Origin: Planctomycetes bacterium syqfu
GTDB taxonomy: Bacteria > Planctomycetota > Phycisphaerae > Phycisphaerales > Phycisphaeraceae
Direction of reading: 5' to 3'
Assembly (NCBI GenBank): GCA_020974905.1
Contig: CP087563.1
Coordinates: 6,324,001 to 6,388,000 of the forward strand
DNA: 64,000 bases
Both the position numbers and the translations under genes were made by a program. Position 1 is the first letter of the stretch. Each line of letters opens with the position of its first letter. Shown here piece after piece: positions 1 to 64,000 of the stretch. The notes beneath the pieces are model-generated. The model searched no databases. It had not been told where the DNA came from and saw only the letters and a program-made list of their open reading frames with translations.

Positions 1-692
1 GTTTATTAACGCATCGTTCGGGTTTGGGGGATTATCTGGATGATGATGCTCAATTACCATTCGAACATTTCCCGCTTAAGCAGTTGGATCATGTACGTGC
101 CTTTCTGCCTTACATCTTGGATGCACCAAGGTATGAAGCAGGGCGTTTTCGTTACAGTTCTGCGGGGTATGTGTTGCTGGGTTTGCTGATCGAAGAACTC
201 ACGGGAGTGTCCTATCAGGATGCAGTCAAGCAGATGATTCTTGAGCCTGCCGATTTAGTGCAAACCGGTTTTGATGCGATGGATAACCCTCTCACGGATT
301 TTGCAGTTGGCGTACTGAGTGATGGTCGATCCAACCTTGCTCATCTCCCAGCAGTGGGTGGGCCCGATGGCGGGATATTGACCAACCTGCCGGATTTGAT
401 TGCTTTCTGGGATTGGTTGAATATGGGGTCAGGACTCAGTGCGAATCATCGTGAATTACTCTTTGAGAAAGTCACGATTCACAATCCGTCTGTTGCTTAT
501 GGGCGTGGGTTTGATGTATTGACTTTTGCGAATCAGACTTGGTGCGGCCACACCGGCAGTGACCCGGGCATCTCTGCTCGTACGGTCTTTGCCCGTGAGT
601 CGGACAGCCATATCATCGTGCTCTGTAATCGCATTTCCATTGCGTTTAAGATATTCAGATTGATCCGAGAAGAGTTGATGAACACTGGCTGA
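1..692 (+). CDS. Serine hydrolase, class C beta-lactamase family (5' partial)
   Basis: The frame is open from base 3, so the gene begins before the window; about 229 residues are visible. The first visible residues, LLTHRSGLGDYL, are the conserved block that follows the SxxK active site in class C beta-lactamase-related hydrolases and peptidases. The second motif, normally YxN, reads Y-S-S in YSSAGYVLLG, so the Asn is replaced. The third motif (KTG/HTG) is seen as CGHTGSDPG near the C-terminus. The family hydrolyses peptides, esters or beta-lactams, often in the periplasm; the substrate cannot be told from sequence. The catalytic Ser and Lys lie outside the window and were not checked. Family placement is firm, function is open. 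Confidence 0.85.
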   Translation, partial: LLTHRSGLGDYLDDDAQLPFEHFPLKQLDHVRAFLPYILDAPRYEAGRFRYSSAGYVLLGLLIEELTGVSYQDAVKQMILEPADLVQTGFDAMDNPLTDFAVGVLSDGRSNLAHLPAVGGPDGGILTNLPDLIAFWDWLNMGSGLSANHRELLFEKVTIHNPSVAYGRGFDVLTFANQTWCGHTGSDPGISARTVFARESDSHIIVLCNRISIAFKIFRLIREELMNTG

Positions 693-758
693 TGAGATGA
701 CGTCAGAGGTGGATATTGATAGGATCGTGCAACTGCGTTAAGTGTCCGGGGACTGTGC

Positions 759-1364
759 ATGTCCGAGCTTGAAGATTCACGAATCCAAATCAAAAATGAC
801 GCTCGATCTTTGGCGGTGACAATCCTGCCACGACCGATGGGGCGGTCATTTGCCCGGATCATGGCCTGGCTGATGTGCTGGGCGTTTGCATCATCACTGA
901 TGCTCTATGCAGGCGTCTACTTCTGGCAATTCACATCCATGCATGCTGAAGGTATCCGTGGCGGGGGATTGGCCAAGGCTTTTATCCTCATTGCCATGCT
1001 GTTCTGGTTCGGATTGTGGTTTAAGCGGGGGATGCGCAGCCTCTGGAAGCTGGCCTGGTGTCTGACCGGCCGACACGAACTCTTCGTCAGCGTCAATACC
1101 TTCGTATCCACCCGCTATTGCTGTGGCTTCAAGTGCGAAAAAAAATTGCATCTCCCGGACATCAAACACCTGCACGTGATGCGCGATGAGGAATTAACCG
1201 AGAGTATGGACGTTTCCGAGTTGCTGCTGGACAACAGCTACCTGTCCTACCAACAACGCGGCGTCTTCCGATACATGCATTTTGAGATGTCAGTGGGGGC
1301 GCTAAGTGAGATTTTTTCGGAGATTCGCAGATTACTTCCGGGGTGTTGTGATAAACAATCGTGA
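759..1364 (+). CDS. Hypothetical membrane protein, PH-like C-terminal part
   Basis: A 201-residue protein with two hydrophobic helices (about residues 30-55 and 68-90), then a soluble C-terminal half rich in Cys and charged residues. A GGGGA stretch in front of the ATG can serve as ribosome binding site. Its layout (two helices, then a beta-rich segment with a conserved-looking strand pattern, then a short helix with EIRRLLP) matches the next gene, which ends in EINQLLP, so the two are probably tandem paralogues; they are separated by only about 30 bases and are likely cotranscribed. The layout also recalls the bacterial PH-domain membrane proteins at 19,557-21,715. No catalytic motif was seen. 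Function unknown. Confidence 0.7.
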   Translation: MSELEDSRIQIKNDARSLAVTILPRPMGRSFARIMAWLMCWAFASSLMLYAGVYFWQFTSMHAEGIRGGGLAKAFILIAMLFWFGLWFKRGMRSLWKLAWCLTGRHELFVSVNTFVSTRYCCGFKCEKKLHLPDIKHLHVMRDEELTESMDVSELLLDNSYLSYQQRGVFRYMHFEMSVGALSEIFSEIRRLLPGCCDKQS

Positions 1365-1394
1365 TTGAACCAGTTTGGGTGGGAAGCGATTACC

Positions 1395-2012
1395 ATGGCT
1401 TTGATTAAACCGGCACAACCGAGACATCGAAAAGAAGTCATTTTGAATGGCTTACGCTATATCATCCCAGCTCAGCGACAGTGGCTTGGGATGTTGTTTA
1501 TGGTTGCTTGGTTATCTGTGTGGGCAATTGCTGAAATTGGAATTTTGAGCTTTTGCTTCTCTTGCATCAGGTCGATTTGGACGGACGGTTTGCCAAAAGG
1601 AGGGGCACTATTCGGTGGGGCATTTATCGGTCTATTGATCACTATTTGGCTGGCATTTTGGACATATGGCGGGATGGTCGCGATTGCATCGATTGTCTGG
1701 CAGCTTTTCGGCAGAGAAATCCTTACAGTAACGCCTTTGATTTTGAGCATTGAAAATCGAGCATTGTGTTTGAAACGTTCCTATGAATACCCAATCTCCG
1801 AGGTAAAAGATATTCGTGTGAATCGCTGGCCGGTTTCTAGTGATGACGATAAGCAGACAGAGGATGAGGCAGGTGGTTTGGCAATGGATCACGGGATGGC
1901 CACGATTTATTTCGCTCAAGAGATCGAAGAAGCTGAAGCCAAATGGATCTGGTCAGAGATTAATCAATTGCTACCCGAGCATTGTACGGATGTATTTCAT
2001 GCAAGTGTTTGA
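1395..2012 (+). CDS. Hypothetical membrane protein, paralogue of the preceding gene
   Basis: About 205 residues from the ATG at 1395, which has a weak GGGAAG upstream; a TTG at 1365, directly after the stop of the previous gene, is an alternative start. Two hydrophobic helices lie at about residues 28-55 and 68-95, followed by a soluble domain with an Asp/Glu-rich insert (SDDDKQTEDEAGG) and a C-terminal helix ending in EINQLLPEHC. The shared helix order and C-terminus point to duplication with its upstream neighbour. No enzymatic motif is visible. The pair is followed by a hairpin terminator at 2114-2150 that works in both directions. Function unknown. Confidence 0.7.
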   Translation: MALIKPAQPRHRKEVILNGLRYIIPAQRQWLGMLFMVAWLSVWAIAEIGILSFCFSCIRSIWTDGLPKGGALFGGAFIGLLITIWLAFWTYGGMVAIASIVWQLFGREILTVTPLILSIENRALCLKRSYEYPISEVKDIRVNRWPVSSDDDKQTEDEAGGLAMDHGMATIYFAQEIEEAEAKWIWSEINQLLPEHCTDVFHASV

Positions 2013-2113
2013 TCAAGATATCAAGCCCGTCAGATTCGACCTTTGGTCTCATCTGGTAGCTTGGGGTTGTTGATTGGGATCAAGTGAATGAGAAGCAGCA
2101 GGGCGATGGGCGC

Positions 2114-2150
2114 GTAAAAAAAGCACTGATCAAAGACCAGTGCTTTTTGT
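2114..2150. terminator. Bidirectional terminator between the membrane pair and the 16S unit
   Basis: A perfect 8-bp stem, AAGCACTG with CAGTGCTT and a 9-nt loop, has A residues on its left and T residues on its right. It can end the plus-strand pair above and the minus-strand 16S transcript. Confidence 0.8.
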
Positions 2151-2168
2151 TTTGTTAGTGAAAATCAC

Positions 2169-2189
2169 TGACAAGTAAACAGTTTGTAC
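2169..2189. repeat. Left arm of pre-16S processing stem
   Basis: This 21-base segment is the exact reverse complement of 4117-4137. The two arms enclose the whole 16S gene, so in the transcript they can pair into a long duplex of the kind cut by RNase III in other bacteria. Pairing seems to extend further outward with interruptions (AGTGA..ATC on this arm). Confidence 0.85.
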
Positions 2190-2297
2190 ATGCTTCGCTC
2201 AATGTTGCCATCAAGCTATCCCTTCGAGAAGGGGCAAGGATGTGCTGACAGATCAGGGAGACAGATCTCTCTGTTTTCCCTGTCTACGTATATCCCG

Positions 2298-3814
<1,517 letters not shown>

Positions 3815-3903
3815 ATTCGTTGCAACTCCCACAAGGGGAGATAAGCTTCAAATGTTTGAAGGCGATCTTGGTTACCTTTACTGTTTGAAAGTAAAAGGGT
3901 CGC

Positions 3904-3931
3904 CAATCAGATGTTCAAAGACATCTGATTG
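3904..3931 (-). promoter_or_regulatory. 16S leader hairpin with boxA-like loop
   Basis: A perfect 11-bp inverted repeat (CAATCAGATGT / ACATCTGATTG, 6-nt loop) lies about 90 bases before the 16S 5' end. Read on the minus strand, stem edge and loop give TGTCTTTGAACA, close to the boxA antitermination element TGCTCTTTAACA. A second, weaker hairpin with a similar TTTGAA loop lies at about 3863-3905. The boxA role is an inference from similarity. Confidence 0.55.
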
Positions 3932-4116
3932 TTTAAAAAACTCACAATCATTACAAATTAAAAAAGGGGTACTTTTTTCTTTGGTATGCATCATAAGAAT
4001 GTGAGCCCGCAAGTTTCATCGGCTGTGAACCCGATTCCCTTGCTTGGATAATTTTATCCTCAAGCGGCCGGTTTATGAACCCGACTCGCAGGAGGTCACA
4101 TCCTCACGCATATGTC

Positions 4117-4137
4117 GTACAAACTGTTTACTTGTCA
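4117..4137. repeat. Right arm of pre-16S processing stem
   Basis: Exact 21-base reverse complement of 2169-2189, placed between the rRNA promoter and the 16S 5' end. See the left arm. Confidence 0.85.
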
Positions 4138-4240
4138 AAGATCGTCACTTAGAAGCTTTAGCAACTTCTTGTTTTTCAGTGACTTGTCACTCGGCGTCGC
4201 GTTGTTTTGCGTTGCGTTGTGCGTCACTTGTGAGGGAGGA

Positions 4241-4268
4241 ATTATGCTGATTTAAATTCATCTGTCAA
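4241..4268 (-). promoter_or_regulatory. Promoter of the 16S rRNA unit
   Basis: On the minus strand a consensus -35 TTGACA (plus 4263-4268) is followed after 16 bases by CATAAT (plus 4241-4246), five of six matches to the -10 consensus. It points at the 16S gene and lies about 100 bases upstream of the processing stem. Start of transcription would be near 4233. Confidence 0.8.
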
Positions 4269-4909
4269 CCGCATGGGTTCGTTATTTCGGAATTTTTTTC
4301 ATCCCGATCAGCTCGTCGCTCCCTGACGAGAAGAACCATTGTGCCATAAAACCGATTGTGTGTCAATCATTATCAATCAATTTACAACAAGTTAGAAAAG
4401 ATCAGCCTCTGCAGGTACTTAGGTCTGAAATCGTTATTCTGACCCCGAAAAAAACTTTGGAATTGTGCCCAAAATCCCGGCAATCGACCCTAAATAGGGG
4501 TCGCGCGCGCAGTTTTCGGGCACTGAAACCATCCGATTTTGCTCTCCGCCAACCCTCAAACACCCCCAAATTCCTCCTCGACACCCCGTTTTTCTACCAT
4601 GCAAGGCCTTGGGTAAGGCACTTTTACACGGATATTTGTGGATAACCTGTCGATAAGACTGAGCTAATCATATCCCAATTGGCAGATTTGCCTTCTGAAA
4701 GTCGGATCATGCCCTCAAAATCAGAGCCATGGCCTTCGATTTGGCATCTTTGTCTCTGTTTTGGGGTGGGGCAGTCGCTATATTTGACCTTCAGGCCGCT
4801 CAGTTGCAGTCATCAAGACATGCAAATCGGCATCGGACGCACTGAAAATGGGAATGAGCACGACTTCATAGATGAGCGACGGTCTCTTGGGCATCGGGAA
4901 CTCTGTTAT
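4269..4909. other. Long non-coding gap upstream of the nucleotidyltransferase
   Basis: No convincing protein or RNA gene is seen here. Some stretches are open in all codons, but their translations are rich in Trp, Cys, Ser and Pro and do not look like protein. The region may hold promoter sites for the divergent rRNA unit and the nucleotidyltransferase; none beyond the rRNA promoter was identified. Confidence 0.5.
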
Positions 4910-5623
4910 ATGGCTGATTTCACACACAATCCTGCAGAAACATCCCAATTACCAGCATCAATCCTGTGTCATCGCTTGCTTGAACCGATTGCAACTTGCC
5001 CGCAAGTTTCGCGGGTGGTGGTGTTCGGATCATTGGCAGGTGATGCAGCAGATGCCTACAGCGATGTGGACTTGTTGGTGGCGGTTGAGGATGAACAAGC
5101 TGCGTGGGATGTGACTAGCATTATCAGGCGAACGTTGCAGGTACTTTTTTACAGGATGTTTTCAAGCGATCGTCAGCCGGCAGGGCGGTATTGGTTTGCA
5201 GGTCAATCGCCGTTGACACGTTTGGATATCAGTTTTCACACGCCTGAACAACTGGCAATGATCTGTCAGACACGCATGTACCAGGGACATCCAATTGCAT
5301 GCCGGGAGTTGTATCGACGTGAACCTGTATGCCGTGTTTCCAGTGACGTGACGTCTGCATCATCACAGTTACAGCTACCACTTCAGATCACTGAATTGGA
5401 AGCACACTTCGGTTCGTGCATCTATCGCCTGAGCCGTGCGATCAGTTGCGCGATGCGCAGTCAGCCATATCGACACCGTCTTGAAGACTGTGTGCAGGAC
5501 CTGCAACAAGCCATGACACAAACACAAACTCATCGCTTAGCAGGAGGGGATGGCCACGCATTGGGGCATGCACTATTGCAACTGGTCAAGACTTTGGCCC
5601 TGGATCACGCTGCGGATGTCTGA
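4910..5623 (+). CDS. Nucleotidyltransferase-domain protein (Pol beta/MNT type)
   Basis: About 237 residues from the ATG at 4910. The block [20 protein letters not shown] is the classic GSx10DxD motif of minimal nucleotidyltransferases: GS binds the nucleotide phosphates and the two Asp residues bind metal. The C-terminal half is helical and may be a substrate or HEPN-like domain. The frame is open further upstream to 4679, but that part is unlike protein (many Cys and Trp), so the internal ATG was chosen; GGGAA lies about 10 bases before it. Family members add nucleotides to small molecules, tRNA or partner toxins; no partner HEPN gene is adjacent. The 3' end overlaps the convergent chemoreceptor gene by 19 bases. 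Domain call firm, role unknown. Confidence 0.75.
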
Positions 5624-7035
5624 CGTTCACCCACCAACAGTTTCAATCGCGTGACAACCTGATCGACATCACGAGCCTGTGTGCTGAGCGTTTCGGAGAT
5701 GGCGGCTTCTTCCTCGGAGTTGGCAGCGTTTTGCTGAGCCAGTTGATTGAGTTGATCGACTGCTCTTGAGACTTGATGCATCGACTCGCGTTGTTCCTTG
5801 TCGGTGTTTGCAATGCGCAATGTTAATTCACTGACATGGTTGGCGCTTTGCTGCATCTTGTCCAATGATTGGATGACTTCCTCGTTGATCGTCACGCCGG
5901 TCTCTGCGTTGTGTACCGCATCACCGATCAATTCACTGGTGCTTTTTGCCGCTTCAGAAGACCGGTGTGCCAGGCTTCTCACTTCATCGGCAACGACGGC
6001 AAATCCTTTACCCGCTTCACCGGCGCGGGCGGCTTCGACTGCGGCATTCAGGGCCAGTAAGTTCGTTCGGAAGGCGATTTCCTCGATGGTTTTGATGATG
6101 CCGGCGGTTTGATCGGCTGAGGCTTTGATCTGGTGCATGGCGTTGCTCAGTCGGTCGATGGCTTCGTTGCCGTCCTGGACATCGCGTAATGTCTGCTGCG
6201 AATGCTGGCGGGATTCGGTGAGATCATGACTGTTGCGATCGTTGCGTGAGTTCAGTTCGCTGATGGTTGCTGTGATCTGTTCGATGCCTGCTGCCTGTTG
6301 TGTCGCACCAGCAGCAAGGGTTTGACTGGTTTGGGCGATTTGGCTTGCAGCCTGTGTCACTTCATGGGAACGGGCGGTCAAAGTCACCACGGTCTGGTTG
6401 AGCAGACGGTTGAGCGATGTGCTGACCCACACGGTAAACACCACGCAGAGTACACCAATGATCAAGCCACCGAATTGCACGCTCATAAGCATATTGGTCT
6501 TGGCTTCGGTTGCACGCTGCATCATGCCGACTGCTGCGTTCATTTCCTTGAGCAGGGTCATGTTCTGTGCCAGGGCATCGTTGATGTGTTTGGCATCGGT
6601 GGGTTGCCTGCCGGTGAGCATGGCATCAAGCGTGCCTTCGAATGTCTTCCAAAGTTGTGTGACCTTCTGAAGCTGAGCAGCGACTGGGCCGATGGACGGC
6701 GGACATTGAGCGTAGGTGGTTTTGTCATTGATGACGAATTGCTCGGGCGCCTGACCGCCATCCCGCAACGCGGTGAGTGTCATGTCAAAGACCTTCATGG
6801 TCATGCGGGTCTGAGCAATCGCCTTCTCGTCAGACTTGCCATCGTGCATGTGCTGAAGACTGACCATCATTTCTTTGAACATCTTTTGCGTGAGCATGCG
6901 CTGACGACCTGCAAGGTTGATGTTCTGACCATCAAACTTCTGGCCGTTGACCACCCAGCTTGTGGTGGCAACCATCGCAACAATGACAAGTGTCGGTAAC
7001 AGTCCAAGCAACAGCAGGCGGGTGCGTAGTTTCAT
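5605..7035 (-). CDS. Methyl-accepting chemotaxis protein with PilJ-type sensor domain
   Basis: A 476-residue membrane receptor. A first helix (about 7-29) leads to an extracytoplasmic domain whose [13 protein letters not shown] block is the signature of the type IV pilus transducer (PilJ) sensor family, followed by a second helix (about 183-205). The cytoplasmic part is the signalling coiled coil; the highly conserved hairpin tip reads [20 protein letters not shown]. No clear HAMP domain is seen between membrane and coil. Such proteins pass a ligand or surface signal to CheA/CheW-like kinases controlling motility. No other chemotaxis gene lies in the window. The stop overlaps the end of the convergent nucleotidyltransferase gene. 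Confidence 0.95.
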
Positions 7036-7366
7036 GTGACGAGATCCAACTTGAGGTTTATGTTCAACAGCACAACAACAAACTGGAAAATAGACATCCA
7101 GAATTAGAATTCGTATCGGATTTATATACCCCGCTCTTAAGCTTTTAAACTGAATAACTCAATGGGGCCCCATATTCAGTGACCTCAACCAACATTGGAT
7201 CAGTCCATAACGTGAACAGACGTGTTATCACGACGTTTCAGGGAAATGGTGAAACGATGAGTGGCAATAATGCGTTTAACTGGCGTGTATAACGACGTTC
7301 GACATGCGATGCATCACACGCATCGGTCGTTATGACAACGCTAAACCAAATGGAAATGACTGGGTA
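7036..7366. other. Intergenic gap upstream of the chemoreceptor
   Basis: No gene, hairpin terminator or repeat was recognised. It should hold the promoter of the chemoreceptor on the minus strand; a clear consensus was not found. Confidence 0.4.
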
Positions 7367-7573
7367 TTACAAGCCGAAGACTTCACGCAAAGTCACGTCC
7401 ATGAGACTTTCAGCCTTGAGATTGGGGCAGTCATGACACTGCTGCTGGCATTCGTCGTGTTGCTCATCATGTTGATGATCCTGATGCGAACTGCAAGTAC
7501 GATCAGCTTCAACCGCATCACCGTCGGATACCGTTTGGCTCAGATAAGCCGGTTTGTCATGAATGCGGGGCAT
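7367..7573 (-). CDS. Small His/Cys-rich hypothetical protein
   Basis: A 68-residue protein starting MPRIHDKPAYLSQ. The start is well supported: GGAGGAGAA lies at ideal distance before the ATG. The middle is unusually rich in His, Cys, Gln and Asp, including SSHQDHQHDEQHDECQQQ directly followed by C-H-D-C, giving a Cx3Cx2C cluster surrounded by six His. This composition suggests metal binding, but no known family was recognised. There is no signal peptide or membrane helix, so it should be cytoplasmic. An overlapping plus-strand frame (7304-7594) has no ribosome binding site and looks like the complement of this gene. Confidence 0.6.
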   Translation of the reverse strand: MPRIHDKPAYLSQTVSDGDAVEADRTCSSHQDHQHDEQHDECQQQCHDCPNLKAESLMDVTLREVFGL

Positions 7574-7752
7574 GGGATTCTCCTCCGTCCGTGATGTCAC
7601 AGGATAAACAAACCTGTAAATCCAGCTTTTTATCATATCAATAGACCTTCATATCCGGCAAGTTTACGGCAACATATTCTTCTCAGAGAAAGCTGGCTGG
7701 TTGTAAAAATGAGTGATTCAGTAAACGTTTTATAAAATATTTTTTCAAAAAC

Positions 7753-7780
7753 TTGGCGAAGGCCAAACCGGCGCTACAAT
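7753..7780 (+). promoter_or_regulatory. Candidate promoter for the secreted beta-helix protein
   Basis: TTGGCG (7753-7758) and TACAAT (7775-7780) are 16 bases apart. The -10 matches five of six positions, the -35 four. Transcription would start near 7787, leaving a leader of about 90 nt. Confidence 0.45.
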
Positions 7781-7875
7781 CAGATAAGTTGATGTTTTCA
7801 TCATTCCTTCCGGCATAAATCCGCACACTTTCAAGCCATGTTCATGGCCAGCGCTTATCGTACGGAGACACAACC

Positions 7876-10635
7876 ATGAGAGACCGGATCAGTCTTGGAT
7901 TCGCCAGTGTTTTGCTTTTTGCCTTGTCATTTCCACTGCATGCCTCAAACATCACCTATCACGACAACGTTGCCTTTGCCCAATTCCCAACGGACCTGCA
8001 AGCCAATGCCTCATTACACGATTGGGAGAACGGCTTCCTGGATGTGACCATGACACCTTTCGGGGCGGACCCCACTGGTGTCATCGATGCCACCGCTGCG
8101 TTGCAGAAAGCCATCGACTATGCCTACGACTGTAATCTCGTGGTCTTCTTCCCCGAGGGCACTTACCGTGTCAGTGGCCAATTGCGCATGATCCATCAAC
8201 AACCGCCGTCGGGCAGTCCCTACAGTCAAACCAAGTTCGTTCACAAACTCGTCGGTGCAACGCGCGCCGCACAACGCCCGGTGATCCGGCTGGCTGATCA
8301 GTCGACGGTGACGGACAACATCCTGATGCTCTTTCGCTACGAGTTTCTCGATGGTTCGACCGACAGTTCAAGACACTACGCTGCGGAGCTGCGCAACATT
8401 GACATAGACATGGGCAACAACCCAACGGTCACCGCGTTGAGCATGAATGGCGCCCAGTATTGTGTGATGGAAAATGTAGCCATCCACGGGCAGGCATTTG
8501 ATACCGGGATTTACAATCTCCCCGGCTCCGGTGGTTCAGTCAGAAACATCAGCATCACCGGCGGTCGTGTTGGCATTAACCAATCCAACTATCGTCCCAA
8601 CCCCACGATTGTCGGCCTGCGTCTATCCGGCCAAAGTGAGATCGGTCTTCGCGTCGGTGAGTCGCGTGGTGCAGTCACCCTGATTGGCTTTGCGATCTCT
8701 GGTTCATCGACGGATGCCAATTACCTGCCGATCAGCCTGCCGAGCAATTACAACGTCACCGGCAGCGTCTCACGTGCAAATCTGAATCTCATCGATGGCA
8801 CCATCGACTTCCGTGCTGCTGGTGGGACCGCCATCAACAACAAGAATGCGGACGTTGTCATCAAAAATGTCTACATCCGTGCTGCCAATCTCATCGACTC
8901 CGGTTCGGTCAACGGCAGTAGGGACATCCTTACAGGCAATGTCTCCAGATGGTATCGCATCCCGCAATACCAATTCATCAACGGCAGCGATGACAGTCAC
9001 ATCAACTTCGATGGCATCGATCAAAACCCGCTTGACGATGACTACGTGGACTACGATTCACCCGTGTGGAACTACACCGCCGATGACATGATCCGTAAGC
9101 ACATCTGCCAATACTTCCCCACGCATGAGCAGTCGGTGGTTAACGTGTGCACGGACTATGGCGTGAGTCGTGATGATGACTCAGACGATGATGCGATCGG
9201 TATCCAGCAGGCGATTGATGATGCTGCCAATCCCAATCATGCCAACTTCGGCAAGGCCGTGTTTATCCCGCGTGGCATATTCCATATCAGTCAACCGATT
9301 GTTCTCAAGGCAGGGGCGCAACTCATCGGTGCTGCCAACAACATCTCCGTCATCCATGCCCATCGCACATGGAAACCTGCCAGCCAAACGCAGATGATCC
9401 AAACCGTCTCCGCAACGACGGGTAAGCCGATTTACCTGTCCTACCTTGCCCTCATCCGCACACTCCCCAAAGGCACCGAGCAGCAGGGCTGTGAGTACGT
9501 CGGATACCTGAAGGTGGACTATCACAAGACATTCATCAAAGACATCCAGACCGGATCGCTGGCATACAACGACAAGTGGTCCGACCCGACCTATTCACAT
9601 GCGACGCTTGCTCGTCTGGAATCGCATGCAGGCGGCAAGTGGTACAACTGTGTCCTGATGGGCGGTGTGTCTGATCCAGAGAACAATCCAAACACCAATC
9701 TGGATGCAGCACAACTGAAAATCTCAAGCACACATGACATGATTTTCTACAACTCATCCGTCGAACATGCCAGCTTCGGCAATGGTGACCGTTACATCAA
9801 TCAGGCTCAGAACCTTTACATGTTCGGTATCAAGCATGAGTCGGGCTACAACATCGCCCGCATCGTTGACAGTCGCAATCTTCTGCTCTCAGGTGGATCA
9901 GGCAATTTATCAATCTCTAGCAGCACACAGGATCCGTTGATCGAGATCGTAAACAGTGATGATCTGGAAATCAGTTTGCTCAGTCGCAAGCATGGCAGCA
10001 GTGAGCCGACGTCACGCCTGTTTCTCAATGACGGTTTCACCATGCTCAATGCCTATGACAACATCGGTGTCTATCGCGTGGGTAATGCGCCGTTGACGGT
10101 TCCCACGATCAGCTATGACATTGAAAATCTGGACATGTCCACAGCCAACGGTTTACAGGATTCGGGTGGAAATCTGACGGTGTCCAACGGTGTTGCATCA
10201 TTAAACAGTGCGACCGTGCTCACGCACAGCATGGCGGATGACTTTGAATTGAATCTGGATTTGGCAACGACTTCGCCCGGCTCACAGAGTTGGTTCGTCG
10301 GTCATCTTTATCTGCGGTACCTGGATGCTGACAATCATTATCTGTTAAGACTTGAACCCAACGGCGCGATTAAATTTCTCAAGGAAGTTGATGGCGTGAG
10401 TACCGTCATTCAATCCGTCTGGAACACCGGCCTGCAGGTCGATGTCATGAATCACTACCGTATTGTGATGCGAGGCAGTTCGATTCAACTTTATGTCACC
10501 GCGCCCGGTGGCAGTGAGCAATTGATCCTCGACAGTGAGGCATGCAGTCAGATTCAAACCGGTTATGTCGGCGTGTTTGCCCGCAGCAGCACGGTTTCGT
10601 TCGACAATCTACGCTTAACGCCGTTGTTTAAATGA
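7876..10635 (+). CDS. Secreted beta-helix glycoside hydrolase-like protein (GH55/pectate lyase-3 type)
   Basis: A 919-residue exported protein with a signal peptide (MRDRISLGFASVLLFALSFP, cleavage near HAS-N). Two pectate-lyase-3 type modules are visible: the first has GADPTGVIDATAALQKAID and FFPEGTYRVSG (about 55-105), the second GVSRDDDSDDDAIGIQQAID and FIPRGIFHIS (about 430-480). This paired beta-helix layout is that of GH55 exo-beta-1,3-glucanases and related enzymes. A C-terminal jelly-roll domain (about 780-919) resembles concanavalin-type carbohydrate-binding domains. The start has GGAGA upstream. It probably acts outside the cytoplasm on a polysaccharide; beta-1,3-glucan is only a family-based guess. 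No other polysaccharide gene is adjacent. Confidence 0.8.
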   Translation: MRDRISLGFASVLLFALSFPLHASNITYHDNVAFAQFPTDLQANASLHDWENGFLDVTMTPFGADPTGVIDATAALQKAIDYAYDCNLVVFFPEGTYRVSGQLRMIHQQPPSGSPYSQTKFVHKLVGATRAAQRPVIRLADQSTVTDNILMLFRYEFLDGSTDSSRHYAAELRNIDIDMGNNPTVTALSMNGAQYCVMENVAIHGQAFDTGIYNLPGSGGSVRNISITGGRVGINQSNYRPNPTIVGLRLSGQSEIGLRVGESRGAVTLIGFAISGSSTDANYLPISLPSNYNVTGSVSRANLNLIDGTIDFRAAGGTAINNKNADVVIKNVYIRAANLIDSGSVNGSRDILTGNVSRWYRIPQYQFINGSDDSHINFDGIDQNPLDDDYVDYDSPVWNYTADDMIRKHICQYFPTHEQSVVNVCTDYGVSRDDDSDDDAIGIQQAIDDAANPNHANFGKAVFIPRGIFHISQPIVLKAGAQLIGAANNISVIHAHRTWKPASQTQMIQTVSATTGKPIYLSYLALIRTLPKGTEQQGCEYVGYLKVDYHKTFIKDIQTGSLAYNDKWSDPTYSHATLARLESHAGGKWYNCVLMGGVSDPENNPNTNLDAAQLKISSTHDMIFYNSSVEHASFGNGDRYINQAQNLYMFGIKHESGYNIARIVDSRNLLLSGGSGNLSISSSTQDPLIEIVNSDDLEISLLSRKHGSSEPTSRLFLNDGFTMLNAYDNIGVYRVGNAPLTVPTISYDIENLDMSTANGLQDSGGNLTVSNGVASLNSATVLTHSMADDFELNLDLATTSPGSQSWFVGHLYLRYLDADNHYLLRLEPNGAIKFLKEVDGVSTVIQSVWNTGLQVDVMNHYRIVMRGSSIQLYVTAPGGSEQLILDSEACSQIQTGYVGVFARSSTVSFDNLRLTPLFK

Positions 10636-10696
10636 TGGTTGTTAGTGGTTGTTTATAGCAATCCACAAAATGAATCTACATGCTTTGATATTGATT

Positions 10697-10788
10697 CGTC
10701 ATTCCGGCGAAGGCGGGAATCCAGTGGCATTCTGTGCACACATGCAAATTCCACTGGACTCCCAACTTCTGGGGGCGCGGGAGTGACG
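10697..10788. repeat. 90-bp palindromic repeat, family A copy 1
   Basis: Two REP-like hairpins facing each other: an ATTCCgg..cGGGAAT type arm on the left, an ACTCCC..GGGAGT type arm on the right, joined by CCAGTGGCATTCTGTGCACA and a related spacer. The outer ends are CGTCA and TGACG. The right arm of this copy carries an altered inner part (AACTTCTGGGGG). Other copies: 26466, 27526, 37461, 49682 and 60442. Confidence 0.85.
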
Positions 10789-10828
10789 GGAAGTAGAGAT
10801 TCATTCTTTAAACTGCTCCGACGTTGGA

Positions 10829-13024
10829 TCACGTGGCTTGATTGACTGCTTGAATGAAAAAATCTTGCCACTCGTCAATCGCTTTGCTGTTGGCAAAGAG
10901 AATGTTTGAGCGTGCACTGATACGTTGGCGGACGGCGTTGGCAAAGGACTGGTCGGTTGCCAATCGCACCGCCAATCGCACGTAATCATCGACATCCTTG
11001 GCAATGAGCGACTCAAAGCCCATCTGTTTGTACGCTGCTGTGGTGATCCGACTCTTAAGGTCTTTGCCCGTCAGGGTGACAATCGGTTGTGAGAGTCCCA
11101 GACATTGGAAGGTGGTATTGCCACCGGTGAAATGCAGCGTGTCGAGAATGACTTTGGCATGTTGCACCAACTCAAGGAACATCGGGAAATTCTGTCGGGG
11201 CAGGAAGATGATCCGTCGACTCATCGGCCCGATGAGCTTGTTCCAGCGATTGCGCAACGGCTGAAGCCAGGCATCCTCACGTCCCTGGAAAAAGACGATC
11301 AGGGATGACGCATCAAACTCGATGATTTCTTGAAGGACCTTGTCGAAATCGGGATGGACCTTAAACAGACTTTGGCAGCAAAGGTAGATGTTCGAGCCGT
11401 CATCAATGCCCCAGTGTTCCAGTGGTGTGAGTTTTTCAGCAGGCTTGGGTTTCTCAGGATAGATCGCCAGATTCTCAAAGCGCACGAGCTTTTCAGTGTA
11501 ATGCGCATCACCGTTGGTCGGTTCAAGATGTTTGCTCGACAGGTAGTAGTCGATGGTGTCAATGCCGGTGGTCACTGGGTGCCCCCACCAGGCGCACTGG
11601 ACTTTGGCAAGACGGGCAAAGGCAAGAAAGTAGGTCATCGGTTCCATGCCGATGTCAGGGTAGAGAACAATGTCGGGTTTCTGCGAACTGATTTGATGTC
11701 GCGCCGCCTGCAAATCCGGGGGCAGGACGGCGTGGTGCACGGCCTTGGCATTGATGGCGGTACTGATCTGGTCGGTCTTGTTGGATACATGGAAGACCGA
11801 CAGCTCAAAACGACTGGCATCAAGCTGTTGGGCCAGTCCGAGCATGAACATGCCGATGGTGTGATTGTTCAGATACTTGGAGACTATGGCAATGCGGATC
11901 GGCGCGTTGGGATTGTGCGGTTGATCGACATGCGGCGCCTGCCAACTGAGCATCGGTGAAGCCTGTCGATAGAGTTTGCCCAGCGATTCAAGGATCGGTT
12001 TGTCATTGCGCCCGTGATACGCCAGGTAAAACGGTGTCGCCGCGACTTCCTTGAGTGGATCGACAATGGTGGCCTGTTCCTGTGTCAGGCGGGTAATGGT
12101 ATGTTCGAGCGTCTGCCGCGCCATATCGATTTGCTCAATGTCGTGAACAACAATGGGTAAGGCCAGGGCGCGTTTGAGTTTCAAACCGGGGATCGCTTTT
12201 TCGGGACTGCATTTGATCGCTTCATCGTAGGCCATCAAAGCATGGCCGGGATTGTTGAGCTGCTGCTGAATCTCACCACGACGTGCCCATGCCATCGCAT
12301 GCTCCGGGTGCAGGGCGATGATCTGCTGGAGTCTGCTGTCAGCTTCGGTGAGTTGGCCTTCACGTTTGAGGATCACCGCCAATTGGTATCGCGGTTGCGG
12401 GTCGGTTTTATGAAGTTGGCAGGCATGCTTGAGCGTGTCGATAGCCTGGGATGTTTGTCCCATCGCATCTTGAATCATGGCAAGATTGCAATGGGCCGGC
12501 AGATGCTCGGGGACCAATGCCAAGGCACGCTGCAGATAAGCCTGCGCCTGTTTGAGTTGACCTTGCCCCAGTAGCAGACCCGCGAGATTGTTCAGACTTG
12601 GGACGTGGTCGGGTTCGAGGTTGAGCAGTTGCATGTATTGACCGATGGCATCGTCAATCTTGCCCTGGTCTTCAAGCATGGCTGCAAGCTGGATGCGCGC
12701 GGGATGGAGTTTGGGGTCGAGTTTGATGGCGGTGAGTAAATGCCTCTGGGCCTGCTCGCGATCACCTGTCGCGATCATGCTTGATGCCAGGGCATGGTGT
12801 GCCTGGGGCGACTCCGGATCCAGTGCCAGGGCTTTTTGCAGCGTGTCGATGGCTTTGGCGTGTTGATTGAGTTGCCCCAACGCCACCCCCAGTAGCTGCA
12901 ACGCCTGCGGATGCTTGTGCTGGGTGGCAGAGAGTATTTTCTGATAATGCATCACCGCCTGCTGCACCTGCCCAGCCCGGTGCAGCGAAACCGCGTGTTC
13001 CAGCACTTGTTCGATCGTTGCCAT
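10829..13024 (-). CDS. TPR protein with OGT/SPINDLY-like glycosyltransferase domain (GT41)
   Basis: A 731-residue protein. Residues about 5-290 are a series of tetratricopeptide repeats (motifs such as HPEHAMAWARRGEIQ and DPESPQAHHALASSM). From about residue 350 comes a two-lobed glycosyltransferase like the catalytic part of O-GlcNAc transferase/SPINDLY, with PIRIAIVSKYLNNHTIGMF, VQCAWWGHPVTTGIDTIDYY and TGGNTTFQCLGLSQPIVTL as conserved blocks; the last forms the UDP-sugar site in the family. Bacterial members transfer sugars to proteins or glycolipids in the cytoplasm. The ATG at 13024 was preferred over a GTG 24 bases upstream because the protein then starts MATIEQVLEHAV, typical of TPR members. 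Acceptor unknown. Confidence 0.9.
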   Translation of the reverse strand: MATIEQVLEHAVSLHRAGQVQQAVMHYQKILSATQHKHPQALQLLGVALGQLNQHAKAIDTLQKALALDPESPQAHHALASSMIATGDREQAQRHLLTAIKLDPKLHPARIQLAAMLEDQGKIDDAIGQYMQLLNLEPDHVPSLNNLAGLLLGQGQLKQAQAYLQRALALVPEHLPAHCNLAMIQDAMGQTSQAIDTLKHACQLHKTDPQPRYQLAVILKREGQLTEADSRLQQIIALHPEHAMAWARRGEIQQQLNNPGHALMAYDEAIKCSPEKAIPGLKLKRALALPIVVHDIEQIDMARQTLEHTITRLTQEQATIVDPLKEVAATPFYLAYHGRNDKPILESLGKLYRQASPMLSWQAPHVDQPHNPNAPIRIAIVSKYLNNHTIGMFMLGLAQQLDASRFELSVFHVSNKTDQISTAINAKAVHHAVLPPDLQAARHQISSQKPDIVLYPDIGMEPMTYFLAFARLAKVQCAWWGHPVTTGIDTIDYYLSSKHLEPTNGDAHYTEKLVRFENLAIYPEKPKPAEKLTPLEHWGIDDGSNIYLCCQSLFKVHPDFDKVLQEIIEFDASSLIVFFQGREDAWLQPLRNRWNKLIGPMSRRIIFLPRQNFPMFLELVQHAKVILDTLHFTGGNTTFQCLGLSQPIVTLTGKDLKSRITTAAYKQMGFESLIAKDVDDYVRLAVRLATDQSFANAVRQRISARSNILFANSKAIDEWQDFFIQAVNQAT

Positions 13025-13135
13025 GCTCAGGTTATCGGCCAGATCCACAACTCAGCGACAATCACGCAAATCAGCCAAGATGTTATGAGTCGATCTGACT
13101 TGTATTTTTTCTCTGATGCGACCAATGTAACCAAC

Positions 13136-13327
13136 CTATTGTCTGATTGATGTTCGATTGCTCTGATGCTGCTGGATGTGCTCCAAAAGTTTGGCAGGAA
13201 TCGGTCGACAGGCACAATGTTTCTGATGTTCCAAATGCCAGGCAATACGTTGCTCCAAGGTTGCCTTATGTGGCATTGGGTTTTCCTGATGCCAGTCTCG
13301 GTTGAGTTTGGGACGTTTGCTTGACAT
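13136..13327 (-). CDS. Small conserved-looking protein with WHLEHQKHCACRPIP motif
   Basis: A 63-residue protein, MSSKRPKLNRDWHQENP..., ending in EHIQQHQSNRTSIRQ. The core, RIAWHLEHQKHCACRPIP, has a dense set of His, Cys and Trp that looks like a small conserved domain; I recall similar short hypothetical proteins in other bacteria but cannot verify this. GGAAAA lies before the ATG. It is short and lies about 110 bases upstream of the TPR glycosyltransferase in the same direction, so the two may share a transcript. Metal binding by the H-C-A-C group is possible but unproven. Confidence 0.6.
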   Translation of the reverse strand: MSSKRPKLNRDWHQENPMPHKATLEQRIAWHLEHQKHCACRPIPAKLLEHIQQHQSNRTSIRQ

Positions 13328-13475
13328 AAGGTTTTCCGTTGGCGGGAAACTGACGCGACCGTCAAATTACAGGGCTTAGCGGCATTGTATCACCATTAAT
13401 CGGCATATTGAAAACGATTGGAAAGGAACAAAGTTTGCGACCCATCTGAGTTTATAAGGTGAAGATTGGCGGTAC

Positions 13476-14318
13476 TCATACATTTGAGGATTGCTCATGG
13501 CGTGCCGGCCGAGGCGAACGTCGTATATGGCTGCGTGGGGATTGATGGAAACGCCCATGGCCTGGCCGGTCGGAAGGACGTGACGGTTGAGGCGTATTGC
13601 GTCCGTGGTTGTTTGTGTCTGCGATACCGATGCTTTGCGTCTGCTCATAGCCACCAGCGGCGATGTCTCCAAAGGTATGAGGCAGGGAACTTTCAGGGGC
13701 GGGGGACCAGCAGGTGCGCTGCCAGATTTGCACCGTGGCTTGGGGGAGTTGGCGCTGATGCTGGTAAAACCAGCGGTGAAGTTGGTCGGCAGCAGGATGG
13801 CTGGCCAACTGTGGGTCGTCTGAAAGTAGCAGCAGTACATACGCCCAATCCAGCGCGTCGGACTGCGTGAGCAGTGGGGTTTGATCGGGGTTGCAGCAAG
13901 TCAGGCCGTGCTTGGCTTCGTCATTGAGCATGGTGAGCATGGCCGACTTGGCGGACTCATACGCTTGATTAACGGTTTGAGGGCGACTTGCAGGCAGGCT
14001 ACCCAGGGGAGCCATATTCAGGACACTGTGCAACGCTGCCAACCCACAGCCAGTGGGCAGGGGGGTAAACCCGAAGGAGCCGTCCGCTTCCTGGGCTTGA
14101 AGTAGGAAATCGACCATCTTGCCGGTTGTGGCATTCGGACGGCCGTAGGTGACTTCCAGGGAGCGTTTGAGAGCCAATGAGGTCGCACAGACCGGGTGTG
14201 ACTGCAGGTGGTCTGCAAGCGACTGGGGCAGCTGCATGCCGTTGTGAAGGACACTTTTGAGAAGCAGATCAAACCGGCCGGTGGTGAACTGGCGTTGCAT
14301 GTGCTGAAGGCTGAACAT
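13476..14318 (-). CDS. Terpenoid-cyclase/prenyltransferase-like alpha-toroid protein, probable frameshift
   Basis: About 280 residues from an ATG at 14318 with AAGGAG eight bases upstream. Residues about 95-140 contain MVDFLLQAQEADGSFGFTPL, the QxxDGSF repeat of squalene-hopene cyclase and prenyltransferase alpha/alpha toroids; a second helical block follows. Up to about base 13615 the translation is good protein, then it turns into a run rich in Arg, Pro, Ser and His (RSHIRRSPRPARHEQ). The next frame instead becomes protein-like from the same point (DAIRLNRHVLPTGQAMGVSI), with GC-rich third codon positions, and runs to 13376. This suggests a one-base indel near 13,600-13,640, real or from sequencing. 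The upstream end of the long open frame (to 14417) lacks a good start. Confidence 0.65.
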   Translation of the reverse strand: MFSLQHMQRQFTTGRFDLLLKSVLHNGMQLPQSLADHLQSHPVCATSLALKRSLEVTYGRPNATTGKMVDFLLQAQEADGSFGFTPLPTGCGLAALHSVLNMAPLGSLPASRPQTVNQAYESAKSAMLTMLNDEAKHGLTCCNPDQTPLLTQSDALDWAYVLLLLSDDPQLASHPAADQLHRWFYQHQRQLPQATVQIWQRTCWSPAPESSLPHTFGDIAAGGYEQTQSIGIADTNNHGRNTPQPSRPSDRPGHGRFHQSPRSHIRRSPRPARHEQSSNV

Positions 14319-14908
14319 GAGGTGCTCCTTGTGTTTGGTCTTTGTATGGCACCTATCATCACCCGAACGAATGGGTTTGTCAAGAAAAATTTTCAGTTTT
14401 TGTTTGGTGTTGTTCAAGGTGACCCAAAAAACAAATCACGGATTCCAGTGATCAAAACTGAGTCTGAAAACATGACATGAATGAAGTGAGGGACAGTAGA
14501 AGGTCCTGGTCTTGGTCTGTCCTAGATTGTTTTGAAATTTGGTCCATTGCTTTGCGATGCAGTATTGCGATGCTACACAAGACTGAAACTTCATTGTAGT
14601 TTATCGCTACAGGTAATTTGAAAACGATCTACGTGACGTTTGGCTACATGCAGGGAATGTGTTAGCCGTAACGTTCATATCGAACTTGTCAGGGCGTGAA
14701 GATCATTGCATTTTCCATTTGTCCGACTGATGGCGGTGCAACATTCAGATCCAACTGATTCGCGCAAGGTGGTGTTTCCAGAAAGCGGACATGCTTTTTA
14801 GAAAACGGACAATTCTCAATGCCAATGTGCATTGTGGCGTGATACTTGGGTTATCAATGAGCGATTGGCAGAAGCGAGAATTGTGAGGGATTGGATCAAG
14901 CCAGCGCA

Positions 14909-14958
14909 TAAAAAAAGTGGGCAGGTCAGATCCGGTAGCATTGATCTGACTTACCCAC
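14909..14958 (-). terminator. Intrinsic terminator on the minus strand with no upstream gene
   Basis: Stem GTGGG plus GTCAGATC pairs with GATCTGAC plus CCCAC across a 3x3 internal loop, with a 10-nt apical loop. The A-run at 14910-14916 gives a U-run on the minus strand. Confidence 0.6.
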
Positions 14959-15356
14959 CTGCCGTAAAAAAGTCAGTTTTCCCTTTGCCCAAGGCACTTC
15001 TTGAGTTCACTGACTATGGACCGGAAGGGCGACAGCTCGGCACTTGCATGATTATCGTATACATCAATCGATTTGCACAGTCTCAGCTAGTGTGAGACTG
15101 GTGATAGAAAACTTTACAGGGTGGGGCTACCCGCGTGAATAAACCGAACTAAACGCGACATCCAGTCAGGTTGTCGCTAAGTCATCAGGGGCGGCATTGA
15201 ATATTATGTTCATCCAAAATGGTTGAATCTGTCAAGCATTTGGGATGCATTGGATTCAAAAAAGATGACATTTTTACGATTGGTTTGACCATGTATGAAT
15301 GCCTTGAAATGCAGTGTTTTTCAGTGTCATTTAAACCGGTCATGTTGCAACGCGCA

Positions 15357-15441
15357 TAAAAAAACCTCCGCCACAGGGCTCCGATTCCTGTGGGCGGAGG
15401 TGCGCCACGGCTGCTTGAGAGCATCGGCCGTTTTCATTTGA
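15357..15441 (-). ncRNA. Candidate small RNA of about 85 nt
   Basis: On the minus strand a promoter (15448-15477) is followed by two hairpins and a U-run. The first hairpin pairs ACGGC-TGCT with AGCA-GCCGT around a 4-nt loop with a 3-nt bulge (15407-15431). The second is a strong terminator: CCTCCGCC plus ACAGG with CCTGT plus GGCGGAGG, one bulged G, followed by seven U (15358-15400). There is no open frame of size. No known RNA family was recognised. Its position between a cyclase-like gene and mutT gives no hint of target. Confidence 0.6.
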
Positions 15442-15447
15442 CAATCT

Positions 15448-15477
15448 ATCCTATCCATCTGTTTAAGAACCTGTCAA
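15448..15477 (-). promoter_or_regulatory. Promoter of the candidate small RNA
   Basis: Perfect -35 TTGACA (plus strand TGTCAA at 15472-15477), 18-base spacer, TAGGAT as -10 (plus strand 15448-15453, four of six). Start of transcription would be near 15441. Confidence 0.55.
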
Positions 15478-15665
15478 CGGGTCGGATGATGTAAAATGAA
15501 AATGTTATAAATAACCTTGTTCACTGTATTTGTATTTTGTCAGGGTCGATCTGTGTTCACTGATAAATGGCACCGACACCCAAATTGCCAAAGCGCATTA
15601 ACTACTTGATGAATCGAGTTTTGAGCCCTTGAATCTCAAATCGTCGTCCGATAATCTAAGGACTT

Positions 15666-16085
15666 ATGACAAAAAAACAGGTTCATGTTGCATTGGGATT
15701 AGTTTGTTGCAAAAAGTCACAAACAAGCCAAATCCTCGTTACAAGACGACCCGATAACACCGTCTTAGGCGGTTACTGGGAGTTTCCAGGCGGGAAAATC
15801 GAAGTCGGCGAATCCCCACAACAGGCACTCACCCGTGAACTCAAAGAGGAAGTCGGACTGCAGGTCAAGCCAGAACATGCACTTAGCGTCGTGGAGCATG
15901 TTTACGATCATGCCCATGTGCATCTGCATCCCTGGCTGTGTCGACATGTGTCCGGTGATGTGGAAAACTTACAAGTATCCGACCATCAATGGGTTAACGT
16001 TGAATCCCTGCAGCAAATCAACTTCCCCCAGGCCAATGCCCCGATTCTCAGGCAACTACAGACGTTTGATTTCTCCAACTGGTGA
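15666..16085 (+). CDS. mutT: 8-oxo-dGTP diphosphatase, Nudix family (MutT)
   Basis: A 139-residue cytoplasmic protein. The full Nudix box Gx5Ex7RExxEExG is at residues 43-64 (within GGKIEVGESPQQALTRELKE), and GGYWEFPGGK before it is typical of MutT/YjhB-type enzymes with a purine nucleotide substrate. MutT hydrolyses 8-oxo-dGTP to the monophosphate and so prevents A-to-C mutations. The length (139) is that of the family (about 130). Its stop overlaps a long but non-coding upstream extension of the following flavoprotein gene; the true start of that gene is about 220 bases further, so the two may be separate units. Confidence 0.9.
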   Translation: MTKKQVHVALGLVCCKKSQTSQILVTRRPDNTVLGGYWEFPGGKIEVGESPQQALTRELKEEVGLQVKPEHALSVVEHVYDHAHVHLHPWLCRHVSGDVENLQVSDHQWVNVESLQQINFPQANAPILRQLQTFDFSNW

Positions 16086-16221
16086 ACAAACATGATTTAG
16101 CGGACCAACAGTGCCAAACGCCAGCAGTCTCCGACCGACATTGTCCTGATTGCGATCAGCGTGACACACTGCTGATTCGAGGCGGCGAGCTGAATAATCC
16201 ATGTTTTCACAAATCAACCCA

Positions 16222-16250
16222 TTGTTTTGTCTTTTTATCGGGGGTATCAT
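16222..16250 (+). promoter_or_regulatory. Candidate promoter for the NfnAB-like pair
   Basis: TTGTTT and TATCAT lie 17 bases apart; the -10 matches five of six positions, the -35 only three. Expected start of transcription is near 16257, 47 bases before the ATG. Confidence 0.35.
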
Positions 16251-16303
16251 TCCCTGTTCAGGTACAAAACAGGACACTACTTTTTCACACCTCGGGACCC
16301 GCC

Positions 16304-17200
16304 ATGTATTTGATCAAAGAAGCACGTTTCCTCGCGCCGGACATCAAGCTGTTTCGCATTGAGGCGCCGCGCATTGCACGCAAACGCAAAGCCGGCCAGT
16401 TCGTCATCGTGCGCGTGCATGATGAAGGCGAACGCATCCCGCTGACCATCGCAGATTCCAACACCGACGACGGCACGGTCACCATCATCGTCCAGAACGC
16501 AGGCAAGACCACGCGACTGCTCAACATGATGGAAGAAGGCGACTCCGTCCTGGACATCGTCGGACCACTTGGTGATCCATCGCACATCGAAAACTTCGGC
16601 ACCTGCGTCGTCATCGGCGGGGGGGTCGGGACAGCCATCGCCTATCCCACCGCAGTGGAGATGAAAACGCAGGGCAACCATGTCATCGGCATCGTCGGTT
16701 CACGTAACAAAGAACTCTTCATCCTTGAAGACGAAATGCGTGCAACCACCGATGCGTTCTATCCCATGACCGACGACGGCAGCTACGGTGAGAAAGGTTT
16801 TGTCACCAACAAGCTCGCTGAGATTTGCGAAAAACAGAAAGTCGATTTCGTGCTTGCTATCGGCCCGATCCCGATGATGCGCGCTGTCGCCAACGTGACG
16901 CGCGACCTGGGCATCAAGACCGTCGTGAGCCTCAACCCCATCATGGTCGATGGCACGGGCATGTGCGGCGGATGTCGTGTTCAGATTGGTGATGAAACGA
17001 AATTTGCCTGTGTCGATGGGCCGGAGTTTGATGCCCACCTGGTTGATTTTGACACGCTCATCGCCCGCAACAGTCTCTACAAGGAAAAAGAGCAGAAGGA
17101 TCTGGCCGAGTTTCAGGCCAACCCTTTGGTTGTGCTTGAGCAAGTCCGTCATCAATGTCGACTGGATCAGGTCGAAGAAGCGATCAAAGCCCGGAACTGA
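16304..17200 (+). CDS. nfnA: NfnA/SudB-like ferredoxin:NADP+ oxidoreductase small subunit
   Basis: A 298-residue flavoprotein from the ATG at 16304, where similarity to the family begins (MYLIKEARFLAPDIKLFRIE). Order: FAD-binding beta barrel with RIPLTIAD (44-51), nucleotide-binding part with VVIGGGVGTAIAYP (about 102-115), and a C-terminal [2Fe-2S] segment with C221, C224 and C236 in GMCGGCRVQIGDETKFAC. With the next gene it forms a heterodimer that oxidises or reduces NADPH, NADH and ferredoxin; in some anaerobes the pair bifurcates electrons, in others it acts as sulfide dehydrogenase. Which reaction runs here cannot be settled from sequence. Confidence 0.9.
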   Translation: MYLIKEARFLAPDIKLFRIEAPRIARKRKAGQFVIVRVHDEGERIPLTIADSNTDDGTVTIIVQNAGKTTRLLNMMEEGDSVLDIVGPLGDPSHIENFGTCVVIGGGVGTAIAYPTAVEMKTQGNHVIGIVGSRNKELFILEDEMRATTDAFYPMTDDGSYGEKGFVTNKLAEICEKQKVDFVLAIGPIPMMRAVANVTRDLGIKTVVSLNPIMVDGTGMCGGCRVQIGDETKFACVDGPEFDAHLVDFDTLIARNSLYKEKEQKDLAEFQANPLVVLEQVRHQCRLDQVEEAIKARN

Positions 17201-17273
17201 TTGTTCAACGATGTTATGATGGTTTGATTCTCTACCCGCCGACGCTTAGATATTTGAAAGTCAACAGACGCTC

Positions 17274-18704
17274 ATGGATCGACTCCCACCCAAAGAACGG
17301 ATGAAGATTTCCCGTAGCAGCATGCCTGAGCAGGATGCAAAGGACCGCGCGCGGAACTTCCTTGAAGTGAACCTGGGCCTGCCGGTGTTGGCAGCCCAGC
17401 ATGAAGCCCAGCGATGCCTGGATTGTGCCGACCCCAAATGCGTGGGCGCCTGTCCCGTGGGCATGCAGATCAACGACGTGGTCACGCTGGTCCTCGATGG
17501 GGACTTCATCGGTGCTGCCAAGAAAATCCGCGAAGACAACGTCCTCCCCGCCGTCACCGGCCGTGTCTGCCCGCAGGAAAATCAATGCGAAGGCGCCTGC
17601 GTGCTGGGTAAGAAAATGGACGCTGTGGCCATCGGCTACATCGAACGCTTCGTCGCAGACTACGAACGTGAAACCGGCAATGTCGGCTTGCCTGATCTCA
17701 AACCATCCACCGGCAAGAAAGTCGCCATCATCGGCTCGGGTCCCGCGGGTCTGTCCTGTGCAGGCGACATGGCCATCAACGGTCATGATGTCACCGTCTT
17801 TGAAGCACTCCACGAAATCGGCGGCGTGCTTGTCTACGGCATCCCCGAGTTCCGTTTGCCCAAGGACATCGTCAAAAACGAAGTCGAAAACATGAAGAAC
17901 ATGGGCATCAAGTTTGAAACCAATGTCGTCGTCGGCAAGACGATCACCATTGACGAACTGATGACCGAAGAAGGCTTTGACTGTGTCTTCATTGCCACCG
18001 GCGCAGGCTTGCCCAAGTTCCTGAAAATCCCCGGCGAACATCTTGGCGGTGTCTACTCGGCCAACGAGTTTCTCACCCGTGTGAATCTCATGAAAGCATA
18101 CGACCCTGAGAAATACGACCAACCGATTTACGACTGTCGTGGCAAGAACGTCGCGGTCGTCGGTGGCGGTAACACGGCCATGGACTCCGTGCGTTCTGCA
18201 CTGCGTCTGGGTGCGAAAAATGCCTACATCATCTACCGTCGCGGTGAAGACGAAATGCCTGCCCGCAAGGAAGAAGTCCACCATGCCAAGGACGAAGGCG
18301 TGCAGTTCATGACGCTGGTCAATCCCGTCTCGTTCCTCGGTGATGAGAAGGGCAATCTCAAGGTTGCACATCTCCAGCGAATGGAACTTGGCGAACCTGA
18401 TGCATCCGGTCGTCGTCGCCCGGTCCCCAAGGAAGGTTCGGACTTTGAAATGCCGTTGGACGTCGCGATCATCGCGGTGGGCACTGGTGCCAACCCGTTG
18501 GTCCAAAGCACCACGCCAGACCTGGATACCACCGACCGCGGCTACATCCTTGCTGATGAAGAGACGCTTGCAACCAGCAAACCCGGCGTCTTTGCAGGCG
18601 GTGACATCGTCAGTGGCAGTGCAACAGTGATTCGCGCAATGGGTGCCGGCCGCAAAGCCGCCAAAGCCATGCACGAATACCTCACCGCCCAAGCCCCGGT
18701 GTAA
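17274..18704 (+). CDS. nfnB: NfnB/SudA-like large subunit (GltD-family flavoprotein)
   Basis: A 476-residue protein. The N-terminal part has two Cys-rich [4Fe-4S] motifs, CLDCADPKCVGACP (about 45-60) and CPQENQCEGAC (about 98-110), as in the glutamate synthase small subunit. Two Rossmann motifs follow: AIIGSGPAGLSCAG for FAD and VAVVGGGNTAMDSVRSA for NAD(P)H. No glutamate synthase large subunit is near, and the partner upstream is the FNR-like small subunit, so the NfnAB/SudAB assignment is much better than GltD. The gap to the small subunit gene is about 70 bases and they are likely cotranscribed. It is expected to shuttle electrons between two FADs and the clusters. Confidence 0.9.
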   Translation: MDRLPPKERMKISRSSMPEQDAKDRARNFLEVNLGLPVLAAQHEAQRCLDCADPKCVGACPVGMQINDVVTLVLDGDFIGAAKKIREDNVLPAVTGRVCPQENQCEGACVLGKKMDAVAIGYIERFVADYERETGNVGLPDLKPSTGKKVAIIGSGPAGLSCAGDMAINGHDVTVFEALHEIGGVLVYGIPEFRLPKDIVKNEVENMKNMGIKFETNVVVGKTITIDELMTEEGFDCVFIATGAGLPKFLKIPGEHLGGVYSANEFLTRVNLMKAYDPEKYDQPIYDCRGKNVAVVGGGNTAMDSVRSALRLGAKNAYIIYRRGEDEMPARKEEVHHAKDEGVQFMTLVNPVSFLGDEKGNLKVAHLQRMELGEPDASGRRRPVPKEGSDFEMPLDVAIIAVGTGANPLVQSTTPDLDTTDRGYILADEETLATSKPGVFAGGDIVSGSATVIRAMGAGRKAAKAMHEYLTAQAPV

Positions 18705-19151
18705 ATCGGTAACACAAATCGTTTCGCCTGGATCGTGATTGAATAAGTGATCACAGTAAACTGCTTTGCCGTTTCAGCATTGCGTCGCAATGCAGCTATG
18801 TCATTATGTGATACGAATGTGATTTGAACCGCTATAGCTGCGTTGCAACGCGACGCTGTATCGCGAAGCGATAAAACACAATTAGTCTTGATTCAACAGC
18901 CGCGAGTTGACAGCTCGCGCGTGTCTTGTGTGGATCGTTTGTTTGACGCACAATCACAGACGCACAGCCAAGTCTGGCTGCGGCTATTGAATGACAAGTC
19001 CTGAATTGAAATGACTCTTTTAAATCACAAGCCGCCAGTTGAAAGCTGCAAGCTTGAATCTGACGGGTTTTGTTTTGCATACGCCTGTGATCCATCAGAT
19101 TCATCCCTTCGGTCTTCATCTGACGGCTTGTGTCTTGGTAAAATCTCATTT
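18705..19151. other. Intergenic region with short inverted repeats
   Basis: No gene is visible. The region holds a 42-base repeat (18891-18932, with GCGAGTTGACAG) that recurs at 60581-60622 as GCGAGATGACAG, and family B copy 1 (19026-19132). Confidence 0.5.
19026..19132. repeat. Inverted repeat, family B copy 1
   Basis: Outer arms CACAAGCCGCCAG and TGACGGCTTGTG with inner arms GAATCTGACGG and CCATCAGATTC. The same pattern recurs at 30477-30589 (complete) and 63171-63204 (half). This copy is diverged inside. Confidence 0.7.
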
Positions 19152-19529
19152 GTGAAACCATCATCCATTTCGAGCTATCTCGCTAAACGCATCCGCGCGT
19201 TTCGCTGCGCCTTTGTCGGAGTGTATGTGTTATTGCGTGACGAACCGCATGCGAAGATTCACCTGTTGGCAACGGTGATTGTCATCACGTTGGGCATCAC
19301 ATTACACGTCTCAAAGAACGATTGGTTGTGGCTGACGGTTGCAATCACCAGTGTGTGGACTGCGGAGGCATTTAACGCAGCCATCGAGCGGTTGGCAGAT
19401 CGCATCACCTCGGAACATGATGCGCAAATTGGCACAGTCAAAGACATCGCAGCTGGAGCGGTGTTGGTCACATGTCTTGGGGCGGTGGTGATTGGGGTGA
19501 TGATTTTTCTGCCGAGTTTGGTATCTTGA
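19152..19529 (+). CDS. dgkA: Diacylglycerol kinase, prokaryotic DgkA type
   Basis: About 125 residues from a GTG at 19152. RIRAFRCAFVGVYVLLRDEP and HAKIHLLATVIVI form the first amphipathic and membrane helices; WTAEAFNAAIERLADRI with NAAIE is the catalytic signature, and a third helix closes the protein. It phosphorylates diacylglycerol or undecaprenol at the inner membrane; in Gram-positive-like members undecaprenol is preferred. The region upstream of the GTG in the same frame belongs to family B repeat and is not coding. Length equals that of the family. Confidence 0.9.
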   Translation: MKPSSISSYLAKRIRAFRCAFVGVYVLLRDEPHAKIHLLATVIVITLGITLHVSKNDWLWLTVAITSVWTAEAFNAAIERLADRITSEHDAQIGTVKDIAAGAVLVTCLGAVVIGVMIFLPSLVS

Positions 19530-19556
19530 AGTTCATCTCATTTCTTGGGGATATGC

Positions 19557-20189
19557 ATGAATACACCAATCGAAAATCACACTGCACCCCATCTCGATCA
19601 ACTTTCTGAAGCCAAACAGCAGGTGGTTCGGAACCTGCTTTCGCTGGGGGAGACGCTGTTGTGGGTCAGTGAGCCGGATGCTTCGTGGTGGGTGAAAACG
19701 CCTTGGATATGGGGTGTTTGTGCGTTGGTGAGTTTGATCGGATGTGTGCTGGGCGTGTTGGTTGTGATGCATATTCAGACGATTGAACAATGGGTGATGT
19801 TCAAGGATTTTCCAAACATCCTGGTGCGAATCTGGTTAGCCATGATGTGTTTTAACATGGTCTGCTGCTGGCTGTTCCCGATCCTTTTTGGGTGGATGGA
19901 TAAACGGTCGGTTCGACTGGTGACGGATCAGCAGGTGATTTGTGTGAGGGGTTATTTCCCATTCGATTTCAAGACCCAAATGCGGTTGGATCAGATCACG
20001 AACATCAAAGCCAAGACGCGGCATAATGGCGTGACGTATCTGAATCTCTATGGCAAGGCGATGGCGACGGCGGTTGTCACGTTCCCGGTGCAATCTTCCA
20101 AATTCAAACCCGCGATCTGCATGCGTTTGACACAGGATGGGGCGAAAGTCGTCGAATTGATTCGTCAACGGATGGCTCAACCGAATTGA
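19557..20189 (+). CDS. PH-like membrane protein 1 of 3
   Basis: About 210 residues. A cytoplasmic N-terminus leads to LLSLGETLLWVSEPD, then two membrane helices (about 45-75 and 95-118), then a soluble domain starting VRLVTDQQVICVRG, which has the strand pattern of bacterial PH (bPH) domains. The next two genes have the same layout (LLWLGQP / ILWLDQP, two helices, VTD/LTD motif), so the three are tandem paralogues. The function of such proteins is not known; membrane-anchored PH-like domains are usually structural or protein-binding. The ATG at 19557 is taken as start. Confidence 0.75.
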   Translation: MNTPIENHTAPHLDQLSEAKQQVVRNLLSLGETLLWVSEPDASWWVKTPWIWGVCALVSLIGCVLGVLVVMHIQTIEQWVMFKDFPNILVRIWLAMMCFNMVCCWLFPILFGWMDKRSVRLVTDQQVICVRGYFPFDFKTQMRLDQITNIKAKTRHNGVTYLNLYGKAMATAVVTFPVQSSKFKPAICMRLTQDGAKVVELIRQRMAQPN

Positions 20190-20280
20190 TGCGGTGTGCA
20201 GCGTTGGTTAGCCATTCATTGACAAGCATCAACAAGCGGATGATATTGGGTGAGGACAGTTGGATGCAGGAGTCAGGTTC

Positions 20281-20892
20281 GTGAGTGATTTGAAGTTACC
20301 TTTGCCGGATATTGCCAGTTTGCCTGATGCCCTGGGGCAGGTGGTTGCAGATGAATTACAGGATGATGAAAAGCTGCTGTGGCTGGGACAGCCGGATCGT
20401 CTTCGCGGGGCTCTGGGGGTGTTTGGTTTTAACCTGATCATCATGCTCATCGGCATTGGTATGGAGATTGGGCTCTATATTTTCTGGCAGCATGCACGCA
20501 CATCCCGTGTCTGGCTTCAGAGTGAAAGCTCGAGTTTTTCGCGGGTGATGTTGCTGGTCCCTTTGGTCTTTTTTGCCATCATTGGCATGTACATGATGCT
20601 TTACCCGTTACTGGGATGGCTCAAGGCGATGCAGCAGGCATGCCTGGTGACGGATCATCGCGTGTTGTATGTCGAACAGCGCAAACGCAAGTTGAGCATT
20701 GAGCAGATGACATTTGATCAACTCGAAAAATTGCAGGTCGATCAAGGTGAGAATCAAAGCAAAGGCGATCTGATCATCATTGGTATGATCAACGGTCGGC
20801 GACGCAGGCAACGTGAGATTGATTTTCTGCATATTCATCAACCTCATGCTGTGGCCAATCTCATTCGTGAACAGATGGCATCGTGTGCATGA
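20281..20892 (+). CDS. PH-like membrane protein 2 of 3
   Basis: About 203 residues from a GTG at 20281 with AGGAG eight bases upstream. It begins MSDLKLPLPDIASLPDAL, then DDEKLLWLGQPDR, two membrane helices (about 45-68 and 92-115) and a soluble domain starting ACLVTDHRVLYVEQRKR. The C-terminal helix ends in LIREQMASC, comparable to LIRQRMAQ in the previous protein, which confirms the paralogy. No catalytic residues are apparent. Confidence 0.75.
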   Translation: MSDLKLPLPDIASLPDALGQVVADELQDDEKLLWLGQPDRLRGALGVFGFNLIIMLIGIGMEIGLYIFWQHARTSRVWLQSESSSFSRVMLLVPLVFFAIIGMYMMLYPLLGWLKAMQQACLVTDHRVLYVEQRKRKLSIEQMTFDQLEKLQVDQGENQSKGDLIIIGMINGRRRRQREIDFLHIHQPHAVANLIREQMASCA

Positions 20893-21019
20893 CGTGTGTT
20901 TTCACACGGTGAACAGCGCCGAATCTCTCTTATTGAAAATTTTGCTTGATGGTTAAACGTCTCTGGCAGGGGTGTTTTTGCTATTATGTCAGCACCTCAT
21001 ACCCTTTGGAGTCCTGCCT

Positions 21020-21715
21020 GTGTTCCGACGAAGTGAATTGCCTTTGCCCAACCCGATGATGCTGCCAACGCGTTTGCAGGGATCATTGAATAACGAACTG
21101 AATGACGATGAAACGATCCTCTGGCTTGACCAGCCGATCGCATCGCGCATGGCACGCGGTGCCTGGCCGATCGTGCTCTTTGGCATGTTCTGGTCGACCT
21201 TCTGTGCAGGTTGGATGTTTTTCACCATCAAGATGGCGATGAAAACACCGGCGGACCAGGCGGGTTTGTTTGCGTGGCTGTTCCCCATCTTCGGTATCCC
21301 ATTCTGCATCATCGGCCTGGGTATGCTCACCAGCCCGATCTGGGTCAAGCGGTTGGCGTTGCGGACGGTTTACGTGCTCACGGATCAACGGGCGATGATC
21401 ATCTCCCGATCCTTTGGCAAGACCCACGTCCGAGCCTACACGCCTGAAAAACTCAACGACATCAATCGCTCGCTTAATGACGATGGCAGTGGTGATCTGA
21501 TTTTTGAAAAGGTCATCTCCAGTCACACCAGCACCCATCGCAACACCCACAGCCTGGGACATGGCGGACATCGCGGTGGGGGCGGACGCAGTACACGCAC
21601 GCGGACCTCGACCACGACGTATGGCTTTAAGTGTATCAAGCAGGCCAAGCAGGTCCACGAATTGATCGATGGCATGGTTTTGGCGTCCAAACCTGTTTCG
21701 CAAAAGCAATCCTGA
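21020..21715 (+). CDS. PH-like membrane protein 3 of 3
   Basis: About 231 residues from a GTG at 21020, preceded by TGGAG at good distance. It starts MFRRSELPLPNPMMLPTRL, then NDDETILWLDQPIA, two helices (about 48-72 and 90-112), and a bPH-like domain with TVYVLTDQRAMIISRSFG and NDDGSGDLIFE, the part closest to recognised bPH proteins. A low-complexity His/Gly/Arg/Thr insert (around residues 168-200) is absent in the two paralogues. The C-terminal helix QAKQVHELIDGMV matches theirs in place. Function unknown. Confidence 0.75.
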   Translation: MFRRSELPLPNPMMLPTRLQGSLNNELNDDETILWLDQPIASRMARGAWPIVLFGMFWSTFCAGWMFFTIKMAMKTPADQAGLFAWLFPIFGIPFCIIGLGMLTSPIWVKRLALRTVYVLTDQRAMIISRSFGKTHVRAYTPEKLNDINRSLNDDGSGDLIFEKVISSHTSTHRNTHSLGHGGHRGGGGRSTRTRTSTTTYGFKCIKQAKQVHELIDGMVLASKPVSQKQS

Positions 21716-21738
21716 ACCGATTTGTTATGCTGTGACGC

Positions 21739-22137
21739 ATGCAGACACTCAGTATCAAAACGCATAGCCGGGACCAGATGGTCGAGATCACGTCGCAGGT
21801 TCGCAACATCGTTCGCGAGTCGGGGGTGACGATGGGGACGGTATGCGTGTACGTGCCACATACCACAGCGGGGGTGACGATCAACGAGAATGCCGACCCG
21901 GACGTGGTGCATGACTTTCTGCTGCAACTGGATCAGATGGTGCCTTGGCGTCAGTCGTTCTACCGCCATGCTGAGGGCAACAGTGCTTCACACGTCAAAG
22001 CCTCCATGATGGGTTCGAGTTGCACGGTTCTGGTTGAAGACGGCCGACTGGTACTGGGGACCTGGCAGGGGATTTATTTCTGCGAATTCGACGGCCCACG
22101 TACCCGGGAGTTTCATGTCAAGGTGATAGCTGGGTAA
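21739..22137 (+). CDS. yjbQ: YjbQ/UPF0047 family protein
   Basis: A 132-residue protein covering the full family length. Conserved blocks VYVPHTTAGVTINENADPDV, YRHAEGNSASHVKASMMG and LGTWQGIYFCEFDGPR are those of UPF0047; the His and Asp/Glu in them build its metal and phosphate site. Members have been linked to a minor thiamine-phosphate synthase activity in E. coli, but the natural role is unclear. It lies only about 23 bases after the PH-like gene and may be cotranscribed with it. Confidence 0.9.
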   Translation: MQTLSIKTHSRDQMVEITSQVRNIVRESGVTMGTVCVYVPHTTAGVTINENADPDVVHDFLLQLDQMVPWRQSFYRHAEGNSASHVKASMMGSSCTVLVEDGRLVLGTWQGIYFCEFDGPRTREFHVKVIAG

Positions 22138-22158
22138 GACATTTCCAAGACAGCTTTC

Positions 22159-22426
22159 ACCGCAAGACGCAGAGAACTCAGAGTTAAGAGAGAAGACGTT
22201 TTGATATACAACTCAGGCGAGCCGCGGTGTGTCACCGCGCGATTGAGCGCAGCTCAACATGTCTTGTTGTTGTCGTTTGCTGTGTCTCTGAAATAAGAGA
22301 GATTCACCCAATTGTTCGAAGTACAAAAAGACAACCCGTGACTCAGGAGAGTCACGGCTTTGGTGATGCATTGATGATCAAACAAAACTTGTTCTCTCTT
22401 AACTCTGAGTCCTCTGCGTATCAGCG
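22159..22426. repeat. MITE-like element, 268 bp, with 36-bp inverted ends
   Basis: The left end (22159-22194, starting ACCGCAAGACGCAGAGAACT) and right end (22390-22426) are inverted repeats with few mismatches. The inside has a further hairpin (CCGTGACTC..GAGTCACGG, about 22338-22360). No transposase frame is present. Similar terminal words occur in planctomycete intergenic DNA to my recollection, but this was not checked. Confidence 0.65.
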
Positions 22427-22531
22427 GTAAAAAAAAACTGCCTTGAAAATGCCTTGCAAAGTCGCCCATTCAGACGTTTTTACCTTCGGTTATCCGGACA
22501 CAAAAACAACCCTCTCAGACCCTGTGAAAAC

Positions 22532-22563
22532 AAAAACCCCGCTGCCACTAGGTGACAACGGGG
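22532..22563 (-). terminator. Terminator of the ROK kinase gene
   Basis: CCCCG-TTGTCAC pairs with GTGGCAG-CGGGG on the minus strand with small mismatches and is followed by TTTTTG. It lies about 160 bases beyond the kinase stop. Confidence 0.55.
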
Positions 22564-22722
22564 CGGAGGGGAGAAAGCTCTATCATTCGTCAGATCGGCA
22601 AGCCGAGACGATTTACTTCAACTTTTAGCCCATTGGATTCCAGAAATCAAGATATTTCTGTTATATGTCGCTGGTTTTTTTTATCAGACTTACGAATAAA
22701 TAACCCCCGTGTGTTAACCTGG

Positions 22723-23688
22723 TTAAGCTTTGAGACGTGAAGCGGCAAGTAGCGCTGCACCCACCAAACCGGCGTCATCTCCGAGTTGGGCTTCAACAAT
22801 CTTGCAGGATTTGAGTTTGGACGGGAAAACGGTGTCCTCAAAGGACTTGCGGGTCCATTCAACCACCTGTTTACCCATCGCTTCCGTCAGTCCACCGCCC
22901 AAAACCACGCAAGGCAGGCTCAGCATGGTCACCATGCCAGCGACGGCAACACCGACGTAGTGACAGGCGTCCTTGACCACGCGGCAGACCAGTTCGTCTT
23001 TCTCAGCAACGGCCTGTTTGAGCACCTTGGAGCGGATTTTGGTTAAATCGCCATCGCAGAGGTCGGTGACGATGCTGGGGTGATTGGCTTTGATGAGGTT
23101 GGTGATGAGGTTGACGATGGCAGTCCGGCTGGCGAGGTTTTCCAAAGTCCGGCGACCCAGTGGGGCATCGGAGCGGAGGACGACGTGGCCGATCTCGCCT
23201 GCCGTCCCGTAGGTGCCTTCGTAGAGGTCACCGTTGAGAATCAGGCCACCACCGATCCCCGTGCCGATGAAGACCGCCATCATGTTGTCCTGCTTTTTGC
23301 CCGCCCCGACCTGGTACTCACCCCAGGCGCCGACGTTCACGTCATTGTCCACGACGACGGGGATGTTGAGCTTGTTCTTGAGTGTCTTGGCTAGCGGGTA
23401 ATTGTTCCAGCGGAGATTCACCGCTTCGATGACGATACCTGCCTTGGAATCGACTGCACCGGGCGCGCCAATCCCCAGCGCGAGAATGTCCTTGAGTGAC
23501 AGGCCGGCTTCTTCCATCGCATCACAGCAGGTTTCACAGACGCGTTCGATGACTTTGGTCGTGCCGCCTTCTGCCTTGGTTTTCTTCTTGGCTTTGGCAA
23601 TGACCTTGCCATCGACGGTGACGATCCCAGCCTGGATATTGGTTCCCCCAAGGTCCACACCGATCAAAAATTTGTTGTCCTTGGCCAT
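22723..23688 (-). CDS. ROK family sugar kinase (glucokinase-like)
   Basis: A 321-residue cytoplasmic kinase. DLGGTN (12-17) binds ATP phosphate, D116 in VVDNDVNVGAWGEY is the catalytic base, and GTGIGGGLI (142-150) the second phosphate loop. The sugar-binding E165 and H168 in GEIGH are present. In most ROK kinases and repressors the stretch after this His carries the CxCGxxGCxE zinc site; here it reads RSDAPLGRRTLENLASR without any Cys, so the structural zinc appears lost. No DNA-binding domain precedes it, so it is a kinase rather than a repressor. Glucose is the likely but unproven substrate. Confidence 0.85.
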   Translation of the reverse strand: MAKDNKFLIGVDLGGTNIQAGIVTVDGKVIAKAKKKTKAEGGTTKVIERVCETCCDAMEEAGLSLKDILALGIGAPGAVDSKAGIVIEAVNLRWNNYPLAKTLKNKLNIPVVVDNDVNVGAWGEYQVGAGKKQDNMMAVFIGTGIGGGLILNGDLYEGTYGTAGEIGHVVLRSDAPLGRRTLENLASRTAIVNLITNLIKANHPSIVTDLCDGDLTKIRSKVLKQAVAEKDELVCRVVKDACHYVGVAVAGMVTMLSLPCVVLGGGLTEAMGKQVVEWTRKSFEDTVFPSKLKSCKIVEAQLGDDAGLVGAALLAASRLKA

Positions 23689-23725
23689 GGTTTTATTTCC
23701 TGTTGATTGGAGTCAGTATAAATAG

Positions 23726-23807
23726 GCGAAAAAACGAAGAGGACACAGCGTGCACTGAGAGTCGGTTGCTTTTTATGTCATTGCTCTCGGTGTGGGTCGT
23801 GTCCTCT
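23726..23807 (-). terminator. Terminator after gatCA
   Basis: AGAGGACAC and GTGTCCTCT pair at the outside, with a second partial stem (GAGAG/CTCTC) inside, and the minus strand continues TTCGTTTTTTCG. It lies just beyond the gatA stop at 23828. Confidence 0.55.
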
Positions 23808-23827
23808 GGATAAAGGTTTGTTGGATT

Positions 23828-25279
23828 TTACCCCAGTTTGGGTCGCAACGTGTGATGGGACGTTGCAGACTGGTACATCTGTGCGATACGCAGCAGCTTG
23901 GCGTCCTCGTAGGCATTGCCATACAACTGAATCGACACCGGCAGGCCGTCATCACTGAGCCCCGCAGGAATCGTGATCCCGGGAATCCCTGCGAGGTTGG
24001 CATTGACGGTGTAAACGTCATTGAGGTACATCGCCAATGGATCGTCGGTTTTGTCACCTGCCTTAAACGCAACACCGGTGGTGGTGGGGCAGAGGATCGC
24101 ATCGCATTGCTCATAAGCCTTGTCAAAGTCCTGCTTGATCAGGCGACGGACTTTTAACGCGCGGTTGTAGTACGCATCGTAATACCCGCTGCACAGGGCA
24201 TAGGTCCCGAGCATGATGCGGCGTTTGACTTCATCACCAAAGCCCTCAGCACGACTGGCTGCATACAGGTCGTACAGGTCCTCAGGTTTTTCGGTGCGGT
24301 GTCCGTAATGCACACCGTCGTAGCGAGCGAGGTTACTGGACGCTTCAGCGGTCGCCACGATGTAGTAGACGGGAATCCCGTACTCAGTGTGTGGCAGGTC
24401 GACTTCGACGATGGTCGCGCCCATCGATTTGTAGACTTCGATGGCATCTTCCACCGCCTTGGTGACCGCCGGATCGTTGCCTTCAGCCATGTATTGCTTG
24501 GCGATACCGATACGGAGATTTTCGATCGGCTTATGCAGTTCCAGCGTGTGATCCGAAGCCGGCAGGTTGGCGGAGGTCGAATCCCTGGGGTCATGCCCGC
24601 AGATGACATCCATGAGCAATGCTGCATCTTCGACGGACCGCGTGAACGGGCCGATCTGGTCCAAGCTTGATGCAAAGGCAACCAGGCCGAAGCGACTGAC
24701 TTTGCCATAGGTTGGTTTGAGACCGCATACACCGCAGAGAGCAGCCGGTTGACGGATCGAGCCGCCGGTGTCGGAGCCGAGTGTCGCTGCTGCAAAGTCC
24801 GCCGCCATCGCCGCCGCCGAGCCACCCGATGAGCCGCCGGGGACGCGGGTGGTGTCCCATGGGTTTTTGGTCATGCCGAATGCTGAGTTCTCGGTGGAGG
24901 AGCCCATTGCAAATTCATCGAGGTTGGTTTTACCGATGATGATTGCGCCTTCAGCTTCAAGCTTGCCGACCGCGGTCGCCATGTACGGTGCTTTGAAGTT
25001 GGCCAGCATCTTGGACGAACAGGTCGTGTGACCGTATGGCGTACACAGGTTGTCCTTGATGGCAATGGGGACGCCAGCAAGCTTGCCGGTGATCTGGCCC
25101 GCATCGACCTGGGCGGCGCGTTGCATCGCGTAGTCACCGTAGAGTTCGTTAAACGCGTGGATCGATTCGTCGTGCTGGCCGATCCGTTCAAGATAAGCAG
25201 TCACCGCATTCACCGCAGAGAGTTTCTTCTCGGCGATGGCTTTTTTCAGTGTGACCAGTGATTCAAATTCAGGCTGCAT
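23828..25279 (-). CDS. gatA: Asp/Glu-tRNA(Asn/Gln) amidotransferase subunit A
   Basis: A 483-residue amidase-family subunit. The Ser-cisSer-Lys triad is complete: K75 in GVPIAIKDNL, S150 in VPGGSSGGSAAA, and the nucleophile S174 in GSDTGGSIRQPAA. GatA releases ammonia from glutamine and passes it to GatB, which amidates Glu-tRNA(Gln) or Asp-tRNA(Asn) in organisms lacking one of the direct synthetases. It lies 57 bases after gatC on the same strand. gatB is not in the window, so the trimer is encoded at separate sites, which is common. Confidence 0.97.
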   Translation of the reverse strand: MQPEFESLVTLKKAIAEKKLSAVNAVTAYLERIGQHDESIHAFNELYGDYAMQRAAQVDAGQITGKLAGVPIAIKDNLCTPYGHTTCSSKMLANFKAPYMATAVGKLEAEGAIIIGKTNLDEFAMGSSTENSAFGMTKNPWDTTRVPGGSSGGSAAAMAADFAAATLGSDTGGSIRQPAALCGVCGLKPTYGKVSRFGLVAFASSLDQIGPFTRSVEDAALLMDVICGHDPRDSTSANLPASDHTLELHKPIENLRIGIAKQYMAEGNDPAVTKAVEDAIEVYKSMGATIVEVDLPHTEYGIPVYYIVATAEASSNLARYDGVHYGHRTEKPEDLYDLYAASRAEGFGDEVKRRIMLGTYALCSGYYDAYYNRALKVRRLIKQDFDKAYEQCDAILCPTTTGVAFKAGDKTDDPLAMYLNDVYTVNANLAGIPGITIPAGLSDDGLPVSIQLYGNAYEDAKLLRIAQMYQSATSHHTLRPKLG

Positions 25280-25336
25280 GTTGGTGTCCGTATGCAGGTT
25301 TTATGTTGATTAAAAAAACGTTAACTCAGAGAGTGA

Positions 25337-25645
25337 TTAGGCGCCCGAGCCTTCGCCAAGCACCTTGGGGACTTTGAAGAAGGGCGGGTCGGCAGCGGGG
25401 GCGGTTGCCAGGGCTTTGTCCACGGGCATGCCTTCGACGGGGACGTCTTCGCGAAGCACGTTGGACATATCCAGAGCATGTGCCATCGGTTCAACGCCGT
25501 CGACATCCAGTTCGCTGAGTTTATCAATGTAGCCAAGCACGCGGCCCAGTTGCTGGGTGTATTCAGCAATCTGCTCGTCGGAAAGCTTAAGCCGACTGAG
25601 CTGGGCAACGTGTCTGACATCCGCATCGGTAATGGGGTTGGCCAT
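25337..25645 (-). CDS. gatC: Asp/Glu-tRNA(Asn/Gln) amidotransferase subunit C
   Basis: About 102 residues. VRHVAQLSRLKLSDEQIAEY and LGYIDKLSELDVDGVEPMAH are the conserved GatC blocks that wrap around the GatA-GatB interface. The start at MANPITDADV was chosen because the family begins there; AGGAG lies about 12 bases upstream. It heads the gatC-gatA unit. Confidence 0.95.
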   Translation of the reverse strand: MANPITDADVRHVAQLSRLKLSDEQIAEYTQQLGRVLGYIDKLSELDVDGVEPMAHALDMSNVLREDVPVEGMPVDKALATAPAADPPFFKVPKVLGEGSGA

Positions 25646-25772
25646 GATGCAATTTACTCCTGTTTTACAGAACGCATAGATTATCAGGAAATCGCCCATG
25701 CTTCACATCACGTTGCAAAACAAAGCAAATTCGCCGTACAATCCGCCGCCTGGCTTGAAATGGATAAGGCAG

Positions 25773-25989
25773 GTAACCACAGATGCACACGGATAAACAC
25801 AGATGAAAAGACATTAAGACAATGTCTTACGCTCGCTTCGCTCAAGCCGCAAAGACGCCAAAATGAGAAAAGATAGACAGTGTTTTATTTGCTGTTGTTT
25901 TTCTTCGCGTCTTAGCGTCTTAAGCGAAGCGGGCGTGAGTTCCGGTCTTTTGCCTTGATCTGTGTTTATCTGTGTTCATCTGTGGTTAC
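25773..25989. repeat. MITE-like inverted repeat with CACAGATG termini
   Basis: The left end GTAACCACAGATGCACAC (from 25773) and the right end, complementary to it (to 25989), enclose about 215 bp with a second inner inverted repeat (AAGACAATGTCTTACGC against GCGTCTTAAGCG-like words). There is no transposase. It lies between gatC and queF. Confidence 0.65.
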
Positions 25990-26043
25990 AATGCCTTGAA
26001 ACGAAAATAGAACAAAAACGCAAGACCCCAGAAAGCCCACACC

Positions 26044-26427
26044 ATGCCCGACATCAAACTGCTCGAATGTTTCCCGACTCCCGCGCCCGGCCGAGATTTT
26101 CTCATCGAGCATATCTCTGAAGAGTTCACCAGCACCTGCCCCAAAACCGGTCACCCCGACTTTGGCACCGTGACGGTTCGCTTTATCCCCAAGGATCTGT
26201 GCGTCGAACTCAAGTCGCTCAAGCTCTACTTCCAGAGTTTCCGCAATGAGGGTATTTTCTACGAAGCCGTCACCAATAAAATCTGTGATGACCTGGCCCA
26301 GGTGATGGACCCCAAGTACATGGAAATCGTCACCAACTGGAAGGGAAGAGGTGGCATCCGCTCCGTCATCACCGCGACCTACGGCGAGCAAGGCTGCTGC
26401 GACGGTCACTGCGATTGCGAAGATTAA
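26044..26427 (+). CDS. queF: NADPH-dependent 7-cyano-7-deazaguanine reductase, short QueF type
   Basis: A 127-residue protein of the unimodular (YkvM) class. C32 in FTSTCPKTGHPDF is the catalytic Cys that forms the thioimide with preQ0, D39 its proton donor. The QueF motif ELKSLKLYFQSFRNEGIFYE binds NADPH. The enzyme reduces preQ0 to preQ1 in queuosine synthesis. The C-terminus ends in QGCCDGHCDCED, a Cys-rich tail not needed for the fold and unusual. No other queuosine gene lies in the window. Confidence 0.95.
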   Translation: MPDIKLLECFPTPAPGRDFLIEHISEEFTSTCPKTGHPDFGTVTVRFIPKDLCVELKSLKLYFQSFRNEGIFYEAVTNKICDDLAQVMDPKYMEIVTNWKGRGGIRSVITATYGEQGCCDGHCDCED

Positions 26428-26465
26428 ACACGCGGTTTAAGAATATCTCCAATAATCTCTGATTT

Positions 26466-26550
26466 CGTCATTCCCGCGCAGGCGGGAATCCAGTGGCATG
26501 CTGTGCGCACTTGCAAATTCCACTGGACACCCGCCTGCGCGGGTGTGACG
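26466..26550. repeat. 90-bp palindromic repeat, family A copy 2
   Basis: Same orientation as copy 1 (ATTCCC arm left). Left hairpin CGTCATTCCCGCGCAGGCGGGAAT, right arm with CACCCGCCTGCGCGGGTG. Confidence 0.85.
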
Positions 26551-26637
26551 GAAAGTGAAGATTGATACTCAGAACGACATTGACTGCAGTGTTGATCGCC
26601 TTCATTTATTATCAATCAAACAACACACACACAGCTT

Positions 26638-26659
26638 GCACCGGATTAACATCCGGTGC
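26638..26659. repeat. Short palindrome, family D copy 1
   Basis: GCACCGGATTAACATCCGGTGC, a near-perfect palindrome that recurs as 38958-38983. It lies between queF and the membrane protein at 26701; no T-run follows, so a terminator role is unclear. Confidence 0.6.
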
Positions 26660-26700
26660 TTATAATTTGAATTGACGTCGATTCCAATGCTGTGGTTCGT

Positions 26701-27393
26701 TCAATCACGCCACTTGAAGTTGTCGATCTTGGGGAGCATGTCTTGAGGCAGGTGCTGCGGATCGTATGTGCTGGGCTTGTTTTTCTTCAGATAACCAATC
26801 AGCGTGGGGATGAAGAAAATCAGCAATACAAACTTGGCGATGATGATCAGGTTAATCGTGCCGGTGGCCATGAATCCGATGGCAACGATCAGCAGTAAAA
26901 ACAGAAACACCAACACGCCGACACTCGCTGCATAGCCCAGCCCGGAGATGCCTTTTTGGTAGGCGACCGTGGTGTTCGCGTTGGCCAATCGTTCGTGAAA
27001 TGCCTGGATAAACAGGCTGTATTGCTCTGCCTGGTCTTCAAAGTCATTGATGCCTTTATAGGTCATGGATGCGATTTTGTACGTCCGCCCATTGTTGAGC
27101 GTCACCTCAAGCACATGGCGATTGCGTTGCACACGTGTCGGATCAAACCTGGGTTTGACCTGCTTGATCTGCGAGTAGGCAATCAATACCGCGGGGCGGC
27201 CTTCTTCCTGAAACGACATCGCATCATCCATGAGTGTGAACGTCCACGGTTTGGTGAGAATGCTTTGGCGATAGGTGTAGGTGACAGGCTCTGTCGTCGC
27301 GGTGGCCGATGCGACATGCTGTGGCGTGATCGATTCGGAAAGTTCAATGAACGGCGCAGCATGCGTCGGCGAAGTGGGCGGGGTATTGGACAT
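26701..27393 (-). CDS. Hypothetical membrane protein
   Basis: A 230-residue protein. Residues 1-150 are soluble and beta-rich, with WTFTLMDDAMSFQEEGR and VLEVTLNNGRTYKIASMTYK looking like strands of a PH-type fold; two membrane helices follow (about 155-180 and 185-205). The order (soluble domain first, helices second) is reversed relative to the PH-like trio at 19,557-21,715. The N-terminus is Thr/Pro/Ala-rich. No family was recognised and no catalytic motif is visible. Confidence 0.7.
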   Translation of the reverse strand: MSNTPPTSPTHAAPFIELSESITPQHVASATATTEPVTYTYRQSILTKPWTFTLMDDAMSFQEEGRPAVLIAYSQIKQVKPRFDPTRVQRNRHVLEVTLNNGRTYKIASMTYKGINDFEDQAEQYSLFIQAFHERLANANTTVAYQKGISGLGYAASVGVLVFLFLLLIVAIGFMATGTINLIIIAKFVLLIFFIPTLIGYLKKNKPSTYDPQHLPQDMLPKIDNFKWRD

Positions 27394-27525
27394 GACAGTG
27401 TTCCATGAGGTTGATGAGGTGTCCCCATCTTATGGCATGGCAAACGACATGTCAGTGCCTTTAAACACACGAACCTTGAAATAAAGCCTGCGGGACTTTC
27501 GATATTGTCAATCATGCAACGCCGT

Positions 27526-27614
27526 CTCGTCATTCCCGCGCAGGCGGGAATCCAGTGGCATTCAGTTGACACTTGCAGTTTTCACTGGACTCCCGCCTGC
27601 GCGGGAGTGACGAG
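27526..27614. repeat. 90-bp palindromic repeat, family A copy 3
   Basis: Same orientation as copies 1 and 2. Ends CTCGTC and GACGAG. It lies between two minus-strand genes. Confidence 0.85.
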
Positions 27615-27639
27615 AGTAAAGATTCTTTAATTGACGTAC

Positions 27640-28206
27640 TCATACGCTGGGACGTTGTGCGTCCAATGATTCAAGCCACTTTTGAACTTGCCGTTTGCGC
27701 GTCAGGCGAATGCGCTTCAAATAATCCCACTGCTGATCCGCAAAGATTTCCGCGTACTTGGCTTTGTACTTGGGATAGGTTTGAATCGACCAGAGGATGA
27801 TCGACCCCTTGCTCAGGAAGCTGGCTCGGAAGGTTTCACGGTTGCCGTGCCAGAGTTCTTCGCCGGTGATGACGCGCTTGAGGGTGCGCGGGATGAGTTG
27901 CAGCAACACGCGCCATCGTGGCAGGTCCAGCCACACGATGGTATCCGCACGCTCAAGCAGCAGGGCGTTCTCCGGCGAGGTGGTCGTCGTGACATTGCCA
28001 TCAATCACCCATGTGTCACAATCGGTCGCAGCAGCAAACGCGGGGCGGCGTTCGGACTTGGGGACCAACTCCCAATTGGCTCTCCAGATCAGTGAATCAT
28101 TGCAGATGTATTTGATGCCCAACTTCGCAGCAATCGCCTTGGCCACGTGGGTTTTGCCACTGCCTGATGTGCCCACGACGATGATCCGTTGCCCCGGGGT
28201 TTGCAT
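27640..28206 (-). CDS. P-loop kinase, adenylate-kinase/topology-modulation (FlaR) type
   Basis: About 188 residues. The Walker A motif is VVGTSGSGKTHVAKAIA near the N-terminus; WVIDGNV and DTIVWLDLPRWRVL resemble the Walker B region and lid of FlaR/topology-modulation and shikimate-kinase-like proteins. It is probably a small-molecule or nucleotide kinase of unknown substrate. The start MQTPGQRI was chosen because GGAAGAG lies just upstream; an ATG 21 bases earlier has no ribosome binding site. The divergent neighbour is sucD. Confidence 0.8.
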   Translation of the reverse strand: MQTPGQRIIVVGTSGSGKTHVAKAIAAKLGIKYICNDSLIWRANWELVPKSERRPAFAAATDCDTWVIDGNVTTTTSPENALLLERADTIVWLDLPRWRVLLQLIPRTLKRVITGEELWHGNRETFRASFLSKGSIILWSIQTYPKYKAKYAEIFADQQWDYLKRIRLTRKRQVQKWLESLDAQRPSV

Positions 28207-28315
28207 GTTCTCTTCCATTTTTTGCATCTGTTGTTAAAATCGGATTTTATAGTCTTGTTTGTAATGCGTGTTCAGTTTTGAATATCCCTCAAACGCTTGC
28301 TATCCTACCAACACC

Positions 28316-29242
28316 ATGAGCATATTGATCAACTCCGACACCAAAGTGATCTGCCAGGGCATTACCGGCTCGGCAGGTGCGTTCCATACCAAAGGCTGTC
28401 TCGATTACGGGACCAAGATGGTCGGTGGGGTGACTCCCGGCAAGGGGGGCCAGAAAGACGCCAACGGCTTGCCGATCTTCAATACGGTCAGCGAAGCGGT
28501 CGAAGCGACCGGTGCCGACGCCAGTATGATTTTCGTCCCACCGCCGTTTGCCGCCGACGCCATCCTTGAAGCCGCCGACGCAGGCATCCGCGTGATCGTC
28601 TGCATCACCGAAGGCGTGCCCGTCATGGACATGACCAAAGTACGTCGTGTGCTCTCCACCGACAAGTTCCGCGACGTCAAACTCATCGGCCCCAACTGTC
28701 CCGGCGTGATCACACCCGGCGTAGAAGGCACCGATGACCCCGGTTGCAAAATCGGCATCATGCCCGGTTACATTCACATGCCTGCTTCCAAAGCCCCAAC
28801 CGGCAAGAAGGTCGGCATTATCTCACGCTCCGGTACACTCACCTACGAAGCCGTCTGGCAATGCTCCGAACGCGGCATCGGCCAAACCACCTGCGTGGGC
28901 ATCGGCGGCGACCCCGTCCGTGGTATGGGTTTCATTGACTGCCTGGACCTCTTCAACAAAGACCCCCAAACCGATGGCATTATCATGATCGGTGAAATCG
29001 GTGGCACCGACGAAGAAGCCGCAGCCGACTACATCAACATGCTCATCGACAAACCCGTCGCTGGCTTTATCGCAGGTCGCACCGCGCCTCCCGGCCGACG
29101 CATGGGACACGCTGGCGCGATCATCTCCGGCGGAGAAGGCGGCGCGGACTCCAAAATCGCAGCCCTCAAAGCCGCAGGTGTCCACGTGGCAGAAAGCCCC
29201 GCAGACCTCGGCTCCACCATGGCAAAAGCACTCGGTTTGTAA
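28316..29242 (+). CDS. sucD: Succinyl-CoA synthetase alpha subunit
   Basis: A 308-residue protein. [20 protein letters not shown]-type CoA-binding sequence near the N-terminus, [12 protein letters not shown] in the middle and the active-site His in [14 protein letters not shown] near the C-terminus are all present. The phosphorylated His passes phosphate between succinyl-phosphate and ADP or GDP in the TCA cycle. The start is the ATG at 28316. The beta subunit gene sucC, normally directly upstream, is absent here: the upstream neighbour is the divergent P-loop kinase. A strong terminator follows at 29398. Confidence 0.97.
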
Positions 29243-29397
29243 CGCAACTTAGCTTGCATAGCGTAATCGAATGCATACTAAAGCACGGGGGCTTTAGACC
29301 CCGTGCACGCTTCGAAAAAAAAGTGATGAATCCAGATCGCAAATTGATCTAAGACATCATCAATGTGATTAAAACAATCACAAACCAAATCATTAAC

Positions 29398-29441
29398 ACA
29401 CGCGACGGTTCATTGCTGGGGAACCGTCGCGTGTTTTTTTT
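29398..29441 (+). terminator. Terminator of sucD
   Basis: A perfect 14-bp stem (ACACGCGACGGTTC / GAACCGTCGCGTGT, 10-nt loop) followed by eight T. Confidence 0.9.
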
Positions 29442-29563
29442 ATAGGTATCAACAATTCGAACTTTTCTTCCCCATCCAACTTGCTGTTTACAGACTGTGC
29501 GATCTAAGCTTTACACGCTGTTATGATCAGCATATTCATAACCCCATTGGAAGGTTTAAACGT

Positions 29564-30430
29564 ATGTCCACCTTACGTCAACGCACAGGATTATTCACGG
29601 TCTTGTTCATCCTCTTGGCCAGCTTCTTCACGCAGACAGCACAGGCTCAACAGGCAGACGGCTTTGCCAAGAAGTCCGACATTTTCTATCTGGATATGCC
29701 ACTGGAAAAAGCCAGTGAATATCAGCAATCGCAAAACCGATTGGACGTGATTTACCCCACGCAAACCAAGGGCTTTGCCACCATCGTCTGGTTCCATGGC
29801 GGGGGTTTGACGGGCGGGAAACGTCACATGCCCAAGGTCAATCCCAAGCATCAATTTGCCACCGTCGCGGTGAGTTACCGTCTGATTCCCAAGGGTACGT
29901 ATGACAACTGTCTGGAGGATGCCGCGGCCGCCGTTGCATGGACCTTCAAACACATCGCAGAACTCGGCGGTGATCCGAACAGAATTTTTGTCAGCGGTCA
30001 CTCCGCAGGCGGATATCTCGCAGCCATGGTCGGGTTGGATAAGAAGTGGTTAGCCAAGCATGAGATTGATGCCAACCAACTTGCAGGCATCGTGCCGTTC
30101 AGTGGCCAGATGACCACGCATTTTCGTGTCCGCAAGGAACGCGGTTTTAACGACAATCACCCGGTGCTCGATGCGTATGCACCGCTTTGGCATATCCGTA
30201 AAGACGCTTCGCCATTCCTGGTTATCACCGGTGATCGCGATATGGAGTTCCCCGGCAGGACCGAGGAAAACCTGCTGATGAACAAGATGATGCAAGTCGT
30301 CGGCCATCCCAACTGCACCATGTACGAACTCCAGGGCTACGGCCATCTCATGACGGCTGGCGGGTATCCCATCCTCGAACGCTGGGTCAACAAACAACTC
30401 AAAGCGATGGAAGAAAGCAAAAAGCAGTAG
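29564..30430 (+). CDS. Secreted alpha/beta-hydrolase, esterase/lipase-like
   Basis: A 288-residue protein with a signal peptide (MSTLRQRTGLFTVLFILLAS.., cleavage near AQA-QQ). The oxyanion motif WFHGGGLTGG and the nucleophile elbow GHSAGGYLAAM place it in the hormone-sensitive-lipase/carboxylesterase group; the acid and His are probably D in TGDRDMEFPG and H in LQGYGHLMTAGG. It should act on short acyl or acetyl esters outside the cytoplasm; the substrate is unknown. GGAAGG lies before the ATG. Confidence 0.85.
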   Translation: MSTLRQRTGLFTVLFILLASFFTQTAQAQQADGFAKKSDIFYLDMPLEKASEYQQSQNRLDVIYPTQTKGFATIVWFHGGGLTGGKRHMPKVNPKHQFATVAVSYRLIPKGTYDNCLEDAAAAVAWTFKHIAELGGDPNRIFVSGHSAGGYLAAMVGLDKKWLAKHEIDANQLAGIVPFSGQMTTHFRVRKERGFNDNHPVLDAYAPLWHIRKDASPFLVITGDRDMEFPGRTEENLLMNKMMQVVGHPNCTMYELQGYGHLMTAGGYPILERWVNKQLKAMEESKKQ

Positions 30431-30476
30431 GATTAACAGCAATTTATTTGATGATGCCGATCACGCATGATCAAAA

Positions 30477-30589
30477 CACAAGCCGCCAGATGAGTGACCG
30501 TAGGGAACGAATCTGACGGATCGTTTTGCCAATGACATCCTGTGCACAGATGCCCCGTCAGATTCGCTTGGCTCATCTGGCGGCTTGTG
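30477..30589. repeat. Inverted repeat, family B copy 2
   Basis: The best copy: CACAAGCCGCCAGATGAG...GAATCTGACGG and CCGTCAGATTC...CTCATCTGGCGGCTTGTG are nearly exact reverse complements around a spacer of about 30 bases. Confidence 0.8.
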
Positions 30590-30736
30590 TTCTGTTGCAT
30601 GGTTTTCATCTGAGCAATTCCATACATCGCTGCATTTATCATTTACAAATCCGACTGACACGTGATAATACTCCCAAGGCCGTGTCTTCCCGCGCACAAG
30701 GCTGCCGATTCACATCCAACTTGGGGGGACCATCAC

Positions 30737-31225
30737 ATGTCCGACCTTTCGCAGCAACCGCTAACCCGCGCCTTGATCCGTGAACACACCGAAGCCTTCC
30801 GCATGTTCCGTGATGCAGTCAATCGACTCGACGATGAGCAGTGGGGCAAAGGCGAACCCACATGGACCGAAGTCCCCGCACGCATCGCATTTCACACGCT
30901 CTACTGTGCGGACTTTTACATCTCACCAGGCAATGATCAATACATCATGTCCAACCGTGATGTGCAGTGGTGGATTGTGCCCATCGACCAACTTCCCAAT
31001 CAAAAAGAGACGTTGGATTTGATCGACACTATCGAGCAAGCCACCGTGGATTATCTCACCACCAATGGCGATGTCGGTTTACTCACCGAAAAAGCAGCCT
31101 CCGCCCGCCGTGAACAAACCCGCGCCGAATGGCTCACCTACGCCTTACGTCACTTATCCCACCACGTCGCCCAACTCTCCGCCGAATGCAAACGCCGTGG
31201 ACTCGGTGCCGCGGATTGGGGATGA
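30737..31225 (+). CDS. DinB-like (four-helix) protein
   Basis: About 162 residues from an ATG at 30737. The helical layout with R-I-A-F-H-T-L-Y in helix 2 and LRHLSHHVAQLSAECKRRGL near the C-terminus fits the DinB/YfiT superfamily of metal-binding four-helix bundles, where spaced His residues bind a divalent metal. Family members include thiol transferases (for example with bacillithiol or mycothiol) and stress proteins of unknown role. Translation upstream of the ATG is not protein-like. Function unassigned. Confidence 0.75.
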   Translation: MSDLSQQPLTRALIREHTEAFRMFRDAVNRLDDEQWGKGEPTWTEVPARIAFHTLYCADFYISPGNDQYIMSNRDVQWWIVPIDQLPNQKETLDLIDTIEQATVDYLTTNGDVGLLTEKAASARREQTRAEWLTYALRHLSHHVAQLSAECKRRGLGAADWG

Positions 31226-31230
31226 GTTGT

Positions 31231-31291
31231 TTTAGACAAAATGTCTAAAGTGGTCTTGACATCGGAACGATGATTAGACAAAATGTCTAAT
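31231..31291 (+). promoter_or_regulatory. higBA promoter with two palindromic operators
   Basis: Two 19-bp palindromes share TAGACA-AAA-TGTCTA: 31231-31249 and 31273-31291, with centres 42 bp apart, or four helical turns. A perfect -35 TTGACA (31256-31261) lies between them and a CAAAAT -10 (31279-31284) inside the second. Binding of the antitoxin would block RNA polymerase, the usual autoregulation of toxin-antitoxin loci. Confidence 0.8.
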
Positions 31292-31320
31292 ATGATACCT
31301 TTGTACTGGAAGGGGGAAGT

Positions 31321-31623
31321 TTGCGAGTTATCAGCCTGAAGCTGTTGCGTGCGTTTTGGGAAAAGCATCCAGATGCTCAATTACCATTGCGACAATGGTA
31401 CAAGCTGGCCTGTTCAGCAAATTGGCAATCACTTCAGGATGTTCGACAGACTTATTCTCATGCAGATGCAGTGAGTACCAATCATGGTGATACGCTCACG
31501 GTTTTTAATATTGGCGGAAACAAGTATCGATTGATTATTCGCATTCGTTATGAATATCAATTGATCAATGTCCGTTATGTGTTGACGCACGAAGAATATG
31601 ACCGGCAGAAATGGAAGGATTGA
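31321..31623 (+). CDS. higB: HigB-family mRNA interferase toxin
   Basis: A 100-residue toxin starting with TTG after AAGGGGGAAG. LRAFWEKHPDAQLPLRQWYK, FNIGGNKYRLIIRIRYEYQL and VRYVLTHEEYDR are the conserved blocks of the HigB_toxin family (RelE fold), which cuts mRNA on the ribosome. As usual for HigBA the toxin comes first. The stop is followed within two bases by the antitoxin ATG. The locus is bounded by its own operators and a terminator and is likely a mobile module. Confidence 0.92.
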   Translation: MRVISLKLLRAFWEKHPDAQLPLRQWYKLACSANWQSLQDVRQTYSHADAVSTNHGDTLTVFNIGGNKYRLIIRIRYEYQLINVRYVLTHEEYDRQKWKD

Positions 31624-31625
31624 AA

Positions 31626-32516
31626 ATGCCCGCGATTCAAACCCGTAAAAATAAACTGCCACGGCGTTTTTCAGATTTGGTTGCCATGATGCCACCGCAA
31701 GCTATCACAGATGATGTGCATCATGAAAATGTGATACAAATCATCGACCAGCTCATGTCATTGAAAAAACTCAGCAAGGGACAGGAGCAATATCTGGAAA
31801 CCTGGGTGCAATTGGTGGGTGTGTATGAAGCATCGCATCATGCGATTGATACCTCGGATATTTCGGGTATCGCCTTGCTTACTCAGTTACTTGAAGAAAA
31901 CGATATGAACGCATCAGATCTCGCACGTTTACTGGGAGTTCATGCGAGTATGGGATCGAAGATACTCAAAGGTGAGAGGGCGTTGACGGTTGAGCATGTA
32001 AAAACAATTTCTGAATGTTTCTGTGTTGACCCAAAGATTCTTATTGAAAGTTCTAAATTGGAAACCAGTCAAAACGTAGTTTCAGTTATTAAAGCAAAAC
32101 ACCCAGACTTATTTCTATCAGGCGGGGTATATGATAAACATGATGATGTGCTCGAAGGTTATCCTGATCGTCGTTTAAAAGAGGATTGCGATATTGAAGA
32201 TGTTATTGACGATCAATTGGACCGCTGGACAGTAAGATTTAGTGTTGGAGATGTTGCCGTATATCAAAAACTGGATATGTTTGGGCGTATGGCAGTAAAA
32301 GGGAGACATTCGAACTACGGTTATTCTGGATATTTTAAGGCTTCAGTTTTTGATGGTGAAAAGTGGAGAAATTTTAAAATATGGAATTTTGTAGATGATC
32401 GTAGCTATAACACACAAGCTGAAATGAAAGATTTGAAAACTCGTGTTATGAAAATAATAAGAGAGCAAGCAGGCAATCTGGTTGTGTGGACCAAACGGAC
32501 ATACGAGTTGAAATAA
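31626..32516 (+). CDS. higA: HigA-type antitoxin with long C-terminal extension
   Basis: A 296-residue protein. Residues 1-140 align in pattern with the COG5499 HigA antitoxins: RRFSDLVAMMPP, the linker helix GQEQYLETWVQLVGVYEASH, and an HTH in LLEENDMNASDLARLLGVHA with SKILKGERALTVEHV, ending FCVDPKILIE. Ordinary family members stop there at about 120-145 residues. Here about 155 more residues follow without a known domain (for example LDRWTVRFSVGDVAVYQKLD). The extension is visibly more AT-rich than neighbouring genes. The start at 31626 has GGAAGGA at good distance; an ATG 15 bases earlier overlaps the toxin. It should repress the promoter and neutralise HigB. Confidence 0.85.
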   Translation: MPAIQTRKNKLPRRFSDLVAMMPPQAITDDVHHENVIQIIDQLMSLKKLSKGQEQYLETWVQLVGVYEASHHAIDTSDISGIALLTQLLEENDMNASDLARLLGVHASMGSKILKGERALTVEHVKTISECFCVDPKILIESSKLETSQNVVSVIKAKHPDLFLSGGVYDKHDDVLEGYPDRRLKEDCDIEDVIDDQLDRWTVRFSVGDVAVYQKLDMFGRMAVKGRHSNYGYSGYFKASVFDGEKWRNFKIWNFVDDRSYNTQAEMKDLKTRVMKIIREQAGNLVVWTKRTYELK

Positions 32517-32531
32517 GCAGGCATGAAACAA

Positions 32532-32570
32532 AAGGGCCGACCTCCTTCGAGATCGGCCCTTGTCATTTTT
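32532..32570. terminator. Bidirectional terminator between higA and the HbpS-like gene
   Basis: AAGGGCCGA pairs with TCGGCCCTT (9 bp, 12-nt loop); T-rich sequence follows on the right and A-rich on the left. It serves the two convergent genes. Confidence 0.75.
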
Positions 32571-32598
32571 ATTTCTTAGTCACTTCAATCAACCGAGC

Positions 32599-33351
32599 TT
32601 ATTTCTCAACCTTGCGCACGGGATGTGTCTTGGGCAGTTTGCTGGCGATGTCGGTGGACTCGGGGGCGCAGGCGGGGTGGCCCCAGCCGCTTTCGGACTT
32701 GCCGTCGGTGATGTCGTTGACGATGTTGTCATCACCGGTCGGACTCACGCCGCCGGGGATGTAGTCGAGTTCCAAAGCGTGGCGGAGTTTCCAGGCGATG
32801 TTGTGGTCAGCACAGGAACTGTCACCGCTGACGCCGATCGCGCCGATGAGCTTGCCGGACTTGTCGTAGAGGGGCAGGCCACCACCGAAGACGTTGACGC
32901 CACCGATTTTCTTGCCGACCATGGGATCACTGGTTTTGCCGACGTTTTGCGGGTTACCACCATAAGCGACATCCGTGTCAACGGGGTTAGAGTGTTGCAA
33001 ACCGTAGAGGCTGCCACCGGGTTGGGTCGCGCTGAAAAGCTGAGCGGTGGACAGGGCAAGGCCGGGCAGGCTGAATGCGTTGGCGGTGTTGGCTTTCTGG
33101 GCGGAGATCACACGGCTGCCGGGCCATTGATCACCACGGTGTTCACCGGAGAAGGTCACCAGTTGGACGATGCCGTCACGGTCGACGATGGTGGCCCACA
33201 TGTTCAATCCAAACCCGCCGTTCTTTTCCTTGACGATGGATTTGAGGGCGGTGGTTACCTGCTCGTGGCTGGGCATATCGCCTGCGATGACAGGTGTGCC
33301 GATGGCCATAATGAGCATGGTGATGAGGACGGGAAATTGTTTGCGCTGCAT
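32599..33351 (-). CDS. Exported HbpS/GlcG-family protein
   Basis: A 250-residue protein with a signal peptide (MQRKQFPVLITMLIMAIGTP, cleavage near VIA-G). The rest matches the GlcG/HbpS fold: VDRDGIVQLVTFSGEHRGDQ, ISAQKANTANAFS, VFGGGLPLYDKSGKLIGAIG and GVSGDSSCADHNIAWKLRHA are its usual blocks. HbpS binds haem and acts as an extracellular redox sensor partner in Streptomyces; most family members have no known role. No sensor kinase lies beside it. Confidence 0.85.
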   Translation of the reverse strand: MQRKQFPVLITMLIMAIGTPVIAGDMPSHEQVTTALKSIVKEKNGGFGLNMWATIVDRDGIVQLVTFSGEHRGDQWPGSRVISAQKANTANAFSLPGLALSTAQLFSATQPGGSLYGLQHSNPVDTDVAYGGNPQNVGKTSDPMVGKKIGGVNVFGGGLPLYDKSGKLIGAIGVSGDSSCADHNIAWKLRHALELDYIPGGVSPTGDDNIVNDITDGKSESGWGHPACAPESTDIASKLPKTHPVRKVEK

Positions 33352-33516
33352 GTGTATCTCCTTATTAATCTGACAGCATGAGGTGTCTTGATCTTAACAG
33401 GTTCAGCGACAGGCTCTAGACAACGAAAGTTATCAACATTCAGGCAAGCGACTCTGATGAGCGTCAGCTTTGATAGAATATTCATCTGACACCAACGCAA
33501 TAGAAATGAGGTCCAT

Positions 33517-34446
33517 ATGAAAACGGTCACATTAGGTAACAATGGTCCTGAAAGTTCGCGTCTGATTTATGGCTGCATGCGCATTGCCGGTTCGTGGAAT
33601 GTTGAAGACTACAACGACGAACAGAAAAAATTGGCCTATGCCGCGCTCGATGCTGCAGTCGAAGCAGGCTACACGCACTTTGATCACGCGGACATCTATG
33701 CTCATACACTTTGCGAAACCATCTTCGGCGGATACCTCGCGGACCATCCCGGACTCCGTGAGAAGATCATGATCACCACCAAGTGTGGCATTCGTTTTGG
33801 CGAACCCAAGACGTTTGATTGGAGCTATGACCACATCGTTGACTCCGCACGAATCTCACTTGAACGCCTGCAGTGTGGCAGCATTGATGTCCTGCTATTG
33901 CATCGCCCGGATTATCTCGCTCAAGCCGATGAAGTTGCCCGCGCATTTGAAACCCTCAAAGCCGAAGGCACGGTCAAGTCCTTTGGTTTGAGTAACTGCA
34001 ATGTGCAGCGTGTTGAACTCATCCGTCAGGCCGTGGGGGATTCGTTGGTGTGTAATCAATTGGAGTTGCATCCGCTGCGCGTCTCGCCATGGCAAGGTCC
34101 CTGGGAAGACGGCACGCTGGATCATCTCAAACGCCGCAACATCACGCCAACGGCATGGTCGCCTTTAGCTGGTGGTCGGTTAGCCAAACGCTCGGTGTGT
34201 GATGAGCCGGACTCCGTGCGTGAACATGTGCAGGACGCACTTGTGAAAATCGGCAAGAAGTACGACGCAGACATGGCGACGATGACCATGGCATGGTTGC
34301 TGCGACATCCTTCAGGCATTCTCCCCATCGTCGGATCACGCACGCCCGAGCGCATTACCGCCATGGCCAAGGCCGATGACATCGAACTGTCACGTGAAGA
34401 TTGGTACGAAATCTACACCGCAGCCTATGGCAAGAATCTGCCGTGA
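33517..34446 (+). CDS. Aldo-keto reductase (YdhF-like)
   Basis: A 309-residue TIM-barrel oxidoreductase. The catalytic tetrad is visible: D and Y in HFDHADIYAHTLCETIFG, K in ITTKCGIRFG, and H in VLLLHRPDYL. FGLSNCNVQRVEL and GILPIVGSRTPERI are the strands that hold NADPH. Substrate carbonyls cannot be predicted. The gene stands alone, with the ATG about 165 bases after the start of the divergent HbpS-like gene. Confidence 0.93.
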   Translation: MKTVTLGNNGPESSRLIYGCMRIAGSWNVEDYNDEQKKLAYAALDAAVEAGYTHFDHADIYAHTLCETIFGGYLADHPGLREKIMITTKCGIRFGEPKTFDWSYDHIVDSARISLERLQCGSIDVLLLHRPDYLAQADEVARAFETLKAEGTVKSFGLSNCNVQRVELIRQAVGDSLVCNQLELHPLRVSPWQGPWEDGTLDHLKRRNITPTAWSPLAGGRLAKRSVCDEPDSVREHVQDALVKIGKKYDADMATMTMAWLLRHPSGILPIVGSRTPERITAMAKADDIELSREDWYEIYTAAYGKNLP

Positions 34447-34573
34447 TCCATAGTTGGCAGCGTCATCCGTTTTTGAAACAAATCAGTTTCCAATTCGCGG
34501 ATATTTTGATTAAACTGTCTTTCATCAAGACACATTTGTGTTCTGTTTCACTTCTTTATCTGGGGGTTCGAAT

Positions 34574-37438
34574 ATGAAACCTGTATACCGTTTTTTCACT
34601 CTCGCGATGGTTGCGTTACTGGTCTCCGTGAGTTGGGCGCAAGAGCGTGGTCCGCAATTGATGCTCTCTCAAGGTGAAGTCCAGATGGGCAATCCGGTGG
34701 ACCGCATGTCTTCTGAGGCGGTTGCCTATGTGCAACTCAACAGCCTGGGGACATTACTTAAAGACCTTGATGGTTTGGCGATGTCAGCCTTGCCTGAGGC
34801 GATGTTACCGGATGAGATCAAGCCGCTGCTGGATTCACCGACACCGGTGCTCAGTCTTCTGGGGATTCAGACGCTGGGCATGCCGCTGACGCCTGAGGTG
34901 TTGGAGCAGATGTTGGGTTTGGACTTCTCTGCCAAAGCTGCGTTGGCGTTGTATCCGGCGCCGGGTGAACCGAAGCTTGCCCTGTTTCTGCCTGCCAAAA
35001 ATCATTTGGCCGTTTCGGGTTTGATCACACAGATGCTCCGCCCGCAACACGTTTCGCGAATCAATGAGCAGGGTCATGAGATTGTCATGGTCGAAGTGGG
35101 TAACAACGATTTGCCCCCACGTGTTTTTGTCGTGAGTATGAAAGATGGTGTGCTGCTGTCCAATGATGCAGCCTTGCTCCTGCGTGCCCTTGGTCCGCAG
35201 CCGCAGTCCGATGAATACATCAAAGCGCAGATGACCAAGCTGGGTGATGACTGTGATGTGTCACTGGTGATTAACCCGCAGCCGTTGATGCCGATGCTGG
35301 CCATGCTCCCGCGTCTCCGCCCGCAATTGGATGCGGGGTTGAACATGCTCATGGGCCGTGCGTTGGGTGATCTGACGCCACAGCAGCGGACACAGATCAA
35401 TAACGAACTACGCTGGCGTTTTGGGATCAACGACATCAGTACCGTGATGCTCTTTGGCAAGTCCGTTGCAATGGGCAGCTTCGACACAGTCGTTGAAGAA
35501 TTCACCGTGGGTATGCAACATTCTCGGGGTGTGATGCTTGGTTTGAATCTCTCACCGACGCATCAGACGCTCATGCTTGATGTGGATTCGGATGCGATGG
35601 CCAAGCAAAACCGTTTTGCTGCGATCAATCTAGGCGAAGTCAAAGAAGCGATCAAACAATTGGATTTGCCCTGGTCTCAGATTTCCGTCTCCGGCAAGCA
35701 ACGGCAGGCAACCAAATCACAGTGGTTACTCAAGTGGATCAACAACACCCGCCAGCAGTTGGTGATGAATGAAGTGCCGACCAAAATTTTTGATACCTGT
35801 CTTGAGATTTACAACAAGCAGCATACGCCGCGACAGGTGCAGGAACTTTCGGATTGGACGCTGTCATCGCGTTTGATTTATGAACCGGAAAATAAACCCG
35901 CTGCGTATTCGACGCTGGCCAAGTACATGGCATCGTTTAATGATGCCGAAGCGCAGCCGTTCGCCACGAACATGATGGTTATGCCCAAACTCGACGCTGG
36001 CAAACTTGATGAGCATTTTCAGTTACAGGCACAGGAAAAAACCAATGACCTGGCAATGGTCAACGCCGAGTTCACCAAGCTTTACAGCGGGGCCAAGCCA
36101 CAGATTATCCGCAGTTACAGTGTTCTGAAGAATGACATGGGCGATCAGATTGATCAATTCATCAAGCAGACACACATCAAGACCAAGTTTGGCATCTTTG
36201 GCTTTAATCAACATGAATTGATCAGTCGCCGCTTCCTTTTTACAACAGAGATTGGTCCTTACACGGTATTGCATGATGGGGCTGCCAATCACAAGCGACT
36301 TGCAACGCTCAAGCAATCTCAAACGCATACGCTTGATCCGATTTTGGACCAGGTGATTGACGGTTTGCCTGAGGGGACGCGTTATTTTGAGTATGCCCGC
36401 ACGTTACAGAATTTGCCGAAGATTCTTGCCTTTGCCGGCGAGTTGGAAGATTTGATTCACCGTGACGTGACGCGCTACGTTGATGAGGTCAATAAGCTTG
36501 CCAAGGCACCGGGGATGCGCAAGGAAAAATTTGAGCAGCAGGTGCTTGAGATTCCCGACATGCCGCTGCTTTATCAGTCGCTGCGTATGGACCCGGAAAA
36601 GAAACAGCTCTATGCGACTTTGCCGTTGGGTTTGGCCATGCCGCGTCCGAAGGTTTACCCGGTGATCCAAAGCCTGATTGCAGACTTCGCGGATCACGTG
36701 GATGACGAAGGCGGGGCGGTCATGTCAATGCGTCAAGTGGGTTCGGAAAATCAAATCCGCATCACACAGGACACCCGCCTTTTCGGACGCCTGATCAAGT
36801 CCCTGGGCAATGCCATCGCCAAGCGTTATCTCAACAATGGTGGCAATCCGGTCGCCAAGATCATGGATGATGTTTTAAGTCCGCTGGATGGCAATTCGCA
36901 ATTCCAGGAACTGCATCACAATCCGATGTGGGAGTTCCTGCTGACCGATCCACAGATCGAGCGCGGTTTCTGGGAAAACATTCCCCTTGGGCCGATGGCT
37001 GGTGCAGGTGATGCGGGTGAACAACCACAGCCCCAGAGAGGGGCGCGCGTCGTGGAGGTTTACTTCATGGACACCGCGGATGGCAGCATTTTCACCGATA
37101 AGTCCGATCAACTCCCGCCAATCACTGCCCCCAGTGGCAAGCATGGCGTCCGCGCTTTCGTCTTTGCCTGCGGAGATTGTGGCGATGAAGCCAATCGCTT
37201 CGTGGGTTGGCTCGAGACCTATACACCCGAAGCCAAGAAGGCGATAGAGACACCCGCTGCAGGTCCCGAAGGTGGGATGGCTAATTATGAGTTGGTCGAA
37301 AACGGTCACCTCGTTGCATCACCTGATAGCAATGGTAAGTGGATCAAAGCCAACTCCAAAGACGGTTTCATGCTCATGGACAAGATTCAAGGCAAGTGTG
37401 GCAACCAAGCCCTCAAACCATGCTTCCCCGGTCGGTGA
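34574..37438 (+). CDS. Large exported protein of unknown family
   Basis: A 954-residue protein with a signal peptide (MKPVYRFFTLAMVALLVSVS, cleavage near SWA-QE). GGGGG precedes the ATG at 34574. The body alternates helices and strands with many Leu, Met and Gln, for example VAYVQLNSLGTLLKDLDGLA at the N-terminus, a pattern seen in several large planctomycete exported proteins that describe themselves only as hypothetical. A short Pro/Gln linker (AGDAGEQPQPQRG) precedes a C-terminal domain with FACGDCGDEANRF. There is no lipobox, cohesin, beta-barrel signature or catalytic motif. Function unknown. Confidence 0.75.
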   Translation: MKPVYRFFTLAMVALLVSVSWAQERGPQLMLSQGEVQMGNPVDRMSSEAVAYVQLNSLGTLLKDLDGLAMSALPEAMLPDEIKPLLDSPTPVLSLLGIQTLGMPLTPEVLEQMLGLDFSAKAALALYPAPGEPKLALFLPAKNHLAVSGLITQMLRPQHVSRINEQGHEIVMVEVGNNDLPPRVFVVSMKDGVLLSNDAALLLRALGPQPQSDEYIKAQMTKLGDDCDVSLVINPQPLMPMLAMLPRLRPQLDAGLNMLMGRALGDLTPQQRTQINNELRWRFGINDISTVMLFGKSVAMGSFDTVVEEFTVGMQHSRGVMLGLNLSPTHQTLMLDVDSDAMAKQNRFAAINLGEVKEAIKQLDLPWSQISVSGKQRQATKSQWLLKWINNTRQQLVMNEVPTKIFDTCLEIYNKQHTPRQVQELSDWTLSSRLIYEPENKPAAYSTLAKYMASFNDAEAQPFATNMMVMPKLDAGKLDEHFQLQAQEKTNDLAMVNAEFTKLYSGAKPQIIRSYSVLKNDMGDQIDQFIKQTHIKTKFGIFGFNQHELISRRFLFTTEIGPYTVLHDGAANHKRLATLKQSQTHTLDPILDQVIDGLPEGTRYFEYARTLQNLPKILAFAGELEDLIHRDVTRYVDEVNKLAKAPGMRKEKFEQQVLEIPDMPLLYQSLRMDPEKKQLYATLPLGLAMPRPKVYPVIQSLIADFADHVDDEGGAVMSMRQVGSENQIRITQDTRLFGRLIKSLGNAIAKRYLNNGGNPVAKIMDDVLSPLDGNSQFQELHHNPMWEFLLTDPQIERGFWENIPLGPMAGAGDAGEQPQPQRGARVVEVYFMDTADGSIFTDKSDQLPPITAPSGKHGVRAFVFACGDCGDEANRFVGWLETYTPEAKKAIETPAAGPEGGMANYELVENGHLVASPDSNGKWIKANSKDGFMLMDKIQGKCGNQALKPCFPGR

Positions 37439-37460
37439 TGCGATAAGTCAAAATGATCAT

Positions 37461-37545
37461 CGTCACTCCCGCGCAGGCGGGAGTCCAGTGGATCTTGCAA
37501 GTGGTCACAGAATGCCACTGGATTCCCGCCTTCGCGGGAATGACG
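37461..37545. repeat. 90-bp palindromic repeat, family A copy 4 (inverted)
   Basis: Reverse orientation relative to copies 1-3: the ACTCCC..GGGAGT arm is on the left and the ATTCCC..GGGAAT arm on the right. Confidence 0.85.
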
Positions 37546-37569
37546 GACAATTACCATCTAACCCAAACC

Positions 37570-37602
37570 AACCTGCGCTGCGAAAGTGGCGCGGGTTTTT
37601 CT
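37570..37602 (+). terminator. Terminator after the large exported protein
   Basis: AACCTGCGC pairs with GCGCGGGTT (one U-G pair) and TTTTTC follows, just before the stop of the convergent gene. Confidence 0.6.
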
Positions 37603-37603
37603 T

Positions 37604-38854
37604 TTACTTGGTGGTGACCTCAATGTCGCAGGTTCGCTGGGTGTTGCTGCTTTGCCAATCAAGTTGCAGACACAGTGCGATGGGTTTGCCCTGTGATGTG
37701 AGTGTGAGTTGATGCGTTTTGCCATCACTATTAACTGTGACAGGTTTCTCATCGACATAGGCTTTGACCTTTGCTGAAGTCTCACATCGCACAGTGATAC
37801 GGGTTTGTGCTTTGGCATGAAGTTCGGCGGTGATGGCTGCATGGTTAACTGTCATATCCCAACGCAGACTCGGGCTGGACTTTTGCCAACGGGTAGGGGT
37901 TTGCAGGGCTGCTTTGAGTTCGTCTGGTGATTGCAGTGTTGTGCTGTACCAGAGAACTGGCAGGAGACTTTGCTTGTCCCACTGACTTTCACGATGCTGC
38001 TTGAGAATGCGGTGTAAATCCAGCTTGAGCATTTGGTCATGCAGCGTGTTGTCGTTGAGCAGGTCGTTGATCGCAGGATGTTTTTGGAGTTGCCAGACTG
38101 CCTGCATGTGACCTTCACCGGCCTGGGTGATCAGCTTGATGAGCTCTTCATCATTGACGATTTGCAGGATCAATGGATGATGCGTCAACTCGGTGAGTTC
38201 GGGGGATTGATTGATGATCTGGGTACGCTGGGCATGACTCAGTGACAGGATTTCCTGCAGGGCTCCGACTTGTTTGACGATCTGGTCAATGCCGGTGACT
38301 TCGTAGAACCATTGGCGGGATTGCTGTGCCTGCTGGGTGATGCGCGAAAAGAGTTGGCTTTGCTGGTCGATCGCCTGCTGGAGTTGGCGTTGCTGTTGTT
38401 CGATGGTTTTGTCTTCATGCGTTTGGGCGAGAGGTTTTAAGATGTAACTCCGCGTACTTGCCCCAAAGAGCACACTCCGCGGGATGGCCATGGCAACGAT
38501 GTCCAACGCGGTCACACTGAGCATCAGCAGCAGCGCGATCAACATGACATTGCCAACGACACCATATCGTTGACGTTTGGTTTGAAGCCGTTTGCTGAGC
38601 GGTCGGACAAGAAGGCCAAGTGAAAACCATGTGATGGTACTCACAAGTAAACATGCTTTGATGATTATCGTCAGTGACACGTCCGTATGTTGCGTGAGAA
38701 AGATCAAGGGCAGGCAGATGCCGTAGCATGCCAGTGACTTGATCATCACTTCACGGCAGAGACGCATGTTTCGATCAAATGGGCGCAGGCCGATCATGAT
38801 CGCCGATGCGATGAACAGGATGATGAAAAAGAGTTCGAATAACCAGAGTGGCAT
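37604..38854 (-). CDS. Hypothetical membrane protein with long soluble C-terminus
   Basis: A 416-residue protein. Four membrane helices lie in residues 1-130 (about 5-23, 38-55, 62-82, 100-125), then a Gln-rich coiled-coil stretch (EQQQRQLQQAIDQQSQLFSR), a helical domain, and a beta-rich C-terminus (about 330-416). The topology of four helices plus an extracytoplasmic or cytoplasmic tail resembles CvpA-type proteins loosely, but no conserved CvpA sequence was recognised. Function unknown. Confidence 0.7.
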   Translation of the reverse strand: MPLWLFELFFIILFIASAIMIGLRPFDRNMRLCREVMIKSLACYGICLPLIFLTQHTDVSLTIIIKACLLVSTITWFSLGLLVRPLSKRLQTKRQRYGVVGNVMLIALLLMLSVTALDIVAMAIPRSVLFGASTRSYILKPLAQTHEDKTIEQQQRQLQQAIDQQSQLFSRITQQAQQSRQWFYEVTGIDQIVKQVGALQEILSLSHAQRTQIINQSPELTELTHHPLILQIVNDEELIKLITQAGEGHMQAVWQLQKHPAINDLLNDNTLHDQMLKLDLHRILKQHRESQWDKQSLLPVLWYSTTLQSPDELKAALQTPTRWQKSSPSLRWDMTVNHAAITAELHAKAQTRITVRCETSAKVKAYVDEKPVTVNSDGKTHQLTLTSQGKPIALCLQLDWQSSNTQRTCDIEVTTK

Positions 38855-38957
38855 GCCCCGTCCCCCGTTGTGGTTGCTGGGGACATTGTAAGGGATGTTG
38901 CCAAGTCAGGTAACCGCACTCCCGCCTGCGGACATGATGCATGTATTTTTCAATATT

Positions 38958-38983
38958 GAGCACCGGATGTTAATCCGGTGCTC
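38958..38983. repeat. Short palindrome, family D copy 2
   Basis: GAGCACCGGATGTTAATCCGGTGCTC; a related GCACC..GGTGC hairpin follows at about 39007-39029. The rest of the 38,855-39,138 gap holds the antiporter terminator and nothing else seen. Confidence 0.55.
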
Positions 38984-39072
38984 GTTGTGCATACGTTAAT
39001 CCAAGGGCACCAGGTTTACCCCCGGTGCTCAGATGAATGACTCCGTTACTTATCCGTAGTGCCGTTGGCAAT

Positions 39073-39102
39073 AAAAAAGGTGCCGACCGTGAAGTCGACA
39101 CC
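39073..39102 (-). terminator. Terminator of the antiporter gene
   Basis: On the minus strand GGTGTCGAC pairs with GTCGGCACC (one mismatch) and six T follow. Confidence 0.75.
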
Positions 39103-39138
39103 CTTGGTGAAGAAAATGGTAACAGGAGTTTGTTGGCC

Positions 39139-40881
39139 TTACGCCGGTTCGGGTTGAGCGGTGACCGCTTCCTGATGTGCTTCTGGCTTGGTGTTCAATG
39201 CTGCCAGGAAGCAGGTGTAACTGTCAGCGTTGACGGCCTTGGTCATGGTGGTGGGATCGTTGAACGTCGAGGCGATATCCGCCAGCAATTCCAACTGGGT
39301 CTGATCCGCCTTGTCGGGCGTGAGGACCATGATGGCCAACTTGGTCGATCGACCGTCCGGTGAGTCCCAGTCGACACCGGTGGGGATGATGCCCACGCTG
39401 ATCACCGGTTGTTTGAGTCCGGGGATACGGGCATGGGGGATCGCCAACCCACCGGGCAGTCCGGTACTCATGACGGCTTCACGCGCCAGCACGGCATCGG
39501 TAATTTTCTTGCCATGGATATCCGCACTGCTCTGGGCTGCGTCGGCCAGCTTCTGGATGACATCATGACGCGAGGTCAAGGCCAACTCGGGAACAAACGT
39601 ATTGGCCGTGAGATACTTGCGGAACTTGGCCGGCTGCTTGGTCTTCAGAGCGATCTGCATCATCGGTCCTGCCATCAGTGCCGTCGCCAAAGCCACGACC
39701 ACCAATGCCACAAACAGGTCCTGCCCGATCACGCCGTACTGCAAGGCCAGCAAGGCAAGCACGATTTCCATCGCACCACGGGCATTGAGTGCAAAACCCA
39801 TCGCCCAGGTCTGACGCTTGGGGAAGCCTGCCCAACGAGCACCGAGCACACCGCCGAGGACCTTACCGACACAGGCAAGGACAAAGACGATGGCAACGAG
39901 GCCCAGGTCAAAGTGCGACACGAAGTCGACCTGTAAACCGATGGAGGCAAAGAACAGGGGCGCGAAGATGAACGAGATGAACTGTTCGATCGTCGTGCGG
40001 GTCTGCTGACGCAGATGCGGTGAGTCACCGAGCATCACGCCGACGATGAACGCACCGAAGATCGCGTGAATACCAATGAACTCCGTGAAGGCTGCGCCCA
40101 GCATACCCAGCGCCAGGGCAAAGCCGAGCACGCCGCCGGGCCAGCTGGTGTGAGCCTGCAACCAGGGGAGAATACGATGGATGACACTGCGGCCGACCGT
40201 GAGCATGAAGCCTGCAAAGCCAAGTGTCAGGGCAATGGTCATACCAATGCTCATGCCTTCACCATCCCCAGCTTGTGAGGACTGCATCATACCCAGCACG
40301 ATGGCGAAGATGATCCAGCCGACAAGGTCCTGGAAGATGGCGACCGCGATCACCGTCATGCCAATGTCCGAGCGGAAAAGGTTCAGGTCCATGAGAATTT
40401 TGGCAATCACCGGCAAGGCGCAAATCGACAACGCGATACCCAAAAACAGTGAGAAGATCAGCGGGTCAGCACCGGCTTCCATCCCCAGCAGCTGAGGCAC
40501 GGACAAGCCTGCGCCCATGCCGATACCAAAGGGAATGATGATGCTGGTTAAACCAATGATCAAGGCCACGCGCTTAAGGCGGAACATGGTGGATAAGTCC
40601 ACCTCCATACCCGCAACAAGCAGGAACAGCGACACCGCTAGCGTGGCAAGACCACTGAGCATCAGCGCGTTGGGACCTTCCAACGGGAATAACATCGCAT
40701 TGGCGTCGGGCCAGACCTGACCGAGAATGGTCGGGCCCAGCACGATGCCTGCAAGGATCTCACCAAGCACCGCCGGCTGATGCATACGCTTGGCAATTTC
40801 GCCGAAGAGTCGGGCGGTCGCCAGCAGAATGCCCAGTGAGAGAAACATGATGGTCAGTTGCGAATGATCTAATGATTCCAT
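39139..40881 (-). CDS. CPA2 cation:proton antiporter fused to a PTS EIIA domain
   Basis: A 580-residue membrane protein. Residues about 1-420 form a CPA2 (KefB/NapA-type) antiporter of some 12 helices; VLGEILAGIVLGPTILG, SICALPVIAKIL with FQDLVGW (the ND/QD ion site region) and GIHAIFGAFIVGVML are typical. The C-terminal domain (about 440-565) is an EIIA-fructose-type domain, with the phosphorylatable His in VMSTGLPGGLAIPHARIPGL. Such fusions probably tie ion exchange to the PTS or to its regulatory phosphorylation state. The ATG at 40881 has AGGAAA upstream. Ion specificity is not predictable. Confidence 0.9.
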   Translation of the reverse strand: MESLDHSQLTIMFLSLGILLATARLFGEIAKRMHQPAVLGEILAGIVLGPTILGQVWPDANAMLFPLEGPNALMLSGLATLAVSLFLLVAGMEVDLSTMFRLKRVALIIGLTSIIIPFGIGMGAGLSVPQLLGMEAGADPLIFSLFLGIALSICALPVIAKILMDLNLFRSDIGMTVIAVAIFQDLVGWIIFAIVLGMMQSSQAGDGEGMSIGMTIALTLGFAGFMLTVGRSVIHRILPWLQAHTSWPGGVLGFALALGMLGAAFTEFIGIHAIFGAFIVGVMLGDSPHLRQQTRTTIEQFISFIFAPLFFASIGLQVDFVSHFDLGLVAIVFVLACVGKVLGGVLGARWAGFPKRQTWAMGFALNARGAMEIVLALLALQYGVIGQDLFVALVVVALATALMAGPMMQIALKTKQPAKFRKYLTANTFVPELALTSRHDVIQKLADAAQSSADIHGKKITDAVLAREAVMSTGLPGGLAIPHARIPGLKQPVISVGIIPTGVDWDSPDGRSTKLAIMVLTPDKADQTQLELLADIASTFNDPTTMTKAVNADSYTCFLAALNTKPEAHQEAVTAQPEPA

Positions 40882-40982
40882 ACGGATTTCCTTGATGGCA
40901 AGTAACACATTGCCGTGCGGTTGGGTTTGGACTCACGATAGGGGCTTGGCCCTCACGTGAGAGAGTGGGGGATCCCCGAGCT

Positions 40983-41345
40983 TCAAACGGACAGTCGGAG
41001 TTTGCGTGCAGGTGGATCACCCCGTTGAGCCACACAGTTGCGGCAGCACCGACGCTGCGGTTTGGCCCAGAGTTCAAGCAGGGGGATGGGGCGATCGCAA
41101 TCTTCGCAATAGCCGTAGCATCCCTCTTCGTAGCGTTTAAGGGCAGCCACCAGTTCGTCACCATCGCTTAAGGCAAGCGAAGCATGATCGGCCGGTAAGC
41201 CGTCGGGATAGGCGTTCTGGAGTTTGATGCGCATGCACCTTGCCAGCCGTTTGAGATGCATCTTGCGTTGGCGTACTTTACGCTGTTTGCGTGCATCCTT
41301 TAGCCGTCGGCCCAGTGATCGCATGTTGATTCGTTGGCGGGTCAT
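40983..41345 (-). CDS. DksA/TraR-type zinc-finger protein
   Basis: About 120 residues from an ATG with AGGAGA upstream. The C-terminal zinc finger is CEDCDRPIPLLELWAKPQRR followed by C-C-R-N-C, with C80, C83, C101 and C104 as likely ligands, exactly the DksA pattern. The N-terminus is strongly basic and helical (RRLKDARKQRKVRQRKMHLK), unlike E. coli DksA, whose coiled-coil tip carries DxxDxA; that tip is not seen here. DksA relatives bind RNA polymerase in its secondary channel. It lies upstream of the antiporter gene, same strand, 100 bases apart. Confidence 0.85.
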   Translation of the reverse strand: MTRQRINMRSLGRRLKDARKQRKVRQRKMHLKRLARCMRIKLQNAYPDGLPADHASLALSDGDELVAALKRYEEGCYGYCEDCDRPIPLLELWAKPQRRCCRNCVAQRGDPPARKLRLSV

Positions 41346-41610
41346 GACCAAGTCTCCTGGCAAACTCAGCGGTTGTTGATCACACCAGCCAACACTTGGC
41401 CGGTTCTCAGGGGTCATCATGCAAAGCCGGTGCCAAAGAGAGGATGTTGATGGTAAATTTTATTAATGACTGAATTTAAAGGAGATACGTTTTGGCAAGA
41501 TAAAAAATAGTCGCAAATCCCCAGATGGGAAAAATATGAACAAATGGTCAAAAAATGATCAATGCGACAAAATGTGGGCGTTTGGCGTGGTGGGACAATT
41601 AATTCAAAGC

Positions 41611-43275
41611 CTACTTTTTCCGACTGGATCGCTTGAAGTACATGGCCATGAAAATCATCCATGTCCCGGCAAAGGCGGCAACGAATAACAGGATCGACAG
41701 CAGCGGAATGCCAAAGATTCTCGGACCCGCATGCTCCACGTTCATTATCATCGCGCCCGAGAGATACAACGCAGCAACAATCAAACCCAGCGTGATCCGG
41801 TTGGCAATCTTCTCAAAGCCCTGGATCAACTGCTCTTCATCAATCGCGTCAATTTTAAAACCGCGATCCTGCCGTACAATCGTGTCCAGTAACTTATTGA
41901 TCCGACGCGGGGCTTCTTCAAACAGGCGTGAGATTTCAATCGCAGCATCGTACATCCGCATCCGACTGAATGACCGGCGGAAGTGTCGGGTGAGTATCTT
42001 GCTCGCATATTTCCGAACCGAATCACTGGGATTAAATGTCGGGGCAAGTATGCTCACCAGTTCATCAAGGTTCAACAGCGCTTTGCCAATCGTCGAGAAG
42101 ATCGGCGGGATGCGCACGCGATTCTGGGCACAGATGTTGGCAATGTCCAGCAGCACACGACCAAGGTCGATTCCCTCAGTGTTGTTCTGACGGCACTGCA
42201 TCACCAGGCTATTGATCCGCTGGGTAAAGTGCATGTGGTCATACGTGCGATCTGCTTCACCGATCCGAATCACAATGTCGGCAGCCTGATCGCCACGACC
42301 ATCGGCAATGGCAAGGACCAACTGCGTCAACATCTCACGCAGGTTTGGCGAGAGATGACCCACCATCCCAAGATCCAAAAGCACAATCCGACCCTGATCA
42401 TCAAGCAACACATTGCCCGGGTGCGGGTCAGCGTGAAACGTTCCCTTGACCAGAATCTGATACAGGTATGAACGGAACAAACTGGATGACAGTGAGGCGC
42501 CATCGAGTTCTGCGATCCTTCGCGGTGTCAGGTCGGTGACTTTCTCGCCGCCATGGTATGTCATCACCAACAACCGTCGCTTGCTCATACCCGTGATGGG
42601 GGAGGGGACGACGATGCATTGTTCCTTCTGCAATGAGCGACCGATGGCGGTGAGGTTGGCCGCCTCATGCCGAAAGTCCAGTTCCTCAAGCAATGTCTGA
42701 CGCGTGTGGTCCAGCACATCGACAAAACCGTAGCGATGATCGGTGAGGTTATCCAGTGTTGATGCGACATGTTCCAGAGCACGGAAATTGTCGTTGACAT
42801 TCTCCCGCGCACCTGGACGTTGCACTTTCACTGCAACTTTCCGGCCGTCTTTGAGCGTTGCCGTATGCACCTGCCCCAGTGACCCGGCGCCGATCGGCAG
42901 GGTATCAATCTGCTCAAACACGCTCATCACCGGCGAGCCCAACTCACTTTCAATCACCGGCACAATTTCCGTGTTGAAATCCAAAGGCTCGACATCATCC
43001 TGCAATCGCTCCATCGCCTGCTTGTACTCAGCAGGGAGGATCGGCAATTGGGTCGCGAGAATCTGACCAATCTTGATATACGTCGGCCCGAGTTTTTCAA
43101 GGTCCGCTGCAAAGTCCTCAGCCGTGTGATCCTTTGCGTCGTTCGTGTCTTGATCGTCTTTATCCAGATGTTTCTCAAACCCCATGGACTTGAGCAATTC
43201 ACGATTGCCGTACTTCCAGACGAGCTTGAGAATGTTGTGATACACCAGTAAATCTTTGGGATGCATGGTTTTCAT
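41611..43275 (-). CDS. ubiB: ABC1/UbiB family atypical kinase
   Basis: A 554-residue protein. The family-specific KxGQ motif is K68-Q71 in TYIKIGQILATQ, the Ala-rich loop is AGSLGQVH (130-137), the ATP lysine is K150 in KVAVKVQRP, and the catalytic loop HADPHPGNVLLDD and DLGMVG complete the kinase fold. Two helices at the C-terminus anchor it in the membrane. UbiB proteins support quinone synthesis through an ATPase-like activity. A TATACT -10 lies so close to the ATG that the mRNA may be leaderless; MHPKDLL, nine bases inside, is an alternative start. Confidence 0.93.
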   Translation of the reverse strand: MKTMHPKDLLVYHNILKLVWKYGNRELLKSMGFEKHLDKDDQDTNDAKDHTAEDFAADLEKLGPTYIKIGQILATQLPILPAEYKQAMERLQDDVEPLDFNTEIVPVIESELGSPVMSVFEQIDTLPIGAGSLGQVHTATLKDGRKVAVKVQRPGARENVNDNFRALEHVASTLDNLTDHRYGFVDVLDHTRQTLLEELDFRHEAANLTAIGRSLQKEQCIVVPSPITGMSKRRLLVMTYHGGEKVTDLTPRRIAELDGASLSSSLFRSYLYQILVKGTFHADPHPGNVLLDDQGRIVLLDLGMVGHLSPNLREMLTQLVLAIADGRGDQAADIVIRIGEADRTYDHMHFTQRINSLVMQCRQNNTEGIDLGRVLLDIANICAQNRVRIPPIFSTIGKALLNLDELVSILAPTFNPSDSVRKYASKILTRHFRRSFSRMRMYDAAIEISRLFEEAPRRINKLLDTIVRQDRGFKIDAIDEEQLIQGFEKIANRITLGLIVAALYLSGAMIMNVEHAGPRIFGIPLLSILLFVAAFAGTWMIFMAMYFKRSSRKK

Positions 43276-43282
43276 ATATCTG

Positions 43283-43312
43283 AGTATAGAGGTTCAGACG
43301 CGAAAACTTCAA
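43283..43312 (-). promoter_or_regulatory. Candidate promoter of ubiB
   Basis: TTGAAG (plus 43307-43312), 18-base spacer, TATACT (plus 43283-43288). Transcription would start within one or two bases of the start codon at 43275. Confidence 0.45.
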
Positions 43313-43326
43313 CTATTTGCCGGGAT

Positions 43327-45114
43327 TCACTTGAGTTGATTCGCTAAACTCGCGCGGTTGACGTCAATCATTTCCGTGGCCGAAGTGCTGTTCAAGACCT
43401 TGGCAAACTTCGCGTAGGTTGGGAAATAGCCTTCTGTCATGTAGGTGAGTTCATCTTCATGGATCACTGTGAGTCCGAGTATCTGTATGGTTCGACTGGC
43501 GCACCTTAACCGTTGAGCTTCAGGTGACAGGGTTAATGGCTTACGCGAAAACCAACCGTAAAACGGGACACTCGGATCAAACTGCTTGGCGTAGGAGTCT
43601 GCGTATTGTGATGGGGTGCAGTAGTTGGCATAGAACGGTTCGAAATTTGTACTGATTCGATGCGCAGCATGACGAAGCCAGAACACCGGCCAATAACAGG
43701 CGCTGTCATCCGGTTTTGACAAGTCCCATTCCGGGGGCAGGCAAATCATCAGTTCCAGGTTCTTGGTGAAATCTTCAGGACAGTTGGCCTTGGCGGGTTT
43801 GCTTATGTTGACGTAACTCATGCCAACGGTAAAGAGTGTTTGCCATGGATGCGTTTCGGTCGGCGATGTGGCATAGACATCAATGGGCAGCTCGTCATAG
43901 GGCAAGCGATCATGAAACACGCGGCGTGCTGGGCCAAGATGTCCTTGCATGTGTTCGACGATGCCATCTCCCAATTTGTCACGTAACGGTGTCCGGATTG
44001 CAGGGATGTACGTATCGAGTTGCGACATGTTTTGTGGTGGTGCTTCATTGGGAGAGTGTTCGATTTGCCCCAGCGTTACACCAATGAAGCCGACAGTGTT
44101 AATGGCCTTACTTTTGCGGTTGGCTTTCTGATCTTCAAAATCAAGGTCTTTGACATACATCGGGTCATTGGGATCCAGCGAAACCTGGATATAGTCCGGC
44201 CATTTGATGCCTTTGACACCAGCGTTAACGAGCAAACGCATCAGGCTGCCGGAGATGGCAATGTGTTGCAGAGGTACGGCTTTCCGCTCGATATCCGATG
44301 GAAACCAGATGCCTGCATCACTGATACGTGCCATGTGTTTGGCAGGACTGTGAAAATGATCGATGAGTGAAAAGGAAAAGCTCGCATTCTCACCTGCATG
44401 ATAATTGGCAGGGCGATTGCAGTCAGGACAGAACGGGGGCTGAGCCGTGAGATTGTGTCGATTGCCGAGCGTATGCTTGGGTCTGACCCAATGCCAATCC
44501 GGATCAGGCGTGTTGGCGCGCGGCTTGAGAATCTGGCCATAGGTAAAGTCGTCAGGCGTGCAATCGAGCAACAGTTCAAGAACATGTTTGCGGACGACAA
44601 TCATACCATTGTTGGTTGAAGCGACATCAAGTCGTTGTTGCTGTTTGCTGTTAATGTGACTGTTGACTTTCATTGAGTTGGGGATGGCGTCATAGTCCAA
44701 CCAGCCACAAGTCTTGCACGCGACAGGATAGTTGAACAGTGGTACCTCGTCCCTTGAATGGGTATCAACGGACATTTGATCAATGAACAATTCAATCCAC
44801 CGGGCATGACAAACCGCAGGCCCATTGCAGTGTGTTTTGACATGAGTTATTAATTCGAATGTTTCCGGCAAACACGTTTGGGCAAACGCAACCAAATCAT
44901 TGGGCAGTGTGACATCAAGTGTCTGAATTAACACGCCATGATCACAAACCGGTCCCCTGACAGGTCCGATGAGATTGCGTTGGATGGTGAGTGTTCGTGA
45001 TGCAAATTCTGCAATCAGTTGGTCATTGAATTTCTTACACACTTCAATGGCTTGCGGATACTTCCACGGATGGCGGAATTCTTCTGATGAAACACTCAGA
45101 TTGATCTTGAGCAT
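43327..45114 (-). CDS. Large protein with C-terminal Suppressor-of-fused domain
   Basis: A 595-residue cytoplasmic protein. The C-terminal third (about 390-570) has the Sufu pattern: LPIDVYATSPTETHPWQTL, FTVGMSYVNIS (the LvTsGMS core), NLELMICLPPEWDLS (the ELxxxLPxxW core) and WPVFWLRHAAH. Bacterial Sufu-like domains are often immunity proteins against polymorphic toxins; others are of unknown use. The N-terminal 390 residues match nothing I know and hold two CxxC pairs (CKTC and CPDC) that could bind zinc. No toxin gene is adjacent. Codon use is like the neighbours. Domain call moderate, function unknown. Confidence 0.7.
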   Translation of the reverse strand: MLKINLSVSSEEFRHPWKYPQAIEVCKKFNDQLIAEFASRTLTIQRNLIGPVRGPVCDHGVLIQTLDVTLPNDLVAFAQTCLPETFELITHVKTHCNGPAVCHARWIELFIDQMSVDTHSRDEVPLFNYPVACKTCGWLDYDAIPNSMKVNSHINSKQQQRLDVASTNNGMIVVRKHVLELLLDCTPDDFTYGQILKPRANTPDPDWHWVRPKHTLGNRHNLTAQPPFCPDCNRPANYHAGENASFSFSLIDHFHSPAKHMARISDAGIWFPSDIERKAVPLQHIAISGSLMRLLVNAGVKGIKWPDYIQVSLDPNDPMYVKDLDFEDQKANRKSKAINTVGFIGVTLGQIEHSPNEAPPQNMSQLDTYIPAIRTPLRDKLGDGIVEHMQGHLGPARRVFHDRLPYDELPIDVYATSPTETHPWQTLFTVGMSYVNISKPAKANCPEDFTKNLELMICLPPEWDLSKPDDSACYWPVFWLRHAAHRISTNFEPFYANYCTPSQYADSYAKQFDPSVPFYGWFSRKPLTLSPEAQRLRCASRTIQILGLTVIHEDELTYMTEGYFPTYAKFAKVLNSTSATEMIDVNRASLANQLK

Positions 45115-45207
45115 GCCAATACCCCCCGTGTTGCTTGATGAGATGATGCAGAGAGTTTAACAGGTATGAATAGCTTTGATCAACGGTTTATTGATTTGCA
45201 TGCGCAC

Positions 45208-45241
45208 AAAAAAACCACGTCCGTTGCCAGACGTGGTTTTT
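45208..45241 (-). terminator. Terminator of the rpsF-ssb-rplI operon
   Basis: CCACGTC and GACGTGG (7 bp, 8-nt loop) flanked by A-run and T-run, so it works on both strands; it follows rplI. Confidence 0.85.
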
Positions 45242-45267
45242 GAATGTCGTTGCTTTGAAGCTGAATC

Positions 45268-45834
45268 TTACTCAGCGTTCTTGGCAGCCATTTCGGCTTC
45301 TTCTTCAGCCTTTTCAGCAGCCATTTCGGCCTTGAGGCGAGCGGCTTCTTCCTTGGCTTCAGCTTCGAGTTCTTCCTTGGACTTGTCGGAGACAACCCAG
45401 AGCTTGACGTGGGTCTTGAGGTCTTTGTTGATGACGACGGGGATTTCGTAGCTGTCCAGACGCTTGATCTGTTCACCAATACGAACATAACGGTCATCGA
45501 TTTCAAAGCCAGCGTTGCGGAGTTCTTCAGCGATTTCGTGCTGAGAGACGCCACCGAAAAGGATGCCTTGTTCGTTGGCCGAGCGCTGGAGGGTCAATTC
45601 GTAATCCTCAAGCTTCTCGATCATGGCAGCCTGCTTGGCGTGAATTTCCTTGAGTTCGGCTTCGACGCGTGCACGTTCTTCAGCCAGACGAGCGATGGCA
45701 CCTTCGGAAGGAGCGGTGGCCAGGCCGTGGGGCAGGAGATAGTTACGAGCGTAACCGGCTTTGACTTTCACGACATCGCCGACGATGCCGAGGTTATCAA
45801 CGTTTTGAGTCAGTAGAAGTTGGACTTGTTTCAT
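45268..45834 (-). CDS. rplI: 50S ribosomal protein L9 with acidic/basic tail
   Basis: A 188-residue protein; bacterial L9 is usually about 150. VQLLLTQNVDNLGIVGDVVK and VKAGYARNYLLPHGLA form the rRNA-binding N-terminal domain, a long helix follows, and the C-terminal domain ends near VKLWVVS. The extra 35 residues are a charged helix of Glu, Ala and Lys (EELEAEAKEEAARLKAEMAA...). L9 binds 23S rRNA near the L1 stalk and influences reading-frame fidelity. It is the last gene of the operon. Confidence 0.97.
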   Translation of the reverse strand: MKQVQLLLTQNVDNLGIVGDVVKVKAGYARNYLLPHGLATAPSEGAIARLAEERARVEAELKEIHAKQAAMIEKLEDYELTLQRSANEQGILFGGVSQHEIAEELRNAGFEIDDRYVRIGEQIKRLDSYEIPVVINKDLKTHVKLWVVSDKSKEELEAEAKEEAARLKAEMAAEKAEEEAEMAAKNAE

Positions 45835-45939
45835 GTTGTCCTTGCCTTTCTCTTGGCAAATCAGTTAGGCGTCGGCCCGCATTCAACATTGAGATGCGGC
45901 GCTACACCAGCATGTAAATTCGTTTGTTCGACCCATTGC

Positions 45940-46449
45940 TCAGAATGGGATATCGTCTTCGTCCACGGGTTGGTGGGGGTCTTGTTGGGGAGCGTTATTG
46001 CCACCACCGTTACCGCCACCGTAGCCACCGCCGCGGTTTCCGCCGCCACCGTAGCTGCCCTGGTTACCGCCACCCGATCCACCGGAGTAGCCTCCGCCGC
46101 CACCACCGCCGCCTTCACCGCGGGAGTCGATGAACTGGAAGCTCTCGACGATCACCTTGAGTTTGGAGCGGTTGTTGCCGTCACGGTCCTGCCACTGGTC
46201 GAGTTTCAGGCGACCTTCCAGGTAGACGGGGCGACCTTTTTTGAGGTATTGGTTGATGACTTCCGCCTGTTTGCCGAAGGCTTCGCAGTCGATGAAGGTG
46301 GTTTCCTCCTGCTGCTCACCTTGCTGATTCCGCCAACGACGATTCACTGCCAAACCCATTCCGACGACAGCCATATTGCTTGGCAGGTAGCGAAGCTCGG
46401 GGTCGCGGGTAAGGTTTCCCATCAACATGACTTTGTTGAGATTGGGCAT
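45940..46449 (-). CDS. ssb: Single-stranded DNA-binding protein
   Basis: A 169-residue protein. The OB fold begins MPNLNKVMLMGNLTRDPELR and includes VYLEGRLKLDQWQDRDGNNR; a Gly-rich linker (many GGG and GNGGG units) leads to the acidic tip DEDDIPF, which recruits replication and repair enzymes. It sits between rpsF and rplI. In many bacteria rpsR (S18) lies between ssb and rplI; here the 105-base gap holds no such gene. Confidence 0.97.
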   Translation of the reverse strand: MPNLNKVMLMGNLTRDPELRYLPSNMAVVGMGLAVNRRWRNQQGEQQEETTFIDCEAFGKQAEVINQYLKKGRPVYLEGRLKLDQWQDRDGNNRSKLKVIVESFQFIDSRGEGGGGGGGGYSGGSGGGNQGSYGGGGNRGGGYGGGNGGGNNAPQQDPHQPVDEDDIPF

Positions 46450-46514
46450 CGGGCAAATCCTTGTCTTGGCGTTATGAGTTGAAAATCAGGCTATAAGTGT
46501 GACGGATTTTTTAT

Positions 46515-46994
46515 TTACTTGTCGTCGTCGTCGTCACCGGCTTCGTCGTCGGTTTCAACGTCAGTTTCGACATCGTCGTTGGTGTCTTCGACCACTTCTT
46601 CGTTCTTCTCGTCATCGTCATCGGTTGAACGCAGACCGGTTTCCTGTTCAGCGGGGGTGAGCTTCTTGAGTTCTTCGAGTTCGACGTCACCGATGTGATC
46701 GCCACGAAGAATCAGGGCACGGACGATGGTTTCCGAAAGGTTGCAGTCACGTTCGATGTTGGCGACCTGGGTCGAGCGTGCATCGAAGACAGCCAGGAAA
46801 TAGGTACCACGCTTGGAGGTCTTGATATCGTAAGCCAGGCGACGTTCGTCCCACTTGGTCAGGATGTGAACGGTGGCTTCAGCGCGAGCGAGGACTTCCT
46901 TGATGTGGGCGACGACGCCGGCGAAATCGCTGCCAGCGGCGGCCTGGCTGACCAGGAACAGACCTTCATAAAGTCGGGTGGGGCTATCGGACAT
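46515..46994 (-). CDS. rpsF: 30S ribosomal protein S6 with acidic tail
   Basis: About 159 residues from an ATG preceded by GGAGAAA. RLYEGLFLV, VHILTKWDERRLAYDIKTSK and RGTYFLAVFDA are S6 blocks. A C-terminal tail of about 40 residues is almost only Asp, Glu, Thr and Val (ending DDEAGDDDDDK); in E. coli S6 receives post-translational Glu residues at the C-terminus, and here acidity is encoded. S6 pairs with S18 on the 30S platform. First gene of the operon. Confidence 0.96.
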   Translation of the reverse strand: MSDSPTRLYEGLFLVSQAAAGSDFAGVVAHIKEVLARAEATVHILTKWDERRLAYDIKTSKRGTYFLAVFDARSTQVANIERDCNLSETIVRALILRGDHIGDVELEELKKLTPAEQETGLRSTDDDDEKNEEVVEDTNDDVETDVETDDEAGDDDDDK

Positions 46995-47098
46995 TTGTAG
47001 TTTCTCCAGTCTTACTCGGTGGTGTCGACCACGCGCCGACACGCCGGACCGGCAGATGCAAAACGCATCCCTGGCCGAGTAAATTCAGTGAATCGGGG

Positions 47099-47127
47099 AT
47101 TGTAGCGAAATTCAGAGCCCTTGGCAA
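47099..47127 (-). promoter_or_regulatory. Promoter of the rpsF operon
   Basis: TTGCCA (plus 47122-47127, five of six) and TACAAT (plus 47099-47104, five of six) are 17 bases apart. Transcription would start near 47091, leaving a leader of nearly 100 nt, long enough for the S6:S18 autoregulatory RNA known in many bacteria; I did not identify that motif with certainty. Confidence 0.7.
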
Positions 47128-47324
47128 CGGGGAACAGGGGAGATTTCGGATTTCGAATTTTGGATTTCAGATTGATTAAAACCGCTTGCGGTTTAGCACG
47201 ACAGGTGTGATTTGAATATCGTCCAGTGGGTTTGCCCAAGGTATCGTGTGCTGAAACACAAGCGGTTTACATTCCAAGTTCCGAAATCCATTATGATACC
47301 CACGGTTCGGCCCCCGGAGACTTC

Positions 47325-49094
47325 ATGAGCGACACGTCCGACAAGCTATATGAGAACCTGACCAAGCCGCATACGATGGTGCTTTTTGTGCTGTTGATGC
47401 TTGGTTTATATTGGTTTACGATTTTTCAGTCTTCGCTTTTTGATCGTGATGAGACACGCTTTTCCTCAGCCACACTGGAGATGCTGGCCAGCGGGGACTA
47501 CATCGTCCCGACTTTCAACGGCGAATTGCGGCCTGACAAACCGATCCTTATTTACTGGCTGATGTCCATCGGCGTAACCCTGCTTGGACCCTGCGAAGCG
47601 GGTGTTCGCTTTTTTGCACCCGTCGGCATGGCAGTCTCCAGTCTACTCACCGGCTGGCTGGGACGACGCTTATTCGACCCGTTAACCGGATTCTGGTCCG
47701 CTGCCATTCTCTGCACGTCCGGCCTGATGCTTATTGTCGGGGGGGCGGCAACGACGGATGCTGTGCTGCTGGCTTTCATCATGACCGCCATGACGCCGGC
47801 GATCTTCATGCTCCAATCGGGCAAGACTCACGTCGGACATCTGGCGGCAATGCTGCTGGGACTCACCGGCGCGATGCTCACCAAGGGACCGATCGGTTTG
47901 GCGGTGCCCGTGTTGTCGATGATGGGGATGCTGTGGTTTGGTAACCGTGAGCTGCGCAAGGCGGGCAAGAAGTCGCTGGTTTGGTTGATCGTTTTGTCAC
48001 TGGTTGCCACCGGCGTGTTTTTGCTTTGGGCGATTCCTGCCAACAAGGCGACCGGCGGAGAGTTTGCCAAGATCGGGATCGGCCGACACATCATTAACCG
48101 CATCCTCGAACCGCAGGAAAGTCATGGCGGGAATTTCTTCCTGTCTCTGCCGTTCTACATTCCCGTGATCATTGGTCTGTTCATGCCCTGGACCTTGCTG
48201 CTTTATGGCAGTGTCCGCGCACTGTACGGTCGGACACTTGGCAATGAACATTCTCGGGCGGTGTTGCTCGGTTGGTTCTGGCCGACGTTTATTTTGATGT
48301 CGGTGGTGGCAACGAAGCTGCCGCACTACATCCTGCCGGTGTTCCCGGCGCTGGCGATTGTCACTGCTGCTGCAATCAGTGAACTGACCCGCAATCCCAA
48401 CGGCTTATCCGAGAAGGATCGCTTCTGGATGGAGAAGGGCGGCACGTGTTATTTCCCGCTGATGTGGTTCTCCACCATCGCCCTGATTGGCGGGCCGATT
48501 CTCTTCCGCGTACTCAACTTTGAAAAGACGAATCTTGATCTGGAAGACCTCATCGTCTCCGGCACGGTGGCAGGCATCTTCCAGTTCGCAGTCTCCATCT
48601 ATGTCCTCAAAGCGCATAAGGCTCAGAAGTACGCACGCTGCGCCAAGTTGATGCTCGGTTCGACGGTCGCCTTCTGGGGCATCTTTGCCTACGGCATACT
48701 CCCCGCCTCCGAAGACATGCTCAAGATCAGCCCCGAGGTTGTCCAGATCATCAACGAGAAGGGCGATATCCATGCACCGATTTATGTCACCGGCTACGAA
48801 GAAGCTTCGCTGGTGTTCTACATCAACGGCATTCGCATGCAGGATAAAGACGCTTATCCGGGCAAACTTCCCAAGGGTATGAACGTGATCGCCAGCGGTG
48901 AAGTTGCCCAGTGGGCCAAAGTCAACGAGCCGGGTTACCTGATCCTGCGTCAACGCGATTGGGATGAAATCACGGAAAAAGCAGGCAATTTACCCATCAC
49001 GCAAATCGGACACCGATGGGGGATCAATGTCCCCAAAGGTCGCCTGCTCAAGGTGCTGGTAATGGAACGTGGTAAGATGGCTGCATCCGAGTGA
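47325..49094 (+). CDS. GT39-type membrane glycosyltransferase (ArnT-like)
   Basis: A 589-residue protein with about 11 membrane helices. The first external loop has FDRDETRFSSATLEMLASGD and LRPDKPILIYWL, the DE motif and following block of the ArnT/PMT superfamily, which transfers a sugar from a polyprenyl-phosphate carrier to lipid or protein outside the membrane. The helices are followed by a soluble C-terminal domain (about 480-589). GGAG lies before the ATG. Divergent from rpsF. Donor and acceptor are unknown. Confidence 0.9.
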   Translation: MSDTSDKLYENLTKPHTMVLFVLLMLGLYWFTIFQSSLFDRDETRFSSATLEMLASGDYIVPTFNGELRPDKPILIYWLMSIGVTLLGPCEAGVRFFAPVGMAVSSLLTGWLGRRLFDPLTGFWSAAILCTSGLMLIVGGAATTDAVLLAFIMTAMTPAIFMLQSGKTHVGHLAAMLLGLTGAMLTKGPIGLAVPVLSMMGMLWFGNRELRKAGKKSLVWLIVLSLVATGVFLLWAIPANKATGGEFAKIGIGRHIINRILEPQESHGGNFFLSLPFYIPVIIGLFMPWTLLLYGSVRALYGRTLGNEHSRAVLLGWFWPTFILMSVVATKLPHYILPVFPALAIVTAAAISELTRNPNGLSEKDRFWMEKGGTCYFPLMWFSTIALIGGPILFRVLNFEKTNLDLEDLIVSGTVAGIFQFAVSIYVLKAHKAQKYARCAKLMLGSTVAFWGIFAYGILPASEDMLKISPEVVQIINEKGDIHAPIYVTGYEEASLVFYINGIRMQDKDAYPGKLPKGMNVIASGEVAQWAKVNEPGYLILRQRDWDEITEKAGNLPITQIGHRWGINVPKGRLLKVLVMERGKMAASE

Positions 49095-49116
49095 TTCACA
49101 ATAACGGGGTAAACGC

Positions 49117-49485
49117 ATGAGTCCGACTACGCAAAAACTGCTTTATTGGGGGAGTATCTGCACGCTGGTGTTGAACCTGATGGTGCTGGTGCTCTTTGCG
49201 GTGATTGTGTTTTCACTGACCGGTCGCATTGAAAAAGAACTCGCGGATTTGAGTGTGCCCGTGACAGCATTTACCAGGTTCTTTTTGGCGGTCCCCAAGA
49301 GTGTGTTGTTTGTCCCCAGCGTGGTGATTGCTGGCGTGGTGATGATTGCCAAGGAAAAACTCATCAAGTCTGCGCTCACGAACTTCATCATCAACAAGGT
49401 GATTTTCATTGGCTTGATTCTGCTGCTGGTTGCCTACATCGTGGCCGTGTTGATGCCGCTGTATTCGACCGCGACGACGCTGTGA
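49117..49485 (+). CDS. Small membrane protein
   Basis: A 122-residue protein with three hydrophobic helices (about 10-33, 60-80, 90-115) and few charged loops. It follows the glycosyltransferase by 22 bases and is probably cotranscribed with it. No family recognised; it might be an accessory of the transferase, which is only a guess from position. Confidence 0.65.
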   Translation: MSPTTQKLLYWGSICTLVLNLMVLVLFAVIVFSLTGRIEKELADLSVPVTAFTRFFLAVPKSVLFVPSVVIAGVVMIAKEKLIKSALTNFIINKVIFIGLILLLVAYIVAVLMPLYSTATTL

Positions 49486-49888
49486 GTTTTCACTTTAAGC
49501 GTGTTTCATCTCAAAATGACAACGTCTTGACAAAAGCCGTCCATCACCTGATGGGCGGGTTGCCTTGCGATAAACGTTGACCGATGACCCGTGCCTCGGG
49601 AGGGACACGGCTTTGATTGATTCATCTTTGAATAAAACAATCGCACACTCACCACGTTCCGCACATCAATTTGAGTTCCTTCCGTCACTCCCACGCCCCC
49701 GGAAGGCGGGAGTCCAGTGGAATTTGCATTTGTCAACAGAATGCCACTGGATTCCCGCCTGCGCGGGAATGACGAGATGAACGTCGGCTTAGCGATTCAA
49801 TTCTTTGTGATTCGATTCGTTGTAATGCGATACGCAAGGCAATCCGTCCATCAGGAGATGGAGGGATTGGGTCAAATGACATCGCGCT
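49486..49888. other. Intergenic region with family A repeat
   Basis: No gene seen. It holds family A copy 5 and a short hairpin (CCGTGCCTC..GGGACACGG, about 49590-49611) resembling the one inside the element at 22159. Confidence 0.5.
49682..49773. repeat. 90-bp palindromic repeat, family A copy 5 (inverted)
   Basis: Same orientation as copy 4. The left arm carries an altered inner part (CACGCCCCCGGAAG), the same kind of change as in copy 1. Confidence 0.85.
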
Positions 49889-51817
49889 TTACGACGACTG
49901 CGTGCCTGAGGTGTTAGGCAACTTCTCCGGCATTTGTTGTCCGACGGGGAATAAGCCGATGGCAACGAAGATCAGTTGGCTGATGCAGAACCCGATGAGC
50001 CACATGAATGCGCCGTCCATAAAACCGTAGCTGTGCAGGCCGACACCCATCATGTTCACGCCGAACCAACTGAAAGCGGTGATGCAGTTGCCCAGGATCG
50101 CCATCATCATCATCCCGCGAATCTGCACCATGCCAGACCAACGGGCGTGGAGGATCGCAGCATTCCAAAGCACGATGAGCAGGGCACCATTTTCCTTGGG
50201 GTCCCATCCCCAGAAGCGTCCCCACGATTGGTCCGCCCAGATACCGCCAAGCACGGTGCCGACGAAGGAAAAGAGCATTGCAAAGCAGATAATGCCATAG
50301 ACCATGCGTCCCATGCGTGCGTAGCTTTGCTTGTTGAGGTTTCGCAGAATCACATCACGAACGACGAAGATCAACCCCAGCGAACCAGCAACAAACATCG
50401 ACGAATACCCCAGCGTGACAATAAGCACATGCGTGGTCAGCCAGAAGTTGGAGTCGAGCACCGCACGCACCGGCTCGATGGTGTCACCGCTGAGTGATAA
50501 GTGATGGGCGATGATGAGCGTTGAAAAACCGATTAGACAGGCAGCGATATTGCCAAGCCCGTTCTTGTAAATCTTCTCAAGGACCATGGCCATAATCGTT
50601 GCACCCCAGCCGATGAACACCGCTGAGCCGTAAAGGTTGATCACGGGCGGGCGTCCTTCGATCCACATCCGCCAACCCAGACCAAACGTGTGTGTCGCGA
50701 TGGCAGCAAGCACGATCACAGTGCCGGTGATCATCATCCAACGGGTTTTGAACATCATGGCAACGAGTGTGACCACCAACCCCAGCGCGTAGATCGGCAT
50801 GGCGTTGACCAGCAAAGCCATGCGGTTAAACATCGCTTCACTGCGGACCTTGGATTGCTGTTGAGCAGGCGTTGCAAGATGCTCGGCAACCATCGTGTTG
50901 ATCGTCTGCCAATCACCTTCGCGATAGGCTTTGCGAATGGTTGCCATACGAATCACCGAGTCATCCATCGGCAGGCCCAGCAGGACCAAACGCATATGCT
51001 CACCAATACGACTCCATTCCAACTCGCCGATGGGAGGGACGAAATGGATGTTGCTTTTCTGAGCAAGATTCTCGTAACCCTTCTTGAGAATGTTGATATG
51101 CGAGACCATGTCATCGGTGAGTTTGTCCGGATCTGCAATCAGACTCTTGACGAGGTTTGCGGCTTCCTGGGCTTGCCGGGCAAAGTCCTTGCTTTGCTCG
51201 GGTGCGATGGCATTTTTCAGTCGGACATAGGTCGTGATGTGGTTATACAGTTCAATGATCGCACGCTGATAGCGATTGCGCTGATGAGCCTGAACACTCT
51301 GGGCTTCATTGGCTTGGGCGGAGATCAATTGCAGATGCGGGATCAGTTCGGTGAAACTCCAACGCTTGTCTTCTTCGCCAAGTTGTAACAATGCCTGGAT
51401 ATCCGGATCGTGAATCAGAAAGACGCGGTAGTTGTCCGCGACTTCCGGTTTGCACATCACCTGCATGAGCCATTCCAACGCATGCATGGACTTGCCTTCG
51501 ACTTTGACGGACTGCTTACCACAGATCATGAGCATGCTTGAACGGGCCACGGTATCCAATGGCTTAAGTCGGCCGGCATGCATCACCGCGATCTGTCCCA
51601 ACGCGTTCCAATCCGGCGTTGCGTTGGTTGCAGGTTGTTTGGATTCCTGTGCAAAGATGGATGTGGTCATCAAAGCGATCAACAGACAAAATGCGATCAG
51701 GCAATGAGCAGCGGATGTGAATCCGGTGCAGGGATGGCTGTGAAGTGTCGCTGAGGAACTTGCACTGGATTGATATCGGGTGCTTTGGGGTCGAGATGGG
51801 CGGATTGAATTGTTCAT
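49889..51817 (-). CDS. ccsA: System II cytochrome c assembly protein CcsA/ResC, long form
   Basis: A 642-residue protein from an ATG with GGAGG upstream. An N-terminal helix or signal (about 35-58) is followed by a large soluble part (about 60-350) opening with MHAGRLKPLDTVARSS, then about eight membrane helices. The haem-handling WWD motif is WGRFWGWDPKENGALL with conserved His residues nearby (THVLIVTLGYSS, HHLSLSG). With ResB it exports haem and ligates it to CxxCH motifs of periplasmic cytochromes. Its ATG overlaps the resB stop (ATGA), so translation is coupled. The long soluble N-terminus is more than is found in Bacillus ResC. It supplies haem attachment for the cytochromes encoded just upstream. 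Confidence 0.93.
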   Translation of the reverse strand: MNNSIRPSRPQSTRYQSSASSSATLHSHPCTGFTSAAHCLIAFCLLIALMTTSIFAQESKQPATNATPDWNALGQIAVMHAGRLKPLDTVARSSMLMICGKQSVKVEGKSMHALEWLMQVMCKPEVADNYRVFLIHDPDIQALLQLGEEDKRWSFTELIPHLQLISAQANEAQSVQAHQRNRYQRAIIELYNHITTYVRLKNAIAPEQSKDFARQAQEAANLVKSLIADPDKLTDDMVSHINILKKGYENLAQKSNIHFVPPIGELEWSRIGEHMRLVLLGLPMDDSVIRMATIRKAYREGDWQTINTMVAEHLATPAQQQSKVRSEAMFNRMALLVNAMPIYALGLVVTLVAMMFKTRWMMITGTVIVLAAIATHTFGLGWRMWIEGRPPVINLYGSAVFIGWGATIMAMVLEKIYKNGLGNIAACLIGFSTLIIAHHLSLSGDTIEPVRAVLDSNFWLTTHVLIVTLGYSSMFVAGSLGLIFVVRDVILRNLNKQSYARMGRMVYGIICFAMLFSFVGTVLGGIWADQSWGRFWGWDPKENGALLIVLWNAAILHARWSGMVQIRGMMMMAILGNCITAFSWFGVNMMGVGLHSYGFMDGAFMWLIGFCISQLIFVAIGLFPVGQQMPEKLPNTSGTQSS

Positions 51818-52977
51818 GCCTTGACCTCCGTGTCCTGCTTGACGAACTTGTTGAAAAACTTGAGGAAGTGAGCGATGAAATGCCAACTCATGCCCAGCGT
51901 GACGAGGATGCATGCGATGTAGGGGAGCACCGCTGCGGGGTTGCGTACCACCTGGAGAATGGTGGTTTGATCGTCGTTGGCAAAGCTGGCTTGGTAGAAC
52001 GTCTTGCCGTCATATCGCAGCGGTTGGTTCATGCTGATGGTCAACTCGCGGTCTTCATGTTGAATGGGATCGACCAAACGTAGTCGGCTTGAGAATGCCA
52101 TGGGGACATTGGTGCCGGTGAAGCGTTCGTGCTTGAACTCCTGGAGTTTAAGCGTCATGGGCATCATGTATCGCTTGGCGCGGAGATGGATGGCATATTC
52201 CCTGCCGTTGATTTCAATGAAGTCAGGATTCACGAATGCTGAGGAGAGCAGCCACGTTCCCAGGTTCTTGCCGTTGGCAATGATGTCCACATAGACACAT
52301 GCCAGATTGCGTTGTTGATCACCCTTGACCGGCGGGGCGGGTTGGACGATGACACGTTGACCAAAGCCCTGCGTCGGACGTGGGTTTTCCCCCATGGCAA
52401 TATTGGCGTTGGGCATGAACTCCTTAACGGAGATCGACACCGGGAGGCGCGGGTCGGTGATCATATTGCCGGTGACCAGTTTGCTTGCCGGGATGCTGTA
52501 AACCGTCTGCGTGTCCTTGGGATTGTCGTTGGCATCTTTGTTTGAGGTGTCGATGATCACCAGTTCATTTTTGTGGAAACTCTCGGAGTAATTCTTGACC
52601 TGCCCGTGATCCAGTGAGACATAACTTTCCACGGAGTAGAGGTCGGTAAAGAGTTGGCCGATGAGCAGCATGAGAATGCCCGAATGCATAAGCAGAACAC
52701 CCATGCGTTTGGTGGTCCACTTGAATGTGGTCAGATAGGCACACAGCAGGTTGAGTACCATGATGATGCCCAACGTGTATCCGCCGGGGAGGACAGGGAT
52801 CGCGGTCCCGTTCTGTAGATAGATCGGGACGACGAAGGATTGAAAGTAGATTTTCTGCGCTTCACGGATGGGCATGTGCGTCTGGGCCAGCGTGCCGGCA
52901 AAGACAAGCATCATGCCTGCGATAAGCACCACGACGGTGATGCGCAGTGAGGCAAACTTTTTGAGTATTTTTTTCAT
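51814..52977 (-). CDS. resB: System II cytochrome c assembly protein ResB (CcsB)
   Basis: A 387-residue protein. Helices near residues 12-32, 60-80 and 88-108, then a large periplasmic domain, and a last helix near 345-370. FASLRITVVVLIAGMMLVFA, MHSGILMLLIGQLFTDLYSV and YDGKTFYQASFANDD match the ResB pattern; His in LLMHSGIL is a likely haem contact. ResB and CcsA together form the synthase that joins haem to apocytochromes. Overlaps ccsA by four bases. Confidence 0.92.
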   Translation of the reverse strand: MKKILKKFASLRITVVVLIAGMMLVFAGTLAQTHMPIREAQKIYFQSFVVPIYLQNGTAIPVLPGGYTLGIIMVLNLLCAYLTTFKWTTKRMGVLLMHSGILMLLIGQLFTDLYSVESYVSLDHGQVKNYSESFHKNELVIIDTSNKDANDNPKDTQTVYSIPASKLVTGNMITDPRLPVSISVKEFMPNANIAMGENPRPTQGFGQRVIVQPAPPVKGDQQRNLACVYVDIIANGKNLGTWLLSSAFVNPDFIEINGREYAIHLRAKRYMMPMTLKLQEFKHERFTGTNVPMAFSSRLRLVDPIQHEDRELTISMNQPLRYDGKTFYQASFANDDQTTILQVVRNPAAVLPYIACILVTLGMSWHFIAHFLKFFNKFVKQDTEVKA

Positions 52978-53077
52978 GTGCGAGCCAACTCGGATCAAAC
53001 ATCGTGGAATCACTCACAAAGGCGTTTTAGCAACAGAGCATCCGTGCCCTTTGCCTCTGCGTTGAACTTCAAATTGT

Positions 53078-53716
53078 TTATTGCCAGTTCACGGTTTTGA
53101 GGAACTGGTCAAACTTGGGCAGGGCGGTCTGGACTTGATCCGACGTGCCTGTGAGTTTGATAAACCATGTCTTGCCATCGACCATACCGAAGCTCACGAC
53201 CATGCGTTGCGAGTCGTTTGCGATATCCACGCGATTGGCATCAATCGGGCCGATTTTGTCCTGCTCGATGGAAGACTGTAATTGGTCTTGAGTCAGGGGA
53301 CCTAATCCGAGTTGGCGGCGCCAGCGTGCGACGTTGGCCGCAACACCACCGACATCACCGGGAAATGCTGAGACGTTTACGTCCGCGCCCGATGCCGTTT
53401 GATAGCTATGCAGAATCATCGAGCCTGGTTGCGTTTGTTGCCAACCTTCGGGAAGTTCGACGGTGAACTTCCCGGAGATGGTTGATGCGCTGTTGTCTGC
53501 TGCAGCAGGTTCAGACGCATGCATGGCATGGTCATGACCCGAGTGATCCTGACCGTCATTGGGATCATGGGCGGTGTTTGAAGCAATCGCCGGTTGCGGT
53601 GCTTCGTAGACTTCGATTTCCTCTTCACCACATCCGCCGAGAATGCAGAGACTGCAAACCAGCATGGATGATGTGAAACCAGACGTGCAGCGGACAAAGC
53701 GGGGCAGGTGATTCAT
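53078..53716 (-). CDS. His-rich lipoprotein of unknown function
   Basis: A 212-residue lipoprotein: the signal peptide ends in the lipobox LGGC-G at about residue 29. A linker with many His and Asp (DPNDGQDHSGHDHAMHASE) could bind metal. The C-terminal domain (about 85-212) has ISGKFTVELPEGWQQTQPG and WFIKLTG, a small beta-rich fold like that of exported proteins of unknown function that precede or follow cytochrome genes. It lies 19 bases after the globin gene on the same strand and belongs to the electron-transfer cluster by position. Confidence 0.8.
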   Translation of the reverse strand: MNHLPRFVRCTSGFTSSMLVCSLCILGGCGEEEIEVYEAPQPAIASNTAHDPNDGQDHSGHDHAMHASEPAAADNSASTISGKFTVELPEGWQQTQPGSMILHSYQTASGADVNVSAFPGDVGGVAANVARWRRQLGLGPLTQDQLQSSIEQDKIGPIDANRVDIANDSQRMVVSFGMVDGKTWFIKLTGTSDQVQTALPKFDQFLKTVNWQ

Positions 53717-53734
53717 GAGTTTGTCTTACGGGTG

Positions 53735-54181
53735 TCACGCTGTGTTCTTGAGGTGTTCATCTGCTGCGCCGATCATCACCGAAGCCAGCGTGGTGTACGT
53801 CACCGTCCAGGCTTCTTTGACTTCATCGTTCCACGCGTCACCCAATCCTTGTTCCAAAGTCTTAAGCAGCGCAGCACCAACTGTATCATACATGGGAGCT
53901 GTCACTTTGTAATCCAAATGACGCACGCCCGAAGCCTGGACAGCAGGCACAATGCTCTCAAGATTTTTAAGTCCGTTGACAGCAGTTCCGAGCATGGCCA
54001 TGAGCTTTTTCTTCTGCTCGGTCATGTCCTCGGGGAAGATGGCTCGCAGCGATGGATCCATTTCAAAAAGGTTGCTGTAGAACAAATCCGCAGCGGTGTT
54101 GACGATGGGGACCACCTGGGCCCATGTCCCTTGAACGAGTTCGATTTGCTTGGGAGTCACTTGGCTTTCCTTACGATTCAT
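53735..54181 (-). CDS. Single-domain bacterial globin
   Basis: A 148-residue globin resembling the haem domain of flavohaemoglobins and Vitreoscilla haemoglobin. The proximal His is H88 in SGVRHLDYKV; Q56 in MTEQKKKLM takes the E7 place and Y35 in LFYSNLF the B10 place, a pair often found in globins handling NO or O2. IFPEDMTEQ and GLGDAWNDEVKEAW are family blocks. No reductase domain is fused. Within this cluster it may carry or detoxify NO or O2, an inference from position. Confidence 0.93.
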   Translation of the reverse strand: MNRKESQVTPKQIELVQGTWAQVVPIVNTAADLFYSNLFEMDPSLRAIFPEDMTEQKKKLMAMLGTAVNGLKNLESIVPAVQASGVRHLDYKVTAPMYDTVGAALLKTLEQGLGDAWNDEVKEAWTVTYTTLASVMIGAADEHLKNTA

Positions 54182-54253
54182 GAGGTGTGAATAGTCATCG
54201 AAACGTGAATGCGTTGACTGTGCGTTAACACAGAAAACGCTGTGATTATAGGT

Positions 54254-54676
54254 CTATTCTTCTTCGGGTAGTAAACTCAAAATGTAATCCAATCCCTGGG
54301 CTACCTGTTCATCGGTCAGATCCTTGCCGCGTCTGCCGCCCTTGGGCATCATGTCCCCATAACCTTCAATGGCATGCTTGAGCAGGGTCTCACGGCCACG
54401 TTTATCCAGACGCTGACGCCACTCTTTGGGGTTATTGATCACCGGTGCATACTCGCTTTCAATGTGACAGTGACTGCAAACTTTGGCGAAGACTTCATAA
54501 CCAGTCAGTAATGCAGGGGCCGTCGGTTTGGGAAATTCAGCATGGTCATGCGCCTCGGTGGGGGCGGATTGCGTGGTTGTTTCGCTTTGCGGTTTTTTGT
54601 CGCAGGCTCCCAAAAGCACACAGCTCAACATCATCAAAGCATATTGGCGGCAATGAAACATGGTACGAATCTCCAT
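54254..54676 (-). CDS. Monohaem cytochrome c5-type lipoprotein
   Basis: About 140 residues. A lipoprotein signal ends in LLGAC. The haem site is C-S-H-C-H in FAKVCSHCHIESEYAPV and the axial Met is in MMPKGG, followed by the TDEQVAQGLDYILSL helix, the layout of cytochrome c5/class I. It would carry single electrons between the large cytochrome and a partner at the membrane surface. AAGGAAAG precedes the ATG at 54676. It follows the DUF3365-like gene by 40 bases. Confidence 0.88.
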   Translation of the reverse strand: MEIRTMFHCRQYALMMLSCVLLGACDKKPQSETTTQSAPTEAHDHAEFPKPTAPALLTGYEVFAKVCSHCHIESEYAPVINNPKEWRQRLDKRGRETLLKHAIEGYGDMMPKGGRRGKDLTDEQVAQGLDYILSLLPEEE

Positions 54677-54716
54677 GTAGACTTTCCTTGATCTATGACA
54701 AGGTTTGCGATTCGGA

Positions 54717-55361
54717 TTACATCGGGATGCGAATGACAATCCCGCCCATCACGTCATCGGGCTTAAAGTCCGTCTTGGGGGAGTCCACGTGATTGTTATG
54801 ACAATCCCAACATGCCTTGGCGGTTGCACGGTCGGGATACATGGCAACGAAAAACTTTTCACTGCCAACCGTTTCTTCACCGTAAACAGGCTTGCCGGTA
54901 TCTTCCATGATCTTGATTTTTTCTTTTTCAAAATCCGTGTCGGGCATGTGCTTCTTGTTGATAGCCCATGAACTGATCAGGCCGTACTCAAAGTTCTGGT
55001 TGTTGCGGTAGGCTTCTTCCGAACCATATCGGAACTGCTGAGCAGGGAGTGGCAAGGTCGCGAAGGTGGTTTCCCAGTCTTCTGAGCCTTTGAATTTCTT
55101 GTGTGTCTTGCCGTCTTCCTCAAGCACCTGGATGTTCTGGGTTTTGGTCAGTCGGTTGACGACGTTTTTGACGTAGATTTTACGGTCCGCTGCCATGACA
55201 GCATGGAGCATGTCCACGACTTTCTGATGTTCGACACCTGCTGGTGCTGCGGCGGAGGCTTCGGATTTACCACAGCCGGTCATGAGCAGCGTGGTGCCCA
55301 GACCCATCGTGCAGATCGTGAGTGTCAAAGCGATTCTGGTTTTTGTAAACAAGCGTGACAT
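54717..55361 (-). CDS. DUF3365/Tll0287-like haem lipoprotein
   Basis: A 214-residue protein. The signal ends in the lipobox LLMTGC-G. The rest has the Tll0287-like (DUF3365) sensor layout, a PAS-like fold with ATLPLPAQQFRYGSEEAYR in the middle and the haem motif ACWDCHNNHVDSPKTDFK near the C-terminus, ending in DDVMGGIVIRIPM. In other bacteria this domain is found alone or before signalling domains and binds one c-type haem that may sense redox state or gas ligands. Here it is outside the membrane without a signalling domain. Confidence 0.85.
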   Translation of the reverse strand: MSRLFTKTRIALTLTICTMGLGTTLLMTGCGKSEASAAAPAGVEHQKVVDMLHAVMAADRKIYVKNVVNRLTKTQNIQVLEEDGKTHKKFKGSEDWETTFATLPLPAQQFRYGSEEAYRNNQNFEYGLISSWAINKKHMPDTDFEKEKIKIMEDTGKPVYGEETVGSEKFFVAMYPDRATAKACWDCHNNHVDSPKTDFKPDDVMGGIVIRIPM

Positions 55362-55528
55362 AGCGGGAATTCCTTTGTTTGTGTTTCCAATTTTCCTTGG
55401 GAGTCAGATCCAATCAGCACCCCCGGAAGTTGTAGCTTCATGAGGTTAGTTGCTTCACCGTATGCATACATTGGCACAGGGGAAAGCTTCCGGGGGGGGC
55501 GACGCTGGGGATCGTTCAAGGGTGGTTT

Positions 55529-56971
55529 TTAGTGCTTGTTTTTCTCCTTATGTTCAAGATTCATTTTCTGTTTGAGCATGTCGAAACTGCTGGGTTCGTG
55601 ATGTTTACCAACCGGTTGATCACTGAAGTTCTTGTCGATGAGTTTGCGGTCAGCCAGGGCATCAATCGCAAAGGGCAGGCCATGGCATTGCATGCACACC
55701 GGTCGGAGCATTTTTTCGTTGGGTCGCAGGAAGTCGTTCTGGTTATGCATCACGGATGTCTGTGTCTTGCCTTCGACTTTCTGCTGTACGCGTGGCAGGT
55801 GACAGGTGGCACAGGACACACCCGAACCTGCATCGCCAACGCCTGCAATCTCATCAAGCCATGCATCATGGTGCGCCGAGTTCTTGAAGTTAAGTGTGTG
55901 TTCGTCCGCATGACATTGCATGCACGCGCTCATGGCAGCGAACTGCGTGTCAAAACTGTGTGCTGAGTGACAACTGTTACAGGTCATCTGCAAGTCTCTA
56001 GCGGTGTCAAGCATCGGCAGTCTTGCCATCCCCGGCGTCATCGGGCTTAATCCCTGATCCAATCGCATGCCATGTCGCGAACCTAAAAAGCCGTGGACTT
56101 CATCCTTGTGGCAGGTCTTGCATGATGCGTAACCGGGGTTGTCTTTCCAGATGAGATTGCCTGTCGTTTCGTCTTTGACTTTGTGACAGTCGGTGCAGTT
56201 GACACCTGCTGCTGCATGGGCGGTGTCCTGCCAGGCAATGAACTGGTTGTTCTCGAGTTTGACATCGCGTGGCGCGTCGGCCGTTGCCATGGTGAGTTTG
56301 ATGATCGTCTTGCCCTGGTCTTTAACCCACTGCTGATGTCGCTGAGCAAAATCGCGCATGGGGACACGTGCCTGCTCGGCTGCGACGTTGGGTTTTTCGT
56401 GCATGTGGTCTTTGAGATGCTGCTCAAAAAGCCCTGAATTATCGTGGAAATTGTGACATCCCGCTGCAAGACAGGTTGAGAAAGCCAACCCCTCATGCGT
56501 GACGCGGTTTTCCTGAATGTCCTCGTGACAGGCCTTGCAGTAGTTCTCCGGCTGAGTGAGTCCCATGCCACCCTTGGTTGCAGCCAGTCCATCGGAACGA
56601 TGCTCCACGTGACAGGTGATGCAGTACCGCGACTTAACCAATGCGGTGTTGGCACGCATGTCCATCGGCAGGAGCTTAAGCGCATCGGTGGACTTGGCGA
56701 ACTTGGCGATCGGGTGCGAATCACCCACACGCTCCAGTTCCTCGCCATGACACGAAATGCAGGCTTCCTGTTTGACCATGTCGTTTCCTTCGTCGTGACA
56801 GGCTGAGCATTGAAGCTCAATCTGGTAGTGGCCATACGTGGTCTGGCCTGGCAGAAACAGTTGTTGCTGCGGACCCTTGATCGCGTGAAACAGATAGCCT
56901 CCAGCCATTGCTGTCCCCAGTAACCAGAGCACCCATATCAAACCGTTTCTCACGCGACGCGAATCCTTCAC
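55529..56971 (-). CDS. Membrane-anchored multihaem cytochrome c with 11 haem motifs
   Basis: A 480-residue protein with an N-terminal anchor helix (about 9-30). Haem motifs: CxxCH at C55, C71, C117, C145, C259, C284, C331, C350, C387 and C426, plus CLAAGCH (CX4CH) at C167, eleven in all. The first four and the CX4CH form one group, the others a second group after a loop of about 85 residues, so two domains are likely. No CxxCK is present, so a NrfA-type active site is not seen; many extra His could be axial ligands. It should accept electrons from the membrane fusion upstream and pass them to small cytochromes or an unknown substrate. Resemblance to haem-rich nitrogen-cycle cytochromes is general, not specific. 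Confidence 0.93.
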   Translation of the reverse strand: MKDSRRVRNGLIWVLWLLGTAMAGGYLFHAIKGPQQQLFLPGQTTYGHYQIELQCSACHDEGNDMVKQEACISCHGEELERVGDSHPIAKFAKSTDALKLLPMDMRANTALVKSRYCITCHVEHRSDGLAATKGGMGLTQPENYCKACHEDIQENRVTHEGLAFSTCLAAGCHNFHDNSGLFEQHLKDHMHEKPNVAAEQARVPMRDFAQRHQQWVKDQGKTIIKLTMATADAPRDVKLENNQFIAWQDTAHAAAGVNCTDCHKVKDETTGNLIWKDNPGYASCKTCHKDEVHGFLGSRHGMRLDQGLSPMTPGMARLPMLDTARDLQMTCNSCHSAHSFDTQFAAMSACMQCHADEHTLNFKNSAHHDAWLDEIAGVGDAGSGVSCATCHLPRVQQKVEGKTQTSVMHNQNDFLRPNEKMLRPVCMQCHGLPFAIDALADRKLIDKNFSDQPVGKHHEPSSFDMLKQKMNLEHKEKNKH

Positions 56972-57120
56972 TTCACTTATTCGGTGTTCCGGGGGCCAAC
57001 AAACTTCACCGCGTTACAGAGACACAGCGCCTGACGATGACTGACGTGTGTCCGTTCTGTGATAACACTGTGTCTCTGTATCAGGGTGAGCAGGTTCGGG
57101 TGCATGCTTTGCTTTCAAAC

Positions 57121-59169
57121 TCAAAAGTAGTAAACACTGACAATGTGAAATCCCACCAGTACGGGCAATGGCCAGAACAACAGCAGGTGTGCCCAGGTCA
57201 ACACCGGGCGCCATCGACGCGCCAGGTCACCCACGCGACCTTCCAATCGAGACTCCAGTGCGGTTGCGATCCCGGCGATGGCGCCCAGCACGTTGAGTCC
57301 CAGAAAACAGAGCATCAACAGGAAGTTGAGATTCTCCCCCATGCGCATGCCGGTATGCACCACCAGTCCTGCGATGCAGAGCAGTCCCATGGCAGTGTGA
57401 AACACGCGGTAGTAGCCGTAGTTGCCCAGCTTGCTGAGCCACTTGATGCGTTTACGCAGAGATAACACCATGCCGAGTATGGCAATGCCAAGTAGCGTAA
57501 AACCGGTCGCCTGTCGGATAAAGCCGATGCGCCAGATTTGATCGATTTGGTACCATGCGGATTCAAAATTATCCGTAAAATTCAGTGGTTTTTGCGTCAT
57601 CATGCCAATCACCACACAGGCGATGACTGCCAGGATACACACCACGGTGAGTGTTTTGCGACCTGCGATTGGTTGGGCGGATGTCAGGTCCCCGGTGAGT
57701 TGCGCCAGTAACGGTTGACATGATCCGCAGACGGTTCCTGCACCGGTGCATTTTCCCAATGCTGCGACGGTGCACACCCCCTCAGAGACGGCGAGTGACA
57801 GTGAACCTTTGGAGACTTTAAGGCAGTTACAGACCAGTCGTTCGTCGGGCCAATCGTGGACACTTTGAAGTTGTCGACTGCCAAAGACATTGCCGGTGAT
57901 TTCGAAACGTTTGAGTTGTCGCGTGGTCAATCGCTGCTGTGTTTCGATGGCATGTTGCACTTGTGAGAGTTCGTCCCAATCGCCCACGATTTTTGCAGCC
58001 ACCAGTCGGTCACCTTGCATGGTGATCGCGCGGTAGAGGCCCTTGGCAGACCACGTTCGGATATTGCCTTCGATGTCATCACGCCCGAAGCTGGCAACGG
58101 TATGGCCCATGAGTTTAAGACGCGTCGAACGGTCGCCGGATTCAAACGCAGCGTCGGGCATGGTGGTCAGATGGTTGGCCAAGGTTCTGGCCATGTCGTA
58201 ACCCGGGCCGACCAGGCCGTAGACAATCCCCCGATGCGAAGCACATTCGCCGATGGCAAAGATATTCGGATCACTGACGGACTGGAGTTGATCGTTGACG
58301 ATGATCCCGCCACGCGTAGCCAACTCCAACTCAGCAGACTCAGCCAATTCATCACGTGGGCGAATCCCCGCAGCAATGATCACCATGTCGACCGCCAGTT
58401 GTTCATCATCATTGAGTGACAGCAGAAAACTTTCATCCACGGGGAGAATCTGTTTGGTTGCTGTGTTGATGCGAACATGAAGGCCGTCAGCAATGAGTTT
58501 TTCACGCAGCACGTCACTGCTGGGACCGTCCAACTGTCGGGGCATGAGTTGGGTTGCGACTTCAATGAGGTGTACCCGCAGGCCGAGTTGCATCAGTGCT
58601 GCAGCGGCTTCAATACCCAGCAGTCCGCCGCCGATGACGGCTGCGGCGTGTTTGGTCCTGGCTTTGCCTGCAATGGTTTTCAGGTCGTCGATGGTTCGGT
58701 ACACATCAACATCCGGCTCGTTACTGCCGGGGATGGGGGGGATAAACGGTCGGGAACCGGTTGCGAGGATGAGCTTGTCGTAGGCGAGCGTTTTGCCGGT
58801 GTCAGTGATGACAACCTGTTGACGGCGGTCAATGGTGGTCACCTTGTTGCCCGTGAGCAGGGTGATGTCACGTTCCTGATACCAGGCGCGATTCGCCAGC
58901 AGCAGGGCATCAGGCGACTGCTCCTTGAGAAAGTCCGTCAGGTGTACACGGTCGTAAGCAGGATAAGGTTCTTCGCCAATGACGGTGATATCGTACTGGC
59001 CGGTGTGCACCAGCTTGGAGAGCTGGTCGCAGAAGGCGTAGCTGACCATGCCGTTGCCGACAATGACCAGTCGCGTGGCAGGCTGGGTGGCCACGGCATC
59101 CGCGCCGGACTGAGGTGCACTGTTGGCATCCTTTTGCTTGACCTGGTTGTCCGTGACCGTCACGTCCAT
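57121..59169 (-). CDS. NirB-like FAD/[2Fe-2S] module fused to a dihaem membrane domain
   Basis: A 682-residue fusion. Residues 30-420 are the pyridine-nucleotide-disulfide oxidoreductase fold of NirB: VIVGNGMVSYAFC for FAD (38-40 GxG), IGGGLLGIEAAAAL for NAD(P)H, FAIGECASHRG near the end. A Bfd-type [2Fe-2S] domain follows with C447, C449, C481 and C484, spacing CxC-x31-CxxC as in bacterioferritin-associated ferredoxin. The siroheme/[4Fe-4S] half of NirB is missing. Instead there are five helices (about 505-524, 546-571, 586-607, 613-638, 655-679). Helices 3 and 5 each carry H-x13-H (H591/H605 and H661/H675), the bis-His layout of the two b haems in NADPH oxidases and ferric reductases. A GTG six bases upstream is an alternative start. 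I infer NAD(P)H oxidation inside and electron delivery to periplasmic cytochromes. Confidence 0.9.
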   Translation of the reverse strand: MDVTVTDNQVKQKDANSAPQSGADAVATQPATRLVIVGNGMVSYAFCDQLSKLVHTGQYDITVIGEEPYPAYDRVHLTDFLKEQSPDALLLANRAWYQERDITLLTGNKVTTIDRRQQVVITDTGKTLAYDKLILATGSRPFIPPIPGSNEPDVDVYRTIDDLKTIAGKARTKHAAAVIGGGLLGIEAAAALMQLGLRVHLIEVATQLMPRQLDGPSSDVLREKLIADGLHVRINTATKQILPVDESFLLSLNDDEQLAVDMVIIAAGIRPRDELAESAELELATRGGIIVNDQLQSVSDPNIFAIGECASHRGIVYGLVGPGYDMARTLANHLTTMPDAAFESGDRSTRLKLMGHTVASFGRDDIEGNIRTWSAKGLYRAITMQGDRLVAAKIVGDWDELSQVQHAIETQQRLTTRQLKRFEITGNVFGSRQLQSVHDWPDERLVCNCLKVSKGSLSLAVSEGVCTVAALGKCTGAGTVCGSCQPLLAQLTGDLTSAQPIAGRKTLTVVCILAVIACVVIGMMTQKPLNFTDNFESAWYQIDQIWRIGFIRQATGFTLLGIAILGMVLSLRKRIKWLSKLGNYGYYRVFHTAMGLLCIAGLVVHTGMRMGENLNFLLMLCFLGLNVLGAIAGIATALESRLEGRVGDLARRWRPVLTWAHLLLFWPLPVLVGFHIVSVYYF

Positions 59170-59220
59170 GCGCACCTATCGCTTTACCGCTATCCATGAT
59201 TGGTAACGGCATTGAAAATC

Positions 59221-59280
59221 AAAAAAAAAGACGTCTGCAAACACTCCGGGAGACAATCGGGGTGCATGTCAGACGTCTTT
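59221..59280 (-). terminator. Intrinsic terminator in the leader of the electron-transfer cluster
   Basis: AAAGACGTCTG pairs with CAGACGTCTTT (11 bp), with an inner CACTCCG/CGGGGTG stem, and nine T follow on the minus strand. It ends 52 bases before the ATG of the NirB-like fusion and points at that gene. No protein gene ends just upstream on this strand. Confidence 0.8.
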
Positions 59281-59302
59281 GTCCACACTCAAATTTAGAT
59301 GT

Positions 59303-59344
59303 CGAACCCAAGAGCAAAAGTCATTCGTTGACCAGTTGGGTTCG
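59303..59344 (-). promoter_or_regulatory. Second leader hairpin upstream of the terminator
   Basis: CGAACCCAA and TTGGGTTCG pair perfectly (9 bp) around a 24-nt loop that itself contains GTCA/TGAC. Together with the terminator it forms a two-hairpin leader or a short RNA of about 130 nt. No known riboswitch was recognised. Confidence 0.5.
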
Positions 59345-59660
59345 TCGCTTCTCTATTTGCAAAGCGAATGCCAGAGTATTGGGCTGGATGTAAATTTTGA
59401 TGAATTGTCACAGAATGCCTGTTTTTACGGACTTTTTCGGGTGTGATTTTTTTAACCCTGTTTTACATCGCAAGCCAGTTGCTCAGAACAGATGCACAGT
59501 CATCGGGCAGGTGCTTTGTTTTTGCGCAGTGTCTGACAGGCGATTCATGTTGACATTGAACGACAGTCAATGATGCAGCCAGTCAACAAGCGTTACAGGC
59601 CGAATCCGACAATCCGGTTGATTCCGGTTCAGAATCGGGTGTAAGGATTGATTCGCAAGC

Positions 59661-59688
59661 AAAAAACGCAGCGTTTGGGGGAACGCTG
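59661..59688 (-). terminator. Terminator-like hairpin in the gap upstream of the cluster
   Basis: CAGCGTT and AACGCTG (7 bp, 6-nt loop) are followed on the minus strand by CGTTTTTT. It is the second minus-strand stop signal in a stretch without minus-strand genes. The rest of 59,345-59,895 shows only GC-rich hairpins (about 59598-59640) and nothing coding. Confidence 0.5.
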
Positions 59689-59895
59689 TGATTTTTCGGC
59701 GTTCTGGCACGCCGGTTGTAGATGTTCACCCAGCAGCACACGTTCTGACTGACAGGCTCGAGACGCAAACCTGCCTGTTGTTTGGACGCTGCACGTTTCG
59801 GGGGACGGGGAACCGGGGGCCGGGGGACTGCCATTGGCGTTGCTGATGGTACGTGGCGAATCATCGCCCGGAGGAGAAAAAGGGAGAAGGCTTTG

Positions 59896-60147
59896 ATGTT
59901 TCATCGCACGGTGTTCGTGCTGATCATCTCGATGTGTCTGGGGGCCATGGCAGCGGTCGTGCTGTCGGCCGATGCGCTGACGTTGCGATCGTCACAAGCG
60001 TTGGATCACCCCACATCCCGCGAGATGCCCAGCACGGCACCAACTTCCCCACCTGACAATTTACCCCAGTCAACCGGTCCTAACCCGGCGCCTGTCTTTG
60101 ACATGCCCGAGAATCGGTTGCCCAGGACGATTTATCCAGCCCGGTGA
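59896..60147 (+). CDS. Small exported or anchored protein, Pro-rich
   Basis: An 83-residue protein from an ATG with GGGAGAAGG upstream. The N-terminal helix MFHRTVFVLIISMCLGAMAA is a signal peptide or anchor; the remainder is rich in Pro, Ser, Thr and Asn (TSREMPSTAPTSPPDNLPQS) and has no folded domain visible. It is short and unsupported by similarity, so the call rests on the start signals and the helix. Confidence 0.5.
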   Translation: MFHRTVFVLIISMCLGAMAAVVLSADALTLRSSQALDHPTSREMPSTAPTSPPDNLPQSTGPNPAPVFDMPENRLPRTIYPAR

Positions 60148-60649
60148 ATCGATATTGATTCACTTGGTTGAGATCACGATCCCCTGATCGCGTGTAGCTC
60201 GGTGCTTCCCCTGCCCGGGCTGCACTTTTTCTTGCGCGGGTGCTGGTGACTTTATTTGCACTCATTCTTGCTGGATTGCTGCTGACTCTTGGTGTCTCAT
60301 GCTCGACGATGCCATGCATCGCCTGTGCTGATCCACGCTGCGATTCAACAACAATCCAGCGGCGCCTGAGCACAACTAAAATCACCAGCACCCGCGTGGG
60401 GATAGCAACTCAAGAGGGTTAAAAAGTGAATATCTACTTTCCGTCACTCCCGCGCAGGCGGGAGTCCAGTGATAGGTGCAAGTGTCAACTGAATGCCACA
60501 GGATTCCCGCCTGCGCGGGAATGACGAAATGAGCGATGTTATTGCATAGGCAAGGATGCGTGCAGCTTTAACATATCGCTATTCAATAATCGCGAGATGA
60601 CAGACCGCGCGTCTCTTATGCGATTGGTCTAAGTGAAAAACGCCTTGTT
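60148..60649. other. Intergenic region with repeats
   Basis: Contains family A copy 6 and the second copy of the 42-base repeat (60581-60622). A short frame 60240-60422 with a lipobox-like LLTLGVSC lacks a ribosome binding site and was not called. Confidence 0.45.
60442..60526. repeat. 90-bp palindromic repeat, family A copy 6 (inverted)
   Basis: Same orientation as copies 4 and 5, ends CGTCACTCCCGCG and CGCGGGAATGACG. Confidence 0.85.
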
Positions 60650-61489
60650 TTAAGCTTCATTTCTTGCTTCGCGTCGGAAGCGGCCGGGGGGGATGCCGTA
60701 GTTTTGTTTGAAGGCACGGTTGAAGTGATAGGGGCTTTGCATGCCAACCTTATTGGCGATGATCTCGGTGGTCTGATCCGTGGTCAACAGTAAATGTCGC
60801 GCTTGTTCCAGGCGTTGTTGTTGAAGTAACTGTCGGAACGAGTGGCCAAAGAGTTGGCGGACCAGGTGACTGGTGCGCGAGACTGACAGGAAAAGCGTCG
60901 ATGCCAAATCTTCCAACGTCGAATCGTCGCAGGCATGGTCGCGCAGCCAACGGGTGATCTGACTTTTTCGGTCACTTGGCTGAGCCTGCGACTGACAGGC
61001 TGCAATCCGAGCGAGCATGCCCTGGCCCATCACCTTGAGCATGCGCCCGCAACTATCCAGCCATGCCGGGTCCGCCAATCTGAGTTTGCGGTAAGCCTGC
61101 TCCCAGCGTGGATCGATCGGCAGCTGCGGATCAGGTAAACGGAACTGGCCTGCGAAAATCGTAGCCACATGCTGCTGATCAATATGGAGTCCAACCGCCA
61201 CTTCCATGACCTGCTTCCAGCAACAGTGTTTGAGCGGTTCGCTGCGTTTGGACACCTGCCGATTGACATGCCCCATGCAGTGATCAATGCAGCGGTGATC
61301 GTGGACGATCTGACAGACCGGCCTGCGATGTCGCCGACGGATGATGTTCAATAACGACTTGCCTTGCGAATCGACAAACGCCTGCTTCAGATCATGCACT
61401 GCGATGGACACCCCAAGCAGGGCTTCAGTGTCGCGAAAGGTCTGCTCGAGTTCCTGGGCAAGTTGGGATTGGGTCGCATGCTTGGACAT
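60650..61489 (-). CDS. AraC-family regulator with PocR-type sensor domain
   Basis: A 279-residue regulator. Residues about 8-165 are a PocR-like ligand domain with its typical Cys/His set (RRPVCQIVHDHRCIDHCMGH, LKHCCWKQV) and VGLHIDQQHVATIFAGQF. The C-terminal 100 residues are a two-helix-turn-helix AraC domain, with LEDLASTLFLSVSRTSHLVR and VGMQSPYHFNRAFKQNYGIP. PocR domains sense small organic molecules such as propanediol-type compounds in known cases. It is divergent from the FAD-dependent oxidoreductase at 61636, its most likely target. The 146-base gap between them should hold the operator, which I could not identify. Confidence 0.9.
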   Translation of the reverse strand: MSKHATQSQLAQELEQTFRDTEALLGVSIAVHDLKQAFVDSQGKSLLNIIRRRHRRPVCQIVHDHRCIDHCMGHVNRQVSKRSEPLKHCCWKQVMEVAVGLHIDQQHVATIFAGQFRLPDPQLPIDPRWEQAYRKLRLADPAWLDSCGRMLKVMGQGMLARIAACQSQAQPSDRKSQITRWLRDHACDDSTLEDLASTLFLSVSRTSHLVRQLFGHSFRQLLQQQRLEQARHLLLTTDQTTEIIANKVGMQSPYHFNRAFKQNYGIPPGRFRREARNEA

Positions 61490-61635
61490 ATCCTTATTAT
61501 CCCCGTTGGCTTAAAAACAGCAACTCAGGGCAAGAAACCGGCATCCCGTAGCATGGCTTTTCGACTTATCTAAGGATACAGTTTTACACCTATCCCAACC
61601 ACACTGAATTTTTATCCAACACGGAGACATATGTG

Positions 61636-63063
61636 ATGTCTGAATCGACCTTCTCAGTCAATTTCCCCACCGAACTTCCCGTGAAACACACCGCGGATGT
61701 CATCGTCATCGGCGGTGGTCCCGGCGGTATCGGTGCAGCCGTCTCCGCAGCACGCGGTGGGGCGGATGTTCTGCTCGTGGAACACTACGGCTTCCTCGGT
61801 GGCATGGCGACCGCTGGTGAAGTCAACCCCTTCATGCCCAATCACCACGACGGCAAATCGCTGGACACCGGTATCTTCACCGAGTGGCTTGATCGCATGG
61901 GAACCTACGGCGGACGCTTGGGGGACTCCCGTGTTTTTGATCCCGGTGCAGCACGCCTGGCAGCAGAAGACCTCTGCGTCGAAGCGGGGGTCCGTCTGCT
62001 TTACCATCACCGCGTGGCACACGTCGAAACCGCGGACAAAAAAATCACCGGCATTGTCTTGCACTCCAAGTCCGGACTCACCGCTGCCAAAGCCAAGCAG
62101 TACATCGACTCCACCGGTGACGGTGACCTGGCTGCCCTGGCGGGTTGCGAATTTAAGTTCGGCTCTGAAGACACCGGCTTTGCCCAGCCGATGACCATGT
62201 GCTTCAAACTCAAGCTCAGTGAAAAAGCTCGTCCCGCAGATGTCACCAACGGTGACCTTTTCCAGAACATGATGAAGGATCAATACGACCTGATTCAGGA
62301 AGTCTACAAAAAGGCGCAGGCTGATGGTCGCATTGAGTGCCCGCGAGAAAACGTGCTCATGTTCCGTGGCGTGGATCGTGATGTTGTTCACTTCAATACC
62401 ACCCGCGTCATCAAGCATGATGCAACCAATGGCGATTCACTGTCCGAAGCCGAAGTCCTGGCACGCAAGCAGATCCGCCAACTCGTCAAGGTACTCAGTG
62501 AAGAAGTTCCGGCATTCAAGGACTGTCAACTTTACTCCATCGCCCCGCAGATCGGTATCCGTGAGTCCCGCCGCATCATGGGCCGCGACTTTGTCACCAC
62601 GCAGGATTACATGGACGGTCGCACTTATGCCGACGGCATTGCCCGTGTGACCTATCCCATCGACATTCACAACCCCAATGGTACCGGCACAGTCCTGCTC
62701 CACTTCCCCAAGGAAGCCTGGATGGAAGTCCCGTTCGGCTGCCTGCTTCCCAAGGATATTGACAACTTGGGTATTGGCGCTCGCTGCATCAGTGTCGATC
62801 ACGCGGTGCACTCGGCGGTGCGCGTCATGCCCCCGGTGGTCTCACTCGGTCAAGCCATCGGCACCGCCGCCGCCATGGCCGTCAAGGCCGGCAAAGATAT
62901 TTGCCAGGTCCAAGGTGCTGCCGTCAAGGAAGAACTTATCAAGCAGGGACGCAACCTTGTCCCGTTTGATCCTGAAAAACAAACCACCGCGACCTACACC
63001 GACGAACAGCGCGCCCAGATCGCAGAGGTCTGCGAAAAACGTGCAGGCCGATTCAGTGCTTAA
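61636..63063 (+). CDS. FAD-dependent oxidoreductase (FAD_oxidored family)
   Basis: A 475-residue flavoprotein. VIVIGGGPGGIGAAVSAARG and LLVEHYGFLGGMATAGEVNP are the FAD-binding and family-specific blocks; YIDSTGDGDLAALAGCEFK and GIRESRRIMG follow at the places expected. Many planctomycete genomes carry large numbers of these proteins, with unknown substrates that may be sugars or polyols. CGGAGAC lies upstream of the ATG at 61636. It is controlled most likely by the divergent AraC/PocR regulator. A strong terminator follows. Confidence 0.9.
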   Translation: MSESTFSVNFPTELPVKHTADVIVIGGGPGGIGAAVSAARGGADVLLVEHYGFLGGMATAGEVNPFMPNHHDGKSLDTGIFTEWLDRMGTYGGRLGDSRVFDPGAARLAAEDLCVEAGVRLLYHHRVAHVETADKKITGIVLHSKSGLTAAKAKQYIDSTGDGDLAALAGCEFKFGSEDTGFAQPMTMCFKLKLSEKARPADVTNGDLFQNMMKDQYDLIQEVYKKAQADGRIECPRENVLMFRGVDRDVVHFNTTRVIKHDATNGDSLSEAEVLARKQIRQLVKVLSEEVPAFKDCQLYSIAPQIGIRESRRIMGRDFVTTQDYMDGRTYADGIARVTYPIDIHNPNGTGTVLLHFPKEAWMEVPFGCLLPKDIDNLGIGARCISVDHAVHSAVRVMPPVVSLGQAIGTAAAMAVKAGKDICQVQGAAVKEELIKQGRNLVPFDPEKQTTATYTDEQRAQIAEVCEKRAGRFSA

Positions 63064-63128
63064 ATGTTAATACCGTATCTAAAGCCCAAGGCTGAACGAA
63101 GTGAAGCCTGGGATACCCCCAAAAATCA

Positions 63129-63162
63129 AACGCATCGGACTAACTCCCCGATGCGTTTTTTT
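63129..63162 (+). terminator. Terminator of the FAD-dependent oxidoreductase gene
   Basis: AACGCATCGG pairs with CCGATGCGTT around an ACTAACTCC loop, and T residues follow. Confidence 0.85.
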
Positions 63163-63170
63163 ATGCGCAA

Positions 63171-63204
63171 CACAAGCCGCCAGATAAGTGAAACGAATCT
63201 GACG
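63171..63204. repeat. Half copy of inverted repeat family B
   Basis: CACAAGCCGCCAGATAAGTG then GAATCTGACGG, matching the left half of the copies at 19026 and 30477. The right half is missing. Confidence 0.65.
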
Positions 63205-63237
63205 GGGCTCCCATCTCCGTGGTAAAATAATCACATC

Positions 63238-63561
63238 ATGCCAAACACTGAACAATTCATCTGCCAACCCATCACCCCCGACAAAGACTCGCTCAATACC
63301 GCTCACATGTCGCGTGGTGAACCCGGACTCCCCGCACGCTTCACTTGGCGCGATGACGAATTCACCGTCGCCGAAATCCTGGCCAGCTGGAAAGAGTCGG
63401 GCAAGTGCACGCATGGCAGCGAAATGTATCTCCGCAAACACTGGTACGAAATCCGCACCGTCTGTGGCAAAGTCATGAAGCTCTACTTCGAACGCAAAGC
63501 ACGATCCGCCAAACAAGCCAAACAACGCTGGTGGCTTTACACCATCACCGATGCACCCTGA
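63238..63561 (+). CDS. Small hypothetical protein
   Basis: A 107-residue protein. GEPGLPARFTWRDDEFTVAE, IRTVCGKVMKLYFERKAR and RWWLYTITD form a compact beta-rich domain; a short PxRFxWR start followed later by a Trp-rich end recalls small DUF6504-like proteins, but I am unsure. No signal peptide. It stands alone between repeats and the esterase-like gene. Confidence 0.65.
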   Translation: MPNTEQFICQPITPDKDSLNTAHMSRGEPGLPARFTWRDDEFTVAEILASWKESGKCTHGSEMYLRKHWYEIRTVCGKVMKLYFERKARSAKQAKQRWWLYTITDAP

Positions 63562-63628
63562 ATCAATACATTTAGCCGCATCACTTGTGATGCGCTTCGC
63601 TTGCAACATCCGCTAAACTATTCTCATT

Positions 63629-64000
63629 ATGCCAATACAACCCACCGACTTATTTCTACTCATCGGCCAATCCAACATGGCAGGGCGTGGCAAGCTTGAT
63701 CAGGTTGCCCCCATCTCCCATGATCAAATCCACATGTTCCGCGATGGTCACTGGCTAAAAGCTGTCGAACCCATCCATACCGACAAGCCCGACATCGCAG
63801 GCATCGGTCTGTGCATGAGCTTTGCTTACGAAATGGTTCAACGCTTCCCAACGATGAACGTCGGCCTGATACCCACTGCCGTCGGGGGCACGCCCTTGAG
63901 TCGTTGGGTCCCCGGTGCGGACTTGTATGAAAATGCCGTTGCGATCTGCAAAAATGCCTTGTCACAAGGCGGAAAACTCCGTGGCATCCTTTGGCATCAA
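63629..64000 (+). CDS. Sialate O-acetylesterase-like (SASA) protein, 3' partial
   Basis: The frame opens at the ATG at 63629 and runs off the window end after 124 codons. LLIGQSNMAGRG holds the catalytic Ser of the SASA/CE6-type SGNH esterases, VGLIPTAVGGTPLSRW the Gly of the oxyanion hole region, and RGILWHQ at the window edge is the beginning of the family's WHQGE block. These enzymes remove acetyl groups from sugars such as xylan or sialic acids. No clear signal peptide is seen at the N-terminus (MPIQPTDLFLL), so it may be cytoplasmic or the start lies elsewhere. Confidence 0.85.
   Translation, partial: MPIQPTDLFLLIGQSNMAGRGKLDQVAPISHDQIHMFRDGHWLKAVEPIHTDKPDIAGIGLCMSFAYEMVQRFPTMNVGLIPTAVGGTPLSRWVPGADLYENAVAICKNALSQGGKLRGILWHQ

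Follow-up and report, generated by a model that had tools for sequence, protein, structure and literature searches.

A NirB-type flavoprotein fused to a putative dihaem membrane domain and encoded beside an 11-haem cytochrome: a probable NADH-to-periplasm electron conduit

We analyzed a 64,000-nucleotide stretch of the genome of Planctomycetes bacterium syqfu (contig CP087563.1, positions 6,324,001 to 6,388,000), referred to here as the window. It contains a gene for a fusion protein, a gene for a multihaem c-type cytochrome, and a run of redox and cytochrome c maturation genes on the same strand (Table 1). The fusion gene has its stop codon at 57121 and starts either with GTG at 59175 (684 aa) or with ATG at 59169 (682 aa). 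Residue numbers in this work follow the GTG start and are two higher than those of a preliminary description of this DNA, which counted from the ATG.

Table 1. Features of the fusion gene and its neighbors, in window coordinates
Feature	Position	Strand	Remarks
Fusion gene: NirB-type FAD/NADH, Bfd and five-helix putative dihaem membrane domains	57121..59175	-	684 aa, single polypeptide
Pyr_redox_2 FAD/NAD(P)H domain	58234..59073	-	residues 35-314; Pfam, above cut-off
Bfd [2Fe-2S] domain (Fer2_BFD)	57700..57837	-	residues 447-492; Pfam, above cut-off
Five-helix membrane domain	57124..57657	-	residues 507-684
Helix 3, H593-x13-H607	57355..57399	-	present in 46/46 homologues
Helix 5, H663-x13-H677	57145..57189	-	present in 46/46 homologues
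N-terminally anchored c-type cytochrome, 11 haem sites (10 CxxCH + C167-x4-C172-H173)	55529..56971	-	directly downstream of the fusion gene
Tll0287-like single-haem lipoprotein (PF11845)	54717..55361	-	39/42 loci
Mono-haem cytochrome c, probable lipoprotein	54254..54739	-	13/42 loci
Single-domain globin (PF00042), signal peptide not evident	53735..54181	-	24/42 loci
Lipoprotein-like protein of no family	53078..53716	-	kept within the same genus
ResB-like cytochrome c maturation protein	51814..53013	-	
CcsA/CcsB-like cytochrome c assembly protein	49889..51913	-	

The N-terminal part of the fusion protein is NirB-like. Between the two domains listed in Table 1, Pfam placed a Rubredoxin_C-like domain at residues 350-413, also above cut-off, and the ligands of the Bfd cluster read C449-N-C451-x31-C483-x2-C486. 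The NCBIfam NirB model (TIGR02374) matched at 456.8 bits, against 578 needed, and a Pfam search of the protein found no match to PF01077 (NIR_SIR). Since the NirB profile covers only model positions 1-478 of 794, the sirohaem half is absent from the fusion. This agrees with the preliminary description, which had recognized a NirB-like FAD/NADH and Bfd module with x31 spacing and had noted the missing half. The window protein has a glutamate where the second strand of the NAD fold ends, and most members have Glu or Asp there, which suggests from sequence that the substrate and electron donor is NADH. The last 170 residues match no Pfam family above cut-off. Hydropathy delimited five segments past residue 500, with H593/H607 in the third and H663/H677 in the fifth, so the previously described arrangement, five membrane helices of which the third and fifth carry H-x13-H, was recovered; the protein ends seven residues beyond H677. 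The predicted structure of residues 431-684, spanning the Bfd and membrane parts, was fair (pLDDT 80.6, pTM 0.71). The membrane domain had no sequence relatives in the PDB.

Homologues of the fusion occur in Planctomycetota and Gammaproteobacteria, at identities of 29-93%. Five copies were present among 61 related genomes, 14 loci came from scanning bacterial and archaeal genomes, and wider searches added more. Carriers accounted for about 27 of the 369 sampled genomes (~7%) of one gammaproteobacterial class and about 10 of the 198 genomes of one planctomycete class, with several planctomycete families represented. A viral origin was rejected, as viral contigs held no related locus. The preliminary description had named homologues with non-conserved membrane histidines as evidence that would count against its reading; a check for such homologues found none. 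H593, H607, H663 and H677 are invariant in all 46, and they are kept even where the cytosolic domain is swapped. Also invariant in the 46 are G558, G609, G613, L620 and G631, while W589, which forms the W-x3 before the first HX13H, is kept in 43 and an RKR between helices 2 and 3 is conserved. Every member with a complete FAD/Bfd region has the C-x-C-x31-C-x2-C spacing. This constancy, together with both H-x13-H pairs in 46/46 homologues, indicates that the pattern is not due to chance.

Across the two phyla, 41 of 42 loci have the 11-haem cytochrome gene next to the fusion gene; the remaining one, L118, encodes a fusion of another kind, described below. Thirty-nine of the 41 cytochrome homologues share the pattern of ten CxxCH and one Cx4CH, including the unusual C-x4-CH haem motif at residues 167-173 of the window cytochrome. 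One homologue (L128) has eleven CxxCH, the Cx4CH being replaced by CxxCH. At L014:10141-11226, the cytochrome gene seems interrupted, with four CxxCH in frame, which may reflect a frameshift or an assembly error. Eleven further histidines in the cytochrome are invariant or nearly so, enough second ligands for bis-His coordination of all haems. The predicted structure of the cytochrome was poor (pLDDT 53.8), and a fold search with this low-confidence model came back empty.

The cytosolic input of the membrane domain varies. GPP34 takes the place of FAD/Bfd in three loci (L018:3305-4501, L019:9074-10282 and L116:8465-9733), with the membrane domain and 11-haem cytochrome unchanged. GPP34 (Golgi phosphoprotein 3) has no known redox cofactor, leaving electron entry in these proteins unexplained. 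One genome (G529) encodes both the GPP34 and the NirB-type kinds. At L118:7264-9921, a protein of 886 aa combines two cyclic-nucleotide-binding domains, Bfd and an FNR-type FAD/NAD domain with a C-terminal putative dihaem membrane domain, and no 11-haem cytochrome gene was found nearby. Distant planctomycete relatives have 4Fe-4S/FAD domains or a separate cNMP/4Fe-4S protein, with neighboring cytochromes of 6 or 11 CxxCH; at L038:1-2193 and L045, 4Fe-4S and thioredoxin-reductase-like FAD domains are fused to a related double-HX13H membrane domain beside an 11-CxxCH cytochrome. As the input domains differ and the rest stays, what is constant is the putative dihaem membrane domain and, usually, a multihaem cytochrome, in line with the five-helix HX13H inner-membrane proteins that He et al. 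2017 reported next to such cytochromes. The earlier view that the fusion was independently assembled holds insofar as the membrane domain has relatives with GPP34, FNR-type and 4Fe-4S/FAD inputs, but for the NirB-type fusion a single origin, tested against NirB, was neither rejected nor demonstrated (p-AU 0.254).

Further genes of the locus recur to different degrees (Table 1), and in the genus of the window organism the cluster extends into genes for cytochrome c maturation (ResB and CcsA). The stand-alone Tll0287-type protein characterized to date is a redox protein with Cys/His ligation whose NO binding is not strong. Unlike characterized stand-alone members, the Tll0287-like lipoproteins of the window and 38 other loci have no conserved Cys outside CxxCH, so their sixth haem ligand may differ. 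Upstream of the cluster, and conserved in the same genus, an AraC-type regulator with a PocR sensor domain lies beside an FAD_oxidored protein (60650-61489 and 61633-63063). A porin gene belongs to PCC3/PCC4 clusters proper, compared below; here, porin-like genes (Alginate_exp, FadL) appeared in a few loci only, in a non-systematic tally.

Several lines of genomic context link the system to nitrate assimilation. In 17 of the 42 loci, nitrate-assimilation genes lie within ~9 kb, comprising NrtABC (transporter genes called by the NtrCD model, above cut-off), NasA-like molybdoenzymes, NirA and ANTAR regulators. Genome-wide, a nitrate-type binding protein of the NMT1_2 family (PF13379, which also includes bicarbonate-type proteins) was found in 24 of 27 carriers versus 82 of 342 non-carriers in the gammaproteobacterial sample (Fisher p 1.7e-11, ancestry ignored), and in 5 of 5 carriers versus 8 of 56 other genomes among the window organism's own relatives (p 2e-4, shared ancestry ignored). 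Against the link, the nitrate-type transporter and binding-protein genes of the own genome lie ~1 Mb from the window. The nearby genes and the genome-wide co-occurrence make an N-oxide role for the system likely, though short of proof; nitrate or nitrite assimilation is the most probable use of the conduit proposed below, at slightly less than even odds. Replacement of the sirohaem nitrite reductase (NirB/NirA) was ruled out, as NIR_SIR enzymes are kept in 43 of 45 carriers; nitrite reduction thus does not depend on the conduit, and the system is an addition.

We consider it probable that the fusion protein and the adjacent 11-haem cytochrome form a transmembrane conduit from NADH to the periplasmic cytochrome. 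The domain make-up, the invariant ligands, the conserved gene pair and the genome-wide link to nitrate-type transport are present in the sequences, and from there we infer haem occupancy, electron order, an outward direction and a final acceptor. The preliminary description had already suggested that two b haems lead electrons from NAD(P)H across the membrane to the periplasm; the invariant histidines and the adjoining 11-haem cytochrome, of which it had made no use, strengthen that reading at the level of sequence. With the N-terminal domains cytosolic, and a loop between helices 2 and 3 whose RKR is consistent with the cytosolic side, H593/H663 would lie at the inner face and H607/H677 at the outer face of the membrane. 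In the cytosol, NADH would reduce FAD, which would pass electrons to the [2Fe-2S] cluster of the Bfd domain and from there to an inner-face b haem held by H593 and H663. An outer-face b haem held by H607 and H677 would receive them next and hand them to the periplasmic 11-haem c-type cytochrome with its membrane anchor. From there, electrons would likely pass on to, or end at, the Tll0287-like haem lipoprotein and the small cytochrome c, and the conduit might be used, for example, for nitrite or NO removal in the periplasm alongside the cytosolic globin.

Well-studied routes to periplasmic multihaem cytochromes pass through quinol (e.g. CbcL and ImcH in Geobacter). If the proposed conduit is real, this family moves electrons from NADH straight to such cytochromes via one polypeptide. 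More tentatively, and with considerable doubt, the family may represent a widespread NADH-driven, quinone-bypassing system that feeds a periplasmic 11-haem cytochrome for nitrite/NO reduction in nitrate assimilation; it would then be one among several arrangements that supply a common dihaem domain from NirB-type, FNR-type, 4Fe-4S/FAD or GPP34 inputs. The family also points to a so far undescribed accessory to nitrate assimilation in bacteria, which is testable in culturable marine species.

As a sub-case of the conduit, the 11-haem cytochrome could itself be the terminal enzyme and use electrons from NADH to reduce nitrite, NO or hydroxylamine in the periplasm. Among solved structures, its profile matched octahaem nitrite reductases and NrfA best (E 1.8e-10 and 5e-9), and the nitrate gene context is in keeping with such an enzyme. 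The matches, however, are short stretches around the haem motifs, none of the 41 cytochrome homologues has a catalytic CxxCK haem site, and the 11 extra conserved histidines could occupy every distal position. Because CxxCH occurs in some known NrfA, the absence of CxxCK alone is not exclusive; combined with sufficient bis-His ligands, it suggests a wire rather than an obvious catalyst, and we regard a terminal enzyme as rather unlikely.

It is unlikely that the membrane domain is instead a quinone-active cytochrome b, making the fusion an NADH:quinone or quinol-linked enzyme and not a direct wire. Quinone activity has been proposed for the HX13H inner-membrane proteins found beside multihaem cytochromes (He et al. 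2017, PMC5566968), and Foldseek and VIA-align with the Bfd and membrane model showed a generic likeness to the four-helix bundles of cytochromes b6 and b561. These matches reached Z ~9, a level common for helical bundles, and ranked below talin and other helical bundles; the listed matches were generic bundles only, with no NOX, STEAP or MsrQ among them. A quinone site is not identifiable from sequence, and the covalent NADH/FAD/[2Fe-2S] input makes quinol input needless. Still harder to sustain, and in our view improbable, is an inward flow in which periplasmic donors reduce the cytochrome and NADH is made or a cytosolic acceptor, such as the globin, is fed. Relatives in PCC3/PCC4 have been proposed to function in Fe(II) oxidation, and the globin is cytosolic, but the genomic links point to nitrate assimilation, a reductive pathway, and reducing NAD+ at the potentials typical of multihaem cytochromes is an uphill reaction. 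That the membrane part is an ordinary anchor on a NirB-like protein, its H-x13-H pairs binding no haem, might be read from the lost sirohaem half and a membrane part without a Pfam family above cut-off, but it is hardly credible given four membrane histidines that do not vary among homologues of 29-93% identity from two phyla or when the cytosolic domain is swapped, and a near-obligate cytochrome neighbor.

We compared the proposed NADH-to-periplasm conduit with known systems. A literature search, short of most subscription papers, returned no report of a NirB-type fusion with a dihaem membrane domain. With NirB (TIGR02374), the large subunit of NADH-dependent nitrite reductase, the fusion shares FAD/NADH, Rubredoxin_C-like and Bfd domains in identical order, but it has a five-helix putative dihaem membrane domain in place of the NIR_SIR half; a NirB from a carrier genome was 34% identical to the window protein over 483 aa, with the alignment ending at the Bfd domain. 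Ferric reductases and NADPH oxidases, which form the FRD superfamily (PF01794; Zhang et al. 2013, PMC3591440), likewise have two His pairs on helices 3 and 5 and a path from NAD(P)H through FAD to haems. Their FAD domain is C-terminal and FNR-type, whereas that of the fusion is N-terminal and NirB-type (Pyr_redox_2) with a [2Fe-2S] relay, and a multihaem cytochrome is the probable recipient of the electrons of the fusion. Ferric reductase domains, cytochrome b and HX13H inner-membrane proteins (for the last, PMC5566968) all carry H-x13-H on alternating helices. The earlier label "NOX-like" is therefore apt for the haem geometry and the His pairs, but it does not extend to family membership: Pfam Ferric_reduct (PF01794) scored 13.8-18.3 bits on the membrane domains against a cut-off of 28, and DUF4405 (PF14358) matched more members, 11 of 15, weakly and likewise below cut-off (15.3 bits for the window protein against a cut-off of 26.7). 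DUF4405 proteins are, in the accessible part of the source (PMC11334425), six-helix membrane cytochromes with conserved His, of which one member has been shown to bind haem b; that part describes no dehydrogenase fusion of the present type.

In Bradyrhizobium japonicum, the nitrate-assimilation cluster narK-bjgb-flp-nasC likewise combines a flavoprotein with a single-domain globin. There, the NAD(P)H flavoprotein Flp and the single-domain haemoglobin Bjgb can protect from NO, and the available portion of that work (PMC4724949) describes neither a membrane domain nor a multihaem cytochrome. CbcL of Geobacter sulfurreducens is a bc-type inner-membrane cytochrome complex that passes electrons to periplasmic cytochromes (PMC12307469). 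Its input is menaquinol, whereas that of the fusion would be NADH, with the multihaem cytochrome encoded by a separate gene.

The nearest described relatives are the DUF4405 cytochromes and the five-helix HX13H inner-membrane proteins (IMPs), which adjoin multihaem cytochromes in PCC3/PCC4 and other clusters (He et al. 2017, PMC5566968). Like the fusion, IMPs of the PCC3/PCC4 type have five helices, HX13H on helices 3 and 5, an adjacent multihaem cytochrome c gene, and W-x3 before the first HX13H (43/46 homologues here). In addition, planctomycete proteins of the IMP kind (L024, L026 and L038) gave weak but significant matches to the fusion-family profile. The two differ in that IMPs have an SGXXG motif on helix 4 where the window protein has GxxxG, and WX3H before both His pairs where the window protein has it on helix 3 only. 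IMPs (~300 aa in PCC3) have no described dehydrogenase of this type and are proposed to be quinone-linked, whereas here NADH/FAD/Bfd domains are fused to the membrane part. The fusion is a variant of the known pair of HX13H membrane protein and multihaem cytochrome.
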